DNA of 64,000 nucleotides, taken from NCBI RefSeq assembly GCF_900002575.1, contig NZ_LN650648.1, forward strand, positions 682,001 to 746,000. The letters run 5' to 3'. Of the stretch, positions 1 through 64,000 are shown piece after piece (within the stretch, counting starts at the first letter, position 1; every line of letters begins with the position of its first letter). The DNA is from Romboutsia hominis. Lineage in GTDB: Bacteria; Bacillota; Clostridia; Peptostreptococcales; Peptostreptococcaceae. The notes beneath the pieces are model-generated. The model was not told the origin of the DNA and made no database searches. It saw only the letters and a list, made by a program, of their open reading frames with translations. A program made the position numbers and the translations under genes.

Positions 1-1
1 A

Positions 2-469
2 AGAAATTATAGTGATTCAGAAATATATATAACACCTACCAAAAAAGAAGTAGAAGAACTTTCAAAGACAAAATGTGAAATGATAGCAATAGATGCTACT
101 GATAGAGTTAGACCAAATGGTGAAATTTTAAAAGATTTAATAGATTATATACATAGCTTTGATATTTTAGTAATGGCAGATATATCAACATATGAAGAAG
201 CCTTAAATGCTCAAAATCTAGGGTGTGATTGTATATCGACAACATTATGTGGATATACTTCTTACTCAGAAAACCATGAAGGTCCAAATTTAGAGCTTAT
301 AAAAAAATTATCAGATGAATTATATATACCAGTTATAGCAGAAGGAAGAATAAATACACCAAAGGATTTAAAGGATGTATATGAAAATGGGGCATTTTCA
401 GCAGTAGTAGGTTCAGCTATAACTAGACCACAACTTATAACAGAAAAGTTTGTAAATGCTATAAAGTAA
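2..469 (+). CDS. nanE: N-acetylmannosamine-6-phosphate 2-epimerase, 5' truncated
   Basis: The reading frame is open from base 2, so the window edge cuts off the N-terminal part of the protein. The visible 155 codons match the C-terminal two thirds of the NanE TIM barrel: an early YITPT segment, then MIAIDATDRVRP, the CDCISTTLCGYT strand, PVIAEGRI and AVVGSAITRP (phosphate-binding end). NanE converts ManNAc-6-P to GlcNAc-6-P in the cytosol during sialic acid or ManNAc use. It lies 23 bases ahead of a PTS permease on the same strand, probably one operon, which suggests the sugar arrives already phosphorylated. The family call is secure; the true start lies outside the window. Confidence 0.93.
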   Translation, partial: RNYSDSEIYITPTKKEVEELSKTKCEMIAIDATDRVRPNGEILKDLIDYIHSFDILVMADISTYEEALNAQNLGCDCISTTLCGYTSYSENHEGPNLELIKKLSDELYIPVIAEGRINTPKDLKDVYENGAFSAVVGSAITRPQLITEKFVNAIK

Positions 470-492
470 AATCATATAAAGGGGAGACAAAT

Positions 493-1989
493 ATGTTTAA
501 ATACTTACAAAAAGTAGGAAAGTCATTTATGCTACCTATAGCAATATTACCAGCAGCAGGTTTACTTTTAGGAATAGGAGGAGCATTATCAAATCCAAAT
601 ACTATAAATGCTTATCCATTTTTAAATATACCGTGGCTACAAGCAATATTTACTATAATGTCATCAGCAGGAGACGCTGTATTTGGAAATTTAGCATTAA
701 TATTAGGAGTAGGATTAGCAGTAGGGTTAGCTAAAAAAGATAAGGGAACAGCGGCATTAGCGGCGTTGGTAGGATACGTTATAATGAATGCATCTATAAA
801 AGCAATGCTTGGAATATTTACACCAGATGCACCAGCAATAGATACTGGAGTTATAGGTTCAATTGCAATAGCATCAGTTGCAGTATGGCTACATAATAGA
901 TACAATAACATACAATTACCAGCAGTACTTGGTTTCTTTGGTGGTTCAAGATTTGTTCCAATAGCAACAGCATTTGCATCAATATTTGTAGGAGCGATAT
1001 TCTTTATAGTATGGCCAACATTCCAAGGTTGGTTAGTAGTATTAGGTGAGAAGATAGCAGTACTTGGGCCAGTAGGAACATTTTTTTATGGGTTCTTAAT
1101 GAGAATTTGTGGAGCAGTAGGACTTCATCACATGATATATCCAATGTTTTGGATGACAGAGCTTGGAGGAGTAGCAACAGTAGCAGGAAAGCAAGTAGTA
1201 GGAGCTCAAAATATATTCTTTGCACAATTAGCAGATCCAAATCATGTAGGGTTATTTACAGAAGGAACAAGATTCTTTGCAGGTAGATTCGCAACAATGA
1301 TGTTTGGGTTACCAGCAGCATGTTTAGCAATGTATCACTGTGTACCTAAAGAAAAAAGAAATTTAGTAGGTGGATTATTCTTAGGAGCAGCTTTAACTTC
1401 ATTTGTAACAGGTATAACTGAGCCAATAGAGTTTATGTTCTTATTTATATCACCACTTTTATATGTTTTCCATGCAGTACTAGATGGTATATCTTTCTTT
1501 GTGGCAGACATATTAAACATATCAATAGGTAATACTTTCTCTGGCGGTATAATAGATTTCACATTATTTGGGGTATTACAAGGAAATGACAAAACAAATT
1601 GGATGTTAGTAATACCAGTAGGATTATTATGGTTTGCAATATATTATGTGTCTTTTAGATTCTTTATAACAAAGTTTAATATACCAACGCCAGGAAGAGG
1701 AGACGATGAAGTTGAAGAAGTTAAAGTAACTGATAAAGATTCTTTAAAGGACGATGCAGTTGTTATAATAGAAGCATTAGGTGGAGCAGAAAATATAGAA
1801 GAAGTTGATGCATGTATAACAAGACTTAGAGTATCGGTTAAAGATGTCAATAAAGTAGATAAAGCTACAATTAAAAAAATAGGAGCAATAGATGTATTAG
1901 AAGTTGGTGGAGGAATACAAGCAGTATTTGGAGCCAAAGCAGTTTTATATAAAAATATAATAAATGATATATTAGGAACTAATGAATAA
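493..1989 (+). CDS. PTS EIICB permease, glucose/N-acetylglucosamine class
   Basis: A 498-residue membrane permease that imports and phosphorylates a hexose or amino sugar using the PEP phosphotransferase system. The N-terminal EIIC domain (about residues 1-390) has many hydrophobic segments and the glucose-class GITEPIEF motif. A charged linker leads to the EIIB domain, where CITRLR places the phosphocysteine at Cys441. No EIIA domain is attached, so EIIA must come from another protein. A GGGGAG ribosome site precedes the ATG. Position between nanE and an RpiR regulator suggests ManNAc, GlcNAc or a related amino sugar; glucose or maltose cannot be excluded from sequence alone. Confidence 0.9.
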   Translation: MFKYLQKVGKSFMLPIAILPAAGLLLGIGGALSNPNTINAYPFLNIPWLQAIFTIMSSAGDAVFGNLALILGVGLAVGLAKKDKGTAALAALVGYVIMNASIKAMLGIFTPDAPAIDTGVIGSIAIASVAVWLHNRYNNIQLPAVLGFFGGSRFVPIATAFASIFVGAIFFIVWPTFQGWLVVLGEKIAVLGPVGTFFYGFLMRICGAVGLHHMIYPMFWMTELGGVATVAGKQVVGAQNIFFAQLADPNHVGLFTEGTRFFAGRFATMMFGLPAACLAMYHCVPKEKRNLVGGLFLGAALTSFVTGITEPIEFMFLFISPLLYVFHAVLDGISFFVADILNISIGNTFSGGIIDFTLFGVLQGNDKTNWMLVIPVGLLWFAIYYVSFRFFITKFNIPTPGRGDDEVEEVKVTDKDSLKDDAVVIIEALGGAENIEEVDACITRLRVSVKDVNKVDKATIKKIGAIDVLEVGGGIQAVFGAKAVLYKNIINDILGTNE

Positions 1990-2011
1990 TTTATATAGTT
2001 TCTAAATACTT

Positions 2012-2041
2012 AAAAGGTGTATAATATTTTATACACCTTTT
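2012..2041 (+). terminator. Intrinsic terminator after the nanE-PTS unit
   Basis: Perfect 13-bp inverted repeat (AAAAGGTGTATAA and its complement) with a 4-base loop. It ends in a short T run. It separates the PTS gene from the regulator. Confidence 0.8.
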
Positions 2042-2096
2042 AATATTAAAAATAATTAAAGGAAGTTAAAGAATTATTATAAAAAGGGCTGGTTAA

Positions 2097-2951
2097 ATGA
2101 GTATAATAAATAAATTAGATGATAAAAATTTAAAATTTACTAAATCAGAAAGACAAATAATAGATTACATAAAAAATGATATGGAAAACTTTTCATATAA
2201 ATCTATATCAGAAATAGCTAAAGATAATAATATTGGAGAAGCTACTATAACTAGATTTGCTAAGAAGATAGGGTTTAGTGGATTTCAAGACTTTAAGGTA
2301 ACCTTAGCACAAGAAGTTACGAATATCCAGAACAAGCATATAATAGATAGCAGTATAGATAATAAGGAACATGCAAGAGAAACTGCTAAAAAGCTTTTAC
2401 ATAACAACATATATGTTTTAGAAAATACAGCACAAATAATAAACTATGAAGATATTCATAAGTGCTCAAAACTAATAAGAGAAGCAAATAAAGTGTATTT
2501 TGTTGGAGTTGGATACTCTGGAATAATCGCACAAGATATTAATTATAAATTTATGAGGATAGGGATAAATTGTAATTACTTTAGTGATAGTCACACTATA
2601 TTAATGATGTCTTCTTTAATGAAAAAAGGAGATATAATAGTTTGTGTATCTCATACAGGAGAGACAGAAGATATAGTAAGTTCAGTAGAAATGGCGAAGA
2701 AAAATGAAGCTACTGTAATTTCTGTAACTAATGATAAAGATTCTAAGGTTAGGAGTTTATCAGACATATGTTTATCGTATATTTCAAATGAAGGAGTATT
2801 TGAAAGCGGTTCAATGTATTCAAAACTTGCTCAGATGTTTGTATTGGATATTATATATACACAAGTAGTCAAAGATATGGGTGGTATAGCACATGACAAT
2901 AAATTAAAGACAACAGAAGCTATAAAAGGCAAATATACAATATATAGGTAA
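2097..2951 (+). CDS. RpiR/MurR-family transcriptional regulator
   Basis: A 284-residue regulator with an N-terminal winged helix-turn-helix (about 1-80, including SISEIAKDNNIGEATITRFA) and a C-terminal SIS sugar-isomerase fold (about 125-260, with VYFVGVGYSGIIAQD and VCVSHTGETEDIV). RpiR proteins usually sense a phosphosugar through the SIS domain and control catabolic genes next to them. Here the target is most likely the nanE-PTS unit just upstream, with ManNAc-6-P or GlcNAc-6-P as the inferred effector. It has its own ribosome site and lies after a terminator, so it is probably transcribed separately. Confidence 0.9.
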   Translation: MSIINKLDDKNLKFTKSERQIIDYIKNDMENFSYKSISEIAKDNNIGEATITRFAKKIGFSGFQDFKVTLAQEVTNIQNKHIIDSSIDNKEHARETAKKLLHNNIYVLENTAQIINYEDIHKCSKLIREANKVYFVGVGYSGIIAQDINYKFMRIGINCNYFSDSHTILMMSSLMKKGDIIVCVSHTGETEDIVSSVEMAKKNEATVISVTNDKDSKVRSLSDICLSYISNEGVFESGSMYSKLAQMFVLDIIYTQVVKDMGGIAHDNKLKTTEAIKGKYTIYR

Positions 2952-2969
2952 ATATGCTAATGTAAATTA

Positions 2970-2995
2970 GGGCAAGAATTTTCTTGGCCTTTTTT
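2970..2995 (+). terminator. Intrinsic terminator after the RpiR gene
   Basis: GGGCAAGAA pairs with TTCTTGGCC (one mismatch), followed directly by six T. Confidence 0.75.
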
Positions 2996-3150
2996 AATAT
3001 TATAAAATTAATTAATAATACTTTCAAAGAAAACTACTTTTAAAAATTAATTTTCTTTAAAAGTATAAAAGATTATTTTTAAAGATAATACTAAATATGA
3101 TATAATAAAATTTACGTAAAAACAGGAACTCTAAAAGGATGGTGTAGTAC

Positions 3151-4092
3151 ATGAAATGGACTGAAATAACAATAAAAACTTCAACAGAAGCAGTTGAAGC
3201 TATAACTAATATATTATACGAACACAATGTAGGAGGAGTATCTATAGAAGATCCTAAAGACTTCAAATTCCAAAAGAAAAATGAATTTGATTGGGATTTC
3301 GTTGAAGAAGAAATATTTAATAGTGGATACGACGGAGTAATAATAAAAACATACATAACAGAAGAAAGAGATGTAAGTGAAGATATTAAATCTATAAAAG
3401 AAAGAATAGATGGATTAAAAGAGTTCGGTATAGATGTAGGAGAAGCAATAGTTGAATTATCATACGTTGATGAAGAAGACTGGGCTAATGAATGGAAAAA
3501 CTACTACAAGCCAACTAAAATAGGAGAAAAAATAGTAGTAAAACCAACTTGGGAAGAATATGAAGCTGGTGATGAAGACCTTATAATAGAGCTAGATCCA
3601 GGTATGGCATTTGGGACAGGAACTCACGAAACTACAAGCATGTGTATAAGAGAATTAGAAAAATACGTTAAGCCTGAAAGTAAAGTATTTGATATCGGAT
3701 GTGGAAGTGGGATACTTGCAATAGCGGCTGCAAAGCTTGGAGCTAGAGATGTACTAGCAGTTGACTTAGACGAAGTAGCAGTTAAAGTATCTAAAGAAAA
3801 TATAGAACTTAACAATGTATCTAAAAGTGTTAAAGCACTTCACGGTAATTTAATGGAAGTTGTAACTGATAAAGCTGATATAGTAGTTGCAAACATAATA
3901 GCAGATATAATAAAATTATTAGCTAAAGATATCAAAAACTTTATGAAAGATGATGCAGTATTTATATCTTCAGGAATAATACATGCAAAGGTTGATGAAG
4001 TTAAAGAAGCACTAGTTTCAAATGGATTAGAAATAGTACATGTAGAATCTTTAGGTGAGTGGAATGCTATAGTATCTAAAATAGCTAAGTAG
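3151..4092 (+). CDS. prmA: Ribosomal protein L11 methyltransferase
   Basis: A 313-residue SAM-dependent methyltransferase that trimethylates lysines of ribosomal protein L11. The N-terminal substrate-recognition domain (about 1-150) is followed by the conserved DPGMAFGTGTHETT segment, then the class I methyltransferase core with motif I (VFDIGCGSGILAIAAAKLGA), an acidic turn (AVDLDEVAV) and the catalytic-site strand VVANIIADII. Length matches the family. It begins a tight run with rsmE (8-base gap) and mtaB (no gap), so the three are almost certainly one transcript for RNA and ribosome modification. Confidence 0.95.
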   Translation: MKWTEITIKTSTEAVEAITNILYEHNVGGVSIEDPKDFKFQKKNEFDWDFVEEEIFNSGYDGVIIKTYITEERDVSEDIKSIKERIDGLKEFGIDVGEAIVELSYVDEEDWANEWKNYYKPTKIGEKIVVKPTWEEYEAGDEDLIIELDPGMAFGTGTHETTSMCIRELEKYVKPESKVFDIGCGSGILAIAAAKLGARDVLAVDLDEVAVKVSKENIELNNVSKSVKALHGNLMEVVTDKADIVVANIIADIIKLLAKDIKNFMKDDAVFISSGIIHAKVDEVKEALVSNGLEIVHVESLGEWNAIVSKIAK

Positions 4093-4100
4093 GTGAAATT

Positions 4101-4853
4101 ATGGATAGATTTTTTGTAGAAAAGAAAAACATAAACCTAGAAAATAACACTTGCATAATAGAAGGTGAAGATGTAAAACATATATCAAAAGTTTTAAGAT
4201 GTAGAGTTGGAGAATGCCTAGAAATATGTGACAATGACAATAATGAGTATATAGCAGAGATTTCGGGTATATCTAAAGAAGAAGTAACTCTAGATATAGT
4301 AGAAACTATAGATATAAAAAGAGAATCAGACCTTAAAGTAAGGCTATACCAAGGGTTACCAAAAGGTCCTAAGATGGAAATGATACTTCAAAAGTTAACA
4401 GAAGTTGGAGTGGATGAAATAATCTTAGTACAAACTAAAAGAAGTGTAGCCAAAGTTGATGATAAAAAAGAAGACAAAAAAATAGAGCGTTGGGAAAGGA
4501 TAATATACGAAGCTGCAAAGCAAAGTAAAAGAGGAAAAATACCAACACTTAGAGGCGTTTTAAGTTTCAAAGAAGCATTAGCTGATATGAAAAATAATGA
4601 CTTTAATATAGTTCCTTATGAAAATGAAAGAACGAAGTCTATAAAACAAGCTATAAAAGATATAGATATAAATAATATAGGAATATTTGTAGGCCCAGAA
4701 GGTGGATTTGCAGAAGAAGAAATTAAACAAATAGAAGATATAAATGGTCAATCGGTATCTCTTGGACCTAGAATACTAAGAACTGAAACGGCATCAGTAG
4801 TAGCATCTTCTATAGTTTTATATGAATTAAGTGACTTAGGAGGACAAGCATAA
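4101..4853 (+). CDS. rsmE: 16S rRNA m3U1498 methyltransferase
   Basis: A 250-residue SPOUT-class enzyme that methylates N3 of U1498 in 16S rRNA. It shows a small N-terminal PUA-like domain (about 1-70, with HISKVLRCRVGE) and the C-terminal trefoil-knot signature: GIFVGPEGGFAEEEI, then LGPRILRTETASVVA, which forms the SAM-binding knot. The following mtaB starts immediately after its stop codon, and the mtaB ribosome site lies inside the end of this gene, indicating translational coupling. Confidence 0.95.
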   Translation: MDRFFVEKKNINLENNTCIIEGEDVKHISKVLRCRVGECLEICDNDNNEYIAEISGISKEEVTLDIVETIDIKRESDLKVRLYQGLPKGPKMEMILQKLTEVGVDEIILVQTKRSVAKVDDKKEDKKIERWERIIYEAAKQSKRGKIPTLRGVLSFKEALADMKNNDFNIVPYENERTKSIKQAIKDIDINNIGIFVGPEGGFAEEEIKQIEDINGQSVSLGPRILRTETASVVASSIVLYELSDLGGQA

Positions 4854-6155
4854 GTGAAAAAAGTAGCATTTTACACATTAGGTTGTAAAGTAAATCAATA
4901 CGAAACAGAAGCTATGCTTGAAATGTTCAAAAAAGATGGATATGTTCAAGTTGAAAGCGAAGACTATGCAGATGTTTATGTTATAAACACTTGTACAGTA
5001 ACACATATGAGTGATAGAAAATCACGTCAATATATAAGAAGAATGAAAAAGAAAAATCCAGACGCAATAATAGCAGTTGTTGGATGCTATTCTCAAGTAT
5101 CACCAGAAGAAATACTTGAGATAGAAGAAGTAAACTTAGTAATGGGTACTAACGAAAGAAGACAAATAGTTGAAGAAATTAAAAAACTAGATGCATCTCA
5201 AAAAGCTAGTACAGTAGATGATATAATGAAGGTAAGAGCCTTTGAAGAAATAGAAATAAATCAAACAAACGGAAAAACTAGAGCATTTATGAAAATACAA
5301 GATGGATGCGATAGATTTTGTTCCTACTGTATAATACCTTATGCTAGAGGTGGAAAAGTAAGAAGTAGAGATTTAGAAAGTATAGTAAATGAAGCTAACA
5401 AATTAGCAGATAAAGGATACAAAGAAATAGTTCTAACAGGTATACATGTTGCATCTTATGGAAAAGATGTAACAGATGCTAATATGAATTTATTAACTGT
5501 TATAAAAGCAATAGATGAAATAGAAAACATAGAAAGAATAAGATTAAGTTCAGTTGAACCAGTATTATTCACAGAAGAGTTTGTTGAAGAAGTTTCTAAA
5601 ATGGACAAAGTGTGTCCTCACTATCATTTATCATTACAAAGTGGATGTGACGAAACACTAAAGAGAATGAATAGAAGATATACAACTAAAGAATACAAAG
5701 AAATAGTTGATAGATTAAGAGCACATATACCTGATGTTGCAATAACAACAGATATTATAGTAGGTTTCCCAGGGGAAACTAATGCAGAATTTAGTGTAAC
5801 AAATAAATTCTTAGAAGAAATAGAACTTTCACAAATGCATGTATTTAAATATTCACCAAGAAAAGGGACACCAGCTGCAACTATGGAAAATCAAATAGAT
5901 CCTCAAATGAAGCAGTTAAGAAGTGATAAGCTTATAGCTTTAGGTCATACAAACTTTAAAAAGTTTGCATCAAAATATGAAGGTAAAGAAGTAGAAGTAC
6001 TATTTGAACATAGAATGAAGGATAATAAATTTGAAGGATTAACAACTAATTATATAAGAGTTATAGTTGATAGTGAAAAAGATATACAAGGTCAAATACT
6101 TAAAGTTAAGATAACTAAGGTTAATGATGAATTTGTAGAAGGAATTTTAGTATAA
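4854..6155 (+). CDS. mtaB: tRNA t6A37 methylthiotransferase (MiaB-like radical SAM)
   Basis: A 433-residue radical SAM enzyme that adds a methylthio group to t6A37 in tRNAs reading ANN codons. Domains in order: an N-terminal UPF0004 domain with cysteines for the auxiliary cluster (TLGCKVNQYE, INTCTVT, VVGCYSQ), the radical SAM core with CxxxCxxC (DRFCSYCIIPYARG), and a C-terminal TRAM domain (about 370-433). The GTG start sits directly behind the rsmE stop, with an AGGAGG site 8 bases upstream. Lack of the MiaB-type sequence signature and the prmA-rsmE context favour MtaB over MiaB. Confidence 0.93.
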   Translation: MKKVAFYTLGCKVNQYETEAMLEMFKKDGYVQVESEDYADVYVINTCTVTHMSDRKSRQYIRRMKKKNPDAIIAVVGCYSQVSPEEILEIEEVNLVMGTNERRQIVEEIKKLDASQKASTVDDIMKVRAFEEIEINQTNGKTRAFMKIQDGCDRFCSYCIIPYARGGKVRSRDLESIVNEANKLADKGYKEIVLTGIHVASYGKDVTDANMNLLTVIKAIDEIENIERIRLSSVEPVLFTEEFVEEVSKMDKVCPHYHLSLQSGCDETLKRMNRRYTTKEYKEIVDRLRAHIPDVAITTDIIVGFPGETNAEFSVTNKFLEEIELSQMHVFKYSPRKGTPAATMENQIDPQMKQLRSDKLIALGHTNFKKFASKYEGKEVEVLFEHRMKDNKFEGLTTNYIRVIVDSEKDIQGQILKVKITKVNDEFVEGILV

Positions 6156-6178
6156 TATGTAGAAATATAAAATGACTT

Positions 6179-6222
6179 AAAAGAAATTATGGCTATTTAT
6201 AAAAACTGTCATAATTTCTTTT
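6179..6222 (+). terminator. Long stem-loop ending the prmA-rsmE-mtaB transcript
   Basis: Perfect 13-bp arms (AAAAGAAATTATG and its complement) around an 18-base loop. The 3' arm ends in TTTT. The loop is larger than usual for an intrinsic terminator, so efficiency is uncertain. Confidence 0.6.
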
Positions 6223-6378
6223 AGTACATTTAATTAAATACAGTATATATTAAAAAAATTGCGTAATACGCGTTTAAAGGTTTGTGTAAGGCATTTTAAA
6301 TAATAGTAGGTAAAATATTATATACAAATAGATTAAGTAGCCTAAAAAGTTAAATAATAAACAAAAAGGAGAAATATT

Positions 6379-6729
6379 ATGAGTTGCATATTCTGTAAAA
6401 TAATAGATGGAGAAATACCATGTTCTAAAGTTTATGAAGATGATAAAGTATTAGCATTTAATGACATAAATCCAGTAGCACCTATACATATATTAGTAAT
6501 ACCAAAAGAACATTTTGATAGTTTAATAGATATATCTGAGGAACAAATGGACATAATGGCGCATATACATAAGGTGATAAACAAAATAGCTAAAGAACAA
6601 GGCTTTGATAAAGATGGTTTCAGAGTTATAAACAACTGTGGCGTAAATGGAGGTCAAGAAGTAAAACATCTTCATTATCATATACTAGGTGGCCAAAAAT
6701 TACCGATGTATGAAGCTATGAATAAGTAA
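6379..6729 (+). CDS. HIT-family nucleotide hydrolase (HinT-like)
   Basis: A 116-residue histidine-triad protein. The N-terminus CIFCKIIDGEIP and the C-terminal HLHYHILGG (HxHxH) triad are typical of HinT-type purine nucleoside phosphoramidases, which split AMP from lysine or other amines. The two CxxC-type cysteines near the start (C3, C6) are common in Firmicute members and may bind zinc together with histidines. It stands alone, with a good ribosome site (AAAAGGAGAAA) 6 bases before the ATG, and precedes rpsU-yqeY as in other clostridia. Confidence 0.92.
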   Translation: MSCIFCKIIDGEIPCSKVYEDDKVLAFNDINPVAPIHILVIPKEHFDSLIDISEEQMDIMAHIHKVINKIAKEQGFDKDGFRVINNCGVNGGQEVKHLHYHILGGQKLPMYEAMNK

Positions 6730-6763
6730 GAAAAATTTAAAAAATTCTTCTTAAATAAAATAC

Positions 6764-6791
6764 TTGAAAAAAAATAAAAGTAGTTTATAAT
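6764..6791 (+). promoter_or_regulatory. Sigma-A promoter for rpsU-yqeY
   Basis: TTGAAA and TATAAT separated by 16 bases, about 90 bases ahead of the rpsU start codon. The leader is therefore around 85 bases long. Confidence 0.6.
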
Positions 6792-6882
6792 AAACAAAGT
6801 GTGAGGTTATAATACATATAAATGTTATAATCTTTGTTATAGACACAGCAGAATTCGCACTATCGGAGGGAGGGAAAATGAA

Positions 6883-7062
6883 ATGTCAGAAGTAAGAGTA
6901 AGAGAAAACGAAACATTAGACAGCGCGTTAAGAAGATTCAAGCGTTCATGTGCAATGTCTGGCATCATGTCTGAAGTTAGAAAAAGAGAGCACTATGATA
7001 AGCCAAGCGTTAGACGTAAGAAGAAGGCAGAAGCTGCTAGAAGAAAAAACGCTAAGAAATAG
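6883..7062 (+). CDS. rpsU: 30S ribosomal protein S21
   Basis: A 59-residue basic protein, the usual length for S21, a small-subunit protein near the 16S rRNA 3' end. Recognisable segments are [20 protein letters not shown] near the start and a lysine/arginine-rich tail ending ARRKNAKK. The start is the second of two close ATGs: the one at 6878 gives only a five-codon ORF, while the one at 6883 lies 8 bases after a strong GGAGGGAGGG site. yqeY follows 28 bases later, the classical Firmicute pairing. Confidence 0.96.
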
Positions 7063-7090
7063 TTAAAAAAGAAATAAAGAGGTGAGGGTA

Positions 7091-7534
7091 ATGTCCCTTA
7101 AACAAAAGTTACAAGAAGATTTAAAGTCTTCTATGAAAAATAAAGATACAGTAAGAAAATCTGTGGTAACTTTAATAAGAGCTTCTATAAAGCAATTCGA
7201 GGTTGACAATAGAGTTGAGCTTGATGATGAAGGCATTATAGATATAATAGCTAAGCAGTTAAAACAGCGTAGAGATGGTTTAGCTGAGTTTAAAAAAGCT
7301 GGAAGAGAAGACTTAGTAAGTGAAGCAGAGGCTGAAATCGAAGTTTTAAAAGAGTACCTACCTCAACAGTTAAGCGAAGAAGAGCTAAACACAATTATAA
7401 AAGAAACTATATCTGAAGTAGGAGCTACTTCTATGAAGGATATGGGAAAAATTATGTCAGTTGTTAGACCTAAAGTTAAGGGAAGAGCTGATGGAAAACT
7501 AATAAACGAGTTAGTGAAAGCTAACTTACAATAG
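7091..7534 (+). CDS. yqeY: GatB/YqeY domain protein
   Basis: A 147-residue stand-alone YqeY domain, related to the C-terminal tRNA-binding domain of amidotransferase subunit GatB; its function as a free protein is not firmly known. It is rich in charged helices and has the family features KSVVTLIRASIKQ and MSVVRPKVKGRADGK. I chose ATG 7091, 4 bases after GAGGTGAGGG; the upstream in-frame GTG at 7082 lies inside that ribosome site. Probably cotranscribed with rpsU, and followed by a strong terminator. Confidence 0.9.
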   Translation: MSLKQKLQEDLKSSMKNKDTVRKSVVTLIRASIKQFEVDNRVELDDEGIIDIIAKQLKQRRDGLAEFKKAGREDLVSEAEAEIEVLKEYLPQQLSEEELNTIIKETISEVGATSMKDMGKIMSVVRPKVKGRADGKLINELVKANLQ

Positions 7535-7538
7535 ATAG

Positions 7539-7569
7539 AAAAACCTAGAGACTAGTCTCTAGGTTTTTT
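7539..7569 (+). terminator. Intrinsic terminator after yqeY
   Basis: AAAAACCTAGAGA pairs with its complement around a CTAG loop, ending in six T. The symmetric A and T flanks allow it to work in both directions, which matters for the small antisense ORF that ends inside it. Confidence 0.85.
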
Positions 7570-7662
7570 AATGTGCTTATTTAATTTTTTTAAGTCATCA
7601 CCGGAAAATATAGTTAATATAAAGTCGGCAATAATTTCACCTATATCCAATAGAATATCCAT
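7552..7662 (-). CDS. Possible 36-aa small hydrophobic protein
   Basis: A 36-codon ORF on the minus strand with a textbook AAAGGAGG site 7 bases before its ATG. It reads MDILLDIGEIIADFILTIF, an amphipathic or membrane-seeking helix, followed by a polar, lysine-rich tail (DDLKKLNKHIKK). The stop codon lies inside the yqeY terminator, so this terminator could serve both genes. I do not recognise a family with confidence. Upstream of its start, on to base 7932, the DNA is AT-rich with no other gene visible. The ribosome site makes chance unlikely, but only expression data would settle it. Confidence 0.45.
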   Translation of the reverse strand: MDILLDIGEIIADFILTIFSGDDLKKLNKHIKKPRD

Positions 7663-7932
7663 ATAAAATCCTCCTTTAAAATATTATATAAAAAAATAGA
7701 TATAGAGTTTCTAAAAGCGAGTTTAAATAAAAATCATACCATATTAATATAAAAAAATAAGACTTACTTAAATTATAGCCATTGAAAAACAATATATCCA
7801 TATAAATAAAGATAAAGACTAATGAAATATATATAATGTTCTGCTACAATCTTAAGATATATATATATAATCGAAGGATTTTAAAATCATTAATATATGG
7901 CGTGTATTAAATTTTTAATTAAGGGGGATATT

Positions 7933-8478
7933 ATGCTACCAATATTAGTAACTAAAAGGTGTATTTTAAAAGAGGTGTGTTTAGAAAATGCAAAAGATAT
8001 GTATGAATACGCAAAAGAAGAGAAAGTAGTAAGGTATATGACATTTCCAAAACATGAAAGTTTAGAAAATACTAAAAATTTAATAGAAAGCTTTTTTATA
8101 GAAAGATATAAACAGGGAATATCTTATGACTATGGTATAATATACAAAGAAAATAACAAATTTATAGGAACATCAGGGTTTTGTAGGATAGAAAATAAAG
8201 TAGCAACACTAGGATATTGTCTAACCCCAGACTATTGGAATAAAGGCATAATGACTGAAGTTGTAACAAGGCTAATAAAATTTGGATTTGATGATTTAAA
8301 ATTAGAAAAAATAGAAGCACAATTTTATGACGGAAATATAAAATCAGGTAATGTAATGAAAAAATGTGGTATGAAATATTTAGGAAGTGAAGAAAGAGAA
8401 ATAAAGCTACAAGGTAAAATGGTTATGGGAAAAATCCATAGATGTGAGATAACTAAAGAAGATTATTATAAGGGCTAG
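7933..8478 (+). CDS. GNAT-family N-acetyltransferase (RimJ/RimL-like)
   Basis: A 181-residue acetyltransferase of the Acetyltransf_3 type, which moves acetyl from acetyl-CoA to an N-terminal or small-molecule amine. The pattern of the fold is visible: TKRCILKEV at the start, VATLGYCLTPDYWNKGIMTEV (beta4 and the pyrophosphate-binding turn), IEAQFYDGNIKSGNVMKKCG (beta5 and helix 4). The start is ATG 7933, 6 bases after AAGGGGG; an in-frame ATG 36 bases upstream lacks a ribosome site. Monocistronic, substrate unknown. Confidence 0.88.
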   Translation: MLPILVTKRCILKEVCLENAKDMYEYAKEEKVVRYMTFPKHESLENTKNLIESFFIERYKQGISYDYGIIYKENNKFIGTSGFCRIENKVATLGYCLTPDYWNKGIMTEVVTRLIKFGFDDLKLEKIEAQFYDGNIKSGNVMKKCGMKYLGSEEREIKLQGKMVMGKIHRCEITKEDYYKG

Positions 8479-8495
8479 AAATTTTTCTAGTCCTT
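8470..8495. terminator. Bidirectional terminator between GNAT and patatin genes
   Basis: AAGGGCTAGAA pairs with TTCTAGTCCTT (one G-T pair). It lies between two converging genes; T-rich flanks exist on both sides but are short. Confidence 0.6.
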
Positions 8496-8510
8496 ATTTG
8501 AATATTAAAT

Positions 8511-9356
8511 TTAAACTATAAAATTTAATATTTCATCGTATAGCTCTTTTGCGTCATTATAACCTTCTTCATACAATGCTGTAAGTTTATTAACATCTTT
8601 TTCAACTTGACTAACTTTAACAGGTTTTTTAGGTCTAATAACAAGGACATCTCCCTTTTTAGATAATTCATCTACTAAATCAAGGCTTTTATTATAATTA
8701 ATATGTCTATTTTCAATAGCACTAACAAGATTAGGATAAGCTTTATATCTTCTTTTTACAATTGAAGTAAATTTTTGTTTATTTTTTTTGTAAGTATAAT
8801 CTCTAGTAAGTACTACTATATTTTTTCTATAGCCTTGATTTATAGCGTATTCAATAGGAATTGAATCAGATACTCCACCATCAACCAACTTATAATTGTC
8901 TACCTCAACTATATTTGCAAACATAGGTATAGAACAAGAGGCTTGAAGATAAATAATATCTTTTCTTAAATCACTTAAAGTAAAATACTCTGGTTTTCCA
9001 GTTTCACAGTTAGTAGCAACAGCTATAAATTTAGTAGTAGATTTATTAAAAGCATCGTAATCGTAAACATTTAACTCATTAGGTATTTTGTTAAACATAA
9101 AGTCCATACCAAATATAGAACCTGTTTTAATTAAATTACGAAAGCTTAAGTAATTTTTATCATTTACATAATCTACAGTAGCATGATAAGCTCTTTTATA
9201 TTGTTTTGATAAATAAGAAGAAGCATGGCAACTTCCAGCAGAAACTCCAACAACCATATCAACTCCTATATTCTTTTCTATGAAAAAATCTAATACGCCA
9301 GCAGTATAAATTCCTCTCATACCACCACCTTCTAATATTAATCCTATTTTATTCAT
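8511..9356 (-). CDS. Patatin-like phospholipase
   Basis: A 281-residue member of the bacterial patatin family (lysophospholipase/esterase type). The Ser-Asp dyad is complete: the oxyanion-hole EGGGMRG at the N-terminus, GVSAGS with nucleophile Ser39, and DGG with Asp159 in LVDGGVSDSIP. No signal peptide is present, so it is expected in the cytoplasm or loosely at the membrane. Length and layout match single-domain YjjU-type enzymes. It converges with the GNAT gene and has its own upstream region. Confidence 0.9.
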   Translation of the reverse strand: MNKIGLILEGGGMRGIYTAGVLDFFIEKNIGVDMVVGVSAGSCHASSYLSKQYKRAYHATVDYVNDKNYLSFRNLIKTGSIFGMDFMFNKIPNELNVYDYDAFNKSTTKFIAVATNCETGKPEYFTLSDLRKDIIYLQASCSIPMFANIVEVDNYKLVDGGVSDSIPIEYAINQGYRKNIVVLTRDYTYKKNKQKFTSIVKRRYKAYPNLVSAIENRHINYNKSLDLVDELSKKGDVLVIRPKKPVKVSQVEKDVNKLTALYEEGYNDAKELYDEILNFIV

Positions 9357-9608
9357 AATTATCCTTTCTATATTTTAAATTTACATAATATAAAATACTT
9401 CATTTACTTTGCAACTATTATAGTATAAGGAGTTTATATTGTCTAGTTATTTAAATTTATATTAAATATAATAATATTTATTTATCAGATAAAATTAAAA
9501 ATACTTGAAAAATGTATTTACTAAATAGAAAACACTTTGTAGTAGATGTTTTTTAAGTATGAAACTATGGGTATAATATAAATATTATAAAAGTTTAAGG
9601 AGTATAAA

Positions 9609-9854
9609 ATGCTTAAGAATATAATTAAAAAGTATAAAGAAAACAAAGATAACAAAAATAAAGTAGTTTGTAGTTGCTTTGAAGTAACTAAAGCTGATAT
9701 ACAAAATGCGGTAAATGAAGGGATAACATCTATAAATGAAGTAAGGAAAAAAACAAAAGCTGGTATGGGATGTGGAAGATGTAACGCTTCTATTGAAAGA
9801 GTTGTATACAAAGCTATAAAATCTAAAAACGAAAGTAAAGATAAATCTAATTAA
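9609..9854 (+). CDS. BFD-like [2Fe-2S]-binding protein
   Basis: An 81-residue protein whose core matches the bacterioferritin-associated ferredoxin fold: CSCFEVTKADIQNAV, then GMGCGRCNASIERVV, giving the CxC...CxxC ligand set for a [2Fe-2S] cluster. A lysine-rich N-terminus and C-terminus flank it. Such small domains act as electron donors to iron-storage proteins or as modules of larger oxidoreductases; no bacterioferritin is next to it here. TATAAT at about 9571 with AAGGAG before the ATG suggests a short independent transcript. Confidence 0.85.
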   Translation: MLKNIIKKYKENKDNKNKVVCSCFEVTKADIQNAVNEGITSINEVRKKTKAGMGCGRCNASIERVVYKAIKSKNESKDKSN

Positions 9855-9985
9855 GATTTGTATATCCTTTTGCTTGTATTTATATTATATTAAAAATGGA
9901 ATAAATTATGAATTAAAATATAAAATTTAAATACTTTCCATATAATATGGTAAAATAGTCATAGCAATAACAACTGGAGGATAAT

Positions 9986-10654
9986 ATGAAGAAACTAACA
10001 ACATTAATAACAATATTTATATCTATTTTTGTTTTGACAGGTTGTGTAAATACAGACATAACATTAGATATAGACAAAAAGGGAAATATAAGTGCATCGG
10101 CACAAATATTAAGCAGTGATTACCTAATGAAAGGTATAGATGAAGCAAAATTAAAAGAATCATATTCTAATGTAGAAAAAATAACAGAACCAGGGAAAAC
10201 AGGTTATAAAATAACAGAAAACATAGGAAATATCAAAGATATAAAAATTGATAACAACAAGGATTTAAGCAAATACGCTGATTTAATAAAAATAAATCAA
10301 GAAGATAAATTTTTATATAATATATATGATGTTAACATAATGCTAAAAGATTATATGCAAAAAAATATGAGTAGTGAAGAATTAGGTATGCTAGGTCTAC
10401 TTGGTTCTGGTTTTGATTTGAATTTCCACTTAAATACACCTTTAGAATTGATAGAATCAAATGCAACATCTAACTCAGAAAAAGATGGGATACATACATA
10501 TAATTGGAATTTTAACTTAGGAAATGTAGATAATATATATGCTAAAGTTAAAATACCTAATATAAAAAATATAGCTATATTAGTAGTTGGTATTATAGCT
10601 TTAATAGGTATCATTGTATTTATAATAAAAAAAAGAAAAAAGAATAATATATAA
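9986..10654 (+). CDS. LppM-like membrane-anchored lipoprotein
   Basis: A 222-residue protein with a lipoprotein signal peptide (FVLTGC, modified cysteine about residue 20), an extracytoplasmic domain resembling the DUF3153/LppM type (VNTDITLDIDKKGNISASAQI near the start), one C-terminal transmembrane helix (IAILVVGIIALIGIIVFII) and a short KKRKK cytoplasmic tail. The double anchor, lipid plus helix, is typical of this family. The function is unknown. It is monocistronic, with a strong terminator overlapping the stop codon. Confidence 0.8.
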   Translation: MKKLTTLITIFISIFVLTGCVNTDITLDIDKKGNISASAQILSSDYLMKGIDEAKLKESYSNVEKITEPGKTGYKITENIGNIKDIKIDNNKDLSKYADLIKINQEDKFLYNIYDVNIMLKDYMQKNMSSEELGMLGLLGSGFDLNFHLNTPLELIESNATSNSEKDGIHTYNWNFNLGNVDNIYAKVKIPNIKNIAILVVGIIALIGIIVFIIKKRKKNNI

Positions 10655-10690
10655 ATAAAAGCCAGTTCTAATTAGAATTGGCTTTTATTT
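10653..10690 (+). terminator. Intrinsic terminator after the lipoprotein gene
   Basis: 18-bp stem (AAATAAAAGCCAGTTCTA with one G-T pair) and a 2-base centre. It contains the stop codon and has A and T flanks on both sides. Confidence 0.85.
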
Positions 10691-10885
10691 ATATTAAGAA
10701 ATCATAAGTTACCTATTTTGTTGATAATCTATAATTAAAAACTATAAAATTTGAGAAATAGAAATACTGCTTATGAAATTATATAGATGATTTTTTATAT
10801 TTAAATACCGAAAATAAACTTGTCATAAAAAAGAGAACTTGTACATACTTATAAATAAGAAAACAATGAAAAGAGGGGGATAACT

Positions 10886-11383
10886 TTGATTATATCCGTA
10901 AAAGAAGTTATAAATTTTTTTATAAGTGTCCTCATACCACTAGTAGTAGGATATGCTAGTAGTATGATATCTCAAATAATAGCAGGAACAAATACAGCAG
11001 CTAACTATGCAAGTTTAATAAAACCAGACTTTGCACCACCCAGCTTTATATTTCCAATAGTATGGACAATTCTATACATATTAATGGGAATATCAGCTTA
11101 TTTAATATTAAAAAAAGGTTATGAATCTACCAAAGTAAAAGATGCAATGTTTTACTATTGGTTACAACTTGGACTTAATTTTTTATGGAGTATATTATTT
11201 TTTGGATTTGATTTAAGACTAACAGCATTAATAGTGCTTGTAATAATGTTGTTAATTGTAATAGTTATGACATATAAATTCTTTAAAATAAATAAAAAAG
11301 CAGCTTATATAAATATACCGCATATTATATGGCTTATGTATGCTTTATATTTAAATTATTTTATATGGATAATAAATAAATAG
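10886..11383 (+). CDS. tspO: TspO/MBR-family membrane protein
   Basis: A 165-residue, five-helix membrane protein of the tryptophan-rich sensory protein family. Family marks include the PDFAPPSFIFPIVWTILYILMG loop (split here for length: FAPPSFIF, PIVWTILY), AYLILKK, and NFLWSILFF. TspO proteins bind tetrapyrroles and sterol-like ligands; the role in an anaerobe is not settled. Translation appears to start at TTG, with AGAGGGGG 6 bases upstream; there is no in-frame ATG nearby. No neighbour suggests a pathway. Confidence 0.9.
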   Translation: MIISVKEVINFFISVLIPLVVGYASSMISQIIAGTNTAANYASLIKPDFAPPSFIFPIVWTILYILMGISAYLILKKGYESTKVKDAMFYYWLQLGLNFLWSILFFGFDLRLTALIVLVIMLLIVIVMTYKFFKINKKAAYINIPHIIWLMYALYLNYFIWIINK

Positions 11384-11493
11384 AACAAGCAACAATATAT
11401 AATATACTACATATACTTAATTAATCATAATTAAAAACCTTATAATATAAAACATTAGTAGAACCTAATGATTAAATTAAGGGAGACTATAAA

Positions 11494-11520
11494 GTGAAAA
11501 ATAAAATACCATTTTATTAG
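11494..11520 (+). other. Possible 8-codon leader ORF before hpf
   Basis: GTG AAA AAT AAA ATA CCA TTT TAT then TAG, preceded by AAGGGAG at a proper distance. It ends 20 bases before the hpf start, close enough for coupled translation or for a leader role. It may equally be chance. Confidence 0.25.
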
Positions 11521-11540
11521 ACTTTAAGGAGAGGATTTGA

Positions 11541-12053
11541 TTGAAACGTAGTATATGTAGTAGAAATGTAGAATTAAGGGATGGTATAAAAGAGTATATT
11601 AATTCAAAGTTTGATAAGTTAAAAAGCTCTTTAGAAGATGGATGTGTCAAAGTTATTATAGAAAAAGATGAAAGCATGTATAACATTGAGGTTTTAATGA
11701 GTGAAGATAATGTAAATATTGGAAAAGTGGAAAGTATAAATGAAGACTTGTACTCTGCAGTAGATGCTGCCTTTGAAAAAGTATATAGCAAGCTAATAAG
11801 GTATAAATCAAAATTGAAATTTAGTACAGACCCATTAATAATAAAAGGCTCAGAAGAAGCTGAAGAAGATGATGAAATAATAATAAAAAGAAGAAAAAAA
11901 TTCAATCTAAAACCTATGAGCATAGAAGAGGCAGTACTTCAGATGGAACTTTTAGGACATAATTTTTTTATATTTAGAAATCAAGATAATTATGAAATAA
12001 ATGTTGTATATAAAAGGAAAAATGGTGGGTATGGATTAATAGAGCATGAATAA
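11541..12053 (+). CDS. hpf: Long-form ribosome hibernation promoting factor
   Basis: A 170-residue, two-domain HPF. The N-terminal ribosome-binding domain (about 1-95: SRNVELRDGIKEYINSKFDKL) is joined by an acidic linker to the C-terminal dimerisation domain (about 115-170: KPMSIEEAVLQMELLGHNFF, ending VVYKRKNGGYGLIE). The long form pairs 70S ribosomes into inactive 100S dimers in stationary phase or in spores. The start is TTG, 7 bases after AAGGAGAGG. It lies alone and ends in a strong terminator. Confidence 0.95.
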   Translation: MKRSICSRNVELRDGIKEYINSKFDKLKSSLEDGCVKVIIEKDESMYNIEVLMSEDNVNIGKVESINEDLYSAVDAAFEKVYSKLIRYKSKLKFSTDPLIIKGSEEAEEDDEIIIKRRKKFNLKPMSIEEAVLQMELLGHNFFIFRNQDNYEINVVYKRKNGGYGLIEHE

Positions 12054-12068
12054 AGATATGTAGCTTAT

Positions 12069-12100
12069 AAAAAATACTGAGATTTTTCTCAGTATTTTTT
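12069..12100. terminator. Bidirectional terminator between hpf and the unknown minus gene
   Basis: 14-bp perfect arms (AAAAAATACTGAGA) with a TTTT loop. It overlaps by two bases the stop codon of the converging minus-strand gene. A and T flanks suit both directions. Confidence 0.85.
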
Positions 12101-13073
12101 ATATTTTATTCTCTAGAAGAAGCAACTCATATACTAGAGAATTAAGAGTATTTATATTTATATATAAACTTTTATTAAAATCATTATGTTTATAATCATA
12201 TTTAAATGTATAACTTTCAATTATATTATCATATTGATAAGTTTTTATATAGTTTTTATCATAGTATAAATCATTATAAGAATTACTTAATTTATTTTTC
12301 AAAAATTCATCAACTATTTTTTGATAAAAATCTTTGCTTTGAATAGGAAGAATTTTTAAATTAAAATATGGTCGCTGATAGATATAAAATATTTTATTAT
12401 CTTTTTTAGAAATTCTTATTTTGTAAATTTTATTTTTAGTCTTAAAAAAATACTGGTAAAACTTAAGTGCATCATTATTATCGAAAAATATATCAAAATC
12501 TTCATCGATTATAGATTCTTCACAAAGAGAATCATCAAATATAGCATTTATAGTTTTTATACAAATAAAACGTAAATATTCATCGGAAGTAGTATCTAAA
12601 GTATCATCTTTTGTTTTTTCGCATATATTTAATATGCGTGAGTCACTTGATAAATTATAAGAATTTCTTAAGTTAATTTTAGATTTAGGTTTAATTAATG
12701 GATATAAAGATTGCATAGATGAAATTAAATTAAAATAACTATTATTAAGAGATGTAAGTATATTTTTCGAATAATTACTTATTGCATATTTTTTTAAACG
12801 TTTTAGATCGGAAAGTATATTAAAGCTAAGTATAAGTATAGAATTTAAATCTACCTCATTTATGGATAATGAATTGGTTGTTCTGATAAATTCATTATCT
12901 AGAGAATTATGATATATATTTTTATAAAGTTGAGAGAGTAGCTTCATATTCCTACTATTTTCCTCTTTTATAGAAGTTAACGTATCAATCGAATAAGAAT
13001 AATCTATGAGATAGCTTAAATATATATCTAGGTAAATGCAATTTTGTATGATTTTTACAAAAATATTTTTCAT
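12099..13073 (-). CDS. Hypothetical protein, 324 aa
   Basis: I do not recognise this protein. It has no signal peptide or clear membrane helix. It is rich in Asn, Ser, Tyr, Ile and Lys. The N-terminal half (1-150) looks all-helical, with repeated leucines in ILSFNILSDLKRLKK and similar stretches. A strongly acidic patch (SIIDEDFDIFFDNND) precedes a C-terminal domain predicted to alternate strand and helix (KIYKIRISKKDNKIFYIYQR, then QKIVDEFLKNKLSNS), loosely like a PepSY-type module. It is divergent from yqfC, a sporulation gene, which hints at a spore-related role but proves nothing. The ribosome site GAGGTG is present. Confidence 0.75.
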   Translation of the reverse strand: MKNIFVKIIQNCIYLDIYLSYLIDYSYSIDTLTSIKEENSRNMKLLSQLYKNIYHNSLDNEFIRTTNSLSINEVDLNSILILSFNILSDLKRLKKYAISNYSKNILTSLNNSYFNLISSMQSLYPLIKPKSKINLRNSYNLSSDSRILNICEKTKDDTLDTTSDEYLRFICIKTINAIFDDSLCEESIIDEDFDIFFDNNDALKFYQYFFKTKNKIYKIRISKKDNKIFYIYQRPYFNLKILPIQSKDFYQKIVDEFLKNKLSNSYNDLYYDKNYIKTYQYDNIIESYTFKYDYKHNDFNKSLYININTLNSLVYELLLLENKI

Positions 13074-13242
13074 TTAATCACCTCTTTTTTAATAACATAA
13101 ATATATAGATATTTTATTCAAATAGATATTATAAGTTTACACGCTGACTTTATTTAAATAAAAAAATAATCATATTAGTATTGAGTTATTAGGCTTAAAT
13201 TCCATAAAAGAAAAATAAGTAAAAAAATTAAGGAGGAATAGT

Positions 13243-13479
13243 ATGATAGATATTTCAGAAGAATTGTTAGTAAATAAACCAACAGTTACTATAATTTCAA
13301 ATACCTTCGTAAGTATAGAAAATTATATATCTATAATCACCTATGAATCAGATTTAATAAAAATAAAAACTAGAGAAAAAACAATAAAAATATGTGGAAG
13401 TGATCTTTCACTTAAATATATACAAGAAGAAGAAATAGGTGTAAAAGGAGTTATATACACAGTAGAATATATAGATTAG
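13243..13479 (+). CDS. yqfC: Sporulation protein YqfC
   Basis: A 78-residue member of the YqfC/YabP family, small beta-rich proteins made in the mother cell under sigma-E in Bacillus. It matches in length and in the core pattern (TVTIISNTFVSIENYISIITY, split: ISNTFVSIENY; then SDLSLKYI and GVIYTVEYI). It lies 12 bases before yqfD, the standard pair. AAGGAGGAA precedes the ATG. Confidence 0.9.
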   Translation: MIDISEELLVNKPTVTIISNTFVSIENYISIITYESDLIKIKTREKTIKICGSDLSLKYIQEEEIGVKGVIYTVEYID

Positions 13480-13491
13480 GGGGAAATACGT

Positions 13492-14799
13492 ATGATAAGC
13501 TATATAAGGGGATATTATGTTATAAGTGTAGAGGGAGTGGAGATAGAAAAGTTTATAAACCTTTTAATAAGAAGTAATGTAAAAGTTTATAATGTAAAAA
13601 GAATAAGTAAGACTAAAATAGAATTTTGTGTAAATAGAGAAGATATGAAGGATTTAAAAAGAGCTTATAGGGGAAATAATTTTGATATAAAGGTAAAGCA
13701 AAAAACAGGTGTACCCTTTATACTTAAGAGAATCTATAAATTAAAGGGAATGTGGATTTGTGCTATAATATCGTTGTTTTTACTTATTATGACATCTCAA
13801 TTTGTAACAGATATATACATAAAGGTTCCAGAAGGGATAAACAAAGATGATGTACGAAAAGAGCTATATAATGCAGGACTAAAGCCTGGAGTTTATAAAA
13901 AGAATATTGATAGAAAAGAAATAAGAGACCATATAATGTTAGAATTTAATGATATAGCATACATATCTATAAATGTTAAAGGTACAAATATATTTGTAAC
14001 TGTAACGAAAAAAGCAGAAACTCTAAAATCTACTAAAGATTCAAATTATTGTAATATAATTGCTAGTAAAAATGGTATAATAGAAAAGGTAATACCAAGA
14101 AGTGGAAACCCAAGTGTAAATCCTGGAGATATAGTAAAAAAGGGAGATGTGTTAGTAAGTGGCGCAAATACAAAGTCTCTCCCTGAAATATGGGCAACAA
14201 CTTTTTATGAAGTTAAAAAAACTGATAGCTATGAAGATACTATAAAAGAAAAAACAGGAAATAAAAAAAGAGTATATACCATAAGTTTCTATGATAAAAA
14301 ATATACATTAAGGAGAAATATAAAGTATAAGGATTATATTATAGAAAACAAAACACATAAATTATCTATAGGAGATTATACTTTTCCTATAAAAATTGAA
14401 GTAAGTACTTTCTATGAAGCTAAGAATAAAAAGATAAGCAAGAATAAAGAAGAATTGAAAAAAGAAATATCAGAAAGGGCTCAAAAAGAAATAGAATATA
14501 TTATACCTCCATCAGCTAGAATCATAAAAGTAGACCATGATTATAAAGTAAATAAAAATAATATGTTAGAATATGTGTTAACAGTACAAACAACTGAGAA
14601 TATTGCGCATACTTACGCACTTAGCAAGTCAGAAGCAGAGGAATATATAAAAGAAAGTGAAAAAAATGAGTCAGAGGAAGAAATTCCTAAAAATCCTGAT
14701 AAAAGACCGATTAATGATATAAGAAATGAATTTGAAGATAAAGATAAAGAAGAAAATGACAAAAGCAAAGAAAAAGATAAAAATTCAAATACAAACTAA
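13492..14799 (+). CDS. yqfD: Sporulation protein YqfD
   Basis: A 435-residue membrane protein of the YqfD/SpoIV-like family. A cytoplasmic N-terminal domain (about 1-85) is followed by one transmembrane helix (MWICAIISLFLLIMTSQFV, about 90-110), a FtsQ/POTRA-like extracytoplasmic region (GINKDDVRKELYNAGLKPG), then a VNPGDIVKKGDVLVSG segment like a biotinyl-lipoyl hairpin. The C-terminal 45 residues are almost only charged (Glu, Lys, Asp, Asn) and probably disordered. In Bacillus it acts in the mother cell during engulfment. It is longer than the Bacillus protein mainly through this tail. Confidence 0.9.
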   Translation: MISYIRGYYVISVEGVEIEKFINLLIRSNVKVYNVKRISKTKIEFCVNREDMKDLKRAYRGNNFDIKVKQKTGVPFILKRIYKLKGMWICAIISLFLLIMTSQFVTDIYIKVPEGINKDDVRKELYNAGLKPGVYKKNIDRKEIRDHIMLEFNDIAYISINVKGTNIFVTVTKKAETLKSTKDSNYCNIIASKNGIIEKVIPRSGNPSVNPGDIVKKGDVLVSGANTKSLPEIWATTFYEVKKTDSYEDTIKEKTGNKKRVYTISFYDKKYTLRRNIKYKDYIIENKTHKLSIGDYTFPIKIEVSTFYEAKNKKISKNKEELKKEISERAQKEIEYIIPPSARIIKVDHDYKVNKNNMLEYVLTVQTTENIAHTYALSKSEAEEYIKESEKNESEEEIPKNPDKRPINDIRNEFEDKDKEENDKSKEKDKNSNTN

Positions 14800-14811
14800 G
14801 GAGGACGTAAA

Positions 14812-15813
14812 TTGATAGTACAAAAGAAATTTATAGTATCAGAAGAGAAGTTTGAAAGAGAATTATTTGGTAACTTTGATGAAAATATTAAATTGATAGA
14901 GGATGCTTTAAATATAGATGTAATATTAAGAGAAGGCAATATAGTTTTAATGGGTGAAGAAAAATATGTAGAAAAAGCCTTAAGACTAATGGATGAACTA
15001 CATTCAACAGTACAAAATGGAAAACATTTAGACAAGCAAAGTATATCTTATTCTTTATCTCTTTTATTTGAAGGTAGTGAAGAAAAGATAAAAGACCTAG
15101 AAGAAACTATAGTATTAACTAAAAAAGGTAATCCTGTTAGGCCAAAAACTCTTGGTCAAAAAACATATATAGATTTAATAAAGAAAAATGATATAACTTT
15201 TGGAATAGGGCCAGCTGGAACAGGTAAAACATATCTAGCAGTAGCAATGGCTGTTAAAGCTTTTAAAAAGGATGAAGTAAGTAGAATAATACTTACAAGA
15301 CCAGCGGTAGAAGCAGGCGAAAGTTTAGGTTTTTTACCAGGGGATTTAAAAGATAAAGTAGATCCATATTTAAGACCATTATATGATGCATTATTTGATA
15401 TGCTAGGTCCTGAAAAGTTTAGCAAATATTTAGAAAGAGGAACTATAGAAGTAGCACCTTTAGCATTTATGAGAGGTAGAACATTAGATAATGCCTTTAT
15501 AATACTAGATGAAGCTCAAAACACTACTCCAGAACAAATGAAGATGTTTTTAACAAGACTAGGATATGGCTCTAAAGCAGTAGTAAATGGTGACTTAACT
15601 CAAACAGACTTGCCTAGAAAAAGTAAAAGTGGATTACTTCATGCTATAAAAGTACTAGATAAAGTAGAAGGAATAGGAAGTATAAGATTAACAGACAAAG
15701 ACGTAGTAAGACATGAATTAGTTCAAAGAATAATAAGAGCTTATGATAGATTTGACAATAAGGAATTAGATAAGAAAGAAAGCAAAAAAGATAAAAAAAG
15801 TAAAAGAAAATAA
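14812..15813 (+). CDS. phoH: PhoH-family ATPase
   Basis: A 333-residue PhoH/YqfE-like P-loop ATPase, thought to act in RNA metabolism. A small N-terminal KH-like domain (about 1-110) is followed by the ATPase core: Walker A GPAGTGKTYLAVAMA, VEAGESLGFLPGDLKDK, Walker B FIILDEAQNTTPEQM, and GDLTQTDLP (sensor). The C-terminus is a lysine-rich tail. The start is TTG, 7 bases after AAGGAGG. ybeY follows after 11 bases, so the two are cotranscribed. Confidence 0.94.
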   Translation: MIVQKKFIVSEEKFERELFGNFDENIKLIEDALNIDVILREGNIVLMGEEKYVEKALRLMDELHSTVQNGKHLDKQSISYSLSLLFEGSEEKIKDLEETIVLTKKGNPVRPKTLGQKTYIDLIKKNDITFGIGPAGTGKTYLAVAMAVKAFKKDEVSRIILTRPAVEAGESLGFLPGDLKDKVDPYLRPLYDALFDMLGPEKFSKYLERGTIEVAPLAFMRGRTLDNAFIILDEAQNTTPEQMKMFLTRLGYGSKAVVNGDLTQTDLPRKSKSGLLHAIKVLDKVEGIGSIRLTDKDVVRHELVQRIIRAYDRFDNKELDKKESKKDKKSKRK

Positions 15814-15824
15814 CTAAGGAAGAA

Positions 15825-16295
15825 GTGAATAAAATGGAATTAATAATGGATAATAGACAAGATAAAATGGACATAAGTGAAGAATTAATAGAGAAAATAA
15901 AAGATATCATATTAGAATGTTTGGACTATGAAGGATATGACGATGATTATGAAGTTAGTTTATCTTTTGTAGACAACAAAGAAATACATGAGTTAAACAA
16001 GCAATTTAGAGGGATTGATAGACCAACAGATGTGTTATCTTTTCCAATGATAAGTGAAGATGATTTTGATATAGAATTAGAAGAAAAATCACTAGGTGAT
16101 ATAGTAGTATCTTTAGAAAGAGCTTTTGAACAAAGTATAGAATACAATCATAGCTTTGAAAGAGAAGTATGTTTTTTAGTATGTCATAGCATGTTCCATC
16201 TTTTAGGATATGATCATGATACTGACGAAAATACAAAAGAAATGAGACAAAAGGAAGAGCATATACTAAATAAGTTAAGTATAACAAGGGAGTAA
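15825..16295 (+). CDS. ybeY: Endoribonuclease YbeY, 16S rRNA maturation factor
   Basis: A 156-residue zinc-dependent RNase involved in 16S rRNA 3' end processing and ribosome quality control. The metal site is intact: HSMFHLLGYDHD gives the HxxxHxxxxxH triad, and the family segment GIDRPTDVLSFPM is present. Translation probably starts at GTG 15825, 5 bases after AAGGAAG; ATGs at 15834 and 15846 are alternatives. The dgk gene starts 4 bases after its stop. In many Firmicutes an HD-domain membrane phosphodiesterase (PgpH/YqfF) lies between phoH and ybeY; it is absent here. Confidence 0.94.
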   Translation: MNKMELIMDNRQDKMDISEELIEKIKDIILECLDYEGYDDDYEVSLSFVDNKEIHELNKQFRGIDRPTDVLSFPMISEDDFDIELEEKSLGDIVVSLERAFEQSIEYNHSFEREVCFLVCHSMFHLLGYDHDTDENTKEMRQKEEHILNKLSITRE

Positions 16296-16299
16296 GTTT

Positions 16300-17016
16300 A
16301 TGAAGGGGACAAAAAAACGTCAGGGGATAGTTAAGGCATTTAATGTAGCTATAGAAGGTATATTATATACATTTAAGTCAGAAAGAAATATGAAAATACA
16401 TTATTGTGTTGCTGTAATAGTACTCGTAGCTAGTATGTTTTTTAAGCCTTCTAGAATGGAGATGATAGCTTTAATTATGGCTATAAGCTTAGTTGTAATA
16501 TCAGAAATGTTTAATACGGCTATTGAAAAAGCTATAGACATGGTAACAGAAGAACATCATCCATTAGCTAAAATATCAAAAGACGTAGCAGCTGGAGGAG
16601 TATTAATAGCTACTTTAAATTCAGTTGTAGTAGGCTATTTAGTGTTTTATGATAAAATATCAAAACCGGCTGAAAACTTGATAAACTCTATAAGAAGGTC
16701 AGAACTTCATATAACTTTAATATGTATAGTAGTAGTTTTAATAGCAGTTGTAGTAGTAAAAACCTTGACAAATACAGGAACACCACTAAAAGGTGGAATG
16801 CCAAGCGGACATTCAGCATTAGCATTTGCAATGGCTACAATGATAACTATGATGACAGGTGGACTTATACAATCCACGCTATCATATTTAATGGCGTTTT
16901 TAGTTGCACAAAGTAGAATTGAAGGAAAGATACATACATTTTGGGAAACAGTAGCAGGATCAATATTAGGAGTTTTAGTGGGGTTAGCAGTATATCAAAT
17001 AGGATGGTTTTATTAA
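16300..17016 (+). CDS. Undecaprenol/diacylglycerol kinase fused to PAP2-like domain
   Basis: A 238-residue fusion. The N-terminal half (about 1-120) is a DgkA-type lipid kinase with three helices and the signature EMFNTAIEKAIDMV, followed by HPLAKISKDVAAGGVL. The C-terminal half (about 145-238) is a PAP2 phosphatase-like membrane domain with PSGHS (motif C2) and SRIEGKIHTFWE (motif C3). Motif C3 ends in Glu where Asp is usual, and no KxxxxxxRP (C1) is visible (K..TP instead). The kinase is probably active on undecaprenol; phosphatase activity is doubtful or altered. It is 4 bases behind ybeY, in the same operon. Confidence 0.88.
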   Translation: MKGTKKRQGIVKAFNVAIEGILYTFKSERNMKIHYCVAVIVLVASMFFKPSRMEMIALIMAISLVVISEMFNTAIEKAIDMVTEEHHPLAKISKDVAAGGVLIATLNSVVVGYLVFYDKISKPAENLINSIRRSELHITLICIVVVLIAVVVVKTLTNTGTPLKGGMPSGHSALAFAMATMITMMTGGLIQSTLSYLMAFLVAQSRIEGKIHTFWETVAGSILGVLVGLAVYQIGWFY

Positions 17017-17022
17017 ATATAT

Positions 17023-17060
17023 AAGAGTCTTCTTTTAATCTTTTTAGGGAGGCTCTTTTT
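17023..17060 (+). terminator. Intrinsic terminator after the dgk-PAP2 gene
   Basis: AAGAGTCTTCTT pairs over 12 positions (with G-T pairs) with AGGGAGGCTCTT across an 11-base loop, then five T in total. Confidence 0.75.
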
Positions 17061-17360
17061 ATATTTCATTTTAACTACCTATATTATGAGTAAGTTATGT
17101 ATATTGATTATATTAATAGATATATTGAATTAAAAAGCAGAAATTAGGCAGATACAAAAATATATTGTAAATAATATAAAATATATATTAAAGTACTCAA
17201 ATTAAGAGTATTTTATTAAAAAATAAGTCTTAAATTATCAATTTTGTGTTATAATGTAAGGTACTAAATAAATATATTAAATATAAAATACGGAAATAAG
17301 AATATTTATTATATATATTTTATAATATAGACTTATAAGATATATCAGGAGGCATATATT
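17061..17360. other. Gene-less interval with a second terminator-like hairpin
   Basis: No convincing gene. A second hairpin, AAAGTACTC with GAGTATTTT at 17190-17214, ends in TTTT, so a short transcript between 17061 and 17214 is possible. The remainder, up to the AGGAGG site before cdd, is extremely AT-rich and probably holds the cdd promoter. Confidence 0.4.
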
Positions 17361-17774
17361 ATGAATAATAAAGAATTATTAAAAATAGCAGAAGAAGCGA
17401 GAAAACATTCTTATTCTCCATATTCAAAGTTTAGAGTTGGAGCAGCTCTTTTAACTAAAGATGGAAAAGTATTCACAGGATGTAATGTAGAGTGTGCATC
17501 TTTTGGAGCTACTAACTGTGCTGAGAGAACAGCAATATTTAAAGCTATATCAGAAGGACATAGAGATATAGAAGCAATAGCAGTAGCTAGTGATAACTCT
17601 GAAAAAAATGAATCAACATACCCATGTGCAATATGCAGACAGGTTATAATAGAATTTGGGTTAGATATAAGAATAATAACAGGTTATTCTGAAGGAACTA
17701 TAAAGGAAACAACTATAAAAGAGTTAGTTCCTCACTATTTCTCAGGAATAGACTTTGTAGATAATCATAAATAA
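17361..17774 (+). CDS. cdd: Cytidine deaminase
   Basis: A 137-residue tetrameric-type cytidine deaminase that turns cytidine and deoxycytidine into uridine forms for pyrimidine salvage. The zinc site is complete: CAERTAIFKA (Cys plus catalytic Glu) and PCAICRQVI (two Cys), with FRVGAALLTKDGKVFTGCNVE (split: FRVGAAL, GCNVE) for nucleoside binding. Era follows 28 bases later, the usual Firmicute order cdd-era. Confidence 0.96.
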   Translation: MNNKELLKIAEEARKHSYSPYSKFRVGAALLTKDGKVFTGCNVECASFGATNCAERTAIFKAISEGHRDIEAIAVASDNSEKNESTYPCAICRQVIIEFGLDIRIITGYSEGTIKETTIKELVPHYFSGIDFVDNHK

Positions 17775-17802
17775 AACAAAAGAAAAGACAGGAGACATTT
17801 AT

Positions 17803-18693
17803 ATGTTTAAATCAGGATTTGTTAGTATAGTAGGGAGACCAAATGTTGGTAAGTCTACTTTAATGAATAATGTGGTTGGAGAAAAAATAGCTATAATGAG
17901 TGATAAACCTCAAACTACAAGAAATACAATACAAGCAGTATATACGGATGAAGAAGCTCAAATAGTTTTCTTAGATACGCCAGGTATACATAAACCTAAA
18001 AATAAATTAGGAGAATTCATGGTTAAATCAGCAACTGATGCATTTAAAAATGTTGATTTAGTATTATTTGTTGTGGATGATTCTAAAAAGATAGGACCTG
18101 GAGACAGAAAAATAATAGAAGAATTAAGAAATGTAAAGAGACCAGTTATATTAGTATTAAACAAAATAGATCAATTACAAGAAGATGAACTATTTGAATT
18201 AATGGAAATGTATCACAAAGAAAATGTGTTTAAAGGAATAGTGCCAATATCAGCACTTAAGGGAAGAAACATAAAAGAGCTTATAAAAGTAATAAAAACT
18301 TACTTAGAAGAAGGACCAAAGTACTTCCCAGACTACATGATAACTGATCAACCAGAAAGAGTGTTAGTAGCTGAACTTATAAGAGAAAAAGTATTACACT
18401 ATGTTCATGATGAAGTTCCTCATGGAGTTGCAGTTGAAATAGAAAAAATGAAATCAAGAAAAGATAAAGAAATTGTTGATATATCAGCTGTTATCTATTG
18501 TGAAAGAGAATCTCATAAGGGTATAATAATAGGTAAGAATGGAAGAAAATTAAAAGGTATAGGGAAATCAGCAAGAGAAGATATGGAACTATTATTAGGT
18601 TCTAAGGCAAATCTTCAATTATGGGTAAAGGTAAAAGAAAACTGGAGAAACTTACAAAATTATGTGAGTAACTTTGGATATACTGATAAATAA
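17803..18693 (+). CDS. era: GTPase Era
   Basis: A 296-residue GTPase needed for 16S rRNA folding and 30S assembly. The G domain has G1 GRPNVGKST, G2 TTRNT, G3 DTPGIH, and G4 NKID. The C-terminal KH domain (about 200-290) includes IIGKNGRKLKGIGKSAR and binds the 16S 3' end. Standard length, and standard place between cdd and recO, although mgtE is inserted here. Confidence 0.97.
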   Translation: MFKSGFVSIVGRPNVGKSTLMNNVVGEKIAIMSDKPQTTRNTIQAVYTDEEAQIVFLDTPGIHKPKNKLGEFMVKSATDAFKNVDLVLFVVDDSKKIGPGDRKIIEELRNVKRPVILVLNKIDQLQEDELFELMEMYHKENVFKGIVPISALKGRNIKELIKVIKTYLEEGPKYFPDYMITDQPERVLVAELIREKVLHYVHDEVPHGVAVEIEKMKSRKDKEIVDISAVIYCERESHKGIIIGKNGRKLKGIGKSAREDMELLLGSKANLQLWVKVKENWRNLQNYVSNFGYTDK

Positions 18694-18707
18694 TAAAGGT
18701 GGATTAT

Positions 18708-20087
18708 ATGGATAGGAAACAGGATGCTTCCCAGGATTTGTTGGGCGAAGTCAAGAGTTTAATTGAAAATAATAAAATACTAGAATTAAGAGAATTATTA
18801 GAAGAATATCATACAATTGATATCTTTGATATTATGGAACATTTAGAGGAAGATATGAAAATAAAATTATTTGAAGTACTTCCCCTTGATGTAGCAGCAT
18901 CTATATTAGAAGAAAGTGATGCTCAGTTTTTCAGTAGTACTTTATCTAAGATAGATATTGATCATAGAAAAAATATCTTAGAATTAATGTCTTTGGATGA
19001 TATGGCAGATATTTTAAGTCAGCTTGAAGAAGGCGAGATAGAAAATATAATGGAACTTCTAAGTAAAGAAGATGCAGATGATATAAAAGAACTTTTAATA
19101 TATGAAGAAGAGTCTACAGGTGGTATAATGACCACTGGATACATAGAAGTAAATAAAGACATGACTGCTAAAGAAGCAATTGAACATATGAGAAGTCATG
19201 CTGAGGAAGCAGAAACAATATATTATATATATGTAGTTGATAATGCTGAAAAGCTAGTGGGAGTACTATCTCTAAGAGAGTTAATAACAGCTAGAGATTC
19301 TAGCATTATAGAAGATCTAATGAGTGAAAACATAATATCTGTATATGTAGATGAAGATAGAGAAGAGGCTGTAAGATTAGTATCTAAGTATAATCTAATA
19401 GCAATACCAGTAATAGATAGACAAAAAAGACTTAAAGGAATAATAACAGTAGATGATATAATAGATGTTATGGAAGAAGAAGCAAGTGAAGATATGTACA
19501 AATTTGCAGGTACTTCGGAACAAGAAAGAGACTTTGTAGAAAAAGTTAATCCAACATCAAAAGAACAAATAATATCATCAGTTAGAGCGAGAATTCCATG
19601 GCTTATAATAACTTTACTTGGTGGATTATTATCTATGGTAATATTTTCTAATTTAGATTTTATAATGAACCCAACTTATGCATCTTTAGTATTTTTTATA
19701 CCTGTTGTTATAGGTATGGGAGGAAACATTGGAACACAGTCATCAGCACTTGCTGTTATGGTTCTTTCGAATAAAGATTTAGAATTTAAAAATGTTATAA
19801 GAGAAGGTATGGTAGGTCTTATAACAGGAATAATATGTAGTATATTAATAGGAATAGTAATATTTATATTTATGAGGGACATAGATATAGTGTTAGTAGT
19901 ATCCTTATCTCTATTTATAAACATGATAGTTGGAGCTATGATAGGTGCATTTATGCCATTTTTATTTAAAAAAATGGATGTTGATCCATCAATAATATCA
20001 GCACCAATAATAGCAACACTTCTTGATATAGTAGGAATTGCTATATATTTAATGATAACAACTTTGCTTTTGGCAAAAATTGTTTAA
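18708..20087 (+). CDS. mgtE: Magnesium transporter MgtE
   Basis: A 459-residue Mg2+ channel. Domains: N-terminal MgtE_N helical domain (about 1-130), two CBS domains (about 135-260) that sense cytosolic Mg2+, a connecting helix, and five transmembrane helices (about 285-459) with the pore signature GMGGNIGTQSSALAVM. I chose ATG 18708, 5 bases after AAAGGTGG, rather than GTG 18699, which lies in the ribosome site. It is 14 bases behind era and ends in a strong terminator. Confidence 0.95.
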   Translation: MDRKQDASQDLLGEVKSLIENNKILELRELLEEYHTIDIFDIMEHLEEDMKIKLFEVLPLDVAASILEESDAQFFSSTLSKIDIDHRKNILELMSLDDMADILSQLEEGEIENIMELLSKEDADDIKELLIYEEESTGGIMTTGYIEVNKDMTAKEAIEHMRSHAEEAETIYYIYVVDNAEKLVGVLSLRELITARDSSIIEDLMSENIISVYVDEDREEAVRLVSKYNLIAIPVIDRQKRLKGIITVDDIIDVMEEEASEDMYKFAGTSEQERDFVEKVNPTSKEQIISSVRARIPWLIITLLGGLLSMVIFSNLDFIMNPTYASLVFFIPVVIGMGGNIGTQSSALAVMVLSNKDLEFKNVIREGMVGLITGIICSILIGIVIFIFMRDIDIVLVVSLSLFINMIVGAMIGAFMPFLFKKMDVDPSIISAPIIATLLDIVGIAIYLMITTLLLAKIV

Positions 20088-20105
20088 TAAGTTAATGTAT
20101 GATTT

Positions 20106-20156
20106 ACCCTCTTCTTACTTAAAATATAAATATAACTGTAAGAAGGGGGTTTTTTA
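20106..20156 (+). terminator. Intrinsic terminator after mgtE
   Basis: 13-bp stem (ACCCTCTTCTTAC, one G-T) with a 19-base loop, ending in GGGGG and six T. Its T run abuts the next small gene. Confidence 0.85.
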
Positions 20157-20159
20157 AAA

Positions 20160-20315
20160 ATGAACAATTTATGTTGGGAAATTTTTAAAAAGACAGGCAA
20201 TATAGAAGCCTATTTATATTTAAAAGATTATAAAACACTAAATGAAGAAGTAGAAACTATGAGGGAGATAGAAACAGACTATGATAGTATTGAACACCCA
20301 GGGGATAGTACTTAA
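20160..20315 (+). CDS. YqzL-like small protein
   Basis: A 51-residue protein beginning [20 protein letters not shown], close to the YqzL pattern ([22 protein letters not shown]) seen in a small Firmicute family encoded between era and recO. The remainder is acidic. The function is unknown. Its last 35 bases overlap the recO start in another frame, so the two are likely translationally coupled. The ribosome site overlaps the preceding terminator (AAGGGGG at 20144), placing the mRNA start in question: either read-through of the terminator or a promoter within it. Confidence 0.7.
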
Positions 20316-21054
20316 GGCAGTAAGATATGAAGAAAACGATGTTATATTAACTCTATTTACAAGAAAGCTTGGAAAAGTATCAGCATTAGCAAAAGGAGCT
20401 AAAAAAAACAAGAGCGCTCTACTTTCATCTTCGCAGCTTTTTGCTTATTGTAATTATACATTAAGAAAACAAGGAAGTATGTATAGGGTAAGTCAAAGTG
20501 ATATTATAAAAAGTTTTTATGATATATCCTACGATATAGATGCATTTTCTTATGCTACCTATATAACTAAGTTAGTAGAAAACTCAACCTTAGAAAATCA
20601 AACTAACAATAGGTTATTTATACTACTTGCACAAACTTTATATCTATATACTCAAGTTGATGTAGACAAGAAATTTGTAACACATGTATTTGAATTAAAA
20701 TTTTTAGATTATATAGGTCTTAGACCAATAATAAACAGGTGCTCAGTATGTGGTACTAGAGACTTAAAATCACCAGCATTTAATGTATACGAAGGTGGAG
20801 CATTATGTAGTAGTTGTAGTGAAAATGTACAAGACAACATAAGTATAGATGTAACAACGTTAAAATTAATGGAATATATATTATCAAACGATATATTAAG
20901 ATGTTCCAAAGCAAAAGTATCTAAATATATCATATATGAACTAGAAAAAATACTAAAACAATACTTAGCGGTACATGTAGATAATATAAATCAAAAATCT
21001 TTATACATGTTAAGAGAAATGAAAAAATCTTCAAAAGAAGATTTGAATGAGTAA
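20281..21054 (+). CDS. recO: DNA repair protein RecO
   Basis: A 257-residue recombination mediator that helps RecR load RecA on SSB-coated DNA. The N-terminal OB fold (about 1-80: [20 protein letters not shown]) is followed by a helical domain and a four-cysteine zinc site (CSVC...CSSC, about residues 155-180). The ATG lies inside the end of the YqzL-like gene; AGGGAG about 14 bases upstream is a distant ribosome site, so coupling is likely. Confidence 0.93.
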
Positions 21055-21082
21055 GTTTAGAATAATTATAAGGGAGTGGATA

Positions 21083-21682
21083 ATGGTGAATGAAAATATT
21101 ACAATAGAAAAACTAGATGCTGTTATACAAAGAGTACCAGGTGCTACGTATGAACAAACTAAAAGTGCATTAACAAAAACTAATGGAGATGTTATAGAAG
21201 CGATAATATCTCTAGAAGGACAGATAGGCTTTAGCGGTAAAAGTAAAAAGGTTAAAAAGAATGTAGAACAAGTATTTTCAAAAGATAGTGAAGATATGAA
21301 AGAACTTAAAAATAAAGTAAAAGATTTACTTCAAAAAAGTAGCGTCATAAGAGTTATAGTAGAAAAAAATGGTAAAAATATAATGAATATACCTCTTACA
21401 GTAGGAGTAGTAGGTTTAGCACTTGGTCCATTGGTAACATTAGTTGGACTTTCAGCTGCAGTTATAGGAAAATATAACATAATGATTCAAAATGAACAAG
21501 ATGGTTCAATAGTTGATTTAGGGGAATTAAATGAAGAAAAGTTAAGTATGTTAAAGCAAATGCTAAGTAATACTGCTAAAGGGATAAAAGATACTGTAGT
21601 GGAAAGCAAAAAAGACGATAAAGACATAACAGATGAGCTTATAAATGAATATGACAATTCAAATTTAGATAACAACAAATAG
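21083..21682 (+). CDS. DUF4342 protein with UBA-like N-terminus
   Basis: A 199-residue protein. Residues about 1-45 form a UBA-like three-helix motif (KLDAVIQRVPGATYEQTKSA, then NGDVIEAIISLE), like that of EF-Ts and NAC. Residues about 70-145 match DUF4342: VIRVIVEKNGKNIMNIPLTV followed by a hydrophobic pair of helices (GVVGLALGPLVTLVGLSAAV, likely in the membrane). The tail is polar. The function is unknown. ATG 21083 is chosen, 7 bases after AAGGGAG; the upstream in-frame ATG overlaps recO and lacks a site. Confidence 0.75.
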   Translation: MVNENITIEKLDAVIQRVPGATYEQTKSALTKTNGDVIEAIISLEGQIGFSGKSKKVKKNVEQVFSKDSEDMKELKNKVKDLLQKSSVIRVIVEKNGKNIMNIPLTVGVVGLALGPLVTLVGLSAAVIGKYNIMIQNEQDGSIVDLGELNEEKLSMLKQMLSNTAKGIKDTVVESKKDDKDITDELINEYDNSNLDNNK

Positions 21683-21709
21683 AGATAAAATTATGATTTT
21701 TCAATAAGA

Positions 21710-21738
21710 TTGACAAAAATTCAAGTATTTGTTATTCT
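21710..21738 (+). promoter_or_regulatory. Sigma-A promoter for glyQS
   Basis: TTGACA and TATTCT with a 17-base spacer. It predicts a leader of about 145 bases before glyQ. Confidence 0.6.
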
Positions 21739-21754
21739 AAAAGTTGAAATATAC

Positions 21755-21786
21755 TAAAGGCCTTTCGTTAATTCGAAAGGCTTTGT
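21755..21786 (+). promoter_or_regulatory. Stem-loop in the glyQS leader
   Basis: CCTTTCG pairs with CGAAAGG around a TTAATT loop, extended by AAAG/CTTT after one bulged G. It lies right after the predicted transcript start. A T run is missing, so termination is unlikely; it may stabilise the 5' end. I see no T-box motif. Confidence 0.4.
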
Positions 21787-21890
21787 TAAGCATATAGGAA
21801 TTTATATTTTAAAACTTATAATAAAACTTAAACTAAAAATTATAGTTTTAACAATATACATAAAATTAAAAATTTATAGGAGGTATTCAT

Positions 21891-22766
21891 ATGAATTTCC
21901 AAAATATGATACTTACATTGCAAAACTATTGGGCAAAGCAAGGATGTATCATGATGCAGCCTTATGATGTTGAAAAAGGTGCAGGTACAATGAACCCTAA
22001 TACTCTTTTAAGATCATTAGGACCAGAGCCTTGGAAGGTTTGCTATGTAGAGCCATCAAGAAGACCTGCGGATGGTAGATATGGGGAAAATCCAAATAGA
22101 CTTTACCAACATCATCAATTCCAGGTTATATTAAAACCATCACCAGATAACATACAAGAATTATATTTAAATAGTTTAAAAGAAATAGGTATAGATCCAA
22201 ATGAACATGATATAAGATTTGTTGAAGATAACTGGGAATCAACTACAGTTGGAGCTTGGGGACTTGGATGGGAAGTTTGGTTAGACGGTATGGAAATAAC
22301 TCAGTTTACTTACTTCCAACAAGTTGGAGGTATAGAGTGTGAGCTTGAAACCGGAGAAATAACATATGGACTAGAAAGACTTGCTATGTATATACAAGAA
22401 GTAGATAGTGTTTATGACCTAATGTGGAATGATGAGTTAACTTACGGAGATGTATTTAGACAAGCTGAATATGAGAACTCTGTATATGCATTTGAAGAAT
22501 GTGATGCAGATATGTTATTTAATTTATTTGATACATATGAAAAAGAAGCTACTAGACTTATAGAAAGAGGACTTGTAATACCAGCATACGATTATGTGTT
22601 AAAATGTTCTCATACCTTTAACACTTTAGATGCTAGAGGAGCTGTTGGAGTAAGTCAAAGAGCATCATTTATAGGAAGAGTTAGAACAATGGCTAGAAAT
22701 GTTTCTTCAGCTTACGTTAAGCAAAGAGAAGAAATGGGATACCCACTTATAAAGGAGGGAAAATAA
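21891..22766 (+). CDS. glyQ: Glycyl-tRNA synthetase alpha subunit
   Basis: A 291-residue catalytic subunit of the bacterial tetrameric glycyl-tRNA synthetase. Landmarks: the start [20 protein letters not shown] (exactly 20 residues), [19 protein letters not shown] (motif 2 loop), FTYFQQVGG and [11 protein letters not shown] (motif 3). Its stop is followed by glyS after one base. The pair charges tRNA-Gly; the presence of a glycine fermentation locus at the window end makes glycine supply a shared theme only by inference. Confidence 0.97.
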
Positions 22767-22767
22767 T

Positions 22768-24834
22768 ATGAATAACTATCTTTTATTTGAAGTTGGAGTT
22801 GAAGAATTACCATCAAGATTTGTAAGTTCTACATTAGACCAAATCAAAGGTAACTTAACAAAATTATTTAACGAAAATAGAATAAAATTTGATGATATAA
22901 AAGCTTATGGAACACCTAGAAGATTAGCGTTTATAGTTGAAGGTATAAGTGATAAGCAAACTGATTTAGAAGAAGAAATAAAAGGTCCATCTAAAAAAAT
23001 AGCAATAGATGCTGATGGAAATTTCACAAAGCCAGCACTTGGATTTATGAAAAGTAAAGGTTTAAAAGAAGAAGACGTAATATTTAAAACTGTTGGAAAA
23101 GATGAATATATATTTGGAACAATAAGACAAGCTGGTTGTGAGACAAGTGAAGTATTAAAAACTATATTACCACAAGCAGTTAAGATGGTAGTATTCCCTA
23201 AGGCTATGCGTTGGGGTGGAAAAAACATGAGATTTGCGAGACCTATAAGATGGATGGTTACATTACTAAATGATAAGGTACTAGAAATAGACTTAGAAGG
23301 TATAATATCTTCAAATGTAACTAAAGGACATAGATTCTTAGGACAAAGTGAATTTGAAGTTAACTCTTTAGAAGATTATCTAACTAAATTAGAAGAAAAC
23401 TTCGTAATATTAGATCAAGATAAGAGAAAAGCTATAATAAAGGAACAATGTATAAATGTTGCTAACACTTTAGGTGGAGAAATTGAATTTGACGAAGATT
23501 TACTAGAAGAAGTAACTCATTTAGTTGAATATCCAACAGCTTTTTATGGAGAGTTTGACAAAGAATACGCTAAACTTCCTAAAGAAGTTGTAACAACTCC
23601 AATGCAGCAACATCAAAGATATTTCCCAGTATTAAAGGATGGGAAATTATTACCAAACTTTATAGCTGTAAGAAACGGTAATGACTATAAAATAGAGAAT
23701 GTTAAAAAAGGTAACGAAAAAGTTTTAGAAGCAAGACTTGCAGATGCATTATTCTTCTACAAAGAAGACACTAAAAAAGACTTAGAAAGTTACATAGAAA
23801 AATTAAAGAGTGTTGTATTCCAAGCTAAGCTTGGTACAGTTTATGACAAATCTTTAAGAATAGAAAAATTAAGTGTTAAGATACTTGATTTATTAGGCTT
23901 AAGTCAAGATGAAGCTGATACTAAAAGAGCAGCTAAATTATGTAAAGCTGACTTAGTAACAGGAATGGTATTTGAATTTACTGAACTTCAAGGGATAATG
24001 GGAAGAGAGTATGCAAAAGTTGGTGGAGAAAATGAAGCTGTTAGTGAAGCAATATTTGAACATTATTTACCAAGATTTGCAGGAGATATACTTCCACAAA
24101 CTAATGCTGGTATAGCTTTATCTATAGCTGATAAATTAGATTCTATAGCAGGATTTTTTGCAATAGGAATACATCCAACAGGATCTCAAGATCCATATGC
24201 ACTTAGACGTCAAGCATTAGGTGTTATAAATATACTAATGGATAGAAAGTTAGATATAAGTCTAAAATCATTAGTTGATATATCTTTAGAAAATTATACA
24301 AACTTAGAATTTGACAAGCAAACTGTAGCTAATGAAATGATGGAATTCTTCAATGAAAGAATCAAGAACTTATTTAGAGAACTAGGAATAAGATATGATG
24401 TTATAGATGCAGTATTAAGTGCAAACATAGACAATGTAAGTGATATGTATATAAGAGCAGAAGAACTTAATAATTGGCTACAAAAAGATGAGTTAGTTGA
24501 AATGCTAACAGCATTTAATAGAGTTTCTACATTAGCTCAAAAAGCTACTTCTAGCGAAGTGAAGGAAGAGTTATTAGTAGAAGATGCTGAAAAGGCTTTA
24601 TACAATGAATTTAAAAATGTTAAAGAAAGCGTAAAATCTTTATTAAATGAAAAGAGATATAGTGAGTCATTAGATGCATTTGCATCACTAAGACCATCAA
24701 TAGATAATATGTTTGATTCTGTTATGGTAATGGATAAGGATGAAGCTATAAAGAACAATAGACTAGGACTTTTAAAACAAATATATGATACAATGTTAAG
24801 TATATGTGATTTATCAAAAATAGTTTATAAATAA
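22768..24834 (+). CDS. glyS: Glycyl-tRNA synthetase beta subunit
   Basis: A 688-residue tRNA-binding subunit. It begins LLFEVGVEELPSRFVSSTLD, carries TPRRLAF, MRWGGKNMRFARPIRW, TPMQQHQRYFPV and an HD-like domain, and ends with an anticodon-binding ALDD-type domain (about 570-688). Length is normal. It has a GGAGGG site overlapping the end of glyQ, consistent with coupled expression. Confidence 0.97.
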   Translation: MNNYLLFEVGVEELPSRFVSSTLDQIKGNLTKLFNENRIKFDDIKAYGTPRRLAFIVEGISDKQTDLEEEIKGPSKKIAIDADGNFTKPALGFMKSKGLKEEDVIFKTVGKDEYIFGTIRQAGCETSEVLKTILPQAVKMVVFPKAMRWGGKNMRFARPIRWMVTLLNDKVLEIDLEGIISSNVTKGHRFLGQSEFEVNSLEDYLTKLEENFVILDQDKRKAIIKEQCINVANTLGGEIEFDEDLLEEVTHLVEYPTAFYGEFDKEYAKLPKEVVTTPMQQHQRYFPVLKDGKLLPNFIAVRNGNDYKIENVKKGNEKVLEARLADALFFYKEDTKKDLESYIEKLKSVVFQAKLGTVYDKSLRIEKLSVKILDLLGLSQDEADTKRAAKLCKADLVTGMVFEFTELQGIMGREYAKVGGENEAVSEAIFEHYLPRFAGDILPQTNAGIALSIADKLDSIAGFFAIGIHPTGSQDPYALRRQALGVINILMDRKLDISLKSLVDISLENYTNLEFDKQTVANEMMEFFNERIKNLFRELGIRYDVIDAVLSANIDNVSDMYIRAEELNNWLQKDELVEMLTAFNRVSTLAQKATSSEVKEELLVEDAEKALYNEFKNVKESVKSLLNEKRYSESLDAFASLRPSIDNMFDSVMVMDKDEAIKNNRLGLLKQIYDTMLSICDLSKIVYK

Positions 24835-24841
24835 TATATCG

Positions 24842-24867
24842 GGGGCTAAGAGGACACTTTTAGTCCC
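24842..24867 (+). terminator. Weak terminator after glyS
   Basis: GGGGCTAAGAG pairs with CTTTTAGTCCC (G-T pairs) around GACA. The T tract after it is interrupted (TATATTATTTT). Confidence 0.6.
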
Positions 24868-25206
24868 TATATTATTTTAAATAACATTTTCCTAAAAAGA
24901 TTCAAAATAATTTATTTGGAAAAAATACAAATAATAAATATTAAAATAATTAAAAAAATATCAATAATATATATTAAAACTATTTAATATATACAATGTT
25001 ATATTATAATAGATTTAGTATAAACAATTTAGCTACATTATTTAGTATATAAACCATTAATATATACAAAAGAATAAATAGTATATAATAAATATATAAA
25101 AAGTATGCGAATTGTATAACAAAAAGATTTACAATTACATATATATGGGTATATAATATACTATATAAAGAAAAAGTAATATAAAGTATAGCACATAAGG
25201 AAGAGG
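24868..25206. other. Gene-less, extremely AT-rich interval before ccpN
   Basis: No ORF with a ribosome site and no clear RNA structure. Repeated TATATA and AATAT runs dominate. The ccpN promoter must lie here; several TATAAT-like hexamers exist, so I cannot choose one. Confidence 0.4.
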
Positions 25207-25845
25207 GTGACTATTATTCAACTTAATGATAGACAATTAAAGATAATTGATATAGTAAAAGAGAATGAGCCTATAACAAGTGAAGCCATTGCTGCTCATT
25301 TAAACGTAACTCGTGCTACACTAAGATCTGACTTAGCCATATTAACTATGACAGGAATATTAGATGCAAGACCTAAAGTTGGATATTTTTACTCTGGAGT
25401 TAGCGAATTAAATTTAATAGGCAATAACATAAAAGACAAAAAAGTAAGAGACATCATGAGTCTACCTGTATTAGTAAAAAAAGATATGAGTATATATGAA
25501 GTTATAGTCAATATGTTCTTATCAGATGTAGGAAGTATATTCATAATAGATAATGACGACATACTATGTGGAGTGGTTTCTAGAAAAGATCTACTTAAAG
25601 CTACTATAGGTGCTAGTGATATAAATCATATGCCAATAGGCATGATAATGACTAGGATGCCCAACATAGTTACTATAAATCAAGATGAGGATATAGTATT
25701 GGCAGCTAAAAAGATAATAGAACACGAAGTTGATTCTATTCCTGTTGTTGAACGTGATGAAAATAACAAAAACAACTTAAGGGTAGTAGGAAGGATATCT
25801 AAGACTAATATAACAAAATTTTTCCTAGAATTAGCTGACAATTAA
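25207..25845 (+). CDS. ccpN: CcpN-like transcriptional repressor (HTH-CBS)
   Basis: A 212-residue regulator with an N-terminal DeoR/HTH_11-type helix-turn-helix (about 1-60: SEAIAAHLNVTRATLRSDLA) and two CBS domains (about 75-205) that bind adenine nucleotides. In Bacillus CcpN represses gluconeogenic genes during glycolysis. Here it lies 10 bases before the PPDK regulatory protein and 1 kb before ppdK, a likely target. The start is GTG; AAGGAAGAG is 3-8 bases upstream. Confidence 0.88.
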   Translation: MTIIQLNDRQLKIIDIVKENEPITSEAIAAHLNVTRATLRSDLAILTMTGILDARPKVGYFYSGVSELNLIGNNIKDKKVRDIMSLPVLVKKDMSIYEVIVNMFLSDVGSIFIIDNDDILCGVVSRKDLLKATIGASDINHMPIGMIMTRMPNIVTINQDEDIVLAAKKIIEHEVDSIPVVERDENNKNNLRVVGRISKTNITKFFLELADN

Positions 25846-25855
25846 GGAGGAATAA

Positions 25856-26692
25856 ATGAAAAATTTAATTATATATGTTATATCAGACTCAGTAGGTGAG
25901 ACTGCGCAACAAGTAACAAAAGCTGCTATTTCTCAATTTAAAATTAGTGAAGAGTGTGAAATAAGAAGATTCCCATATGTTATGGATGAAAACTTTTTAT
26001 TAGAAATTTTAGAAGGTGGAAAAAGTGAAGATGCTATAATAGTATATACATTAGTAGACGAAAATCTTTTAAATGTTACTAAAAAATTCTGTGAAAAAGA
26101 AAATTTAAGTAATATAGACCTAATGACACCAATTTTAAAAGAAATAGCAAATAAAACTCAAATGAAACCTAAAAGAGAGCCTGGTATAATCAGAAAGTTA
26201 GATGAAAGCTATTTCAAAAGAGTAGAAGCTATAGAGTTTGCAGTAAAGTATGATGATGGTAAAGACCCAAGAGGTATACTTAAATCAGATATAGTTTTAG
26301 TAGGGATATCTAGAACTTCTAAAACACCACTTAGTATGTATCTAGCAAACAAAAACATAAAAGTAGCAAATGTACCTTTAGTTCCAGAAATACCTATACC
26401 TAAAGAGGTATTTGAAATAGATAATAAAAAAATAATAGGACTTACTAATACTCCAGAGAAGTTAAATCAAATAAGAGCAGAAAGACTTAAAGCATTAGGA
26501 CTATCAAGTAATGCAAACTATGCTAACTTAGATAGAATACTACAAGAATTAGACTACTCAGAACAAGTCATGAAAAAAATAGGATGTCCAGTAATAGATG
26601 TTTCAAGTAAAGCAATAGAAGAAACAGCTGGAATAATTCTTGATATTATCAAAGAAAATGGATTAAACATATACAAAGATAGTGATAGATAG
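25856..26692 (+). CDS. Pyruvate phosphate dikinase regulatory protein
   Basis: A 278-residue bifunctional enzyme (DUF299/PPSR family) that inactivates PPDK by ADP-dependent phosphorylation of a threonine and reactivates it by Pi-dependent phosphorolysis. Seen here: YVISDSVGETAQQVTKAA at the N-terminus, the P-loop GISRTSKTPLS about residue 150, and the PLVPEIPIPKE strand. The ppdK gene follows downstream, and ccpN is directly upstream; the three form a PEP/pyruvate control unit as in other Firmicutes. Confidence 0.95.
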   Translation: MKNLIIYVISDSVGETAQQVTKAAISQFKISEECEIRRFPYVMDENFLLEILEGGKSEDAIIVYTLVDENLLNVTKKFCEKENLSNIDLMTPILKEIANKTQMKPKREPGIIRKLDESYFKRVEAIEFAVKYDDGKDPRGILKSDIVLVGISRTSKTPLSMYLANKNIKVANVPLVPEIPIPKEVFEIDNKKIIGLTNTPEKLNQIRAERLKALGLSSNANYANLDRILQELDYSEQVMKKIGCPVIDVSSKAIEETAGIILDIIKENGLNIYKDSDR

Positions 26693-26720
26693 TTAAATTT
26701 AAAGAGAAAAACCTTAAAAA

Positions 26721-26820
26721 CATCTTAGTTAATTTAATACAAGTTATTTATAGTAAATAAAACCTTATATTAAACTAACTAAGATGCATAAAGGCTAATT
26801 ATATTAAACTAACCAAAATA
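26721..26820 (+). repeat. Inverted and direct repeats in the ppdK leader
   Basis: An 18-base element (CATCTTAGTTAATTTAAT at 26721-26738) is inverted at 26769-26786 with one mismatch. The second arm (ATTAAACTAACTAAGATG) recurs as a direct repeat at 26803-26820 with three changes. All lie within 125 bases of the ppdK start. They may be operator sites, perhaps for CcpN, or an RNA stem-loop in the leader. Confidence 0.6.
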
Positions 26821-26841
26821 CAAAATGATGGGGGTTAAATA

Positions 26842-29466
26842 ATGGAAGCTAAATATGTTTATAGTTTTGAAGAAGGTAACAAAGACATGAGATATGTTTT
26901 AGGTGGTAAAGGTGCTAACTTAGCAGAAATGACAAATATAGGTCTACCAGTACCACAAGGTTTTACAATAAGCACAGATGCTTGTAATGATTATTACAAA
27001 AATAATGAGACTATAAGTGATAATATAATAAATGAAATAGAAGAAAAGCTTAAAGAATTACAAGAAAAGCAAGGAAAAACATTAGGAGGCGAAATTAATC
27101 CTCTATTATTATCAGTTCGTTCTGGTGCAGTATTTTCAATGCCAGGAATGATGGATACAATACTTAATCTAGGTTTAAATGATACAAGTGTAGTAGCTTT
27201 AGCAAATTCTACTCAAAATGAAAGATTTGCATATGATAGTTACAGAAGATTTATACAAATGTTTTCTGATGTAGCTATGGGAATACCAAAATATAAATTT
27301 GAAAATGCCCTAGATAAAATAAAAGAAGCTAAAGGATACACTTTAGACACAGAACTTAATGTAGAAGATTTAAAAGAATTAGTAAAAAAATATAAAGAAA
27401 TATATACAAAAGAAATAAAAAGTCAATTCCCACAAGATCCAAAAGAACAACTAATGTTAGCTATAAAAGCAGTATTCAAATCATGGAATAATCCACGTGC
27501 AATAGTATATCGTAAATTAAATGATATCCCAAGTGATTTAGGAACAGCAGTAAATATACAATCAATGGTATTTGGAAACATGGGAGAAACTAGTGGAACT
27601 GGAGTAGCATTTACTAGAAATCCTTCAACTGGTGAAAATAAAATATTTGGAGAATTTTTAATGAATGCACAAGGTGAAGACGTTGTTGCAGGTATAAGAA
27701 CACCAAAGGACATATCTTCACTAAAAGAAGTGATGCCAAAGGCTTATGATGAATTTATGAAAATTACTTCTATACTTGAAAATCACTACAAGGATATGCA
27801 AGATATAGAATTTACTATAGAAAATGAAAAATTATATATATTACAAACTAGAAATGGAAAAAGAACAGCTGGTGCATCTATAAATATAGCTGTAGACCTA
27901 GTAGGAGAAGGTATAATAAATGAAAAAGAAGCTATAATGAGAATTGAGCCTAAGCAATTAGATCAATTACTTCATCCTAGATTTGAAAGTAAATCTTTAA
28001 ATGAAGCAACAGTTATAGCAAAAGGACTTCCAGCATCACCTGGTGCTGCTTGTGGAAAAGTATACTTTAATGCAGAAGATGTAGTAGATGCTAAAAATAG
28101 GGGAGAAGAATCAATACTTGTAAGACTTGAAACTTCACCTGAAGATATAGAAGGTATGGTATGTGCAGAAGGTATACTTACAGCAAGAGGTGGAATGACA
28201 TCTCATGCAGCAGTTGTAGCTCGTGGAATGGGTAAATGTTGTGTAGCAGGATGTTCAGACATAAAGGTTGATGAGTATAACAAGGAAATAAGAACTGAAG
28301 ATGTAGTTATAAAAGAAGGAGAATATATATCTTTAGATGGTTCTAGTGGATGTGTATATATAGGTAAGGTAGAAAAAACTGAAGTATCTTTAACTGGAAA
28401 TTTCGAAAAATTAATGAATTGGGCAAATAAATATAAATCTTTAATGGTAAGAACTAATGCAGATAATCCAAGAGATGCTAAGGCTGCCATAAAGTTTGGA
28501 GCCGAAGGTATAGGATTATGTAGAACTGAGCATATGTTCTTTGACGAAGATAGAATACCAGCAGTAAGAGAGATGATACTTTCTAAAACATTAGAACAAA
28601 GACTAGTAGCACTTGAAAGATTACTTCCAATGCAACAAAAAGACTTCGTAGATATATTTAGAGTAATGGATGGTAAATCTGTAAACATAAGATTATTAGA
28701 TCCACCACTACATGAATTCTTACCACATGATGATGAAACTATAAAAAGCCTTTCAGAGTCAATGAAAGTTTCAGTTAGTGAAATAAAAAGAAGAATAGTA
28801 GATCTAGATGAATTTAACCCAATGCTTGGGCATAGAGGTTGTAGACTTGCTATAACTTTCCCTGAGATATATATAATGCAAGCTAAAGCAATAATTAATG
28901 GTGCAATAGAAGCTACTAAAGAAGGTATAAAAGTAATGCCTGAAATAATGATACCTTTAGTTGGAGAAGCTAAAGAATTAAAAGTTATAAAAGAAGATAT
29001 AAAAGAAACGATAGATAATATATTAGAAAAAGAAAATATGAAAATAGATTATACAATAGGTACAATGATAGAAGTACCAAGAGCTTGTTTAACAGCAGAT
29101 GAAATAGCTAAAGAAGCTGACTTTTTCAGCTTTGGTACTAATGATTTAACGCAAATGACATTTGGATATTCAAGAGATGACGCAGGTAAATTCTTAGGCG
29201 AATATGTAAATAGAGAGTTACTAGAAAAAGATCCATTTGAAGTGTTAGATCAAAGAGGAGTAGGAAAGCTTATAGAGCTAGGAGCTAAACTAGGTAAAAG
29301 CGTTAAGCCAAATATAAAGCTTGGAATATGTGGAGAACATGGTGGAGAACCTTCATCAATAGAGTTTTGTTACAAAGCTGGATTAGACTATGTATCTTGT
29401 TCACCATATAGAGTACCAATAGCTAGACTTTCAGCAGCACAAGCAGTAATAAAAAATGAAAAATAA
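26842..29466 (+). CDS. ppdK: Pyruvate, phosphate dikinase
   Basis: An 874-residue enzyme interconverting pyruvate + ATP + Pi and PEP + AMP + PPi. Order: ATP-grasp domain (about 1-340, with GGKGANLAEM), phosphohistidine swivel domain with GGMTSHAAVVARG, where the catalytic histidine is His455 as in the Clostridium symbiosum enzyme, and a C-terminal TIM barrel (about 520-874) with GLCRTEHMFF and CGEHGGEPSS. The regulatory threonine two residues before the histidine is present (T-S-H). Control is likely by the PPDK regulator and CcpN next to it. Confidence 0.97.
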   Translation: MEAKYVYSFEEGNKDMRYVLGGKGANLAEMTNIGLPVPQGFTISTDACNDYYKNNETISDNIINEIEEKLKELQEKQGKTLGGEINPLLLSVRSGAVFSMPGMMDTILNLGLNDTSVVALANSTQNERFAYDSYRRFIQMFSDVAMGIPKYKFENALDKIKEAKGYTLDTELNVEDLKELVKKYKEIYTKEIKSQFPQDPKEQLMLAIKAVFKSWNNPRAIVYRKLNDIPSDLGTAVNIQSMVFGNMGETSGTGVAFTRNPSTGENKIFGEFLMNAQGEDVVAGIRTPKDISSLKEVMPKAYDEFMKITSILENHYKDMQDIEFTIENEKLYILQTRNGKRTAGASINIAVDLVGEGIINEKEAIMRIEPKQLDQLLHPRFESKSLNEATVIAKGLPASPGAACGKVYFNAEDVVDAKNRGEESILVRLETSPEDIEGMVCAEGILTARGGMTSHAAVVARGMGKCCVAGCSDIKVDEYNKEIRTEDVVIKEGEYISLDGSSGCVYIGKVEKTEVSLTGNFEKLMNWANKYKSLMVRTNADNPRDAKAAIKFGAEGIGLCRTEHMFFDEDRIPAVREMILSKTLEQRLVALERLLPMQQKDFVDIFRVMDGKSVNIRLLDPPLHEFLPHDDETIKSLSESMKVSVSEIKRRIVDLDEFNPMLGHRGCRLAITFPEIYIMQAKAIINGAIEATKEGIKVMPEIMIPLVGEAKELKVIKEDIKETIDNILEKENMKIDYTIGTMIEVPRACLTADEIAKEADFFSFGTNDLTQMTFGYSRDDAGKFLGEYVNRELLEKDPFEVLDQRGVGKLIELGAKLGKSVKPNIKLGICGEHGGEPSSIEFCYKAGLDYVSCSPYRVPIARLSAAQAVIKNEK

Positions 29467-29488
29467 ATAAATTTAATAAAATATCTAT

Positions 29489-29529
29489 AAAAATACAGGT
29501 TTGTGATTATATCACAAACCTGTATTTTT
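29489..29529 (+). terminator. Intrinsic terminator after ppdK
   Basis: 19-bp perfect arms (AAAAATACAGGTTTGTGAT) with a 3-base loop, ending in five T. Confidence 0.9.
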
Positions 29530-29784
29530 ATACACAATAATGCCTTATTATAATTATTAACAATATAGATGCAAACTATATAAATTTATTAGAAAACAAA
29601 ATACAAATTTTATGCATAGTTTTTTAATTAGCGCAAGTAAAGAGCTTTGCGAAGATACTAAAAATGGTATGATTTAATCATACTAACTAAAATATGATTT
29701 TAACATATATCACAGTAAAATAAATTTATCATACAATATACTAATGTACTTATAAGATGTATAAATAAGTAAGGAGGAGATTGT

Positions 29785-30033
29785 ATGATTAAGTGTCCAA
29801 GATGCTCAAAGGAAGTATCATCAAGACCAGGAAGTATATGCCCTAGATGTGGGCTAAAAGTATCAGAAGTAAACGAAAAAATAAGATGCCCAGAAACAAG
29901 TTGCAGAGCATTAGTATCTAAAAAGTTTGAATATTGCCCAAAATGTGGCTGTAAGTTAAAAAATTATACTTTAACAGAATTTATAAAAATGGCAAGATGT
30001 AAAATAGATGATAAACTAAATGAAAAAGAATAA
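29785..30033 (+). CDS. Double zinc-ribbon protein, 82 aa
   Basis: Small protein with four cysteine pairs: CPRC and CPRCG (first ribbon), then CPETSC and CPKCGC (second ribbon), followed by a helical tail. This is the DZR-type arrangement; such proteins bind zinc and usually mediate protein or nucleic-acid contacts. The target is unknown. AAGGAGGAG precedes the ATG, and a terminator follows at once, so it is a single-gene unit. The 255 bases before it contain no other gene, only AT-rich DNA and a GGTATGATTTAATCATACT dyad. Confidence 0.8.
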   Translation: MIKCPRCSKEVSSRPGSICPRCGLKVSEVNEKIRCPETSCRALVSKKFEYCPKCGCKLKNYTLTEFIKMARCKIDDKLNEKE

Positions 30034-30056
30034 AGGTTGCATTTAGAGCAACCTTT
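30032..30056 (+). terminator. Intrinsic terminator after the zinc-ribbon gene
   Basis: AAAGGTTGC and its complement around ATTTAGA; the stem overlaps the stop codon. A short T-rich end follows. Confidence 0.75.
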
Positions 30057-30178
30057 ATTTGGAAAGAATTGAAGTTTACATAAATTGGTTTCTTTAAGAT
30101 AGGACTTAATACATGAAAAGAAAACATTTATTAATATATAAGTATGTAAATTATTATATATTAGTTACACTTAAGTAA

Positions 30179-32359
30179 TTATTTTTCTATTTCAATATCC
30201 CATCCAAAGTAACCATTAGCCTTTTTGGAATATTTAAGTATAGCATCAAATTTAGTACCATTTTTACTTGTTAGTGATTTAACTTTGGCTTGACCATTTT
30301 TTAATATACCTTTAACCATTGTTTTGTTAGGTTTTTTCTTATAAAATTCTAGAAATTTATCATTTTTCCATATACCAAATTTACATTCTTTGTAGTTGTT
30401 GCATATATATCCTTTAGGAATCTCAACAACATCGCCACCACATATAGGGCATTTCCCAAGAGATTCATTTGAAGGAGAATCATTCTTAGCACCACTTTTA
30501 TTAGAAGATTTAGTATTAGATATATTTTTAGTAAATTTTTTAGTTTTAGGATTATAAACATAATTTTCTGTACTTATGCTTTTAGGGCTATCATGTTTTA
30601 TTAGCTCAACATTTTTATATATAAAGTTAAATATATTGGTTAAATACTCTTTTCTAGTGAAAGTTCCTTTTTGAATATCACTTAGACTTTTTTCTAATTT
30701 GCCAGTATAATCAACATCAAATAGCTCTTTTACTGGGAATATTTCAACTAAATTTTTACCTAAATCAGTTACAGAATAAGACTTACCTTTTTTATTAACA
30801 TATCCTACTTGTGATATCTTTTTTAATACATCAGCACGAGTAGCAGATGTACCTATTGAATAACCCGATAAAACTGTAGTATCATCATCAGGTACATTTT
30901 TACCGCAATTTTTCATAGCTTTAAGTAAGGTATCTTCTGTATAAGGCTTAGGTGGTGTAGTTTGTTTAGTTATCGGTTTAATATCTATGACATCAACTAT
31001 TTCATCCTTATTTACCATAGGGAGTAAATCATCTTTTTCTTCCTTATTGTATACTTCTAAGTATCCTTTAGTTTTAAGTACTTTACCCTTAGTTAAGAAT
31101 ATATTTTTATCTACATCAGTTTTAATTTCAGTATTTTCATATTCTGCAGGAGGCATAAAGTTTGCTATGAATCTATCTTTGATGGCGTTATATACTATAA
31201 GTTCATCAGGTGTTAGATTAGTAGGTATTATATAAGTAGGTATGATTGCACTATGGCTATCTACCTTAGAAGAATCGAAAACCCTTTTAGTTTTAGTAAA
31301 TTTGATTTTGTCACTATAAGGAACTGTTGCCTTTAATTTATCTAAAGCTTGAGACACTTTAGTTGCTAAACTTTCTTCTAAATAAATAGAATCGGTTCTA
31401 GGGTAAGTAATATAACCACCCTTACCTTTACCCTCATAAAGAGACTGACACACGCTTAAAACTTTATCTGAAGTGAAATTAGCATGTTTAGAAGTTATAT
31501 ATCCTTGTAGTGAAGTTAAACTGAAAAGTTTAGGTGCATATTCTTTAGACATTGTAACTTTTTTATCAAGTATTTTACCTTGATTAGAAGTTATGCTATT
31601 AATAATTTTATTAACATCTTCTATAGTATCAAATTTACTTTCTTTTCCTTTTATATACTTACCTTTATATTTTCCATTTTGGCATTTGAAATTTCCTTCT
31701 ATTTCATAGTAGGTTTTTGGTACGAAATTTTTAATTTCCATATCTCTATCATAAACTAATTTGACTGTAGGTAGTATTACACGACCTATATTTAGTAGTT
31801 TACCGTTACCATACTTTAATGTGGCAACTGATGTAAAATTTATACCTATTAGCCAGTCAGTTATAAGTCTAGTGTAACCTGCTGATTGTAAATTTCTCAT
31901 TTCATTATCATCTTTTAAATTATTAAGACCCCTAGTTATATCTTCTGGTGTCCATTCGTTTACTAAAATTCTTTTTACAGGTTTTTTGTTCTTAGATAAT
32001 AAAAATATTAAAAAAGAAATTAATTCGCCTTCTCTATCATTATCTGTTGCATTTATAACATATTCAATATCATCTCTATGTAACAGTTTTTTTACTGTAT
32101 TAAATTGCTTTTTCTTAGAACTATCTACTTTGAACTTAAACTTTTCTGGTGGAATAAATGGAAAATTAGCCATTTTCCAAGAACCAGAGTATTTATCTTT
32201 ATCATAGTCTTTGACATCATATAGACTCACCAAATGCCCAACAGCATAAGTAACTATATATCCATTACCTTCAAAATAACCATCAAGACGAGTTTTAGCT
32301 CCTAAAAAAGATGCGATAGTTTTAGCCACAGATGGCTTTTCTGCTAGTATAAGTTTCAT
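30179..32359 (-). CDS. topB: DNA topoisomerase III
   Basis: A 726-residue type IA topoisomerase. The N-terminal TOPRIM domain (LILAEKPSVAKTIA, then NATDNDREGELI with the metal-binding acidic pair) is followed by the strand-passage domains; the catalytic tyrosine is Tyr319 in GYITYPRTDS. The C-terminus carries one four-cysteine zinc finger (CPIC...CNNYKEC) and a DUF3945-like end (GYFGWDIEIE). It relaxes or decatenates DNA during replication and recombination. It is probably chromosomal rather than plasmid-borne, as no transfer genes are near. Confidence 0.94.
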   Translation of the reverse strand: MKLILAEKPSVAKTIASFLGAKTRLDGYFEGNGYIVTYAVGHLVSLYDVKDYDKDKYSGSWKMANFPFIPPEKFKFKVDSSKKKQFNTVKKLLHRDDIEYVINATDNDREGELISFLIFLLSKNKKPVKRILVNEWTPEDITRGLNNLKDDNEMRNLQSAGYTRLITDWLIGINFTSVATLKYGNGKLLNIGRVILPTVKLVYDRDMEIKNFVPKTYYEIEGNFKCQNGKYKGKYIKGKESKFDTIEDVNKIINSITSNQGKILDKKVTMSKEYAPKLFSLTSLQGYITSKHANFTSDKVLSVCQSLYEGKGKGGYITYPRTDSIYLEESLATKVSQALDKLKATVPYSDKIKFTKTKRVFDSSKVDSHSAIIPTYIIPTNLTPDELIVYNAIKDRFIANFMPPAEYENTEIKTDVDKNIFLTKGKVLKTKGYLEVYNKEEKDDLLPMVNKDEIVDVIDIKPITKQTTPPKPYTEDTLLKAMKNCGKNVPDDDTTVLSGYSIGTSATRADVLKKISQVGYVNKKGKSYSVTDLGKNLVEIFPVKELFDVDYTGKLEKSLSDIQKGTFTRKEYLTNIFNFIYKNVELIKHDSPKSISTENYVYNPKTKKFTKNISNTKSSNKSGAKNDSPSNESLGKCPICGGDVVEIPKGYICNNYKECKFGIWKNDKFLEFYKKKPNKTMVKGILKNGQAKVKSLTSKNGTKFDAILKYSKKANGYFGWDIEIEK

Positions 32360-32423
32360 GTAAAACTCCTTTCAAGGTGCTTAAATACTACATTTGTAAC
32401 TTAAATATATTATCATAAAAAAA

Positions 32424-32448
32424 TAAAAGACTGCAAGGCAGTCTTTTA
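32424..32448 (-). terminator. Intrinsic terminator for the minus-strand unknown gene
   Basis: AAAAGACTGC and its complement around a 3-base loop, with a T run on the minus strand (32417-32423 region reads as A on the plus strand). It overlaps the stop codon of the gene upstream and separates it from topB. Confidence 0.8.
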
Positions 32449-33075
32449 TAAATAATAGTTAAAATTATTATTATGATTAGTAAGTCCCTTTATATATGAG
32501 TTAAAATAATAGTTGCTATCTTCATTATCTATTATCTCAACAAAAGAGATGTGGTTGTAGTCACTTACCTCTAAATCACATAGTTTATTTAAGGTAACAC
32601 AAGATATAGTTAAAGATGAATCTGGACTTATATAAATACCTTGTGTATCATATAGTGCTGTAAATATTTCATAGCATTTTGATTTATCAGTAATTAATAA
32701 ATAATCAATAAGACCTTTAAGTTCTGGATACTTATAATAAATATTACTTAAAGTATTATCTTGATTTAAATTATTTAATTCTTCACTATATCCACAGAGT
32801 ATTATATATAAGTTATTTTCATATAGTGATTTTAGATTAATTATTAAATCTTTTAAAAAGATATTTAAGTTAAATGGTAAATATAGATAAAGTTTATTAT
32901 TTATGTCTATATTTATGTTATAATCTTCTAATAGATTAATCAAAATACTAGTTGTAGTTGGAGTATAATTTAAAAATTTAATATCATTATACATAATATA
33001 GAGATTACCGTTTATACTCTTATTGTAAATAACCTCAAGTTTTTTTTTCATCCAAGGGGCATGTAATAAATTCAT
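32446..33075 (-). CDS. Hypothetical protein, 209 aa
   Basis: I do not recognise this protein. It is rich in Asn, Leu, Tyr and Ile, has no signal peptide and no obvious membrane helix. It begins LLHAPWMKKKLEVIYNK, alternates predicted strand and helix, and contains YLYLPFNLNIFLKDLIINL and ISPDSSLTISCVTLNKLCDL. The pattern suggests a small alpha/beta fold. A CTAGGAGGAAC site precedes the ATG. It is divergent from dut and ends in a terminator before topB, so it stands alone. Confidence 0.7.
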   Translation of the reverse strand: MNLLHAPWMKKKLEVIYNKSINGNLYIMYNDIKFLNYTPTTTSILINLLEDYNINIDINNKLYLYLPFNLNIFLKDLIINLKSLYENNLYIILCGYSEELNNLNQDNTLSNIYYKYPELKGLIDYLLITDKSKCYEIFTALYDTQGIYISPDSSLTISCVTLNKLCDLEVSDYNHISFVEIIDNEDSNYYFNSYIKGLTNHNNNFNYYL

Positions 33076-33168
33076 ATTTGTTCCTCCTAGAATTAGTATT
33101 TTAAATTTAATGTATTTTAATACAATATTAAAATAACCCTTAATTAAATTATAAAAGGAGACATTAAA

Positions 33169-33600
33169 ATGTATACATTAAAAATAAAGAAATTACATGA
33201 TGATGCAATAATACCAAATTTCGCTCACAAAGGAGATGCTGGTATGGATTTATATTCTATAGAAGAAGTGGTTATTCCTGCTTCAGAATCTAGACTTATA
33301 AAAACAGGAATAAGTATAGCACTTCCTAAAAATACAGAAGCTCAAGTTAGACCAAGAAGTGGATTAGCACTTAAACATTCTGTAACAGTACTAAATACGC
33401 CAGGAACTATAGATGAAGGGTATAGAGGCGAAATAGGTGTAATACTTATAAACCATGGTAAAGAAGATTTCACAGTAAATAAAAACATGAAGATAGCTCA
33501 AATGGTAGTTAAACCTATATATGATATAAATATATTAGAAGTTAATGATTTAGATGACACTGAAAGAGGAAATGGTGGATTTGGATCAACTGGATATTAG
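33169..33600 (+). CDS. dut: dUTP diphosphatase
   Basis: A 143-residue trimeric dUTPase that splits dUTP into dUMP and PPi. All five motifs can be seen in order: [27 protein letters not shown], the MKIAQMVV strand, and the C-terminal glycine-rich [11 protein letters not shown] arm that closes over the substrate. Monocistronic with a good AAAGGAG site. Confidence 0.97.
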
Positions 33601-33617
33601 ACTATATTTATTTAAAG

Positions 33618-33643
33618 GAACCTTATTTTAAGGTTCTTTTTTT
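33618..33643 (+). terminator. Intrinsic terminator after dut
   Basis: GAACCTTA pairs with TAAGGTTC around TTT, followed by seven T. Confidence 0.85.
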
Positions 33644-33866
33644 ATGCCAATTTGTTATAAGCTAAAAATGATATATAAGATTTAAATGTTAAGAAAATTT
33701 TATAAGAAGAAAAATATATATAAATTGTAAATATATAACAGTTATCGAAAAATATAGACAAAAACTTACAAATTTGAAATAATATTAGCATGGGCAAAAC
33801 GTTAAAATATAAAGTAAAAAAGTATTATAAAATGAAATTTAAAGCTAGGGTATAAATACCAATTAA

Positions 33867-33913
33867 GGAGAGGAGTTGAGTATACTATAGCTTCTAAGCT
33901 GTAGTAATAAAAT
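33867..33913 (+). promoter_or_regulatory. Leader with detached ribosome site and hairpin before the NlpC/P60 gene
   Basis: A strong AAGGAGAGGAG lies 38 bases before the ATG, too far for normal use. Between them is a 10-bp hairpin (ACTATAGCTT with AAGCTGTAGT, 33884-33905). Folding would bring the site to about 15 bases from the ATG. The same site also drives a tiny ORF, TTG AGT ATA CTA TAG. No other ribosome site precedes the gene. Confidence 0.45.
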
Positions 33914-35038
33914 ATGAATAAACAAAGTATAAAAATGGGATTGGTAGCAACATCAATATTACTTCCAATGTCAGTTAGTGTATCAAATGCTGATACTATA
34001 CAAAAAGCAGACATAGAATATAAAACGATAACTGGAAATTCGGTAAACTTTAGAAAAGGACCAAGTACTAGCTATAGTTCAATTGGTAAGTTTTATAAAG
34101 GAGACAAAGTAGAGTACATAGGAAAAAGTGGAGAATGGGTAAATGTTAAGTATAATGGAAAAGTAGGATACGTACATGGAAATTACGTTTCAAACTCTTC
34201 TGAAGGAAATACATCAGATAATACTATAAAATACAATAAGATAGTAAATGCAAGTTCCTTAAATGTTAGAAAAGGTCCGGGGACTAGTTACTCAAAGATA
34301 GATTCAATACCTAATGGAACAAAAGTAGGAGTAATATCTGAGTCAAATGGGTGGGCAAAGGTAAGTTATAATGGACAAATAGGATATGTATCAAGTCAAT
34401 ATTTAAAGAGCAGTGAAGCTTCAACTACACCAAGTGAAGAAAAAGTAAAATATAATAGAAAAGTAAATGCAAGCTCACTAAATATTAGAAAAGGACCAAG
34501 CACAAGCCACTCAAAAATAGGTTCAATACCATATGGTGCTGAGGTAGGAGTAATATTAGAATCAAATGGATGGGCAAAGATAAAATACAATGGACAAATA
34601 GGATATGTATCAAGCGCGTATTTAACAGCAGATATATCTAATGGTGGTGGAACAACATCTCAAAGCGCCGACAAGGTAATCAATTTAGCACAAACATTAC
34701 TAGGAAAGCCATATGTATGGGGAGCAGAAGGGCCTAATAGTTTTGATTGCTCAGGATTTACTCAATATGTATTTAAAAATTCTGCGGGGATAAATATACC
34801 AAGGGTATCAAAAGATCAATCAAAATTTGGACAATATGTAAATAAAAATAATCTTCAAAAAGGAGATTTAATATTTTTTGATACAAGTGGTTCAAATGAT
34901 GGAGATGTAAGTCATGTTGGGATATATATGGGTAATAATAAAATGATACATGCATCATCGAGTAAAGGAAAAGTAGTTATATCTGAATTAAGTAATTATT
35001 ATAATAATGCATATGTAAATGCAAGAAGAGTCTTATAA
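33914..35038 (+). CDS. Secreted SH3-domain NlpC/P60 peptidoglycan endopeptidase
   Basis: A 374-residue cell-wall enzyme. A signal peptide (about 1-26, ending SVSNADT) is followed by three bacterial SH3 domains (about 35-92, 107-163, 181-236), each with LNVRKGPG/FRKGPS-type starts and WAKVSYNGQIGYVSS-type ends, then a short linker and an NlpC/P60 domain with the triad Cys279 (FDCSGF), His334 (SHVGIY) and His346 (MIHAS). It should cut within stem peptides, SH3 domains giving wall binding. Repeats two and three are much alike, suggesting recent duplication. Translation may depend on the hairpin leader; no close ribosome site exists. Confidence 0.93.
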   Translation: MNKQSIKMGLVATSILLPMSVSVSNADTIQKADIEYKTITGNSVNFRKGPSTSYSSIGKFYKGDKVEYIGKSGEWVNVKYNGKVGYVHGNYVSNSSEGNTSDNTIKYNKIVNASSLNVRKGPGTSYSKIDSIPNGTKVGVISESNGWAKVSYNGQIGYVSSQYLKSSEASTTPSEEKVKYNRKVNASSLNIRKGPSTSHSKIGSIPYGAEVGVILESNGWAKIKYNGQIGYVSSAYLTADISNGGGTTSQSADKVINLAQTLLGKPYVWGAEGPNSFDCSGFTQYVFKNSAGINIPRVSKDQSKFGQYVNKNNLQKGDLIFFDTSGSNDGDVSHVGIYMGNNKMIHASSSKGKVVISELSNYYNNAYVNARRVL

Positions 35039-35064
35039 ATAACTTAAAAATTTTCTCACTATAT

Positions 35065-35104
35065 AAAAAATAGATGTATTATTAATAAAACATCTATTTT
35101 TTTT
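35065..35104 (+). terminator. Intrinsic terminator after the NlpC/P60 gene
   Basis: 13-bp stem (AAAAAATAGATGT) with a 12-base loop, ending in eight T. Confidence 0.85.
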
Positions 35105-35287
35105 ATGCAATGATTTTATATTAGGCATAAAATAATTGATTGTTTATGAATATATACAGATGAATAAATTTGAAAATAAAAAAATCTAATATATTAAGTA
35201 AAAAGATTTTTGATGAATAAATAATCTAATATATTGAAAATAATATATAGTGTAAATTAAATTTATAGATTAACAAGGAGTGTTTCT

Positions 35288-35695
35288 ATGGGTGTAGTAA
35301 CAGATTTTTATAAATTCAAATACAGAAAAGATGACTACTATTTAGATGTATTTATAAATAAAGGAGCAATACCAAATATTGAATCAGCCTTAAATGAAAT
35401 TCTAAGTGATAAATATATACCTAAAGACTCTCAATGTGCATATATGAAGTTAAAAGAATTATTTCAAGAGGCAAGAAAAAGTACAAGTCATGTTTATGCT
35501 GAAATAAAAATACACAAATGTTATTTGAGATATATAAATAATTTATATCTATATTTTTTTGATAGAAAAGAGTATAGAGCTCTGAAAGAGTTAAGCGATT
35601 ATTTTCATTTATATATAGTAGAGGATATAGAAAATATAGCAAATTTTATAACACTAAGTGAAGACGTAAAGATAAGGATACTTTCAAATATATAA
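35288..35695 (+). CDS. Hypothetical protein, 135 aa
   Basis: Not recognised. A mainly helical, tyrosine- and lysine-rich cytosolic protein. It begins GVVTDFYKFKYRKDDYYLDV and holds segments such as YMKLKELFQEARKS and DIENIANFITLSEDVKI. There is no signal peptide or membrane helix. AAGGAG precedes the ATG. It lies just upstream of the two microprotein genes, separated from them by a long palindrome, and near the cotJ operon; a sporulation link is only a guess. Confidence 0.7.
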   Translation: MGVVTDFYKFKYRKDDYYLDVFINKGAIPNIESALNEILSDKYIPKDSQCAYMKLKELFQEARKSTSHVYAEIKIHKCYLRYINNLYLYFFDRKEYRALKELSDYFHLYIVEDIENIANFITLSEDVKIRILSNI

Positions 35696-35739
35696 AATAA
35701 TTAAATTCAAAAAAAGGAAATATTTCTAAATATCTTGCA

Positions 35740-35796
35740 TATAATACATTAAATATGAAACATTTAAAATTAATCCTTCATATTTAATGTATTATA
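35740..35796 (+). repeat. 20-bp perfect inverted repeat ahead of the first microprotein gene
   Basis: TATAATACATTAAATATGAA and its exact complement, separated by 17 bases. The 3' arm ends 4 bases before the GAAGGAGGG ribosome site. No T run follows on either strand, so it is not a normal terminator. It could end the previous mRNA poorly, act as an operator, or form a leader stem. Confidence 0.7.
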
Positions 35797-35817
35797 AAAA
35801 GAAGGAGGGATGTTAAT

Positions 35818-35901
35818 TTGGATGATAGATTAGAATTAGTAATGTTTGGATATGAAAAAGAAATAGAATATGATTATACACCAGATAGTGGAAGTGAATA
35901 A
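35818..35901 (+). CDS. Microprotein A, 27 aa
   Basis: A 27-codon ORF starting at TTG, 8 bases after a strong AAGGAGGG. It reads MDDRLELVMFGYEKEIEYDY followed by TPDSGSE. It is acidic and shares its length and 12 of 27 residues with the next small ORF, including F10, YEKE at 12-15, YDY at 18-20, P22 and the final Glu. That level of agreement between two short ORFs, each with its own ribosome site, indicates a real gene pair. I know no family for it. Confidence 0.65.
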   Translation: MDDRLELVMFGYEKEIEYDYTPDSGSE

Positions 35902-36005
35902 AGTAAAAAGGATTTTTCAAGTTTAGATTAAGTAAAGAATAAAATAAAAATTATCTTGCTAAATCAACTAATATAATTTATATAAATAAAAAATGGAGGT
36001 AAAAA

Positions 36006-36089
36006 ATGGAGAGAAATATAGATTTGATGATATTTGAATATGAAAAGGAAATGGCATATGATTATATACCTGAACATGAAAATGAATAA
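36006..36089 (+). CDS. Microprotein B, 27 aa, paralogue of A
   Basis: A 27-codon ORF with ATG start, 5 bases after TGGAGGT. It reads MERNIDLMIFEYEKEMAYDY followed by IPEHENE. Shared with microprotein A: the hydrophobic LxxF core, YEKE, YDY, proline 22, and the acidic end. There is no cysteine or signal peptide, so a secreted pheromone or lantibiotic type is unlikely. Location between a cell-wall hydrolase and the cotJ coat operon suggests, but does not show, a sporulation role. Confidence 0.65.
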   Translation: MERNIDLMIFEYEKEMAYDYIPEHENE

Positions 36090-36133
36090 TAATTAAAGCA
36101 TAAGTAATATTATATATCAAAAGGAGAAATAAA

Positions 36134-36160
36134 GTGAATATAGATAATGAATCCGATTAA
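36134..36160 (+). other. Possible third micro-ORF, 8 codons
   Basis: GTG AAT ATA GAT AAT GAA TCC GAT TAA after AAAAGGAGAAA. It is acidic like the C-termini of the two upstream microproteins and ends inside the terminator. It may be a truncated third copy or chance. Confidence 0.25.
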
Positions 36161-36201
36161 AAAGGAGCTATCTCAAAGAAAATAGAGTTTAGCTCCTTTT
36201 T
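36159..36201 (+). terminator. Intrinsic terminator after the microprotein genes
   Basis: AAAAAGGAGCTA and its complement with a 19-base loop, ending in five T. Confidence 0.85.
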
Positions 36202-36247
36202 ATTATAAGTTAAATTATAAAGTTTTAAATTAAAAAATATTATACAT

Positions 36248-36288
36248 AAAAAATGTCTAAAGCAAATCAAAAGGTTGCCTTAGACATT
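36248..36288 (-). terminator. Intrinsic terminator of the cotJ operon
   Basis: On the minus strand AATGTCTAAGGCAA pairs with TTGCTTTAGACATT (one mismatch) and is followed by six T. Confidence 0.85.
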
Positions 36289-36305
36289 AAAAACAAATTT
36301 ATAGA

Positions 36306-36878
36306 TTAAAATGTATGTTTACTTTCTTCAAAATCATAAACGTCCATCAAAGCTTCCCCAAATCTTTGATAATGAGTAATTTCTCTTTGACCTAAAAATC
36401 TTAAAACTTCTATTATATCAGCGTCATCAGTTAGATTTATAAGTTGATAATAGGTAGCTAGTGCTTTTTGTTCAGCGGCCATATCCTCATGTAAGTCAGT
36501 AACGGCATTTCCCATAACAGCAATAGGACAAACACTAAATGGATTTCCAGTTGAATCTGTTGGATATATACCAAATCCATTTTGAGCATAATTAGATCCA
36601 AGTCCTGCTTCTTCTAACTCAGTAGGAGTAGCATCATATGTTAGTTGATAAACCATAGTAGCTACCATTTCAACATGTGCTAATTCCTCTGTTCCGATAT
36701 CAGTTAAAAGTGCTTTAGTTTTCCCTGTAGGCATAGTATATCTTTGACTAAGATATCTTAGGGCAGCTGCTAACTCTCCATTAGGTCCACCAAATTGAGT
36801 TATAAGATATTTAGCCATAGTTATATCCTTAGTTTTAAGATTAACAGGATGTTGTAATGTTTTTTGATATATCCACAT
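36306..36878 (-). CDS. cotJC: Spore coat protein CotJC (manganese catalase family)
   Basis: A 190-residue member of the manganese catalase family. It begins MWIYQKTLQHPVNLKTKD and shows the di-metal site pattern: the glutamates of AELAAALRYLSQRYTMP and ELAHVEMVATMVYQL, later DMAAEQKALATYYQL and REITHYQRF. It is shorter than catalytic Mn catalases, as usual for CotJC. It sits in the spore coat, perhaps for oxidative protection. Third gene of cotJA-cotJB-cotJC, 21 bases after cotJB, with AAGGAGG before its ATG. Confidence 0.95.
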   Translation of the reverse strand: MWIYQKTLQHPVNLKTKDITMAKYLITQFGGPNGELAAALRYLSQRYTMPTGKTKALLTDIGTEELAHVEMVATMVYQLTYDATPTELEEAGLGSNYAQNGFGIYPTDSTGNPFSVCPIAVMGNAVTDLHEDMAAEQKALATYYQLINLTDDADIIEVLRFLGQREITHYQRFGEALMDVYDFEESKHTF

Positions 36879-36899
36879 AAATTAAATCCTCCTTAATTA

Positions 36900-37163
36900 T
36901 TAGTCGTTAAATTCTCTTTCCCAAGGCCATGGGCTTTCTACCCATCTAAAAGGATACTTGCTAGGTGAAAATCCAAAGTTAGTTAAAGGTCCATACTTAT
37001 TTTCATATAAGCATCTTGCTTCTAAAAATTGATTACATAGAGAATTAAAAGTAGCAATTGCATTTTTATCACAAGGATTATTATCTAGATATAAATTCAT
37101 ATCTAAACATGCAAAACAAAGCTCTTGAATTTTTCGCATTAATTCATTTCTAGAGTCACTCAT
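36900..37163 (-). CDS. cotJB: Spore coat protein CotJB
   Basis: An 87-residue protein of the CotJB family. Helical N-terminus (ELMRKIQELCFACLDMNLYL), the conserved DNNPCDKNAIATFNSL segment, and a C-terminus rich in Pro and Trp (FRWVESPWPWE). It is required with CotJC for assembly of the coat layer in Bacillus; here the gene lies between cotJA (2-base gap) and cotJC. Confidence 0.93.
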   Translation of the reverse strand: MSDSRNELMRKIQELCFACLDMNLYLDNNPCDKNAIATFNSLCNQFLEARCLYENKYGPLTNFGFSPSKYPFRWVESPWPWEREFND

Positions 37164-37165
37164 AA

Positions 37166-37375
37166 TTATTCTCTACCTCCTTTTTCTCTTAGTGGAGTTG
37201 AATATAAATTCTTGTTATAAATTGGAGAATCTATTAGATATAGCTCAGGGAATAGAGTACCACGTTGAAAGGCTTTAGGTAAGCTATACGTTTTAGTGTA
37301 GACTTGACGCTTAATATAAGGTCTAGCTAAGGAATATCTAGGTTCCATACAGTTTTTTCTATTATCATCTTGCAT
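37166..37375 (-). CDS. cotJA: Spore coat associated protein CotJA
   Basis: A 69-residue, basic, proline- and tyrosine-rich protein of the CotJA family: SLARPYIKRQVYTKTYSLPK and AFQRGTLFPELYLIDSPIY. First gene of the coat operon, with AGGAGG before its ATG. In Bacillus the operon is transcribed by sigma-E in the mother cell; I could not fix a -35/-10 pair here with confidence. Confidence 0.88.
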   Translation of the reverse strand: MQDDNRKNCMEPRYSLARPYIKRQVYTKTYSLPKAFQRGTLFPELYLIDSPIYNKNLYSTPLREKGGRE

Positions 37376-37628
37376 AAATTAAACCTCCTGTCTTAAAGTG
37401 AGAATGAACTTAATAATAATATATTGTAGTTGCAAAAAAGTGTTACTAATAAATATATAAACTATATTTAGAGCAAAAATACACATTAAAATAAATGAGT
37501 AGATTACTTGAATTATTAGCTTAATATATGATAAAATAATTTGCATGTTTTATTAAAAATAGTCTAAATTTGAAATTTAATGAAAATGAATTATAGATAT
37601 AACCAAAATATAAATAAGAGGTGATAGT

Positions 37629-38492
37629 ATGAGCAACTTAGCGGGAAAAGGCTGTGAGATAATAGTACCTTTTGATGAAAGACAACCATTAAAAGATATA
37701 GAAAGAAGTATAATAAAGAGATATAGAAAACATTTATGGTCAAAATTTATAAAAGCTATAAGAGATTATAATCTAGTAGAAGAAGGCGATAAAATAGCTG
37801 TTGCAATATCTGGAGGAAAAGATAGTCTACTTATGGCTAAGATGTTTCAAGAGTTAAAAAGACATGGACAAGTAAACTTTGAATTAGAGTTTATAGCTAT
37901 GGATCCAGGATATCATGAAGACATAAGAAAACTACTTGTAGATAACTGTGAATACTTAGATATACCAATACACTTATTTGACTCAAGAATATTTGAAATA
38001 GCAGATGAAATAGCTAAAGATTATCCATGTTATATGTGTGCAAGAATGAGAAGAGGAGCACTATACTCTAAAGCTGAAGAACTAGGGTGTAATAAGTTAG
38101 CACTTGGACATCATTATGATGACGTTATAGAAACAACAATGCTTAACCTACTATGTTCGGCTAATTTTAAAACAATGTTACCTAAACTACATTCAACAAA
38201 CTTTGATGGTATACAAATAATAAGACCACTTTATTATATAAGAGAAGAGCATATAGTAAGATTTATACAAAATAGTGGTATATGGCCACTAAATTGTGCA
38301 TGTATGGTAGCGGCTAAAAAGACTGGTAATAAGAGATATGAAATAAAAGATTTAATCAAAAGCCTTGGAGAAAACTTTAAGGATGTAGAAAAATCAATAT
38401 TTAAAGCAGCGGAAAATGTAAATATAGATTCTGTACTTGGATGGCAAAAAGATGGAGTAAAGCATTCATTTATGGAAAATTTTGAAGACTAA
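37629..38492 (+). CDS. TtcA-like tRNA 2-thiocytidine biosynthesis protein
   Basis: A 287-residue PP-loop ATPase of the TtcA/TtuA class, which puts sulfur on a tRNA base through an Fe-S cluster. The PP-loop is VAISGGKDSLLM; CYMCARMRRGALYSKAEELG (20) carries the first two cluster cysteines; LALGHHYDDVIETTMLNLL follows, and NCAC near residue 220 supplies the third. It lies opposite the cotJ operon with its own ribosome site (AGAGGTG). TtcA itself modifies C32; the exact base in this organism is inferred. Confidence 0.88.
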   Translation: MSNLAGKGCEIIVPFDERQPLKDIERSIIKRYRKHLWSKFIKAIRDYNLVEEGDKIAVAISGGKDSLLMAKMFQELKRHGQVNFELEFIAMDPGYHEDIRKLLVDNCEYLDIPIHLFDSRIFEIADEIAKDYPCYMCARMRRGALYSKAEELGCNKLALGHHYDDVIETTMLNLLCSANFKTMLPKLHSTNFDGIQIIRPLYYIREEHIVRFIQNSGIWPLNCACMVAAKKTGNKRYEIKDLIKSLGENFKDVEKSIFKAAENVNIDSVLGWQKDGVKHSFMENFED

Positions 38493-38559
38493 CTAGAAAT
38501 TCTTTAAAGTTTACATTATTTATTTTTAGTATAATTAGATATAATATATTTATAGATTT

Positions 38560-38586
38560 AGGAAGAATTTTTATTCTTCCTTTTAT
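38560..38586 (+). terminator. Intrinsic terminator after the ttcA-like gene
   Basis: GGAAGAAT pairs with ATTCTTCC around TTTT, followed by four T, A, five T. Confidence 0.75.
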
Positions 38587-38708
38587 TTTTGATTTTATGA
38601 AATATATTTGAATAAGCAAGAAAAGCGAAAATTTTATAAATGTATAGTGAAAAAATATCATAAAATGATAAAATATAAGTAAAGATATTTAGAAGGTGGG
38701 AGTTTGGA

Positions 38709-39725
38709 TTGAAAAGAGTTTATATAGACTTTGAAATGAATATGCCAAGTGTAAGAAATAAAAGAGATATGCTAAATGCAGATATAATTGCAATTGGGGC
38801 TATACAATATGATACGGATACAGGTAATATAGAAGAATTTAAGTCATTAATAAAGCCTGTAACTAACCAAGAAATATATCCACATATAGAAGAATTAACT
38901 CATATAAAGCAAGATGATGTTAAAGATGCTCCAACATATGAAGAAGTTATGAGAAAATTTAAAAAATGGTTAGGTACATTTTCTCAAATAGAGGGTATAT
39001 ATACCTTTGGAAATCTAGATTTAACTTGCTTTAATAATACAGATAAAAAGAGCGCTCAAAAAAACAATCACCCAAGATTTATAAATAATATAAAAGGTTT
39101 ATTCGTAGATATAAAGGACAAATATTTAGAATGCGGGATAAAATGTATGAATTATGTTTCGTTAAAAAATTTACTAGAATGTGCAAACGTAGAATTTAAA
39201 GGAGACGCACATGATCCTTTATATGATGCATATAATTTATATGTATTAGATGAAGTTTTAGAAAAAAATGAAGGTATAAGGGACATACTAATAATAAAAG
39301 ATTTTATAAGACCACCATTTATAATATTAAATGAAAACTTAGAAAAAGTTTTTGATGAATACACAAATATATACTATAAAAATCCAAAAGAGGCTAGCAA
39401 ATTTGATATATCCATAGAAGTTATAAAAACTGTATATTTGTATTTGGAATCTATAAATAACATAGACATATACAATATAGATATAATAAGAGATATAAGT
39501 AGAAAAATGGACACAATAGATAAGTTAAAAGATATTAGAACTGGGCATTTTTATATACTTGAGAATGTATATTTTGATATGAAAGATTTAATAGATGATT
39601 TAATGCTTTATAAGCTAAAGCAAGAGGAATACGTAGAAGAAATAAATAGTATAATAAACTTATTTTCTGATGATTTAAAGTATGAAGAAATAGAATTTGA
39701 CTATATACTGGAAAAAAGCTGTTGA
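38709..39725 (+). CDS. DEDDh 3'-5' exonuclease-like protein
   Basis: A 338-residue protein. The first 180 residues form an RNase T/DnaQ-type exonuclease domain: YIDFEMN (DxE, motif I), THIKQDDV, TFGNLDLTCF (motif II Asp) and HDPLYDAYN (motif III, H...D), so the four acidic metal ligands and the histidine are present. The C-terminal 150 residues are helical and unassigned (acidic, Asn/Ile-rich). Translation starts at TTG after GAAGGTGGGAG. Substrate, DNA or RNA, is unknown. Confidence 0.85.
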   Translation: MKRVYIDFEMNMPSVRNKRDMLNADIIAIGAIQYDTDTGNIEEFKSLIKPVTNQEIYPHIEELTHIKQDDVKDAPTYEEVMRKFKKWLGTFSQIEGIYTFGNLDLTCFNNTDKKSAQKNNHPRFINNIKGLFVDIKDKYLECGIKCMNYVSLKNLLECANVEFKGDAHDPLYDAYNLYVLDEVLEKNEGIRDILIIKDFIRPPFIILNENLEKVFDEYTNIYYKNPKEASKFDISIEVIKTVYLYLESINNIDIYNIDIIRDISRKMDTIDKLKDIRTGHFYILENVYFDMKDLIDDLMLYKLKQEEYVEEINSIINLFSDDLKYEEIEFDYILEKSC

Positions 39726-39750
39726 TAAAATTAAATATCAACAGCTTTTT
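39713..39750 (+). terminator. Intrinsic terminator after the exonuclease gene
   Basis: 15-bp perfect arms (AAAAAGCTGTTGATA) with an 8-base loop and five T. The stop codon lies within the 5' arm. Confidence 0.9.
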
Positions 39751-39821
39751 AATATGAATAAATATGTACAAGAATAAATATAAATTATAAGAAACCAAAA
39801 AAGGAAATAGGAGGAGTTTTT

Positions 39822-41039
39822 GTGGAAGAAATAAGTAATTATTTTTCTATAATATTTAAGGTATTTATATCTTTATCATCAATATTTATATTATTTTATG
39901 GTGTAAGTATTATATTAAAAGCAAAATATAACAAGCCTAAAAATAAAGGACATACAAGAGGATATACAAGAAATAGCTTAATGATAGACGACAGAAGCAA
40001 TGTAGATACAAAGAAAGTAAAAGAAAATATAAGACAAATAGAAAACTCTAGTATATCAAGTAAAGAGAAAACTATGCAATATGATAATGGGGATGTATAC
40101 AAAGGGGAGATTAAAGATGGAAAAAGAGAGGGTTTTGGTATATGTATATACATGAATAAAGATAGATATGAAGGGCTTTGGAAAGATGATAAAATGCATG
40201 GAATAGGTAAATATACTTATCATGATAAAGGGTCGTATAGTGGTGATTTTAAAGAAAATAAGATAGAAGGAATAGGAACTTATACTTATAAAAACAAAGA
40301 CATATATAAAGGATATTTTAAAGACGGAAAAAGACATGGAAAGGGAATTTTATATTGTAAAGATGGAAGCAAATATAATGGAATGTGGAAAGATAACCTT
40401 AAACATGGGCAAGGAAGGCTTATTGATGTAAATATGCAGATTTATGAAGGGGATTTTGTAGAAGGCAAAAAAAATGGACAAGGCAGATATGAATTTGTAG
40501 ATGGAAGCAAATATAATGGTGAATTTAAAGACAATATATATCATGGTCATGGATGCTACATAGATAAATATGGGAATATATATGAAGGTCAGTATAAATA
40601 TGGATTAAAAAAAGGCAAGGGTATGATGAAATATAGAAATGGTGAAATATATGAAGGTGAATTTAAGGATGATATTATAAATGGAAGAGGAAGATATACA
40701 TATAAAGATAAAAGTACTTATGAAGGAGAGTTTAAAGAAGGTAAAAAACATGGAGTAGGAACATACACTTGTGAGTTATATAAATATGTAGGCGAATTTA
40801 AAGAAGATAAAAAAGGTAAGGTAGGAACCTACTACTTAAGTAATAATATTATTTTAGAAGTAATTATAGAAGAAAATATTATAACACAAGGTGTATATAT
40901 ATGTAATGAAAATAAAAGATACCTACATAATATAGATGTAAGTGAAATAAATGAAAAATATTTATTAAATAATATAGAAAACTACCTCGAAAATGATAAA
41001 GAACAGAATCACATTATCACTTCAAAAATATATAATTAA
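39822..41039 (+). CDS. Membrane-anchored MORN-repeat protein
   Basis: A 405-residue protein with one N-terminal membrane helix (about residues 8-30: YFSIIFKVFISLSSIFILF), a basic linker, and eleven MORN repeats of 23 residues (about 87-338) with the pattern YxGxxKxxxxxGxGxY, then a C-terminal region of strands and an acidic helix. MORN repeats bind phospholipids or proteins and are much commoner in eukaryotes; in bacteria they are usually uncharacterised. With no signal cleavage site, the repeats probably lie in the cytoplasm, given the positive residues after the helix. The start is GTG after AGGAGG. It is 29 bases before a subtilisin gene and likely cotranscribed. Confidence 0.85.
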   Translation: MEEISNYFSIIFKVFISLSSIFILFYGVSIILKAKYNKPKNKGHTRGYTRNSLMIDDRSNVDTKKVKENIRQIENSSISSKEKTMQYDNGDVYKGEIKDGKREGFGICIYMNKDRYEGLWKDDKMHGIGKYTYHDKGSYSGDFKENKIEGIGTYTYKNKDIYKGYFKDGKRHGKGILYCKDGSKYNGMWKDNLKHGQGRLIDVNMQIYEGDFVEGKKNGQGRYEFVDGSKYNGEFKDNIYHGHGCYIDKYGNIYEGQYKYGLKKGKGMMKYRNGEIYEGEFKDDIINGRGRYTYKDKSTYEGEFKEGKKHGVGTYTCELYKYVGEFKEDKKGKVGTYYLSNNIILEVIIEENIITQGVYICNENKRYLHNIDVSEINEKYLLNNIENYLENDKEQNHIITSKIYN

Positions 41040-41068
41040 TTATAAGAATAAATTTTGGGGTGGTATCT

Positions 41069-42022
41069 ATGAAAAATAAACCTGAAGATTTAAACATTAA
41101 ATTGTTGCCATTTAAAATAGAAGCAAACTCAAGAGGAAAAAATACAACCAACCAATACGGAGTGGATATGATAAAAGCTAGAGATATGTGGAAAGAATCT
41201 AATAAAGGAAGTGGAGTACGTATAGCAGTAATAGATTCAGGATGTGATATATATCATGAAAGCTTAAAAAATAATATAGTAGAAGTTAGAAATTTTACAA
41301 ATGAAGATAATAAAAATCCAAATATTGTAACTGATAGAGTAGGACATGGTACTCATGTTATAGGCACTATTGTGGCAAATAACCCAAATAATAATATAGT
41401 AGGTATAGCACCTAGTGCACAGATATATGTATTAAAAGCTATAGAAGGTAATGGACTAGGAAAATTAAGTTGGGTAGTTAATGCCATAAATTATGCTGTG
41501 GAAAAAAAGGTAGATATAATATCTATGTCACTTGGAATGGGTGGAAGTTCAGATAAATTAGAAAGGGCAGTAAAGGAAGCTGTCAAAAAAGGAATATTAG
41601 TAGTATGTGCAGCTGGAAATAGTGGTGATGGAAATGCTGATAGTTTTGAATATTCATATCCAGCTGCTTATGAAGAAGTAATATCAGTAGGTGCAGTTGA
41701 TAAAAAAGGAAATCCTGCTAGTTTTAGTAATGCAAATTTAGTTATAGATGTAATTGCGCCGGGGGTAGAAATACTTTCAACCTATCCAAATAACAAATAT
41801 GAAGTACTAAGTGGAACAAGTATGGCAACACCGCATGTGACAGGAAGCTTAGCTTTACTTAAAAACTGGTCAAGGGAAGAATTTCAAAGAGATTTAAGTG
41901 AAACTGAATTATATGCTCAACTTATAAAGCATACAAAATCTATTAACTATCCAAGAACTATTCAAGGTAATGGGCTTGTATATCTAGCGCAAGTTAAAAC
42001 TAAAAATAAGAAAAAGAATTAA
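41069..42022 (+). CDS. Intracellular-type subtilisin (S8 serine protease)
   Basis: A 317-residue subtilase with an intact triad: Asp56 (VIDSGCD), His93 (GHGTHVIGT) and Ser251 (SGTSMATPH), plus the oxyanion Asn in CAAGNSGDG. There is no signal peptide. The short N-terminal stretch KLLPFKIEANS resembles the inhibitory LIPY-type prosegment of Bacillus intracellular proteases, so processing of this end may activate it. ATG 41069 fits the GGGGTGG site 5-7 bases upstream better than GTG 41060. The gene pairs with the MORN protein upstream and ends in a 19-bp terminator. Confidence 0.92.
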   Translation: MKNKPEDLNIKLLPFKIEANSRGKNTTNQYGVDMIKARDMWKESNKGSGVRIAVIDSGCDIYHESLKNNIVEVRNFTNEDNKNPNIVTDRVGHGTHVIGTIVANNPNNNIVGIAPSAQIYVLKAIEGNGLGKLSWVVNAINYAVEKKVDIISMSLGMGGSSDKLERAVKEAVKKGILVVCAAGNSGDGNADSFEYSYPAAYEEVISVGAVDKKGNPASFSNANLVIDVIAPGVEILSTYPNNKYEVLSGTSMATPHVTGSLALLKNWSREEFQRDLSETELYAQLIKHTKSINYPRTIQGNGLVYLAQVKTKNKKKN

Positions 42023-42067
42023 AAAACTTCGCATATCTATAAAAAAATTAGATATGCGAAGTTTTTT
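42021..42067 (+). terminator. Intrinsic terminator after the subtilisin gene
   Basis: 19-bp perfect arms (AAAAAACTTCGCATATCTA) with a 9-base loop and six T. Confidence 0.9.
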
Positions 42068-42109
42068 GATATTAAATGATAAAAATTTGCAATTAAAGTT
42101 ACAAAAAGG

Positions 42110-42138
42110 TTACAAAAAAATGCTAAATTGTGTATAAT
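42110..42138 (+). promoter_or_regulatory. Sigma-A promoter for ftsEX
   Basis: TTACAA and TATAAT with a 17-base spacer, 52 bases before the ftsE start codon. Confidence 0.6.
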
Positions 42139-42189
42139 GGTATAGTAAATAAAAAATAGGGCAACAAAAGCAAAATTGGAGTGATGAAA

Positions 42190-42876
42190 ATGATTAAATT
42201 TACTAATGTAGATAAATTTTATTCAGATGGTAATAAGTCACTAGATAATGTAAATTTAGGAATAAAACAAGGCGAATTTGTGTTTTTAGTAGGACATTCA
42301 GGAGCAGGAAAGTCTACTTTACTTAAATTATTGACTAGAGAAGAAAAAATATCATCAGGAAGACTTTCTGTTTTAGGGGAAGATATAACTAAAATAAAAG
42401 CAAGCAAAGTACATAATTACAGAAGAAATTTAGGAATAGTATTTCAAGATTTTAGACTATTAAATGAAAAAACAGTCTATGAAAATGTAGAATTAGCGCT
42501 TAGGGTTGTAGGTACAAATGCAAAAGAAATTAGACCAAGAGTTATGGAAGTGTTAAAAAGAGTTGGCATAGCTGAAAAACATAGTAAATATCCACATGAA
42601 TTATCAGGTGGGGAATCTCAAAGAGTTGGTATAGCTAGAGCTATAGTCAATAAACCATCTATAATAATTGCAGATGAATGTACGGGAAATTTAGATATAC
42701 ATAATTCTATTCAAATTTTAAAATTATTAAATGAAATAAATGAAGAAGGTATTACCGTCATAATGGCAACACATGATATAGAAATATTAAAGCTATTTCC
42801 AAAGAGAGTCATAGAGCTTAAAGAAGGAAAAATAATTAAAGATACAAAGAGGGAAAAATATGAAATTAATGTCTAA
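42190..42876 (+). CDS. ftsE: Cell-division ATP-binding protein FtsE
   Basis: A 228-residue ABC ATPase, the usual FtsE length. Walker A GHSGAGKSTLLK, Q-loop VFQDFRLL, signature LSGGESQRVGIARAI, Walker B IIIADECTGNLD and the H-loop ATHD are in place. In Walker B the usual DEPTGNLD reads DECTGNLD. With FtsX it links the division machinery to wall hydrolases rather than transporting a solute. I chose ATG 42190; GTG/ATG just upstream lie in the ribosome site (TTGGAG). The next gene overlaps by 17 bases. Confidence 0.95.
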   Translation: MIKFTNVDKFYSDGNKSLDNVNLGIKQGEFVFLVGHSGAGKSTLLKLLTREEKISSGRLSVLGEDITKIKASKVHNYRRNLGIVFQDFRLLNEKTVYENVELALRVVGTNAKEIRPRVMEVLKRVGIAEKHSKYPHELSGGESQRVGIARAIVNKPSIIIADECTGNLDIHNSIQILKLLNEINEEGITVIMATHDIEILKLFPKRVIELKEGKIIKDTKREKYEINV

Positions 42877-43765
42877 ATTTTTATACAGTCTAAAGCAAGG
42901 AATAAAAGGTGCTTTTCACAATAAAACTATGACTATTATATCTACAATTTCTATATCTGCATCTTTAATAATACTAGGAATAGTTTTAACTATAGTATTA
43001 AATATAAACCAATTTATAAAATATGCACAAGATGAAATAAATGAAGTTAGGGTATCTATAGAAGAATTCACTAATGATGATGCGAGAATAGAATTAAAAA
43101 ATAAAATTAAAGATATAAATGGTGTTAAAGGTGTTGAGTTTAAAACAAAAGAAGCTTCTTTTAACGATCTTAAAAGAAGTTTTGGAGAAGAAGCATATCT
43201 ACTTGAAGGTGTACAAAATCCTTTAGAGGATTCCTTCCTTGTTACAATAGATAATCCAGAGAATATAAAGCAAATATCGAGAGAGATATCTAAGTTAGAA
43301 GGTGTAACAGAGATAACTTATTTTCAAGATATAATACAAAATTTCTTAAGTATATCAAGTACAGTTAAGAAATTTGGGTCAATTTTAATAGGGGGCTTAC
43401 TATTAATATGCCTAGTAATAATATCTAATACGATAAAAAGTAGAGTATATAGTAAAAAAGAAGAAATACAAATTATAAAATATGTAGGTGGTAGTAACTT
43501 ATTTGTAGTATCTCCATTTATGGTAGAAGGCTTTTTTATTGGATTAGTAGGAGCTACTTTAGCTATTGGTATATGTTTGGTTATGTATGGATATATAGTA
43601 GAAAATTTAAAGCAATTTATAAATCCAATAAACAATATTATGTCGGGTGCAGTCCTTCCATTGGCTTCTATATCATCTTCACTAATATCGACGCTGCTTA
43701 TAACAGGAGTAGTTATAGGGGTATTAGGAAGTGTTATATCAGTTAAAAGACATTTAAAAGTATAA
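42860..43765 (+). CDS. ftsX: Cell-division membrane protein FtsX
   Basis: A 301-residue membrane partner of FtsE. Four transmembrane helices (about 25-50, 170-195, 220-245, 265-290) with a large extracytoplasmic loop between the first two (about 55-165), which contacts the wall hydrolase. The start SLKQGIKGAFHNKTMTIIST and the end GVLGSVISVKRHLKV are family-typical. It overlaps ftsE by 17 bases, so the two are translated together. Confidence 0.95.
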   Translation: MKLMSKFLYSLKQGIKGAFHNKTMTIISTISISASLIILGIVLTIVLNINQFIKYAQDEINEVRVSIEEFTNDDARIELKNKIKDINGVKGVEFKTKEASFNDLKRSFGEEAYLLEGVQNPLEDSFLVTIDNPENIKQISREISKLEGVTEITYFQDIIQNFLSISSTVKKFGSILIGGLLLICLVIISNTIKSRVYSKKEEIQIIKYVGGSNLFVVSPFMVEGFFIGLVGATLAIGICLVMYGYIVENLKQFINPINNIMSGAVLPLASISSSLISTLLITGVVIGVLGSVISVKRHLKV

Positions 43766-43785
43766 AGTAATAGGGGGACGATTGA

Positions 43786-44904
43786 GTGAAAAAAATATTG
43801 ACAGTGCTAACAGTATGCTCTTTAGTATTTGGAACAACATATATATATGCAGATACTGAAGATAAAAATATAGAAACTAAACAAAAGAGTGTAGATGATA
43901 AATTAAACAAAAACAGAGAAGAGCAAACAACTTTAGAATCTAAAATAAGAGATTTAGATTTTAAAGTGAAAGAAATAGAAGGAAATATAAAAGAAACTAA
44001 TGATAAAATAGAAAATTTAAATGGTGAAATAGAAACTACTAAAGTTGAAATAGAAAAACTAAACGAAAATATAAGTAAAAATGAAGAAGCTCTAGGTAAA
44101 AGATTAAAAGCAATAAACAATAATTATTCTATGGGATATATTAAGGTTATATTAAGTAGTACTTCTATATCAGATTTTTTCAATAACATATATGTAGTTA
44201 AGCAAGTTGTAGAACAAGATCAGAAGATACTAAAAGAATTAGATGAAAATAAATCAGAAGTAGAGAAAAAAGAAAAAGATTTAAATTATAAAAAGAAAAT
44301 GCAAGAAGATTTAAAAATATCTCTAGTAGAAAATAATGAAAAGGTACAATCTGATAAAAATGAACTAGAAGCTTTAAAGAGAGAACTAGAAACTGAAGAA
44401 GATAATTTACAAAATGAACTTGAAAAATTAGCAGCAGAAGCAGCAGCTAAACAAGCACAGGAAGCACAACAAAGTGCTGCATCAATTGATGAAAATTTAA
44501 ATGGAGCAATAATATCAAGTGGATCTTGGCCAGTCCCAGGACATACTAGAATAAGCTCTCCATATGGATATAGGCTTCATCCAGTATTAAATGTTCAAAA
44601 GATACATACAGGTATTGATATACCCGCACCAAAAGGAACCCCAGCAGTAGCAACTGATAGTGGTACAGTTATATATTCAGGACCTAAAGGAAGTTATGGA
44701 AATACTGTAATGATACAACATGATAATGGAAGGGTATCATTATATGCACATAACGATCAATTACTAGTATCTGTTGGACAGAAGGTTCAAAAAGGACAAG
44801 CAGTAACTAAAATAGGAAATACAGGAAGATCAACAGGGCCACATTTACATTTTGAAATAAGAATAAATGGAAAGCATACAAATCCTATGCCATACATAGG
44901 GTAA
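43786..44904 (+). CDS. Secreted coiled-coil M23 murein hydrolase (EnvC/PcsB-like)
   Basis: A 372-residue wall enzyme. A signal peptide (about 1-24, ending YIYADT) is followed by a long coiled coil (about 25-225, rich in Glu, Lys, Asn and Leu), a short Ala/Gln linker, and a LytM/M23 domain with zinc ligands His274, Asp278 (HTGID) and the HLH pair His353 and His355. It lies 20 bases behind ftsX and is most likely the hydrolase controlled by FtsEX through the coiled coil, as PcsB and CwlO are elsewhere. The start is GTG. Confidence 0.93.
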   Translation: MKKILTVLTVCSLVFGTTYIYADTEDKNIETKQKSVDDKLNKNREEQTTLESKIRDLDFKVKEIEGNIKETNDKIENLNGEIETTKVEIEKLNENISKNEEALGKRLKAINNNYSMGYIKVILSSTSISDFFNNIYVVKQVVEQDQKILKELDENKSEVEKKEKDLNYKKKMQEDLKISLVENNEKVQSDKNELEALKRELETEEDNLQNELEKLAAEAAAKQAQEAQQSAASIDENLNGAIISSGSWPVPGHTRISSPYGYRLHPVLNVQKIHTGIDIPAPKGTPAVATDSGTVIYSGPKGSYGNTVMIQHDNGRVSLYAHNDQLLVSVGQKVQKGQAVTKIGNTGRSTGPHLHFEIRINGKHTNPMPYIG

Positions 44905-44905
44905 T

Positions 44906-44953
44906 AAAAAATAAGTATCTATTAAAAAATAATTTAATAGATACTTATTTTTT
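44906..44953 (+). terminator. Intrinsic terminator after the ftsEX-M23 operon
   Basis: 21-bp arms (AAAAAATAAGTATCTATTAAA) with a 6-base loop; the 3' arm ends in a long T run. Confidence 0.9.
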
Positions 44954-45079
44954 TATTTAGAAATAAATGAATTAAGTTGTACATTTAAATAAATATTAGC
45001 AAATTTTGTGCTAAAACATAATACATGTTATCATATAATATATGATTAGATAAACAAGAATCTAAAAGGAGTTTTACAC

Positions 45080-45577
45080 ATGGAAGAATATGTAGTTGTG
45101 GATTTAGAAACCACGGGTCTTGACCCATATAAGGGTTGCGAAATAATAGAAATCGGAATAACTGAGATAAAAAATAACGAAATAATTAGGAATTATTCAA
45201 GGTTTGTAAAACCAACTTCAGATATACCGCCATTTATAACAGATATAACTAACATAACTAATGATATGGTTAAAAATGAAGACCCTATAGAAAAAGTTTT
45301 ACCTAGATTTAGAAAATATATAGGAAATAGGACTATAATAGCTCATAATGCTAAATTTGACTTAAAATTTTTAAATTATTATTTAGATAAATTAAATTTA
45401 GAACCTATAACTAACCATATATGTACATTAGAAATGTTAAAGGCTAATAAGGACTATAAAGGCAAAAATAAAAAATTAGAAACAGCATGTGCATATTATG
45501 GAATAGAAAATAAAAATGCACATAGAGCAGATAGTGATACATTAGCTACAGCTAAATTATTTTTAAAAATAAAATGA
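45080..45577 (+). CDS. DnaQ-type DEDDh 3'-5' exonuclease
   Basis: A 165-residue single-domain exonuclease related to the PolC/DnaQ proofreading domain. ExoI VVDLETTGLDP, ExoII AHNAKFDLKFL and ExoIII HRADSDTLATAKLF are complete, giving D, E, D, H, D. It is free-standing and has its own promoter region and terminator. It may proofread or process RNA ends; the polymerase partner, if any, is not encoded nearby. Confidence 0.9.
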   Translation: MEEYVVVDLETTGLDPYKGCEIIEIGITEIKNNEIIRNYSRFVKPTSDIPPFITDITNITNDMVKNEDPIEKVLPRFRKYIGNRTIIAHNAKFDLKFLNYYLDKLNLEPITNHICTLEMLKANKDYKGKNKKLETACAYYGIENKNAHRADSDTLATAKLFLKIK

Positions 45578-45579
45578 AC

Positions 45580-45618
45580 AAAAAAGCAAACTATTATTTA
45601 AATATAGTTTGCTTTTTT
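45580..45618 (+). terminator. Intrinsic terminator after the exonuclease gene
   Basis: 15-bp perfect arms (AAAAAAGCAAACTAT) with a 9-base loop and six T. Confidence 0.9.
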
Positions 45619-45771
45619 GTTAGAATTTTATGATTTAAATTATTTTCATATAAGACATAAATTTATATCATTTAAAATAAAAAATTTTTAAAACTAATTA
45701 TATTTAGTGGTTAATTTTTATTAAAACTCATAGTATATAGTATCTTAAAAAACCTTTAGGGGGTTAGACAT

Positions 45772-46071
45772 ATGAATTTTATAGAATTTAATATATCTGT
45801 AAGTGAGATAGAGTTTTCAATATTTAAAAAAATAAAAAATAAGAAGATATATATCGTTAAAAATAAATTAATTATACCGAAGTCTTTTGATATCGGGAAT
45901 AGATTAAATTATATAAAAAAATTAGTAAGTACTATTATAAAAGAGCATGATATTAATAAATCCTATATAAATAAAAATGAATCAGAAAATGAAGATACTA
46001 TACAGTTAATAAAGATAGAAGGTATAGTAGAGGAACTTCTATTTAATTGTGGGGTGGAAATATGCAAATAA
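45772..46071 (+). CDS. Hypothetical protein, 99 aa, coupled to a kinase
   Basis: Not recognised. A basic, Ile/Lys/Asn-rich small protein starting NFIEFNISVSEIEFSIFKKI. It looks like a beta-strand pair followed by helices, with no signal peptide or membrane helix. AGGGGG precedes the ATG. Its last 10 bases overlap the start of the Ser/Thr kinase gene, which strongly suggests coupled translation and a shared function: regulator, substrate or partner of the kinase. Confidence 0.7.
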   Translation: MNFIEFNISVSEIEFSIFKKIKNKKIYIVKNKLIIPKSFDIGNRLNYIKKLVSTIIKEHDINKSYINKNESENEDTIQLIKIEGIVEELLFNCGVEICK

Positions 46072-47081
46072 ATCCAAATGTTAACTTAAAGGTAATAAAA
46101 AAGATTAAATCTGAAGGGGTTAATTCAAATTTATATTTAGTAGAAGATACTCAGCTTGGATGTAAATTTATACTAAAGCAAATAAGTAAAAAAAAATTAA
46201 AATCTGCAGATAAATACTTTGACGAATCTAAGAAGATATATAGGTGCAATCATCCAAATATAATGAATATAAATACAGCATCTCAAGATGAAAATAATAT
46301 ATATATAACAATGCCATACCTAGAAAGAGGATCTTTATATAATTTATTAGAGAATAAAAGCTTAACCATTAGAGAAGTTATAAAGTATTCATTAGACTTT
46401 TTATCAGCAATACAATATATCCATTCTTTGGGTATAATACATTGTGACATAAAGCCAAATAATGTACTTATAAGTGATAATGATAATGCAATACTAACCG
46501 ATTTTGGTTCGGCATTGTATTTAAATAATTCAGGAAATGCAAGGCTTAGAAATGTATATTATAAGCATATAGCTCCAGAGCAGTGTACAAATTCTATAAT
46601 AGATAAAAAAATTGATATATATCAAATAGGTACTACATTATATAGAATGTGTAATGGAAATGAAGAATATAATAATCAAGCCAGAAAATATAAGGACTTA
46701 AATAGTTTAAAAATAGCATGCGCTAAAGGGAAGTTCCCTATAAGAAAAAAATATTTGCCTCATGTACCAAGAGAAATTATAAACATAATAGAAAAATGTC
46801 TTATGATAGATCCAAGGGATAGGTATGAAGATGTTTTAGAAATAATGAATGATTTATCTAGTGTAAGTAGAAACTTAGATTGGAGATATAAAAAATTAGA
46901 AGAAAATGACTTTGTATGGGAACTAGAAGATAAAAACTACAATACTTATATAAGGTTATACAAAGAAGATACAGTATGGAAAGTATTGAGTGATGGGAAA
47001 ATTTATACAGTAGACACAAAGGCTAAGGGATATAAGCTTATAAGAAGTATTATAAAGAATAAAAAAATGACCTTACTTTAA
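46062..47081 (+). CDS. Orphan eukaryotic-type Ser/Thr protein kinase
   Basis: A 339-residue cytosolic kinase. The N-lobe lysine is Lys39 (FILKQIS); the catalytic loop reads HCDIKPNN with base Asp129, having Cys in place of the Arg of HRD; DFG is Asp147; APEQ follows. Such a non-RD kinase usually needs no activation-loop phosphorylation. The C-terminal 75 residues form a separate strand-rich domain (TYIRLYKEDTVWKVLSDG). There is no membrane helix or PASTA domain, so it is not PrkC. I chose ATG 46062, after GGGGTGG; the gene overlaps the small upstream ORF. Confidence 0.9.
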   Translation: MQINPNVNLKVIKKIKSEGVNSNLYLVEDTQLGCKFILKQISKKKLKSADKYFDESKKIYRCNHPNIMNINTASQDENNIYITMPYLERGSLYNLLENKSLTIREVIKYSLDFLSAIQYIHSLGIIHCDIKPNNVLISDNDNAILTDFGSALYLNNSGNARLRNVYYKHIAPEQCTNSIIDKKIDIYQIGTTLYRMCNGNEEYNNQARKYKDLNSLKIACAKGKFPIRKKYLPHVPREIINIIEKCLMIDPRDRYEDVLEIMNDLSSVSRNLDWRYKKLEENDFVWELEDKNYNTYIRLYKEDTVWKVLSDGKIYTVDTKAKGYKLIRSIIKNKKMTLL

Positions 47082-47101
47082 ACCGATCAAGTAAGGTCAT
47101 T
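47066..47101 (-). terminator. Hairpin at the kinase 3' end, T run on the minus strand
   Basis: AATGACCTTACTT pairs with its complement around a 10-base loop. A seven-base A run lies on its left (plus strand), which is a T run for minus-strand transcripts; the right side has no T run. It may still end the kinase mRNA inefficiently. Confidence 0.5.
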
Positions 47102-47190
47102 AAAAAGGGGTAAAATATATTATAAAAAGGGGTTTATTAGGGAATATATTTTATTTGGGGAGTAAATAATCGGTTATTAGGGGAATAACC
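47101..47190 (+). repeat. Array of five G-runs in AT-rich DNA
   Basis: GGGG or GGG occurs at 47107, 47129, 47140, 47157 and 47180, in contexts TAAAAAGGGGT (twice) and TTATTAGGG/TTATTTGGGG/TTATTAGGGG (three times). The last lies within a small hairpin, GGTTATT-AGGGG-AATAACC. No ORF is seen. Such regular G-runs stand out in this genome and may be protein-binding sites or part of an RNA. Confidence 0.5.
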
Positions 47191-47254
47191 TTGTATTTAT
47201 AATAACAAGATTCGACAAAAAAAGCAATAGTAAATTTAAAAAAAGTTTTATAAA

Positions 47255-47307
47255 ATTTTTATTTAAACTAAATTTAATTAAAAATTAAATTTAGTTTAAA
47301 TAAAAAT
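47255..47307 (+). repeat. 25-bp perfect palindrome with 3-base centre
   Basis: ATTTTTATTTAAACTAAATT plus TAATT is followed by AAA and its exact complement. Only one position per arm is C or G. It lies 49 bases before the start of the secreted-protein gene, and no T run follows on the plus strand. Confidence 0.85.
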
Positions 47308-47356
47308 GTATAAAAATACATCTTCTGGATAAACTATAAAAATCTAGGAGGTATAT

Positions 47357-47836
47357 ATGAAAAAATCTAAATGTTTGCTTTTAACCTTATTATTTTTTAT
47401 AGCTATGTCAAATACATCAATATGTATAGAAAAAAACAATATACTAAATAAAGATATATTAATAAATAATGTAGAAAAAGATGATATAAAAATAAGCATA
47501 GAGGACATAAATATAGTAGAGGAAAAAATAAGTGTAGGAGATGTTTACAATTCTTCTGCTATAATAAGTATGAATGTTAGAAATAATAGTAAATACGACA
47601 TAGAATTATCTAATATAGATGTATATCCATATCAAGGCGGAAAACCAGTTAAGTATTTTGTTTCAACAGCTAATGAAGATATACAAGGATTTATAGGAAA
47701 TATAAAAGGTGGAGAAGATAAAGATATAAAAATGGGAATAACACTTCATAATACTAAAGATCCTATAAAATTAGAGTTAAATAATATAGAAGATAAAAGT
47801 AAAGAACAAATTGTACATAGCATAAATATAAAGTAA
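47357..47836 (+). CDS. Secreted protein with an Ig-like domain, 159 aa
   Basis: A signal peptide (about 1-24: LLLTLLFFIAMSNTSICIE) precedes one beta-rich domain of the DUF4352/DUF5067 telokin-like kind (SAIISMNVRNNSKYDIELSN and the GITLHNTKDPIKLEL end). The binding partner and function are unknown. AGGAGG precedes the ATG. It follows a region with a G-run array and a large palindrome and may be controlled by them. Confidence 0.7.
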   Translation: MKKSKCLLLTLLFFIAMSNTSICIEKNNILNKDILINNVEKDDIKISIEDINIVEEKISVGDVYNSSAIISMNVRNNSKYDIELSNIDVYPYQGGKPVKYFVSTANEDIQGFIGNIKGGEDKDIKMGITLHNTKDPIKLELNNIEDKSKEQIVHSINIK

Positions 47837-47865
47837 AAAAGAAAAGCGTTGCTTTTCTTTTTTTT
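47835..47865 (+). terminator. Intrinsic terminator after the secreted-protein gene
   Basis: AAAAAAGAAAAGC pairs with its complement around GTT and ends in eight T. Confidence 0.85.
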
Positions 47866-47870
47866 ATGTA

Positions 47871-48050
47871 TTATTCCATAGGTTGATGAATATCAACAGG
47901 ACACTCTGGTTCATAAGTACCGCAACCTATACAAGTATCATGTATAAAATAAGCTATAACAAAATCTCCTTTGCTATTATATATATTATATAATTTCCAA
48001 AAATCATTTTTTTTAGCCAAATAATATACAAATAATATATAAAGTTGCAT
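47871..48050 (-). pseudogene. Degenerate ferredoxin relic
   Basis: A 59-codon minus-strand frame, reading GDFVIAYFIHDTCIGCGTYE then PECPVDIHQPME and a stop. This matches one half of a clostridial 2[4Fe-4S] ferredoxin (CxxCGxCxxxCPV), but the third cysteine is Tyr and the other cluster is missing. The only ATG lies upstream without a ribosome site. A proper AAAGGAG stands 8 bases before ATA GCT TAT, exactly where a ferredoxin MAY start would be. It is best read as a decayed gene, though a short Fe-S peptide cannot be excluded. Confidence 0.6.
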
Positions 48051-48138
48051 AAACTAAGTATAGTCATAATCTTACAAATTTGTTCTTTGATTTATTTTGT
48101 ATAACAATGTATAATTACTTTATAAATAAGGAGGCTTT

Positions 48139-49059
48139 ATGAGTTATAATAATGATGATAATAAAATAAGACGGAAAAGAGTAAGCTCAAGTACAAGTAA
48201 AACAACAAATAAAACGGATAATAAAGTATTTAATAATAGAAGTGTAAGTGAAAAAATAAAAAATGAAAACACTATAAATAGAAGAACAAGAAGTAGTACT
48301 TATAGTTCTCGTTCAAGAGCTAAAAAAAGCAAGAGGAAAAAAAATAAAAAGTTATTAAAGTTATTTAAAAATTTACTAATAGCAATGTTATTAGTATTAG
48401 CTTTAGTATCAATAGTTTCTAGTATTTATGTATTTACAGTGGTCAAAGGCTCACCTAAAGTAACTAAAGAGCTATTAGAGCAAAACTATATAAGTAGTGA
48501 AGTGGTAGATAATAATGATATACCAAAGTATTTAAAAGATGCTATTGTATCTATAGAAGATGAAAGATTCTATAAACATAATGGTGTAGATACTATATCT
48601 TTAGTAAGATCTGTAGTACATAATTTACTAACAGATACAACTCAGGGCGGAAGCACTATAGAAATGCAAATTTCTAAAAACTTACTTACAAGTGATGATA
48701 AAACTATAAAAAGAAAGCTTAAGGATATGTTTAATGCAACTTCCATGGATAAAAACATATCTAAGGATGAAATATTAGGTATATACTTAAATAATATATA
48801 TTTAGGTAAATCAGCCTATGGGGTAGGAAAAGGTGCTAAAGTGTATTTTGGTAAAGATGTTAAAGATTTAAACTTAGCTGAATGCGCTATGTTAGCAGGA
48901 ATAACTAATAGTCCAGCAAAATATGGTCAATTTGTACAAGCAAAGAAAAGACAAGAAACAATACTTTATAAAATGCATGAACTTGGATATATAAATGATG
49001 CAGAATATGAAGATGCATTAACTAAAGAAGTAACTTTTGTATCTGAAATAGGTAAATAA
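48139..49059 (+). CDS. Monofunctional peptidoglycan glycosyltransferase (GT51)
   Basis: A 306-residue membrane enzyme that polymerises lipid II. A long basic, Ser/Thr/Lys/Arg-rich cytoplasmic tail (1-75) leads to one membrane helix (about 76-100) and a GT51 domain: catalytic Glu in SIEDERFYKHNGVD, QGGSTIEMQISKNL (GGSTITQQ in most relatives), KRKLKDMF, ILGIYLNNIYLGKSAYGVG and AECAMLAGITNSPAKY. No transpeptidase domain follows. It is 10 bases before a DUF3785 gene. Confidence 0.93.
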   Translation: MSYNNDDNKIRRKRVSSSTSKTTNKTDNKVFNNRSVSEKIKNENTINRRTRSSTYSSRSRAKKSKRKKNKKLLKLFKNLLIAMLLVLALVSIVSSIYVFTVVKGSPKVTKELLEQNYISSEVVDNNDIPKYLKDAIVSIEDERFYKHNGVDTISLVRSVVHNLLTDTTQGGSTIEMQISKNLLTSDDKTIKRKLKDMFNATSMDKNISKDEILGIYLNNIYLGKSAYGVGKGAKVYFGKDVKDLNLAECAMLAGITNSPAKYGQFVQAKKRQETILYKMHELGYINDAEYEDALTKEVTFVSEIGK

Positions 49060-49069
49060 GAGGTGTAAT

Positions 49070-49489
49070 ATGAAAGAGTATAAGTTTAATTATGAAGATA
49101 AAGAATATGTATTAAGTTTAGATAACTGTAGTGGTTTATTAAATGATGAAGAAAAGCCCGTAGATGGTATAAAATTAGAAAATATATTAGAAATGTTATC
49201 TAATGGCAGTGAAATAGATTTTGATATGGAATATTACCAAGAAGCTTGCCCAGAATGTCTAAAAGGAGTTAAGGAAAAGCAAAAGTTTTTTGGTTTTTTA
49301 GAATATCATTTTTATATATTCACTAAAAATGGAAAGTTTGTTATAAGTGATATAGATAAAAGTTATGAAGGATTAAGTTTTAACAAATTATTAAGAGCAG
49401 GTAAAGTTGATGACAGTTATATAGTTAGTATAATAATATGTGAAAACTGCCAAGATTATATAATACAAATAGAAAACTGTATAGTATAA
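49070..49489 (+). CDS. DUF3785-like protein, 139 aa
   Basis: Small acidic cytosolic protein resembling the clostridial DUF3785 family: LNDEEKPVDGIKLENILEML, FDMEYYQEACPECLKGVKE and SYIVSIIICENC. CPEC and CENC could together bind zinc. The function is unknown. It is 10 bases behind the GT51 gene and shares its terminator, so they form one transcript. Confidence 0.75.
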   Translation: MKEYKFNYEDKEYVLSLDNCSGLLNDEEKPVDGIKLENILEMLSNGSEIDFDMEYYQEACPECLKGVKEKQKFFGFLEYHFYIFTKNGKFVISDIDKSYEGLSFNKLLRAGKVDDSYIVSIIICENCQDYIIQIENCIV

Positions 49490-49491
49490 AT

Positions 49492-49527
49492 AAAAAAAGT
49501 CTACCATTGATCTGGTAGACTTTTTTT
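49492..49527. terminator. Bidirectional terminator between DUF3785 and SIMPL genes
   Basis: 15-bp arms (AAAAAAAGTCTACCA) with a 6-base loop and T runs on both strands, between two converging genes. Confidence 0.9.
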
Positions 49528-49528
49528 A

Positions 49529-50170
49529 TTACATACAATAAGTTAAAAAGGATGCATCTACTTGTGCTGTTATCTTAACTATACCAGGTACTACATTTGT
49601 GATAGATGATTTAGATGAATAATTAATATTATTTAGCTGAGAACTTATTTCAGTAACTTTACAAGGTATGGGATTATAATTAAGAGAAAAACTTTTAGCT
49701 AAAATACTAGCTTTATCTTTAGCATCTTGAGTAGCTTTTTTTAATGCTTTATTATAGTATTCATTAGGATTAGATAAAGAAAAATCTATATATATTTCAT
49801 CATTTGCACCATTTTCAACTACTAAAGAGTAAATATCATTAACTTTACTTAAATCATGAACTATTATAGTTATAAGTTGAGTTACAGTATAAGAAATTAA
49901 TGTATTTTTTTCATAATCATAATTTTGAGTAGCAGAAATGTCTTTACTAAAAATATCATCCTCTGAAACACCATAATCAGAAAGACTATATAAAAGTCTG
50001 TTTAAAATTTCGCTATTTTTATCTTTTGCTATTTCTAAGCTCTTATCTTGAGAAGAGATTCTAACATTAATTTTTGCCATATCAGATTCTATATTTAAAG
50101 AACTTACACCTCTAACTGTTAACGAGCCCTTGTCAGAGGGCATATTAAATAGGCTATTTTTATATTGCAT
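49529..50170 (-). CDS. SIMPL domain (DUF541) protein
   Basis: A 213-residue protein of the SIMPL family: SLTVRGVSSLNIESDMAKIN at the start, ISATQNYDYEKNTLISYTVT in the middle and the helix ALKKATQDAKDKASILAKS, ending in a strand-rich part. Family members form large ring oligomers; several are exported, but no signal peptide is seen here. The start is ATG 50170, 7 bases after GGAGGT; an in-frame ATG 15 bases upstream lies ahead of that site. Function unknown. Confidence 0.85.
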   Translation of the reverse strand: MQYKNSLFNMPSDKGSLTVRGVSSLNIESDMAKINVRISSQDKSLEIAKDKNSEILNRLLYSLSDYGVSEDDIFSKDISATQNYDYEKNTLISYTVTQLITIIVHDLSKVNDIYSLVVENGANDEIYIDFSLSNPNEYYNKALKKATQDAKDKASILAKSFSLNYNPIPCKVTEISSQLNNINYSSKSSITNVVPGIVKITAQVDASFLTYCM

Positions 50171-50310
50171 AAACAAAACCTCCATACTTTATAGTTTATT
50201 ACTAAGTTTATATATTTAAATAAGTATACTTTAAATTATATTAATTAATAGAAATTTAATATGATATAATTAATATAAATTTTTAAAATGAGATAAAAGG
50301 GGAACTAAAG

Positions 50311-52254
50311 GTGGAAAATGTAATAGGGGTTATAGCGTCAAATATAGAGTTAAAAGAAAAAATAGAAACACTTTACCCAAGGGAAATAAAAAATAAAGAA
50401 ATTATAATAGATATTATAGAATTAGATTTATTAGAAGAACAAGGAAAGATATTAGTTGACAAAGGAGCTCAAGTAATAATAGGTAGAGGTGGAGGATATA
50501 AGCTTATATTAGATACTGTAAATGTACCCATAATACCTTTAAATATGAAATCTATAGATTTACTAAAAGCTATAAAATTAGCTAGTACATATAAAAAGGA
50601 AATAGTTCTTATATTAGGGTATGATGAAGTAGATTTTGATTATATAAGTTTAAAGGATGTAATAAATATACGTATAAAGGAAGAATGGTTCAAATCTAAA
50701 TATGAAATAAGAAGCAAGGTATTAAAATACATCGATAAAAAAGAAGGTATAGTTATAGTTGGAAGTGGAATAGCTTGTTCTTTTGCTAGACAGTATAACA
50801 TAGATAATGTATTTATAAATGCTAGTGAAGAATCTATAACAGAGGCTATAGAATACGCTAAAAATATAATAAGTTCATTATCAAATGAGAAATTTAACAA
50901 TCAAATGCTTATAAATATACTAGATGGAGTAAAAGATGGAATAATAGCTATAGATACAAAAGGCAAAATAATACTATTTAATGAAAGTGCAAAGAAAATA
51001 TTAAATACAAAAAAGGAAGAAGTATATAAGAAAAATATAAAAGATGTATTTCCTTGTATGGATTGGTTAGTAGAAGCTATGATTAAAAATGAGAGTCATA
51101 AGCGTAAGATAAGAAATATAAATAAATTGACAGTAAACACAAGGTCAGTACCCATAATAGTTGATGGACAAGTTCAAGGAATAATTGGAATACTTCAAGA
51201 TATAACTAATATACAAAGTTTAGAAAGAAAAATACGTATGGATTTAAATAATAAGGGGCTCTGTGCTAAATATACATTTGATGATTATATATTCAAAGAT
51301 GAAATAAGTAAAGAACTTGTAGAAATGGCTAAAAAGATTGGTAAAACAGAATTTACGACCTTATTATATGGAGAAAGTGGTTGTGGAAAAGAAGTGTTAG
51401 CACAAAGTATGCACAATATTAGTCAAAGAAAAGATAAACCTTTTGTGGCTATAAATTGCGCCACTATATCAGAAAGTTTATTAGAAAGTGAATTATTTGG
51501 ATATGAAGAAGGAGCATTTACAGGAGCAAAAAAAGGTGGGAAGCCAGGGCTTTTTGAGCTTGCTCATGGAGGGAGTATATTTTTAGATGAAATAAATAGC
51601 TTACCTATAAATATACAAACTAAATTACTTAGGGTTATAGAAGAAAAAAAGATAATGAGAATGGGGTCAGATCGGGTGATACCTCTAGATATAAGGATAA
51701 TGGCTGCTACTAATGAAAATCTAAGACAAAAAATAAAAGATAAAACTTTTAGAGCTGATTTATTTTATAGATTAAGTAGCCTAGAGATAAATATACCTCC
51801 ACTTAGAAAAAGAAAAAAAGACATAGTATTTTTGTTTGAATATTTTGTGAGAAAAATGATAGAAGAAGGTGGTTTTTCAAATCTATCTTCTATCAGTGAT
51901 AACTTTCAGCTAAAGCAAGAAGAGGTTAATCTATTAAATAATCACAATTGGTTGGGAAATATTAGAGAGCTAAAGAATGTAGCACAAAAATATGTATTAA
52001 CAGGTAAAATAGAAATATTATATGTGGAAGATGAATATAATAAAGTGGATGAATATAACTTGAATACATGTAATAGTCAATTTGAAAATATAAATTACGA
52101 AAAAATAGGTATTGATATAAAAGAGATAAATAAATATGTTGAAACAAAGATTATAAATATATTATTATCTCAAGGATTAAACAAAACACAGGTGGCAAGT
52201 ATCTTAGGGATAAGCAGAACAGCTCTTTGGAAAAAATATAAAGGTAATGATTAA
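50311..52254 (+). CDS. Sigma-54-dependent transcriptional activator
   Basis: A 647-residue enhancer-binding protein. Domains: PrpR_N sensor (about 10-180), PAS (about 195-300: [20 protein letters not shown]), AAA+ core (about 330-560) with Walker A GESGCGKE, the sigma-54 contact loop GAFTGA and Walker B SIFLDEI, and a C-terminal Fis-type helix-turn-helix ([20 protein letters not shown]). The start is GTG. The next unit on the same strand has a -24/-12 promoter, so the activator almost surely controls the aminotransferase-ior operon in response to an amino acid or its 2-oxoacid. Confidence 0.94.
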
Positions 52255-52275
52255 TGTGTTAAAAAATAGTAACTA

Positions 52276-52295
52276 ATGTTAAGATTTATTAACAT
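52276..52295 (+). promoter_or_regulatory. Candidate enhancer site for the sigma-54 activator
   Basis: Perfect dyad ATGTTAA-GATTTA-TTAACAT, about 155 bases before the -24 element, a normal distance for an enhancer. No T run follows, so a terminator is less likely. Confidence 0.45.
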
Positions 52296-52449
52296 AAAAA
52301 ATTATCATCGAAGGTAAGTCATTATAAATAATAAGATTCACATAAATATGAAACTAATAAAAAACAAGCCTACTTAAAAAAAATTGTTTTTTATTAGTTT
52401 ATATTAATTATTAGTTTATTATAGTAAATTAATTCAAATATTTGAATAT

Positions 52450-52466
52450 TTGGCACAAGTGTTGCT
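52450..52466 (+). promoter_or_regulatory. Sigma-54 (-24/-12) promoter
   Basis: TTGGCAC-AAGTG-TTGCT, matching the consensus TGGCAC-N5-TTGCW with GG and GC 12 bases apart. It lies 47 bases before the aminotransferase ATG. Confidence 0.9.
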
Positions 52467-52512
52467 TTATATTAAGGGTGAAAGTAAATAATTATAGGGT
52501 GGTGGGAATATT

Positions 52513-53778
52513 ATGCAAAGTATGGCGGCTAAGCATTCTATATGGCCAAGAGAGAAAGATATAATATTTGATTTATCAGGGAGAGCTCAAAGAGCTGAAA
52601 AGAATATAGGAAGAGAAAATGTTATAAATGCTACTATAGGAGCATTAATGGATGACTATGGAAGATTAATAACTTTAGATACAGTTTATAGTGAGTATAA
52701 AAACTTAGAAAATGCAGAAATATCTGCTTATGCAGCACTTGAAGGTCAGCCAGATTATCTTGAAGCTGTTAAAAAAGTAGTTTTTAAAGATTACATGCCA
52801 AATAGTTATATAAGAGCAGTAGCATCTCCAGGAGGAAGTGGAGCTATAAAATTAGCTACTTGGAATTATACAAATCCAGGTGATGAAGTATTAACATCAG
52901 ATTGGTTTTGGAGTCCATATGTAAGCATTACAGAAGAAATAGGAAGAACGGTAGGAACTTATGAGTTATTTGATGAAAATAATAATTTCAACTTCAAATC
53001 ATTTAAAAAAGAATTTTTAAGAATAGCAGATAAACAAGAAAGAATATTTACAATTCTAAACACACCAGCACATAACCCAACAGGATATAGCATACCAGAT
53101 AATGAATGGGACAAAATAATAGGATTATCAAAAGAGGTAGCAGTAAATAAAGAAAAGAAGATAATATTATTTGTTGATATAGCGTATATTGATTTTGCTA
53201 GTGATGATAATGCTAGTAGAATGTTCTTTGAAAAGTTCTCAAACCTACCAGAAAATGTATTAGTTATAGTAGGATTTAGTATGTCTAAAGGATTTACAGC
53301 TTATGGCATGAGAATGGGAGCAGCAGTTTGTATAACTTCAAGTGAAAATGTAGCAGAAGAATTTTACTATGCTTGTGTACACTCTTGCAGAGCAAATTGG
53401 TCAAATTGCAATAGAGGAGCTATGGCAATTCTTTCCAATATAGTAAATAATTCAGAGAAGTTTAAGAAATATAATGAGGAAAAAAATACGTATAAGGAAA
53501 TGTTAAAAAGAAGAGCTAATGCATTTGTAGAAGAAGCTGAAAAAGTAGGGCTTGATATACTTCCATATAGAGATGGATTTTTTGTAAGTATACCTTGTGA
53601 AAATTCAAGAGAAGTATGCGAGGAATTAACTAAAGATAATGTATATATGGTACCTTTAAAAGCAGGGCTTAGATTTGCTGTTTGTGCAGTAAATGAAAAC
53701 AAATGTAAGATAGCACCAAGTATAATCAAAAATGCGCTTGAATATGTAAAAAGTCAGAAGTTGGTAGAAAATAGATAA
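52513..53778 (+). CDS. PLP-dependent aminotransferase (aromatic/branched type)
   Basis: A 421-residue fold-type I aminotransferase. Landmarks: SPGGSGAIKLATWNY (cofactor-binding turn), NTPAHNPTGYS, LFVDIAYIDFA (PLP-binding Asp/Tyr) and FSMSKGFTAYGMRMG with the Schiff-base lysine, then the C-terminal Arg that binds the substrate carboxylate (GLRFAVCAV). It is the first gene after the sigma-54 promoter and is followed by iorA and iorB; it should supply the 2-oxoacid from an aromatic or branched amino acid. Confidence 0.88.
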   Translation: MQSMAAKHSIWPREKDIIFDLSGRAQRAEKNIGRENVINATIGALMDDYGRLITLDTVYSEYKNLENAEISAYAALEGQPDYLEAVKKVVFKDYMPNSYIRAVASPGGSGAIKLATWNYTNPGDEVLTSDWFWSPYVSITEEIGRTVGTYELFDENNNFNFKSFKKEFLRIADKQERIFTILNTPAHNPTGYSIPDNEWDKIIGLSKEVAVNKEKKIILFVDIAYIDFASDDNASRMFFEKFSNLPENVLVIVGFSMSKGFTAYGMRMGAAVCITSSENVAEEFYYACVHSCRANWSNCNRGAMAILSNIVNNSEKFKKYNEEKNTYKEMLKRRANAFVEEAEKVGLDILPYRDGFFVSIPCENSREVCEELTKDNVYMVPLKAGLRFAVCAVNENKCKIAPSIIKNALEYVKSQKLVENR

Positions 53779-53860
53779 TAATACTAAATGTATTATATAT
53801 AAATTAGTTAAAAATATAAGGGAAATAGATTTAAAACTAAGATATATGGGGGAATTTAAT

Positions 53861-55660
53861 ATGAAAAAACTAATGACTGGTAATGAAGCCATAGCTCGTG
53901 GAGCGTATGAAGCTGGTGTAAAATATGCATCTGCTTATCCTGGAACTCCAAGTACAGAAATATTAGAAAATATAGCTACATATAAAGATTCAATAGTAGC
54001 TGAGTGGGCACCAAATGAAAAGGTTGCACTTGAAGCTGCAATAGGAGGATCTATTGCAGGTGCTAGAACAATAGCATCTATGAAACATGTTGGACTTAAC
54101 GTTGCAGCAGACCCATTATTTACATTTGCATATACTGGAGTAAATGGGGGAATGATATTAGTTTCTGCTGATGAACCAGGAATGCATTCTTCTCAAAATG
54201 AACAAGATAACAGAAATTATGCTAAATTTGCAAAAATTGCCTTATTTGAGCCATCAAATAGCCAAGAAGCTAAGGATATGATAAAAGAAGCATATAGAGT
54301 AAGTGAAGAATTTGATAGTCCAGTATTATATAGAGTTACAACTAGATTATGTCACTCAAAGGGAATAGTAGAGTGCAGTGATAGAGTAGAAGTTGGAATA
54401 AAAGATTATGTTAAAAATCCTCAAAAAACATTAACAGTACCAGCACATGCAAGAGTACTTAGACATTCAGTAGAAGAAAGATTAGAAAAACTAGAAGAAT
54501 ATTCTAATAATACTTCTTTAAATTATTGTGAAATGAATGATAGCAAAGTAGGTGTAATAGCATCAGGAATGTGTTATATGTTTGCTAAAGAAGTATTTAA
54601 AAATGATGCATCATATATGAAGCTAGGATTTACAAATCCATTACCTATAGAAAGAATAAAAGAGTTTGCATCTAATGTTGAAAAAATATATGTAATAGAA
54701 GAGAATGATCCATTTATAGAAGATCAACTAAAAGCAGCTGGTATAGATTGTATAGGTAAAGACTTATTCCCTAAAATGGGAGAAATGACTCCAGATGTTC
54801 TTAGAAAAGCTGTATTTGGGAAAACAAACGATACAATAAAATATAATAAGGAATTAGTAGTGCCAAGACCTCCAGGTCTATGTGCAGGATGTCCACACAG
54901 GGGATTTTTCTATGAGTTAGGAAAGAGAAAAAATGTATTAGTATCAGGAGATATAGGATGTTATACATTAGGATTTGCACCTCCATATAATGCTATGGAT
55001 ACAGTAGTATGTATGGGAGCTAGTTTAAGTGCAGGTCATGGAGCTCAAAAAGTATTTAATATGAAAAAAGATAACGAAATGAGAGTAGTTGGTGTACTTG
55101 GTGACTCCACTTTCTTCCATACAGGAATAAACTCATTATTAGATGTAGTATACAACAAAGGTAATTCAATATCTGTAATATTAGATAATAGAATAACTGG
55201 AATGACAGGGCATCAACAAAACCCAGGAACAGGGTATACATTACAAGGAGAGGTTACTGAAATAGTTGATATAGAAGGTTTAGTTAGAGCTTGTGGTGTT
55301 AAGCAAGTTAGAACAATAGATCCAAATAACTTAAAAGAAGTAAAAGAGACGCTAGATTGGGCATTTGAATTAGATGAACCTTCAGTAATAATAACTAGAT
55401 GGCCATGTGTACTTAAGAGATTCTCTAAAGAAGACATAGAAGAATTTAACAATCCATTTACAAATAAATGTGATATAGATAAAGATGCTTGCATAGGATG
55501 TAAGATATGTATGAAAACAGGTTGTCCTGCTATATCATTTGACAAGGATGAAAAAAAAGTAAATATAGATAAAAATCAATGTGTAGGATGTAATGTATGT
55601 TCTCAAGTATGTCCTAAAGATGCAATATCTAATAATGGATTAGCTAAGGAGGTAAACTAA
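53861..55660 (+). CDS. iorA: Indolepyruvate ferredoxin oxidoreductase, alpha subunit
   Basis: A 599-residue TPP enzyme subunit that decarboxylates aryl or branched 2-oxoacids to acyl-CoA while reducing ferredoxin. Order: pyrimidine-binding domain (AYPGTPSTEILENIA), middle domain, TPP domain (CPHRGFFYELGKR, DIGCYTLG, GDSTFFHTGINSLLD), and two C-terminal [4Fe-4S] motifs (CIGCKIC..GCP and CVGCNVCSQVCP). I chose ATG 53861, 6 bases after ATGGGGGA; the in-frame ATG at 53846 is in that site. iorB follows after one base. Confidence 0.95.
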   Translation: MKKLMTGNEAIARGAYEAGVKYASAYPGTPSTEILENIATYKDSIVAEWAPNEKVALEAAIGGSIAGARTIASMKHVGLNVAADPLFTFAYTGVNGGMILVSADEPGMHSSQNEQDNRNYAKFAKIALFEPSNSQEAKDMIKEAYRVSEEFDSPVLYRVTTRLCHSKGIVECSDRVEVGIKDYVKNPQKTLTVPAHARVLRHSVEERLEKLEEYSNNTSLNYCEMNDSKVGVIASGMCYMFAKEVFKNDASYMKLGFTNPLPIERIKEFASNVEKIYVIEENDPFIEDQLKAAGIDCIGKDLFPKMGEMTPDVLRKAVFGKTNDTIKYNKELVVPRPPGLCAGCPHRGFFYELGKRKNVLVSGDIGCYTLGFAPPYNAMDTVVCMGASLSAGHGAQKVFNMKKDNEMRVVGVLGDSTFFHTGINSLLDVVYNKGNSISVILDNRITGMTGHQQNPGTGYTLQGEVTEIVDIEGLVRACGVKQVRTIDPNNLKEVKETLDWAFELDEPSVIITRWPCVLKRFSKEDIEEFNNPFTNKCDIDKDACIGCKICMKTGCPAISFDKDEKKVNIDKNQCVGCNVCSQVCPKDAISNNGLAKEVN

Positions 55661-55661
55661 T

Positions 55662-56249
55662 ATGACAAAAAGTATACTTTTAGTTGGAGTAGGTGGGCAA
55701 GGAACTATACTTGCTAGTAAATTATTAACTACAGGGCTTATGGAAGCTGGATATGATGTAAAAATGAGTGAGATACATGGAATGAGCCAAAGAGGAGGTT
55801 CTGTTTCCTCTCAAGTTAGATATGGATCTGAAGTATATTCTCCAGTTATAGAAATAGGTGGAGCTGACATATTAGTTTCTTTTGAAAAAATGGAAGCTTT
55901 AAGATGGTTAGAGTATTTAAAGCCAGGGGGAAAAATAATATACAATAACTATAGAATGGATTCTATGCCAATACTTACAGGAAAGGCCGAATACAAAGAA
56001 GAAGAAATAGAAAAAGAATTAGAAAGATTAAATGGAAGCTTGTTAAATGCAGCAGAAAAAGCACTAGAACTTGGGAATGCTAAAGTAATGAATATAATCC
56101 TTTTAGGTGCATTAGTTAAATCTATGAACTTAGAAGACATAAATTGGGAAAAAATAATAAAAGACAATGTAAAAGAAAAATTTGTAGATATAAATATAAA
56201 AGCATTTAATGAGGGGATGAAACTAGTAAGTAATGAAGCTTTAGCTTAA
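55662..56249 (+). CDS. iorB: Indolepyruvate ferredoxin oxidoreductase, beta subunit
   Basis: A 195-residue POR-gamma-type subunit: LLVGVGGQGTILASKLLTTG at the start, EIHGMSQRGGSVSSQVRYG in the middle and the helical C-terminus. It completes the CoA-binding and assembly part of the enzyme with IorA. AAGGAGG lies within the end of iorA. The presence of a ferredoxin-linked enzyme fits a strict anaerobe. Confidence 0.95.
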   Translation: MTKSILLVGVGGQGTILASKLLTTGLMEAGYDVKMSEIHGMSQRGGSVSSQVRYGSEVYSPVIEIGGADILVSFEKMEALRWLEYLKPGGKIIYNNYRMDSMPILTGKAEYKEEEIEKELERLNGSLLNAAEKALELGNAKVMNIILLGALVKSMNLEDINWEKIIKDNVKEKFVDINIKAFNEGMKLVSNEALA

Positions 56250-56281
56250 AAATCATAAAACACACAAATTTATATAAATAA

Positions 56282-56323
56282 AAATTAAGCTATTATAAGT
56301 TAATACTTATAGTAGCTTAATTT
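56282..56323 (+). terminator. Long hairpin between iorB and buk
   Basis: 19-bp arms (AAATTAAGCTATTATAAGT, one G-T pair) with a 4-base loop. A weak T stretch ends the stem. It could partly end the ior transcript or stabilise its 3' end, leaving buk with lower or separate expression. Confidence 0.55.
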
Positions 56324-56443
56324 AAATATACATTAAAATTAAGAATAATTATATTAATTTTATTTATAACTTATGGGGAAAAATTATAAATAGAAATTAG
56401 AATTATTTAATATATAACTTAAATAAAGGAAAAGGGGATTATT

Positions 56444-57529
56444 ATGAACTATAGAATATTAGCTATAAATCCGGGGTCTACATCAACTAAGATAGCAGTA
56501 TATGACAATGAAGAGCAATTGTTAGTAAAAGGAATAGATCATAAAGCAGAAGAAATAGCAAATTATGAAAGAATACAAGACCAATTTGAAATGAGAAAAC
56601 AAGAAGTATTAAAAGTACTAGCTGAAAATAATATAGATATAAATACTTTAAGTACTGTTGTAGGAAGAGGGGGACTACTTCCTCCAGTAAAATCAGGAGC
56701 ATATTTAGTAAATGATGAAATGATAGATAGACTAGTTAATAGACCTGTTATTGAACATGCATCTAATTTAGGAGCTATAATTTCTTATGAAATAGCAAAA
56801 TCTATAGGAGTAAATGCATACATATATGACTCAGTAGCTGTTGATGAATTTAATGATATAGCTAGATTATCGGGAATTAAAAATATGGATAGAGAAAGTC
56901 TAAGTCATGCACTTAACTCTAGAGCTATGGCTATAAAGTTTGCAAAAGACAATAATAAAAAATATAATGAACTTAATATAATCGTTGCTCATTTAGGTGG
57001 GGGCATAACTGTAAGTGTTCATGAAAAAGGAAAAATGATCGATATTGTATCAGATGATGAAGGACCATTTTCACCAGAAAGATCAGGTAGGGTTCCTTGT
57101 AAAAAATTAATAAATACATGTTTTTCTGGGAATTACACACATAAAGAAATGTTAAAGATGATAAGAGGAAAAGGTGGAATAGTTTCTTACTTAGATACAG
57201 TAGATGTTAGAGAAGTGGAAAAAATGATGGAAGAAGGAAATAAAGAAGCTAAATTAGTACATGATGCTATGTGTTATCAAGTATCTAAAGCAATAGGTGA
57301 ATTAGCTACAGTTGTAGAAGGAAAAGTAGATGCAATAATATTGACAGGTGGAATAGCTTACTCTAAGCTTGTAACAAAACATATAAAGAGAAGAGTAGAG
57401 TTTATATCTCATGTAGAAATAATGCCAGGAGAAAATGAACTAGATTCATTAGCACTTGGTACATTAAGAGTTTTAAATAATGAAGAAACTGCAAGAGAGT
57501 ATAAAGAAGAAATATTAGCTAATGCATAA
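56444..57529 (+). CDS. buk: Butyrate (acyl) kinase
   Basis: A 361-residue member of the acetokinase family, butyrate-kinase branch. ATP-binding and catalytic motifs: ILAINPGSTSTKIAVYDNEE, VVGRGGLLPPVKSGAY, SHALNSRAMAIKFA, IVAHLGGGITVSVHEKGK and ILTGGIAYSKL. It makes ATP from an acyl phosphate. No phosphotransbutyrylase is next to it. With the ior operon upstream the substrate may be a branched or aryl acyl phosphate, but this is inference. Confidence 0.95.
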   Translation: MNYRILAINPGSTSTKIAVYDNEEQLLVKGIDHKAEEIANYERIQDQFEMRKQEVLKVLAENNIDINTLSTVVGRGGLLPPVKSGAYLVNDEMIDRLVNRPVIEHASNLGAIISYEIAKSIGVNAYIYDSVAVDEFNDIARLSGIKNMDRESLSHALNSRAMAIKFAKDNNKKYNELNIIVAHLGGGITVSVHEKGKMIDIVSDDEGPFSPERSGRVPCKKLINTCFSGNYTHKEMLKMIRGKGGIVSYLDTVDVREVEKMMEEGNKEAKLVHDAMCYQVSKAIGELATVVEGKVDAIILTGGIAYSKLVTKHIKRRVEFISHVEIMPGENELDSLALGTLRVLNNEETAREYKEEILANA

Positions 57530-57596
57530 ATATGTTATAAATTTAAATAGATTTCAACTATAATACATATTAATTAGTTTTTATTGATATTATGGA

Positions 57597-57626
57597 AAAA
57601 TCACTGGATAAATATCCAGTGATTTT
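57597..57626 (+). terminator. Intrinsic terminator after buk
   Basis: 14-bp arms (AAAATCACTGGATA) with a 2-base centre; the 3' arm ends in TTTT. A-rich on the left, so it may also act for the converging gene. Confidence 0.8.
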
Positions 57627-57651
57627 AGTTTAAGTAAATATTAAAATATAA

Positions 57652-57954
57652 TTATTTAGATATGAAAGTTTCACAGCTTGCATCTTGTTCGTTTATTTGA
57701 ACTTTCTCAGCTTTACATGCTTTACTAACATTATATTTACATTTCTCAGCTTGACATATTATATTTTCAGGTGTTATATATTCATCATTAGTACTATTTG
57801 TAAAAGATCCAAAAGAACCTTCAACAAAAGTTGAACAAGTAGTTTGAGATGTAGAATCTGCGCTACTACCAGCAACATTTATGCCACCGGCAAAGCATTT
57901 TCTACTTTTATTATATGCACAGTTAGTTGCAGAACAATTTAAATTTTCATTCAT
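57652..57954 (-). CDS. Tandem DUF1540 protein
   Basis: A 100-residue protein with two DUF1540 domains: LNCSATNCAYNKSRKCFAGG through CSTF, and IICQAEKCKYNVSKACKAEK through CETF. Each has four cysteines in the order CxxxxCxxN....C....C, likely binding zinc. DUF1540 proteins are common in spore formers and their function is unknown. A CTAGGAGG site precedes the ATG. A paralogue lies 107 bases upstream on the same strand. Confidence 0.88.
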   Translation of the reverse strand: MNENLNCSATNCAYNKSRKCFAGGINVAGSSADSTSQTTCSTFVEGSFGSFTNSTNDEYITPENIICQAEKCKYNVSKACKAEKVQINEQDASCETFISK

Positions 57955-58061
57955 AATTACATACCTCCTAAAATTATCTTCTAGGTTAGTATGTGAAAAA
58001 TAAAAGAAAATATAACTTATATATTACAATTAAAGAATTATAATTAATCTATTTATAGCTA

Positions 58062-58367
58062 CTATCTAGGACAAAATGTTTCACAACTTTGATTTTCGTT
58101 GTTTATTTGAACACTTAATGCAACACAAGAACCTCCGTCATTATGTTTACATCCTTTAGCTTGGCAAGCTATATTATAAGTTTTAGCATAGTCTTCATTA
58201 CTAGTTGAGTTAGTAAGAGTTGCATTTTTTCTATCTTCAAAAGTTAGACAGTGGGTACCATTTGTATTTGATGCTATAGAACCTGAGATATTTATACCGT
58301 TAGCATAGCAATTACTACATTTATTATAAAAACATGTAGATGCTAGACATATTAAATTTCCATTCAT
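58062..58367 (-). CDS. Tandem DUF1540 protein, paralogue
   Basis: A 101-residue protein of the same build: ICLASTCFYNKCSNCYANG then CLTF, and IACQAKGCKHNDGGSCVAL then CETF. Start and upstream region (CTAGGAGGTATATTAATTATG-like, split CTAGGAGG plus ATG) closely match its neighbour's, so the two arose by tandem duplication, including the ribosome site. I chose ATG 58367; the frame is open further upstream but without a site. Confidence 0.88.
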   Translation of the reverse strand: MNGNLICLASTCFYNKCSNCYANGINISGSIASNTNGTHCLTFEDRKNATLTNSTSNEDYAKTYNIACQAKGCKHNDGGSCVALSVQINNENQSCETFCPR

Positions 58368-58444
58368 AATTAATATACCTCCTAGAATTTTATCTAGTTT
58401 AGTATGTGAAAAAAGTAAAGATTTAATCCATTTAAGGTGTATAT

Positions 58445-58870
58445 TTATTCTAGGCAATTGTCACATAAAACTGCGACATCTTCTAAAGTTTCTCTGCCCA
58501 AATTTTTATTAATATGATACACATCTAAGTTGTGTTCTTGTCCACAAATAGAACAAGTGTAATCATTTTCTCTAAGTGCGTAATCTTTAAATATTTGCCA
58601 ATGTATGCTATTTAAGTATTCCTTATACTTAACTTTAAGGCATGCCTCTAAATATTCACTATATAGATTATCTAAGTCAAAGCTAGTTAGATTAGAATAT
58701 TCACATTCAAAATAATCACAATCATTATATAAATTAGGCAGTGAATCTAGCAATATACATTTTATATTATATTTGTAATTTTCATCAGGACCATCTAGAG
58801 AAAGATGAGTACAATAAGAACAGCATTTCTTTGGTAATATTTCTTTAAGTTTCTCAACACTTTTATCCAT
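58445..58870 (-). CDS. HNH-endonuclease-like zinc protein
   Basis: A 141-residue protein. The C-terminal third is an HNH fold: YTCSICGQEHNLDVYHINKN (exactly 20), then LEDVAVLCDNC, giving two zinc CxxC pairs and the histidine of the beta-beta-alpha-metal site. The N-terminal part has a second cysteine cluster (KKCCSYCTHLS, then CILL and CDYFEC). HNH proteins usually cut DNA; no phage or restriction genes adjoin. It lies next to two DUF1540 genes on the same strand. Confidence 0.8.
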   Translation of the reverse strand: MDKSVEKLKEILPKKCCSYCTHLSLDGPDENYKYNIKCILLDSLPNLYNDCDYFECEYSNLTSFDLDNLYSEYLEACLKVKYKEYLNSIHWQIFKDYALRENDYTCSICGQEHNLDVYHINKNLGRETLEDVAVLCDNCLE

Positions 58871-59046
58871 ATGTAACCTCCAATAATTTATATACTTTAA
58901 GAAACAATATATAGCAATACTGAGAATTCATTGATAAATACTCTTTATAAGATATATTAAAAAATAGTGAAATATATTCTATAAATAAAGGGTTTTATAA
59001 AAAAATAAAGTAATTATGTTATATTAATTAAAACTAGGGTGATGAA

Positions 59047-60246
59047 ATGAGAACTTATAATTTTGAAAGGGTAAGAGAAGATTCATACAACGAACTGGAA
59101 AAAAAGAAAAAAGAAATGAAATATATAAATAGATTAAATTTTAAAATAGAAAAAGAGCAAATGTATATAAGAGAAACTTCAAATAAAGAGTATGACAATT
59201 TATATAATATATATGATGAAGAAAAGCTCTATAATTTAAGAATACACAAAAAAAGTATTGATAAATTTTCTAGTGAAGAAAGAAATGAAAAAAAATTAAT
59301 AAATTTAAAAGTATTGTATTGTGAATTTAAAGAATGTAGGTTTGAAAATATAGAATTTATAGGATGTATATTTATAGGAAATGTATTTTTAAAATGTGAT
59401 TTTGAAAATGTAATATTTAAAGATTGCAAATTTTATAATGAAGAAGATGATATAAATATATTTAAAGATGAATGTAAGCTTAGAGAGGTTAGATTTAATA
59501 ATAGTAATATAGAAAAAATAAAATTTGAAAACATAGGTTTAAAAAATGTATATATAAAAGAAAGTAATCTAAATGGTTCTATATTTAATAAATGTATAAT
59601 GAAAGAGGTTATAATTTGTGACAGTGATTTAAGTTCTATTAAAATATTACGTCCTAAGCATTTAGATATATCTTTTGAAGATTATTATTTAAGTAAATTT
59701 GATGAGCATACATTTATAGATAAAGTTGACCTAAAGAAAAAAGATAAAAATGAGTATATAGATATATGCAAAGTATATAAGGATATATCAACAAAATTTG
59801 AAGCTAATAGATTATCAAATATAGGTGGAGAATATTATTATATAGCTAAGTTAATAGAGAAAAATGGTTTAAAAGGAATAGCGAAGTTAAAATCCATGAT
59901 ATACTGGGCACTTTGTGGCTATGGAGAACGTCCAACATATGCGCTTATAACATCTTTAGAAATTGTATTAGTATTTGCTATATTATATATGATAACAGGT
60001 CTTAATATAGGTGGGGAATTAGTAAATTATAAAAGTGCATTAAGGGGAAATGTAGATGTAGCTTCTATAAATAAAGACTTCATTAACTCATTGTATTTTA
60101 GTATAGTAACTTTTACAACAGTTGGATACGGAGATATAACGCCAGTAGGATTTTTTAGTACTTTATTATCTGCAATAGAAATGCTTTTAGGTGTTACTAT
60201 GGTTGGTATTTGGACAGCTACATTGTCTAGAAAGATAACAAAATAG
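59047..60246 (+). CDS. Pentapeptide-repeat protein fused to a two-helix K+ channel
   Basis: A 399-residue fusion. Residues about 1-80 are helical and charged. About 85-205 contain pentapeptide-like repeats (CEFKECRFENIEFIGCIFIG, CDFENVIFKDCKF, SNLNGSIFNKCIM), forming a quadrilateral beta helix. About 240-290 is a linker, then two membrane helices (about 298-320 and 370-394) surround a pore loop with the selectivity filter TTVGYGD. It should be a potassium channel with a cytoplasmic N-terminal pentapeptide domain acting as sensor or anchor. It stands alone and starts 4 bases after GGTGATGA. Confidence 0.88.
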   Translation: MRTYNFERVREDSYNELEKKKKEMKYINRLNFKIEKEQMYIRETSNKEYDNLYNIYDEEKLYNLRIHKKSIDKFSSEERNEKKLINLKVLYCEFKECRFENIEFIGCIFIGNVFLKCDFENVIFKDCKFYNEEDDINIFKDECKLREVRFNNSNIEKIKFENIGLKNVYIKESNLNGSIFNKCIMKEVIICDSDLSSIKILRPKHLDISFEDYYLSKFDEHTFIDKVDLKKKDKNEYIDICKVYKDISTKFEANRLSNIGGEYYYIAKLIEKNGLKGIAKLKSMIYWALCGYGERPTYALITSLEIVLVFAILYMITGLNIGGELVNYKSALRGNVDVASINKDFINSLYFSIVTFTTVGYGDITPVGFFSTLLSAIEMLLGVTMVGIWTATLSRKITK

Positions 60247-60276
60247 AGGAAATTTAAACGTATATGTATATAAAAA

Positions 60277-60316
60277 ATGGATATAAGTTAGTTTACATAA
60301 AGCAACTTATATCCAT
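60277..60316 (-). terminator. Terminator of the HAD phosphatase gene
   Basis: 13-bp perfect arms (ATGGATATAAGTT) with a 14-base loop; on the minus strand the stem is followed by six T. Confidence 0.75.
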
Positions 60317-60330
60317 AAAGAAAGAATTAT

Positions 60331-60361
60331 ATTACATTATTAATATTACATTATTAATATT
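60331..60361. repeat. Short 14-bp tandem repeat
   Basis: ATTACATTATTAAT occurs twice directly in tandem, then ATT. It overlaps the 3' end of the HAD gene, changing its last codons at most. Confidence 0.6.
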
Positions 60362-61169
60362 TATTTAGTAAAAATTTATCTATAACATGTGCAACGCCAT
60401 GTTCATTATTTGTTTTAGTTACATAGTTTGCAATATTTTTTATGCTATCGCGAGCATTACCCATTGCTACACCAAGCCCTGCATACTCTATCATATGCTT
60501 GTCATTTTCTTCATCACCTACAGCTATAGCTTTATTTATAGATAAATCTATATTTTTACATAAAGCTTTAAGCGCATTTCCTTTATTAGCTTTTTTATTT
60601 AAAAATTCTAGGAAAAATGGAGCAGATCTGACAACTGTGTATTTATCAAAAAATTCTTGAGGTACATTTTTTATTATTTCTTCTAATTTTTCAGGTTCGT
60701 CAACAATCATAATCTTACAAAATGTCATGGTTTCATCTATTTCTTCTTCTGGTTTATAAACTAAAGGTATTTTATTTAAATTAGATTCTAAAACAGTATA
60801 TTTACTAGGTTTTTCGTTAGGTGTTACAACGTCAATTGGTGTACTTATATGAAGATAAGTATTAAGTTTTTTAGAAAGTTCATATATAGATTTAAAATCA
60901 TCGTAATTCATTTCTATATTAGATATAACTTTTTTAGTTTTAACTTCTTGAACAACAGCTCCGTTAAAGCATATAACATAGTCCCCTTCATCAGTCAAAT
61001 TAAGTTCTTCAAGTAGTGGAGTTACACCAGGTAGTGGTCTACCAGTAGATAAAACTACTTTATTCCCATTTTGTTTAGCTTCTTGGATAGAGTCAAAAAC
61101 CTCCTTTGTTATTTTTTTTTCGGTATTTAATAAAGTGCCATCAATATCTAGTGCTATTAATTTATACAT
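60354..61169 (-). CDS. Cof-type HAD-IIB sugar-phosphate phosphatase
   Basis: A 271-residue haloacid dehalogenase-like phosphatase. Motif I ALDIDGTLLN (nucleophile and acid Asp), motif II STGRP, motif III Lys (NKGNALKAL), motif IV VGDEENDKHMIEYAGLGVAM. The C2-type cap lies at about 85-185. Such enzymes release phosphate from sugar phosphates or flavin and pyridoxal phosphates. AGGAGG precedes the ATG. Single-gene unit. Confidence 0.93.
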   Translation of the reverse strand: MYKLIALDIDGTLLNTEKKITKEVFDSIQEAKQNGNKVVLSTGRPLPGVTPLLEELNLTDEGDYVICFNGAVVQEVKTKKVISNIEMNYDDFKSIYELSKKLNTYLHISTPIDVVTPNEKPSKYTVLESNLNKIPLVYKPEEEIDETMTFCKIMIVDEPEKLEEIIKNVPQEFFDKYTVVRSAPFFLEFLNKKANKGNALKALCKNIDLSINKAIAVGDEENDKHMIEYAGLGVAMGNARDSIKNIANYVTKTNNEHGVAHVIDKFLLNKY

Positions 61170-61306
61170 ATAATCCTCCTATGATATTTACATAAAGATA
61201 GTTATAATTATATCAATATATGCAGAATTTATATAGAGAAAATTAAAAAAGAGTGTATGCTATAATATAAATATTAAAAATAAATATAAATAAAGGAGAT
61301 ATTTCA

Positions 61307-63001
61307 ATGAAGTTTTCAGATTTTGAATATGAAAGACCAAATTATGAAAAAAGTAAAAATCAAATAATAGAAATAATAAATAATATAGAAAATTCAAAAA
61401 CTTACAAAGAGCAAAGACAAAATATTGATAAACTAAATAGCATTAGAAATAATATAGAAACTATGAGTACATTATGTTCTATAAGACATAGTATAAATGT
61501 TGAAGATGAGTTTTATGAAAGGGAAAAAGTGTATTGGGACGAATATTCTCCATTATATGAAGAACTTAATTCACTTTTTTATAAATCAGTAGTAAACTCA
61601 AAATTTAAAGAAGATATTCAAAAAGATTTTGGAAGACAGTTTATAAATATAGCAAGCTTTAATTTAAAGTCTTTTAGTAGCGAAATAATAAAAGACCTTC
61701 AAGAGGAAAATAAGCTTTGTTCTAAATATACAAAACTATTAGCATCTGCTAAAATTCATTTTGAAGGAGAAGAAAGAAACCTATCTGGACTTTTAAAATT
61801 TATGTCAAGTGAAGATAGAGATATGAGGATAAAGGCATCTAAGGCATATTACAATTACTTTGAAGAAAAAGAAAATGAATTTGATGAAGTATTTGATAAA
61901 TTAGTTAAAGTAAGAAATAATATGGCTATAAAACTTGGTTTTGACAACTTTGTAGAATTAGGATATATAAGAATGATGAGAACTGATTACAACAAAGACA
62001 TGGTAAAAAACTTTAGAAAACAAGTTTTAGATTATATTGTACCTGTAGCAAATAGTCTTTACGAAAGACAATCTAAAAGGATAGGTGTAGATAGACTTAC
62101 ATATGTAGATGAAAACCTTGAGTTTTTAAGTGGGAATGCAACACCTAAGGGAAGTGACGAATACATAATAGAAAATGGAAGAAAAATGTATTCTGAGCTA
62201 TCAAATGAAACTAAAGAATTCTTTAATTTCATGCTAGAAAATGAACTTATGGACTTAGTAACTAAAAAAGGTAAAGCAGCAGGTGGATACTGTACATATA
62301 TACCAGATTATAAATCTCCATTTATATTCTCGAACTTTAATCAAACATTAGATGATATAGATGTATTAACTCATGAAGCAGGTCATGCTTTTCAGCTTTA
62401 TATGTCAACTTGGATTGATATGCCAGAAATAAACTTCCCAACTTATGAAAGTTGTGAAATACATTCTATGAGTATGGAATTTATAACTTGGCCTTGGATG
62501 AAATTATTCTTTAAAGAAGATACAGAGAAATATAAATTTACTCATCTATCATCAGCTATTAAGTTTATACCATATGGAATAGTAGTAGATGAATTCCAGC
62601 ACTATATATATGAACAGCCTAATATGACTAAAGAAGAAAGAAAAAATATTTGGAGAGAACTAGAGAAAAAATATTTACCACATAGAATATTTGAAGATAA
62701 TGATTTTTTAGAAAAAGGAACTTGGTGGTTTAAGCAAGGACATATATTTAAAAATCCATTTTATTATATAGATTATACATTAGCTCAGATATGTGCATTA
62801 CAGTTTTGGAAAAAAATGAGGGTGGACAGAATCAATGGATGGGAAAATTATCTAGACATATGTAGAGTTGGAGGAACAAAGTCGTTCTTAGAAATAGTAA
62901 AGATAGGTGATTTAAAATCTCCATTTGAAGATGGATGTGTAGAAAGTGTTATAGATGTTATTAAAAATTATTTAGATAGTATAGATGATAAAGCTTTATA
63001 A
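61307..63001 (+). CDS. M3-family oligoendopeptidase
   Basis: A 564-residue cytosolic zinc metallopeptidase of the PepF/M3 type that degrades short peptides. The zinc site is HEAGHAFQLYMS, with the third ligand Glu in YESCEIHSMSMEF. A helical N-terminal half closes over the active-site cleft. There is no signal peptide. It fits amino-acid fermentation by supplying free amino acids. AAGGAG precedes the ATG. The glycine riboswitch begins about 100 bases after it. Confidence 0.93.
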   Translation: MKFSDFEYERPNYEKSKNQIIEIINNIENSKTYKEQRQNIDKLNSIRNNIETMSTLCSIRHSINVEDEFYEREKVYWDEYSPLYEELNSLFYKSVVNSKFKEDIQKDFGRQFINIASFNLKSFSSEIIKDLQEENKLCSKYTKLLASAKIHFEGEERNLSGLLKFMSSEDRDMRIKASKAYYNYFEEKENEFDEVFDKLVKVRNNMAIKLGFDNFVELGYIRMMRTDYNKDMVKNFRKQVLDYIVPVANSLYERQSKRIGVDRLTYVDENLEFLSGNATPKGSDEYIIENGRKMYSELSNETKEFFNFMLENELMDLVTKKGKAAGGYCTYIPDYKSPFIFSNFNQTLDDIDVLTHEAGHAFQLYMSTWIDMPEINFPTYESCEIHSMSMEFITWPWMKLFFKEDTEKYKFTHLSSAIKFIPYGIVVDEFQHYIYEQPNMTKEERKNIWRELEKKYLPHRIFEDNDFLEKGTWWFKQGHIFKNPFYYIDYTLAQICALQFWKKMRVDRINGWENYLDICRVGGTKSFLEIVKIGDLKSPFEDGCVESVIDVIKNYLDSIDDKAL

Positions 63002-63104
63002 TATATATACTGTAGAAATATGTAGCAATATTTACAGAAAAATATATTGAAATTTAAATAGAAAGTTTCTTTTCTTAACTTAGAAAGTATAAAAAAATTA
63101 AACA

Positions 63105-63239
63105 TTCCGGTTGAAGGATATAGGAGATTACTTCTAAAAAGAAGTGACCGAAGGTACAAGTTTGATTAAATCCTAATTTAATCAAATGAAATTCTCAGGT
63201 AAAAATATTATATTCAGATGGAACTCTGAAGATTATATT
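63105..63239 (+). promoter_or_regulatory. Glycine riboswitch (single aptamer)
   Basis: The conserved core is readable: GGAGA at 63123, GACCGAAGGTACAAG at 63146-63160 (glycine-binding bulge), and TCTCAGGTAAAA at 63193 with GGAACTCTGA at 63220. A variable helix (TTTGATTAAA with TTTAATCAAA) fits P3a. Only one full aptamer is seen, with possible leader pairing ahead of it. A terminator follows directly, so glycine should control read-through into the grd genes. Confidence 0.85.
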
Positions 63240-63278
63240 AACAGAGAAAACAAATGGGATTTGTTTTCTCTGTTTTTT
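63240..63278 (+). terminator. Riboswitch-controlled terminator
   Basis: 16-bp perfect stem (AACAGAGAAAACAAAT) with loop GGG and six T. It lies between the glycine aptamer and the grdX ribosome site. Confidence 0.9.
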
Positions 63279-63309
63279 ATTAAATAGACTTAAAAAGGAG
63301 AGGATTTTT

Positions 63310-63683
63310 ATAATAATAATAACCAATAATACTATTGTCAAAAACAAAATAAAGCACAAAAATGTAAAATATATAAAGACACATATCTAGAAATTTTAAA
63401 AGAAAGTAGAAATCTAATTCACAAAGGTTACGAACTTTTATCACATCCGATGTATTCCAGTATAAAGCTAAATGAAACTCCATACAGAAGTATAATATTA
63501 AAAAAATCAAACAAGTTAGATACAAATTCAGTACTATTGATTGAAGAAGCAATATACATTTCTAATAAATTTCAAAATAATAAACAAACACCTAATTGGA
63601 CAGATAATGTAATAGATGACTTTAGAGTCATAGACTTAGATATTTTAAGTAATACATTAGAAAGAATTCAATATATATTATAG
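63310..63683 (+). pseudogene. grdX: GrdX, disrupted by a frame change
   Basis: GrdX is a small protein of unknown role encoded first in glycine reductase operons. Its parts are split over two frames. Frame one from 63310 reads IIITNNTIVKNKIKHKNVKY then IKTHI and a TAG at 63388. Frame two, from about 63381, reads YLEILKESRNLIHKGYELLS, then HPMYSSIKLNETPYRSIIL and runs to TAG 63681. A one-base change (minus one) near two runs of five A would rejoin them. There is also no ATG, GTG or TTG at the proper place: after AAAAAGGAGAGG comes ATTTTTATA. Pseudogene, sequencing error or recoding remain possible. Confidence 0.75.
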
Positions 63684-63769
63684 AAATTAAAAATAATATT
63701 TGATTGTATCAAAATAATAAAATATTTATCTATAAAAATGTTAAAAAAATAACTATAAAGGAGGGATTT

Positions 63770-64000
63770 ATAGGAGATATATATGATTTAATAATAATAG
63801 GATCAGGGCCTGCAGGGCTTTCGGCAGGACTTTATGGTGCAAGAGCAAAGTTAAAAACTCTTATACTTGAAAAAGGAAAAGCTGGAGGACAAATAGTAAC
63901 AACTCATGATGTTGCTAACTATCCAGGTTCAGTAGAAAATGCTAGTGGACCTAAGTTAATAGCAAGAATGGTGGAACAATGCAAAAGTTTTGGGGCAGAA
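63770..64000 (+). CDS. trxB: Thioredoxin reductase of the grd operon, 3' truncated
   Basis: Runs off the window edge after 77 codons. It reads YDLIIIGSGPAGLSAGLYGA with the FAD-binding GxGPAG, then GGQIVTTHDVANYPG, typical for thioredoxin reductase; in glycine reducers this enzyme with thioredoxin feeds electrons to the reductase complex. The frame has no ATG, GTG or TTG at the expected place; AAGGAGGG is followed after 4 bases by ATA GGA GAT. An ATG at 63783 with its own AGGAG is out of frame and stops after two codons. The start assignment is therefore unsure. Confidence 0.85.
   Translation, partial: MGDIYDLIIIGSGPAGLSAGLYGARAKLKTLILEKGKAGGQIVTTHDVANYPGSVENASGPKLIARMVEQCKSFGAE

Follow-up and report, generated by a model that had tools for sequence, protein, structure and literature searches.

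A lineage-specific family of 27-residue microproteins encoded beside the cotJ operon of Romboutsia hominis, with a possible role in the spore envelope

Two tandem ORFs belong to a conserved microprotein family

Two ORFs of only 27 codons lie beside a spore-coat operon in Romboutsia hominis. Do they encode real proteins, and if so, what might these proteins do? We addressed these questions in a window of 64,000 nucleotides (contig NZ_LN650648.1, positions 682,001 to 746,000 of the forward strand), to which all coordinates refer unless another contig is named. ORF1 (35818-35901, plus strand) starts with TTG and is preceded by a Shine-Dalgarno sequence, AAGGAGGG, at 35802-35809. ORF2 (36006-36089, plus strand) starts with ATG behind a GGAGG at 35995-35999. 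Reading the sequence agreed with the initial annotation, which had described two 27-codon ORFs with ribosome-binding sites on one strand, 104 nt apart. The same annotation had counted 12 identical positions out of 27. This number holds in an ungapped alignment if the initiator is included (a TTG codon in ORF1); with the start excluded, 11 of 26 positions are identical, a score that none of 200,000 shuffles of one peptide reached (the maximum was 10).

The initial annotation took the ORFs for paralogues in a true peptide family and named similar ORFs in related genomes, disrupting stops and dN/dS as ways of checking this. A profile of ORF1 and ORF2 (A1) matched 19 of 71 Peptostreptococcaceae genomes at E values up to 0.1; four of these matches (G014, G056, G001 and G019, E 0.04-0.07) lie inside frames of 716-1431 aa and were rejected as chance. 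A profile built from 22 members (A2), which include ORF1 (E 1.3e-11) and ORF2 (E 7.1e-12), found 30 copies, each with E ≤1.2e-7, in 15 of the 71 genomes and 7 of 23 genera. Carrier genomes contain one to four copies, tandem pairs included. Six more A2 matches in the 71 genomes were weak (E 0.10-0.49). Among the weak matches, that in G070 is a 37-aa frame that lacks the promoter-like block described below, and a scripted frame search gave no family-like frame in G056 or G007. The source genome has two copies in total by A2; an apparent third, a 78% DNA match of ORF1, is a chance match that sits, as judged by eye, within methylmalonyl-CoA mutase-like genes and their neighbours.

Wider searches led back to the same lineage. 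Among 297 genomes of the order, 16 matched at E up to 0.01, and these were the same 15 carriers and one chance match; a distant match in G220 (E 0.0097) lies within a 564-aa frame and was rejected. Among 391 evenly drawn genomes of the class, matches at E up to 0.001 came from two genomes only, both known carriers. A scan of the contigs of 84,980 species confirmed 11 loci, in Romboutsia weinsteinii, R. sedimentorum and R. lituseburensis and in Faecalimicrobium dakarense, Clostridium sp. CCUG 7971, [Eubacterium] tenue, Paraclostridium benzoelyticum, P. ghonii and Peptostreptococcaceae bacterium VA2.

The family is under strong purifying selection in its carriers, some spore-formers related to Clostridioides. 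None of the 30 matches has an internal stop, and one copy has ATA at its start codon. When nine close pairs were compared, differences were found at 29 of 115 synonymous and 15 of 587 nonsynonymous sites (dN/dS 0.085, Fisher P 2e-14); two of the nine are paralogue pairs, and a tenth pair, in which a 26-aa copy is one codon out of register, was dropped (the ten-pair value is 0.23). A pool of every pair with no more than 20 differences has a pN/pS of 0.33, which is saturated and drawn from non-independent pairs. The low ratio in the nine close pairs means that the family is translated and that selection acts on its sequence. This selection and the presence of homologues in 14 other genomes also mean that the ORF pair is not a product of chance. 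We firmly conclude that ORF1 and ORF2 encode two microproteins of a lineage-specific family whose peptides are 27 residues long, acidic and rich in tyrosine.

With one decayed copy left out, the remaining 29 copies give 26 distinct intact peptides. These align without internal gaps, and 24 of them have exactly 27 residues. The A2 consensus is MenxLxLVYFxYExExdYDYsPDYdxE. Y12, Y18, Y20 and P22 are invariant in all 26 and E13, E15, D19, D23 and E27 are almost so; both window ORFs carry the four invariant residues along with E13, E15, D19, E27 and an acidic D/E at 23. Net charge ranges from -6 to -11, and each peptide has three to six tyrosines. Even positions from 10 to 24 are hydrophobic or aromatic and odd positions from 13 to 27 are acidic, the exceptions being 11 (G/D/E), 14 (mixed) and 21 (S/T/A). 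A beta-type hydrophobic moment gave P values of 0.0007 for residues 8-25 (a segment picked after the alignment was seen), 0.00095 for 10-24, 0.015 for 5-27, 0.026 for all 27 and 0.11 for 5-18. An alpha-type moment was significant in none of these five segments (P 0.64-0.94; 0.81 for 8-25). The alternation and the beta-type moment suggest that residues 10-27 could form an extended strand that presents tyrosines on one side and acids on the other.

The view that no described family fits these peptides stood up in every library that we searched. Against Pfam-A (E up to 10), the 22 peptides gave one chance match, to DUF4828 at 0.067, and none to CotJA, CotJB or Mn_catalase or to models of known spore microproteins, those of the SpoVM type included. 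NCBIfam held no credible relative, and none of the 22 matched PHROGs. In PADLOC one peptide of the 22 matched Cas2_II at 0.047, and the searches placed no peptide in a toxin, defence or phage family. The best PDB profile match had an E value of 7.3 over nine residues. Five short strings from the family were absent from the open-access papers searched, a scope outside which most subscription journals fall, and literature listings on dityrosine and the spore coat and on Peptostreptococcaceae microproteins yielded nothing on the family.

An independent unit in several genomic settings

The ORF pair lies between a plus-strand gene for a 135-aa protein (35288-35695), which has no Pfam family and matches NCBIfam only far below cut-off, and the minus-strand genes cotJC (36306-36878, Mn catalase family; Pfam Mn_catalase 4.3e-52), cotJB (36900-37163; CotJB 7.6e-27) and cotJA (37166-37375; CotJA 8.4e-13). 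Thus, as had been proposed, the pair faces cotJABC, with cotJC convergent to it. A terminator common to both ORFs had also been proposed, and we located a terminator-like hairpin at 36158-36202 on the plus strand (fold -19.2 kcal/mol, z -5.2, with none of 200 shuffles as good). A simple terminator scan of 35300-37800 returned no site; it misses this hairpin because the loop exceeds the length that the scan allows.

Directly 5' of the terminator is a Shine-Dalgarno sequence (36121-36126) followed by a GTG-started ORF of eight codons (36134-36160), both on the plus strand. Of 21 terminal units, 16 have an SD-led frame of eight codons here, and in 12 of these no earlier ATG competes with it; the frame has five codons in three of the remaining units and nine codons in one, and one unit has no frame. 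In the whole window, 20 SD-led starts open frames of 12 codons or fewer, and only two of these frames, 36134-36160 among them, have exactly eight. The encoded peptides vary widely (VNIDNESD, VLNSERNN, VSIKEHHK, VHTKSLNT and VLRKIKLK). The 8-codon ORF is probably genuine.

At the 5' end of the unit, a perfect 20-bp inverted repeat (35740-35759 and 35777-35796) overlaps the -10 element (fold -19.9 kcal/mol, z -5.0). We rejected the idea that every unit contains a conserved 5' RNA hairpin, as leaders cut after the -10 reach z ≤-2 in only 5 of 21 units; the window leader cut in this way has a z of -0.48. An Rfam search over 35000-37700 gave no credible match (best E 0.69, far below gathering).

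Is the unit tied to its neighbours? The 135-aa gene is the ancestral neighbour of cotJC at the window site. It occurs in 31 of the 71 genomes, and 16 of those 31 lack any peptide unit; by eye, terminator-like sequence stands between the gene and the unit in several. We therefore rejected it as a partner. Eleven of the 30 copies (in 10 genomes) lie behind the 135-aa gene and 19 lie elsewhere. In nine of the 10 genomes with a unit at this site, cotJC comes next and is convergent (read by eye outside the window). Of the 20 genomes in which the site was read, 11 have both the 135-aa gene and a convergent cotJC but no unit, a count that leaves out nine of 29 loci where a scripted search found no 135-aa frame. 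Sister genera differ in the presence of the unit at one conserved site.

The other settings are varied; Pfam matches from a single locus per setting identify their metabolic genes. Four genomes of the Paraclostridium group were read, and each has a tandem pair behind a lactate/malate dehydrogenase gene; a fifth genome of the group (G027) also has a pair. Six copies belong to an oxaloacetate-decarboxylase beta-subunit setting; one of these is decayed and another lies at a contig start with its upstream gene out of view. One copy follows a Na+/glutamate symporter gene, and two are at other places, in one case after the gene for a lacto-N-biose phosphorylase. These varied settings mean that the unit is independent of any single neighbour. 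It is an independent, relocating unit outside the cotJ operon.

Two loci record changes within the family. The decayed copy (G053:C18, minus strand, around 3395-3472), behind its oxaloacetate-decarboxylase-like beta-subunit gene, has ATA in place of the start codon and a degenerate upstream block. In R. sedimentorum (locus L039, 437-2245), the symporter gene separates two near-identical copies, the second without the promoter block, as if it had been inserted into a tandem pair.

Although the orientation towards cotJ was confirmed, cotJ as a meaningful partner was not supported. Besides the 19 copies elsewhere and the 11 sites without a unit, the promoter block of the peptide unit was absent upstream of cotJA at the six loci that we inspected by eye, and co-regulation was not seen in these leaders. 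The cotJ operon is the unit's nearest neighbour in the window, yet the two have no sequence relation and different upstream blocks.

The promoter-like block and the likely time of expression

A promoter-like block precedes the pair at 35716-35746 on the plus strand. It consists of a G at -21 (35716) and TTGCATATAATA at 35735-35746, within which the -10 element, CATATAATA, occupies 35738-35746. Across the family, TGCATATNNT occurs within 110 nt 5' of the first ORF in 21 of 22 distinct units, compared with 61 of 11,000 dinucleotide shuffles and one of 48 window genes; the block was first spotted when the DNA around 29 copies was inspected by eye, and these are the sequences in which it was then counted; the T at -1, the T at +8 and the G at -21 lie outside the search string. 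The G at -21, that is, 21 bases before the block's own G, is present in the same 21 units, and the window block likewise combines TGCATATNNT with this G. The one unit of the 22 that lacks the block is the second R. sedimentorum copy, behind the symporter gene.

The -10 element is of the CATAnnnTA type. It reads GCATATNNTA in 26 of 28 rows and GCATATAATT in the other two, the rows representing 21 distinct promoters and having been retrieved by searching for GCATAT; in most promoters of the unit it is CATATNNTA. Excerpts of a study of Clostridium difficile give CATATAAT and CATATTAT as mother-cell -10 boxes, with a -35 of ATA for sigmaE and AC for sigmaK (PMC3789822). The unit's -35 region is conserved as G(G/T)(A/C)AA(T/A)TT. 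It fits neither the sigmaK AC nor the sigmaE ATA clearly; a C stands at the place of the AC (-16) in 4 of 27 rows.

The distribution of the family can be compared with that of spoIVA, which is present in all 15 carriers; none of the 17 genomes that lack spoIVA has the peptide (Fisher P 0.015, uncorrected for kinship). As 39 spoIVA-bearing Peptostreptococcaceae genomes lack the peptide, it must be dispensable for sporulation in general. Taking the promoter-like block and this distribution together, sporulating cells are likely to express the peptide in the mother cell, from a promoter of the sigmaE/sigmaK type.

The leaders of spoIVA itself, read by eye in Peptostreptococcaceae, contain ...ATATAAT.. 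followed by TTAAGAA. Over 20 genomes (L170-L189) they are conserved as (T)GTAATA(A/T)T ... AATATA(A/C)TTTA(T/A)TAAGAA ... GCRGGAGGG.

Elsewhere in the source genome, the nearest copy of the extended block (two mismatches) stands 5' of a gene for a 61-aa protein; two further sites with two mismatches precede or sit in unrelated genes. The 12-base core TTGCATATNNTA occurs at 55 sites in the genome, and 21 of the 30 examined are inside long frames, so we rejected a regulon defined by the core alone. The 61-aa family (G000:C1:524552-525063) comprises membrane proteins of 61-64 aa with the pattern MLDR-F/LFG..GGAWWII.., has three to four copies in most carriers and gave no Pfam or NCBIfam match above cut-off. 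It occurs in 53 of the 71 genomes and spoIVA in 54, a difference of one genome. Like the 27-aa unit, it is small, multicopy and preceded by the same -10 block with a TTAARAGnGAAA-like leader. However, it is a different protein, and its -35 carries a sigmaK-type AC, which is not clearly seen in that of the peptide. It is likely to be an unnamed spore protein family. At another site (G000:C1:511276-511301, minus strand), TTGCATATACTATAG is followed by a long hairpin (tgtaagagaaa...tttctcttaca) with no ORF close behind, which might be a small RNA transcribed from a promoter of sporulation type.

What might the peptide do?

Judged from sequence features, the family would by kind be placed among the sporulation microproteins that are encoded alone, like SpoVM and CmpA, as a member of neither family. 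SpoVM is a 26-aa mother-cell microprotein of Bacillus and Clostridia that forms an amphipathic alpha-helix. The 27-aa peptide resembles it in standing alone and in being nearly equal in length, the role in sporulation being SpoVM's. The two differ in that the 27-aa peptide has no alpha-type moment but a beta-type one, and a net charge of -6 to -11. SpoVM acts with SpoIVA in coat assembly, according to passages of PMC5607322.

The explanation that we tentatively prefer is that the mother cell makes the microprotein, which would take part in assembly of the spore envelope as an extended strand. The gene would be a small independent transcription unit made of a promoter-like block of its own, a single 27-aa ORF or a pair, in most cases the 8-codon ORF, and a terminator. 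Copies of this unit, or the unit itself, would have come to lie between other genes at several places. Transcription would take place in the mother cell during sporulation, from the putative sigmaE/sigmaK-type promoter. We propose that the tyrosine/hydrophobic face might then stack on, or add a strand to, a forming spore-envelope protein, which is the weakest step of the proposal, with the acidic face turned toward water or cations. The strand might extend the sheet of a partner or stack with copies of itself. The peptide would thus help to build, or be a structural part of, the coat or exosporium, where tyrosines near the oxidative enzymes of the coat might become cross-linked. A bolder form of this proposal, which we regard as quite unlikely, is a relocating mini-operon whose two-faced beta-strand peptide self-assembles and polymerises or cross-links into the spore envelope; here the 8-codon ORF would place a ribosome before the terminator and the peptide that it encodes would be irrelevant.

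The main rival is a regulatory microprotein that is no building block: made in the mother cell, it would bind one soluble partner, such as a protease adaptor, a kinase or a morphogenetic ATPase, and tune sporulation as CmpA does in Bacillus. The consulted portion of PMC5607322 describes CmpA as a ClpXP adaptor for mislocalised SpoIVA that is restricted to Bacillales and has no homologue in Clostridia, which would leave its role vacant there. CmpA, a mother-cell sporulation protein, is small and encoded alone, as is the 27-aa peptide, which could be its functional counterpart; the two are set apart by that description of CmpA as Bacillales-only. The fixed length, the invariant Y12, Y18, Y20 and P22 and the near-invariant acids would suit a defined binding surface. 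However, no partner gene travels with the unit, whose neighbours vary, and a copy number of one to four with tandem pairs fits a dosage-dependent material at least equally well. We regard such a regulator as possible, if somewhat doubtful. The upstream genes raise the alternative of a vegetative microprotein that modulates fermentation or Na+-coupled enzymes, given the copies behind lactate/malate dehydrogenase, oxaloacetate-decarboxylase-type beta-subunit, Na+/glutamate symporter and lacto-N-biose phosphorylase genes and, in particular, the tandem pair behind the dehydrogenase gene in all four genomes read from the Paraclostridium group. This is unlikely, as these enzymes share no pathway step, the 11 copies at the 135-aa site follow that gene instead, a promoter-like block separates ORF and upstream gene in 21 of 22 units, and no carrier lacks spoIVA.

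The unit could also be a small mobile or selfish cassette that persists by spreading, its peptide serving the unit itself, through addiction or immunity, and not the spore. Occupation of several unrelated sites, sister genera with and without the unit at a site, tandem copies and the symporter gene between two R. sedimentorum copies would all agree with this. Yet we recognised no recombinase and no terminal repeats, and the peptide had no match in 72,556 plasmid and 50,697 phage records (tblastn, E up to 1) or in IMG/VR. The sites also look stable within genera, and purifying selection on the peptide is strong. We therefore consider a cassette very unlikely. As short SD-led ORFs are common here, with 20 of up to 12 codons in the window, one might finally suspect chance ORFs or a leader peptide for a downstream gene. 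The dN/dS of 0.085 and the 30 homologues exclude chance. In the window, the next gene after the terminator is the convergent cotJC, so nothing downstream on the same strand is left for a leader to control, and we give this explanation almost no weight.

To our knowledge, few coat factors are common to clostridia and Bacillus. Proteins of 27 residues slip past most gene callers and family libraries, and the five that we searched (Pfam, NCBIfam, PHROGs, PADLOC and PDB) all lack the present family. What it provides is a selected family defined by sequence: its length is fixed, its physical pattern is clear, and there are natural pairs of genomes that have or lack the unit at one site. These properties make the role of a microprotein in clostridial spore formation directly testable.
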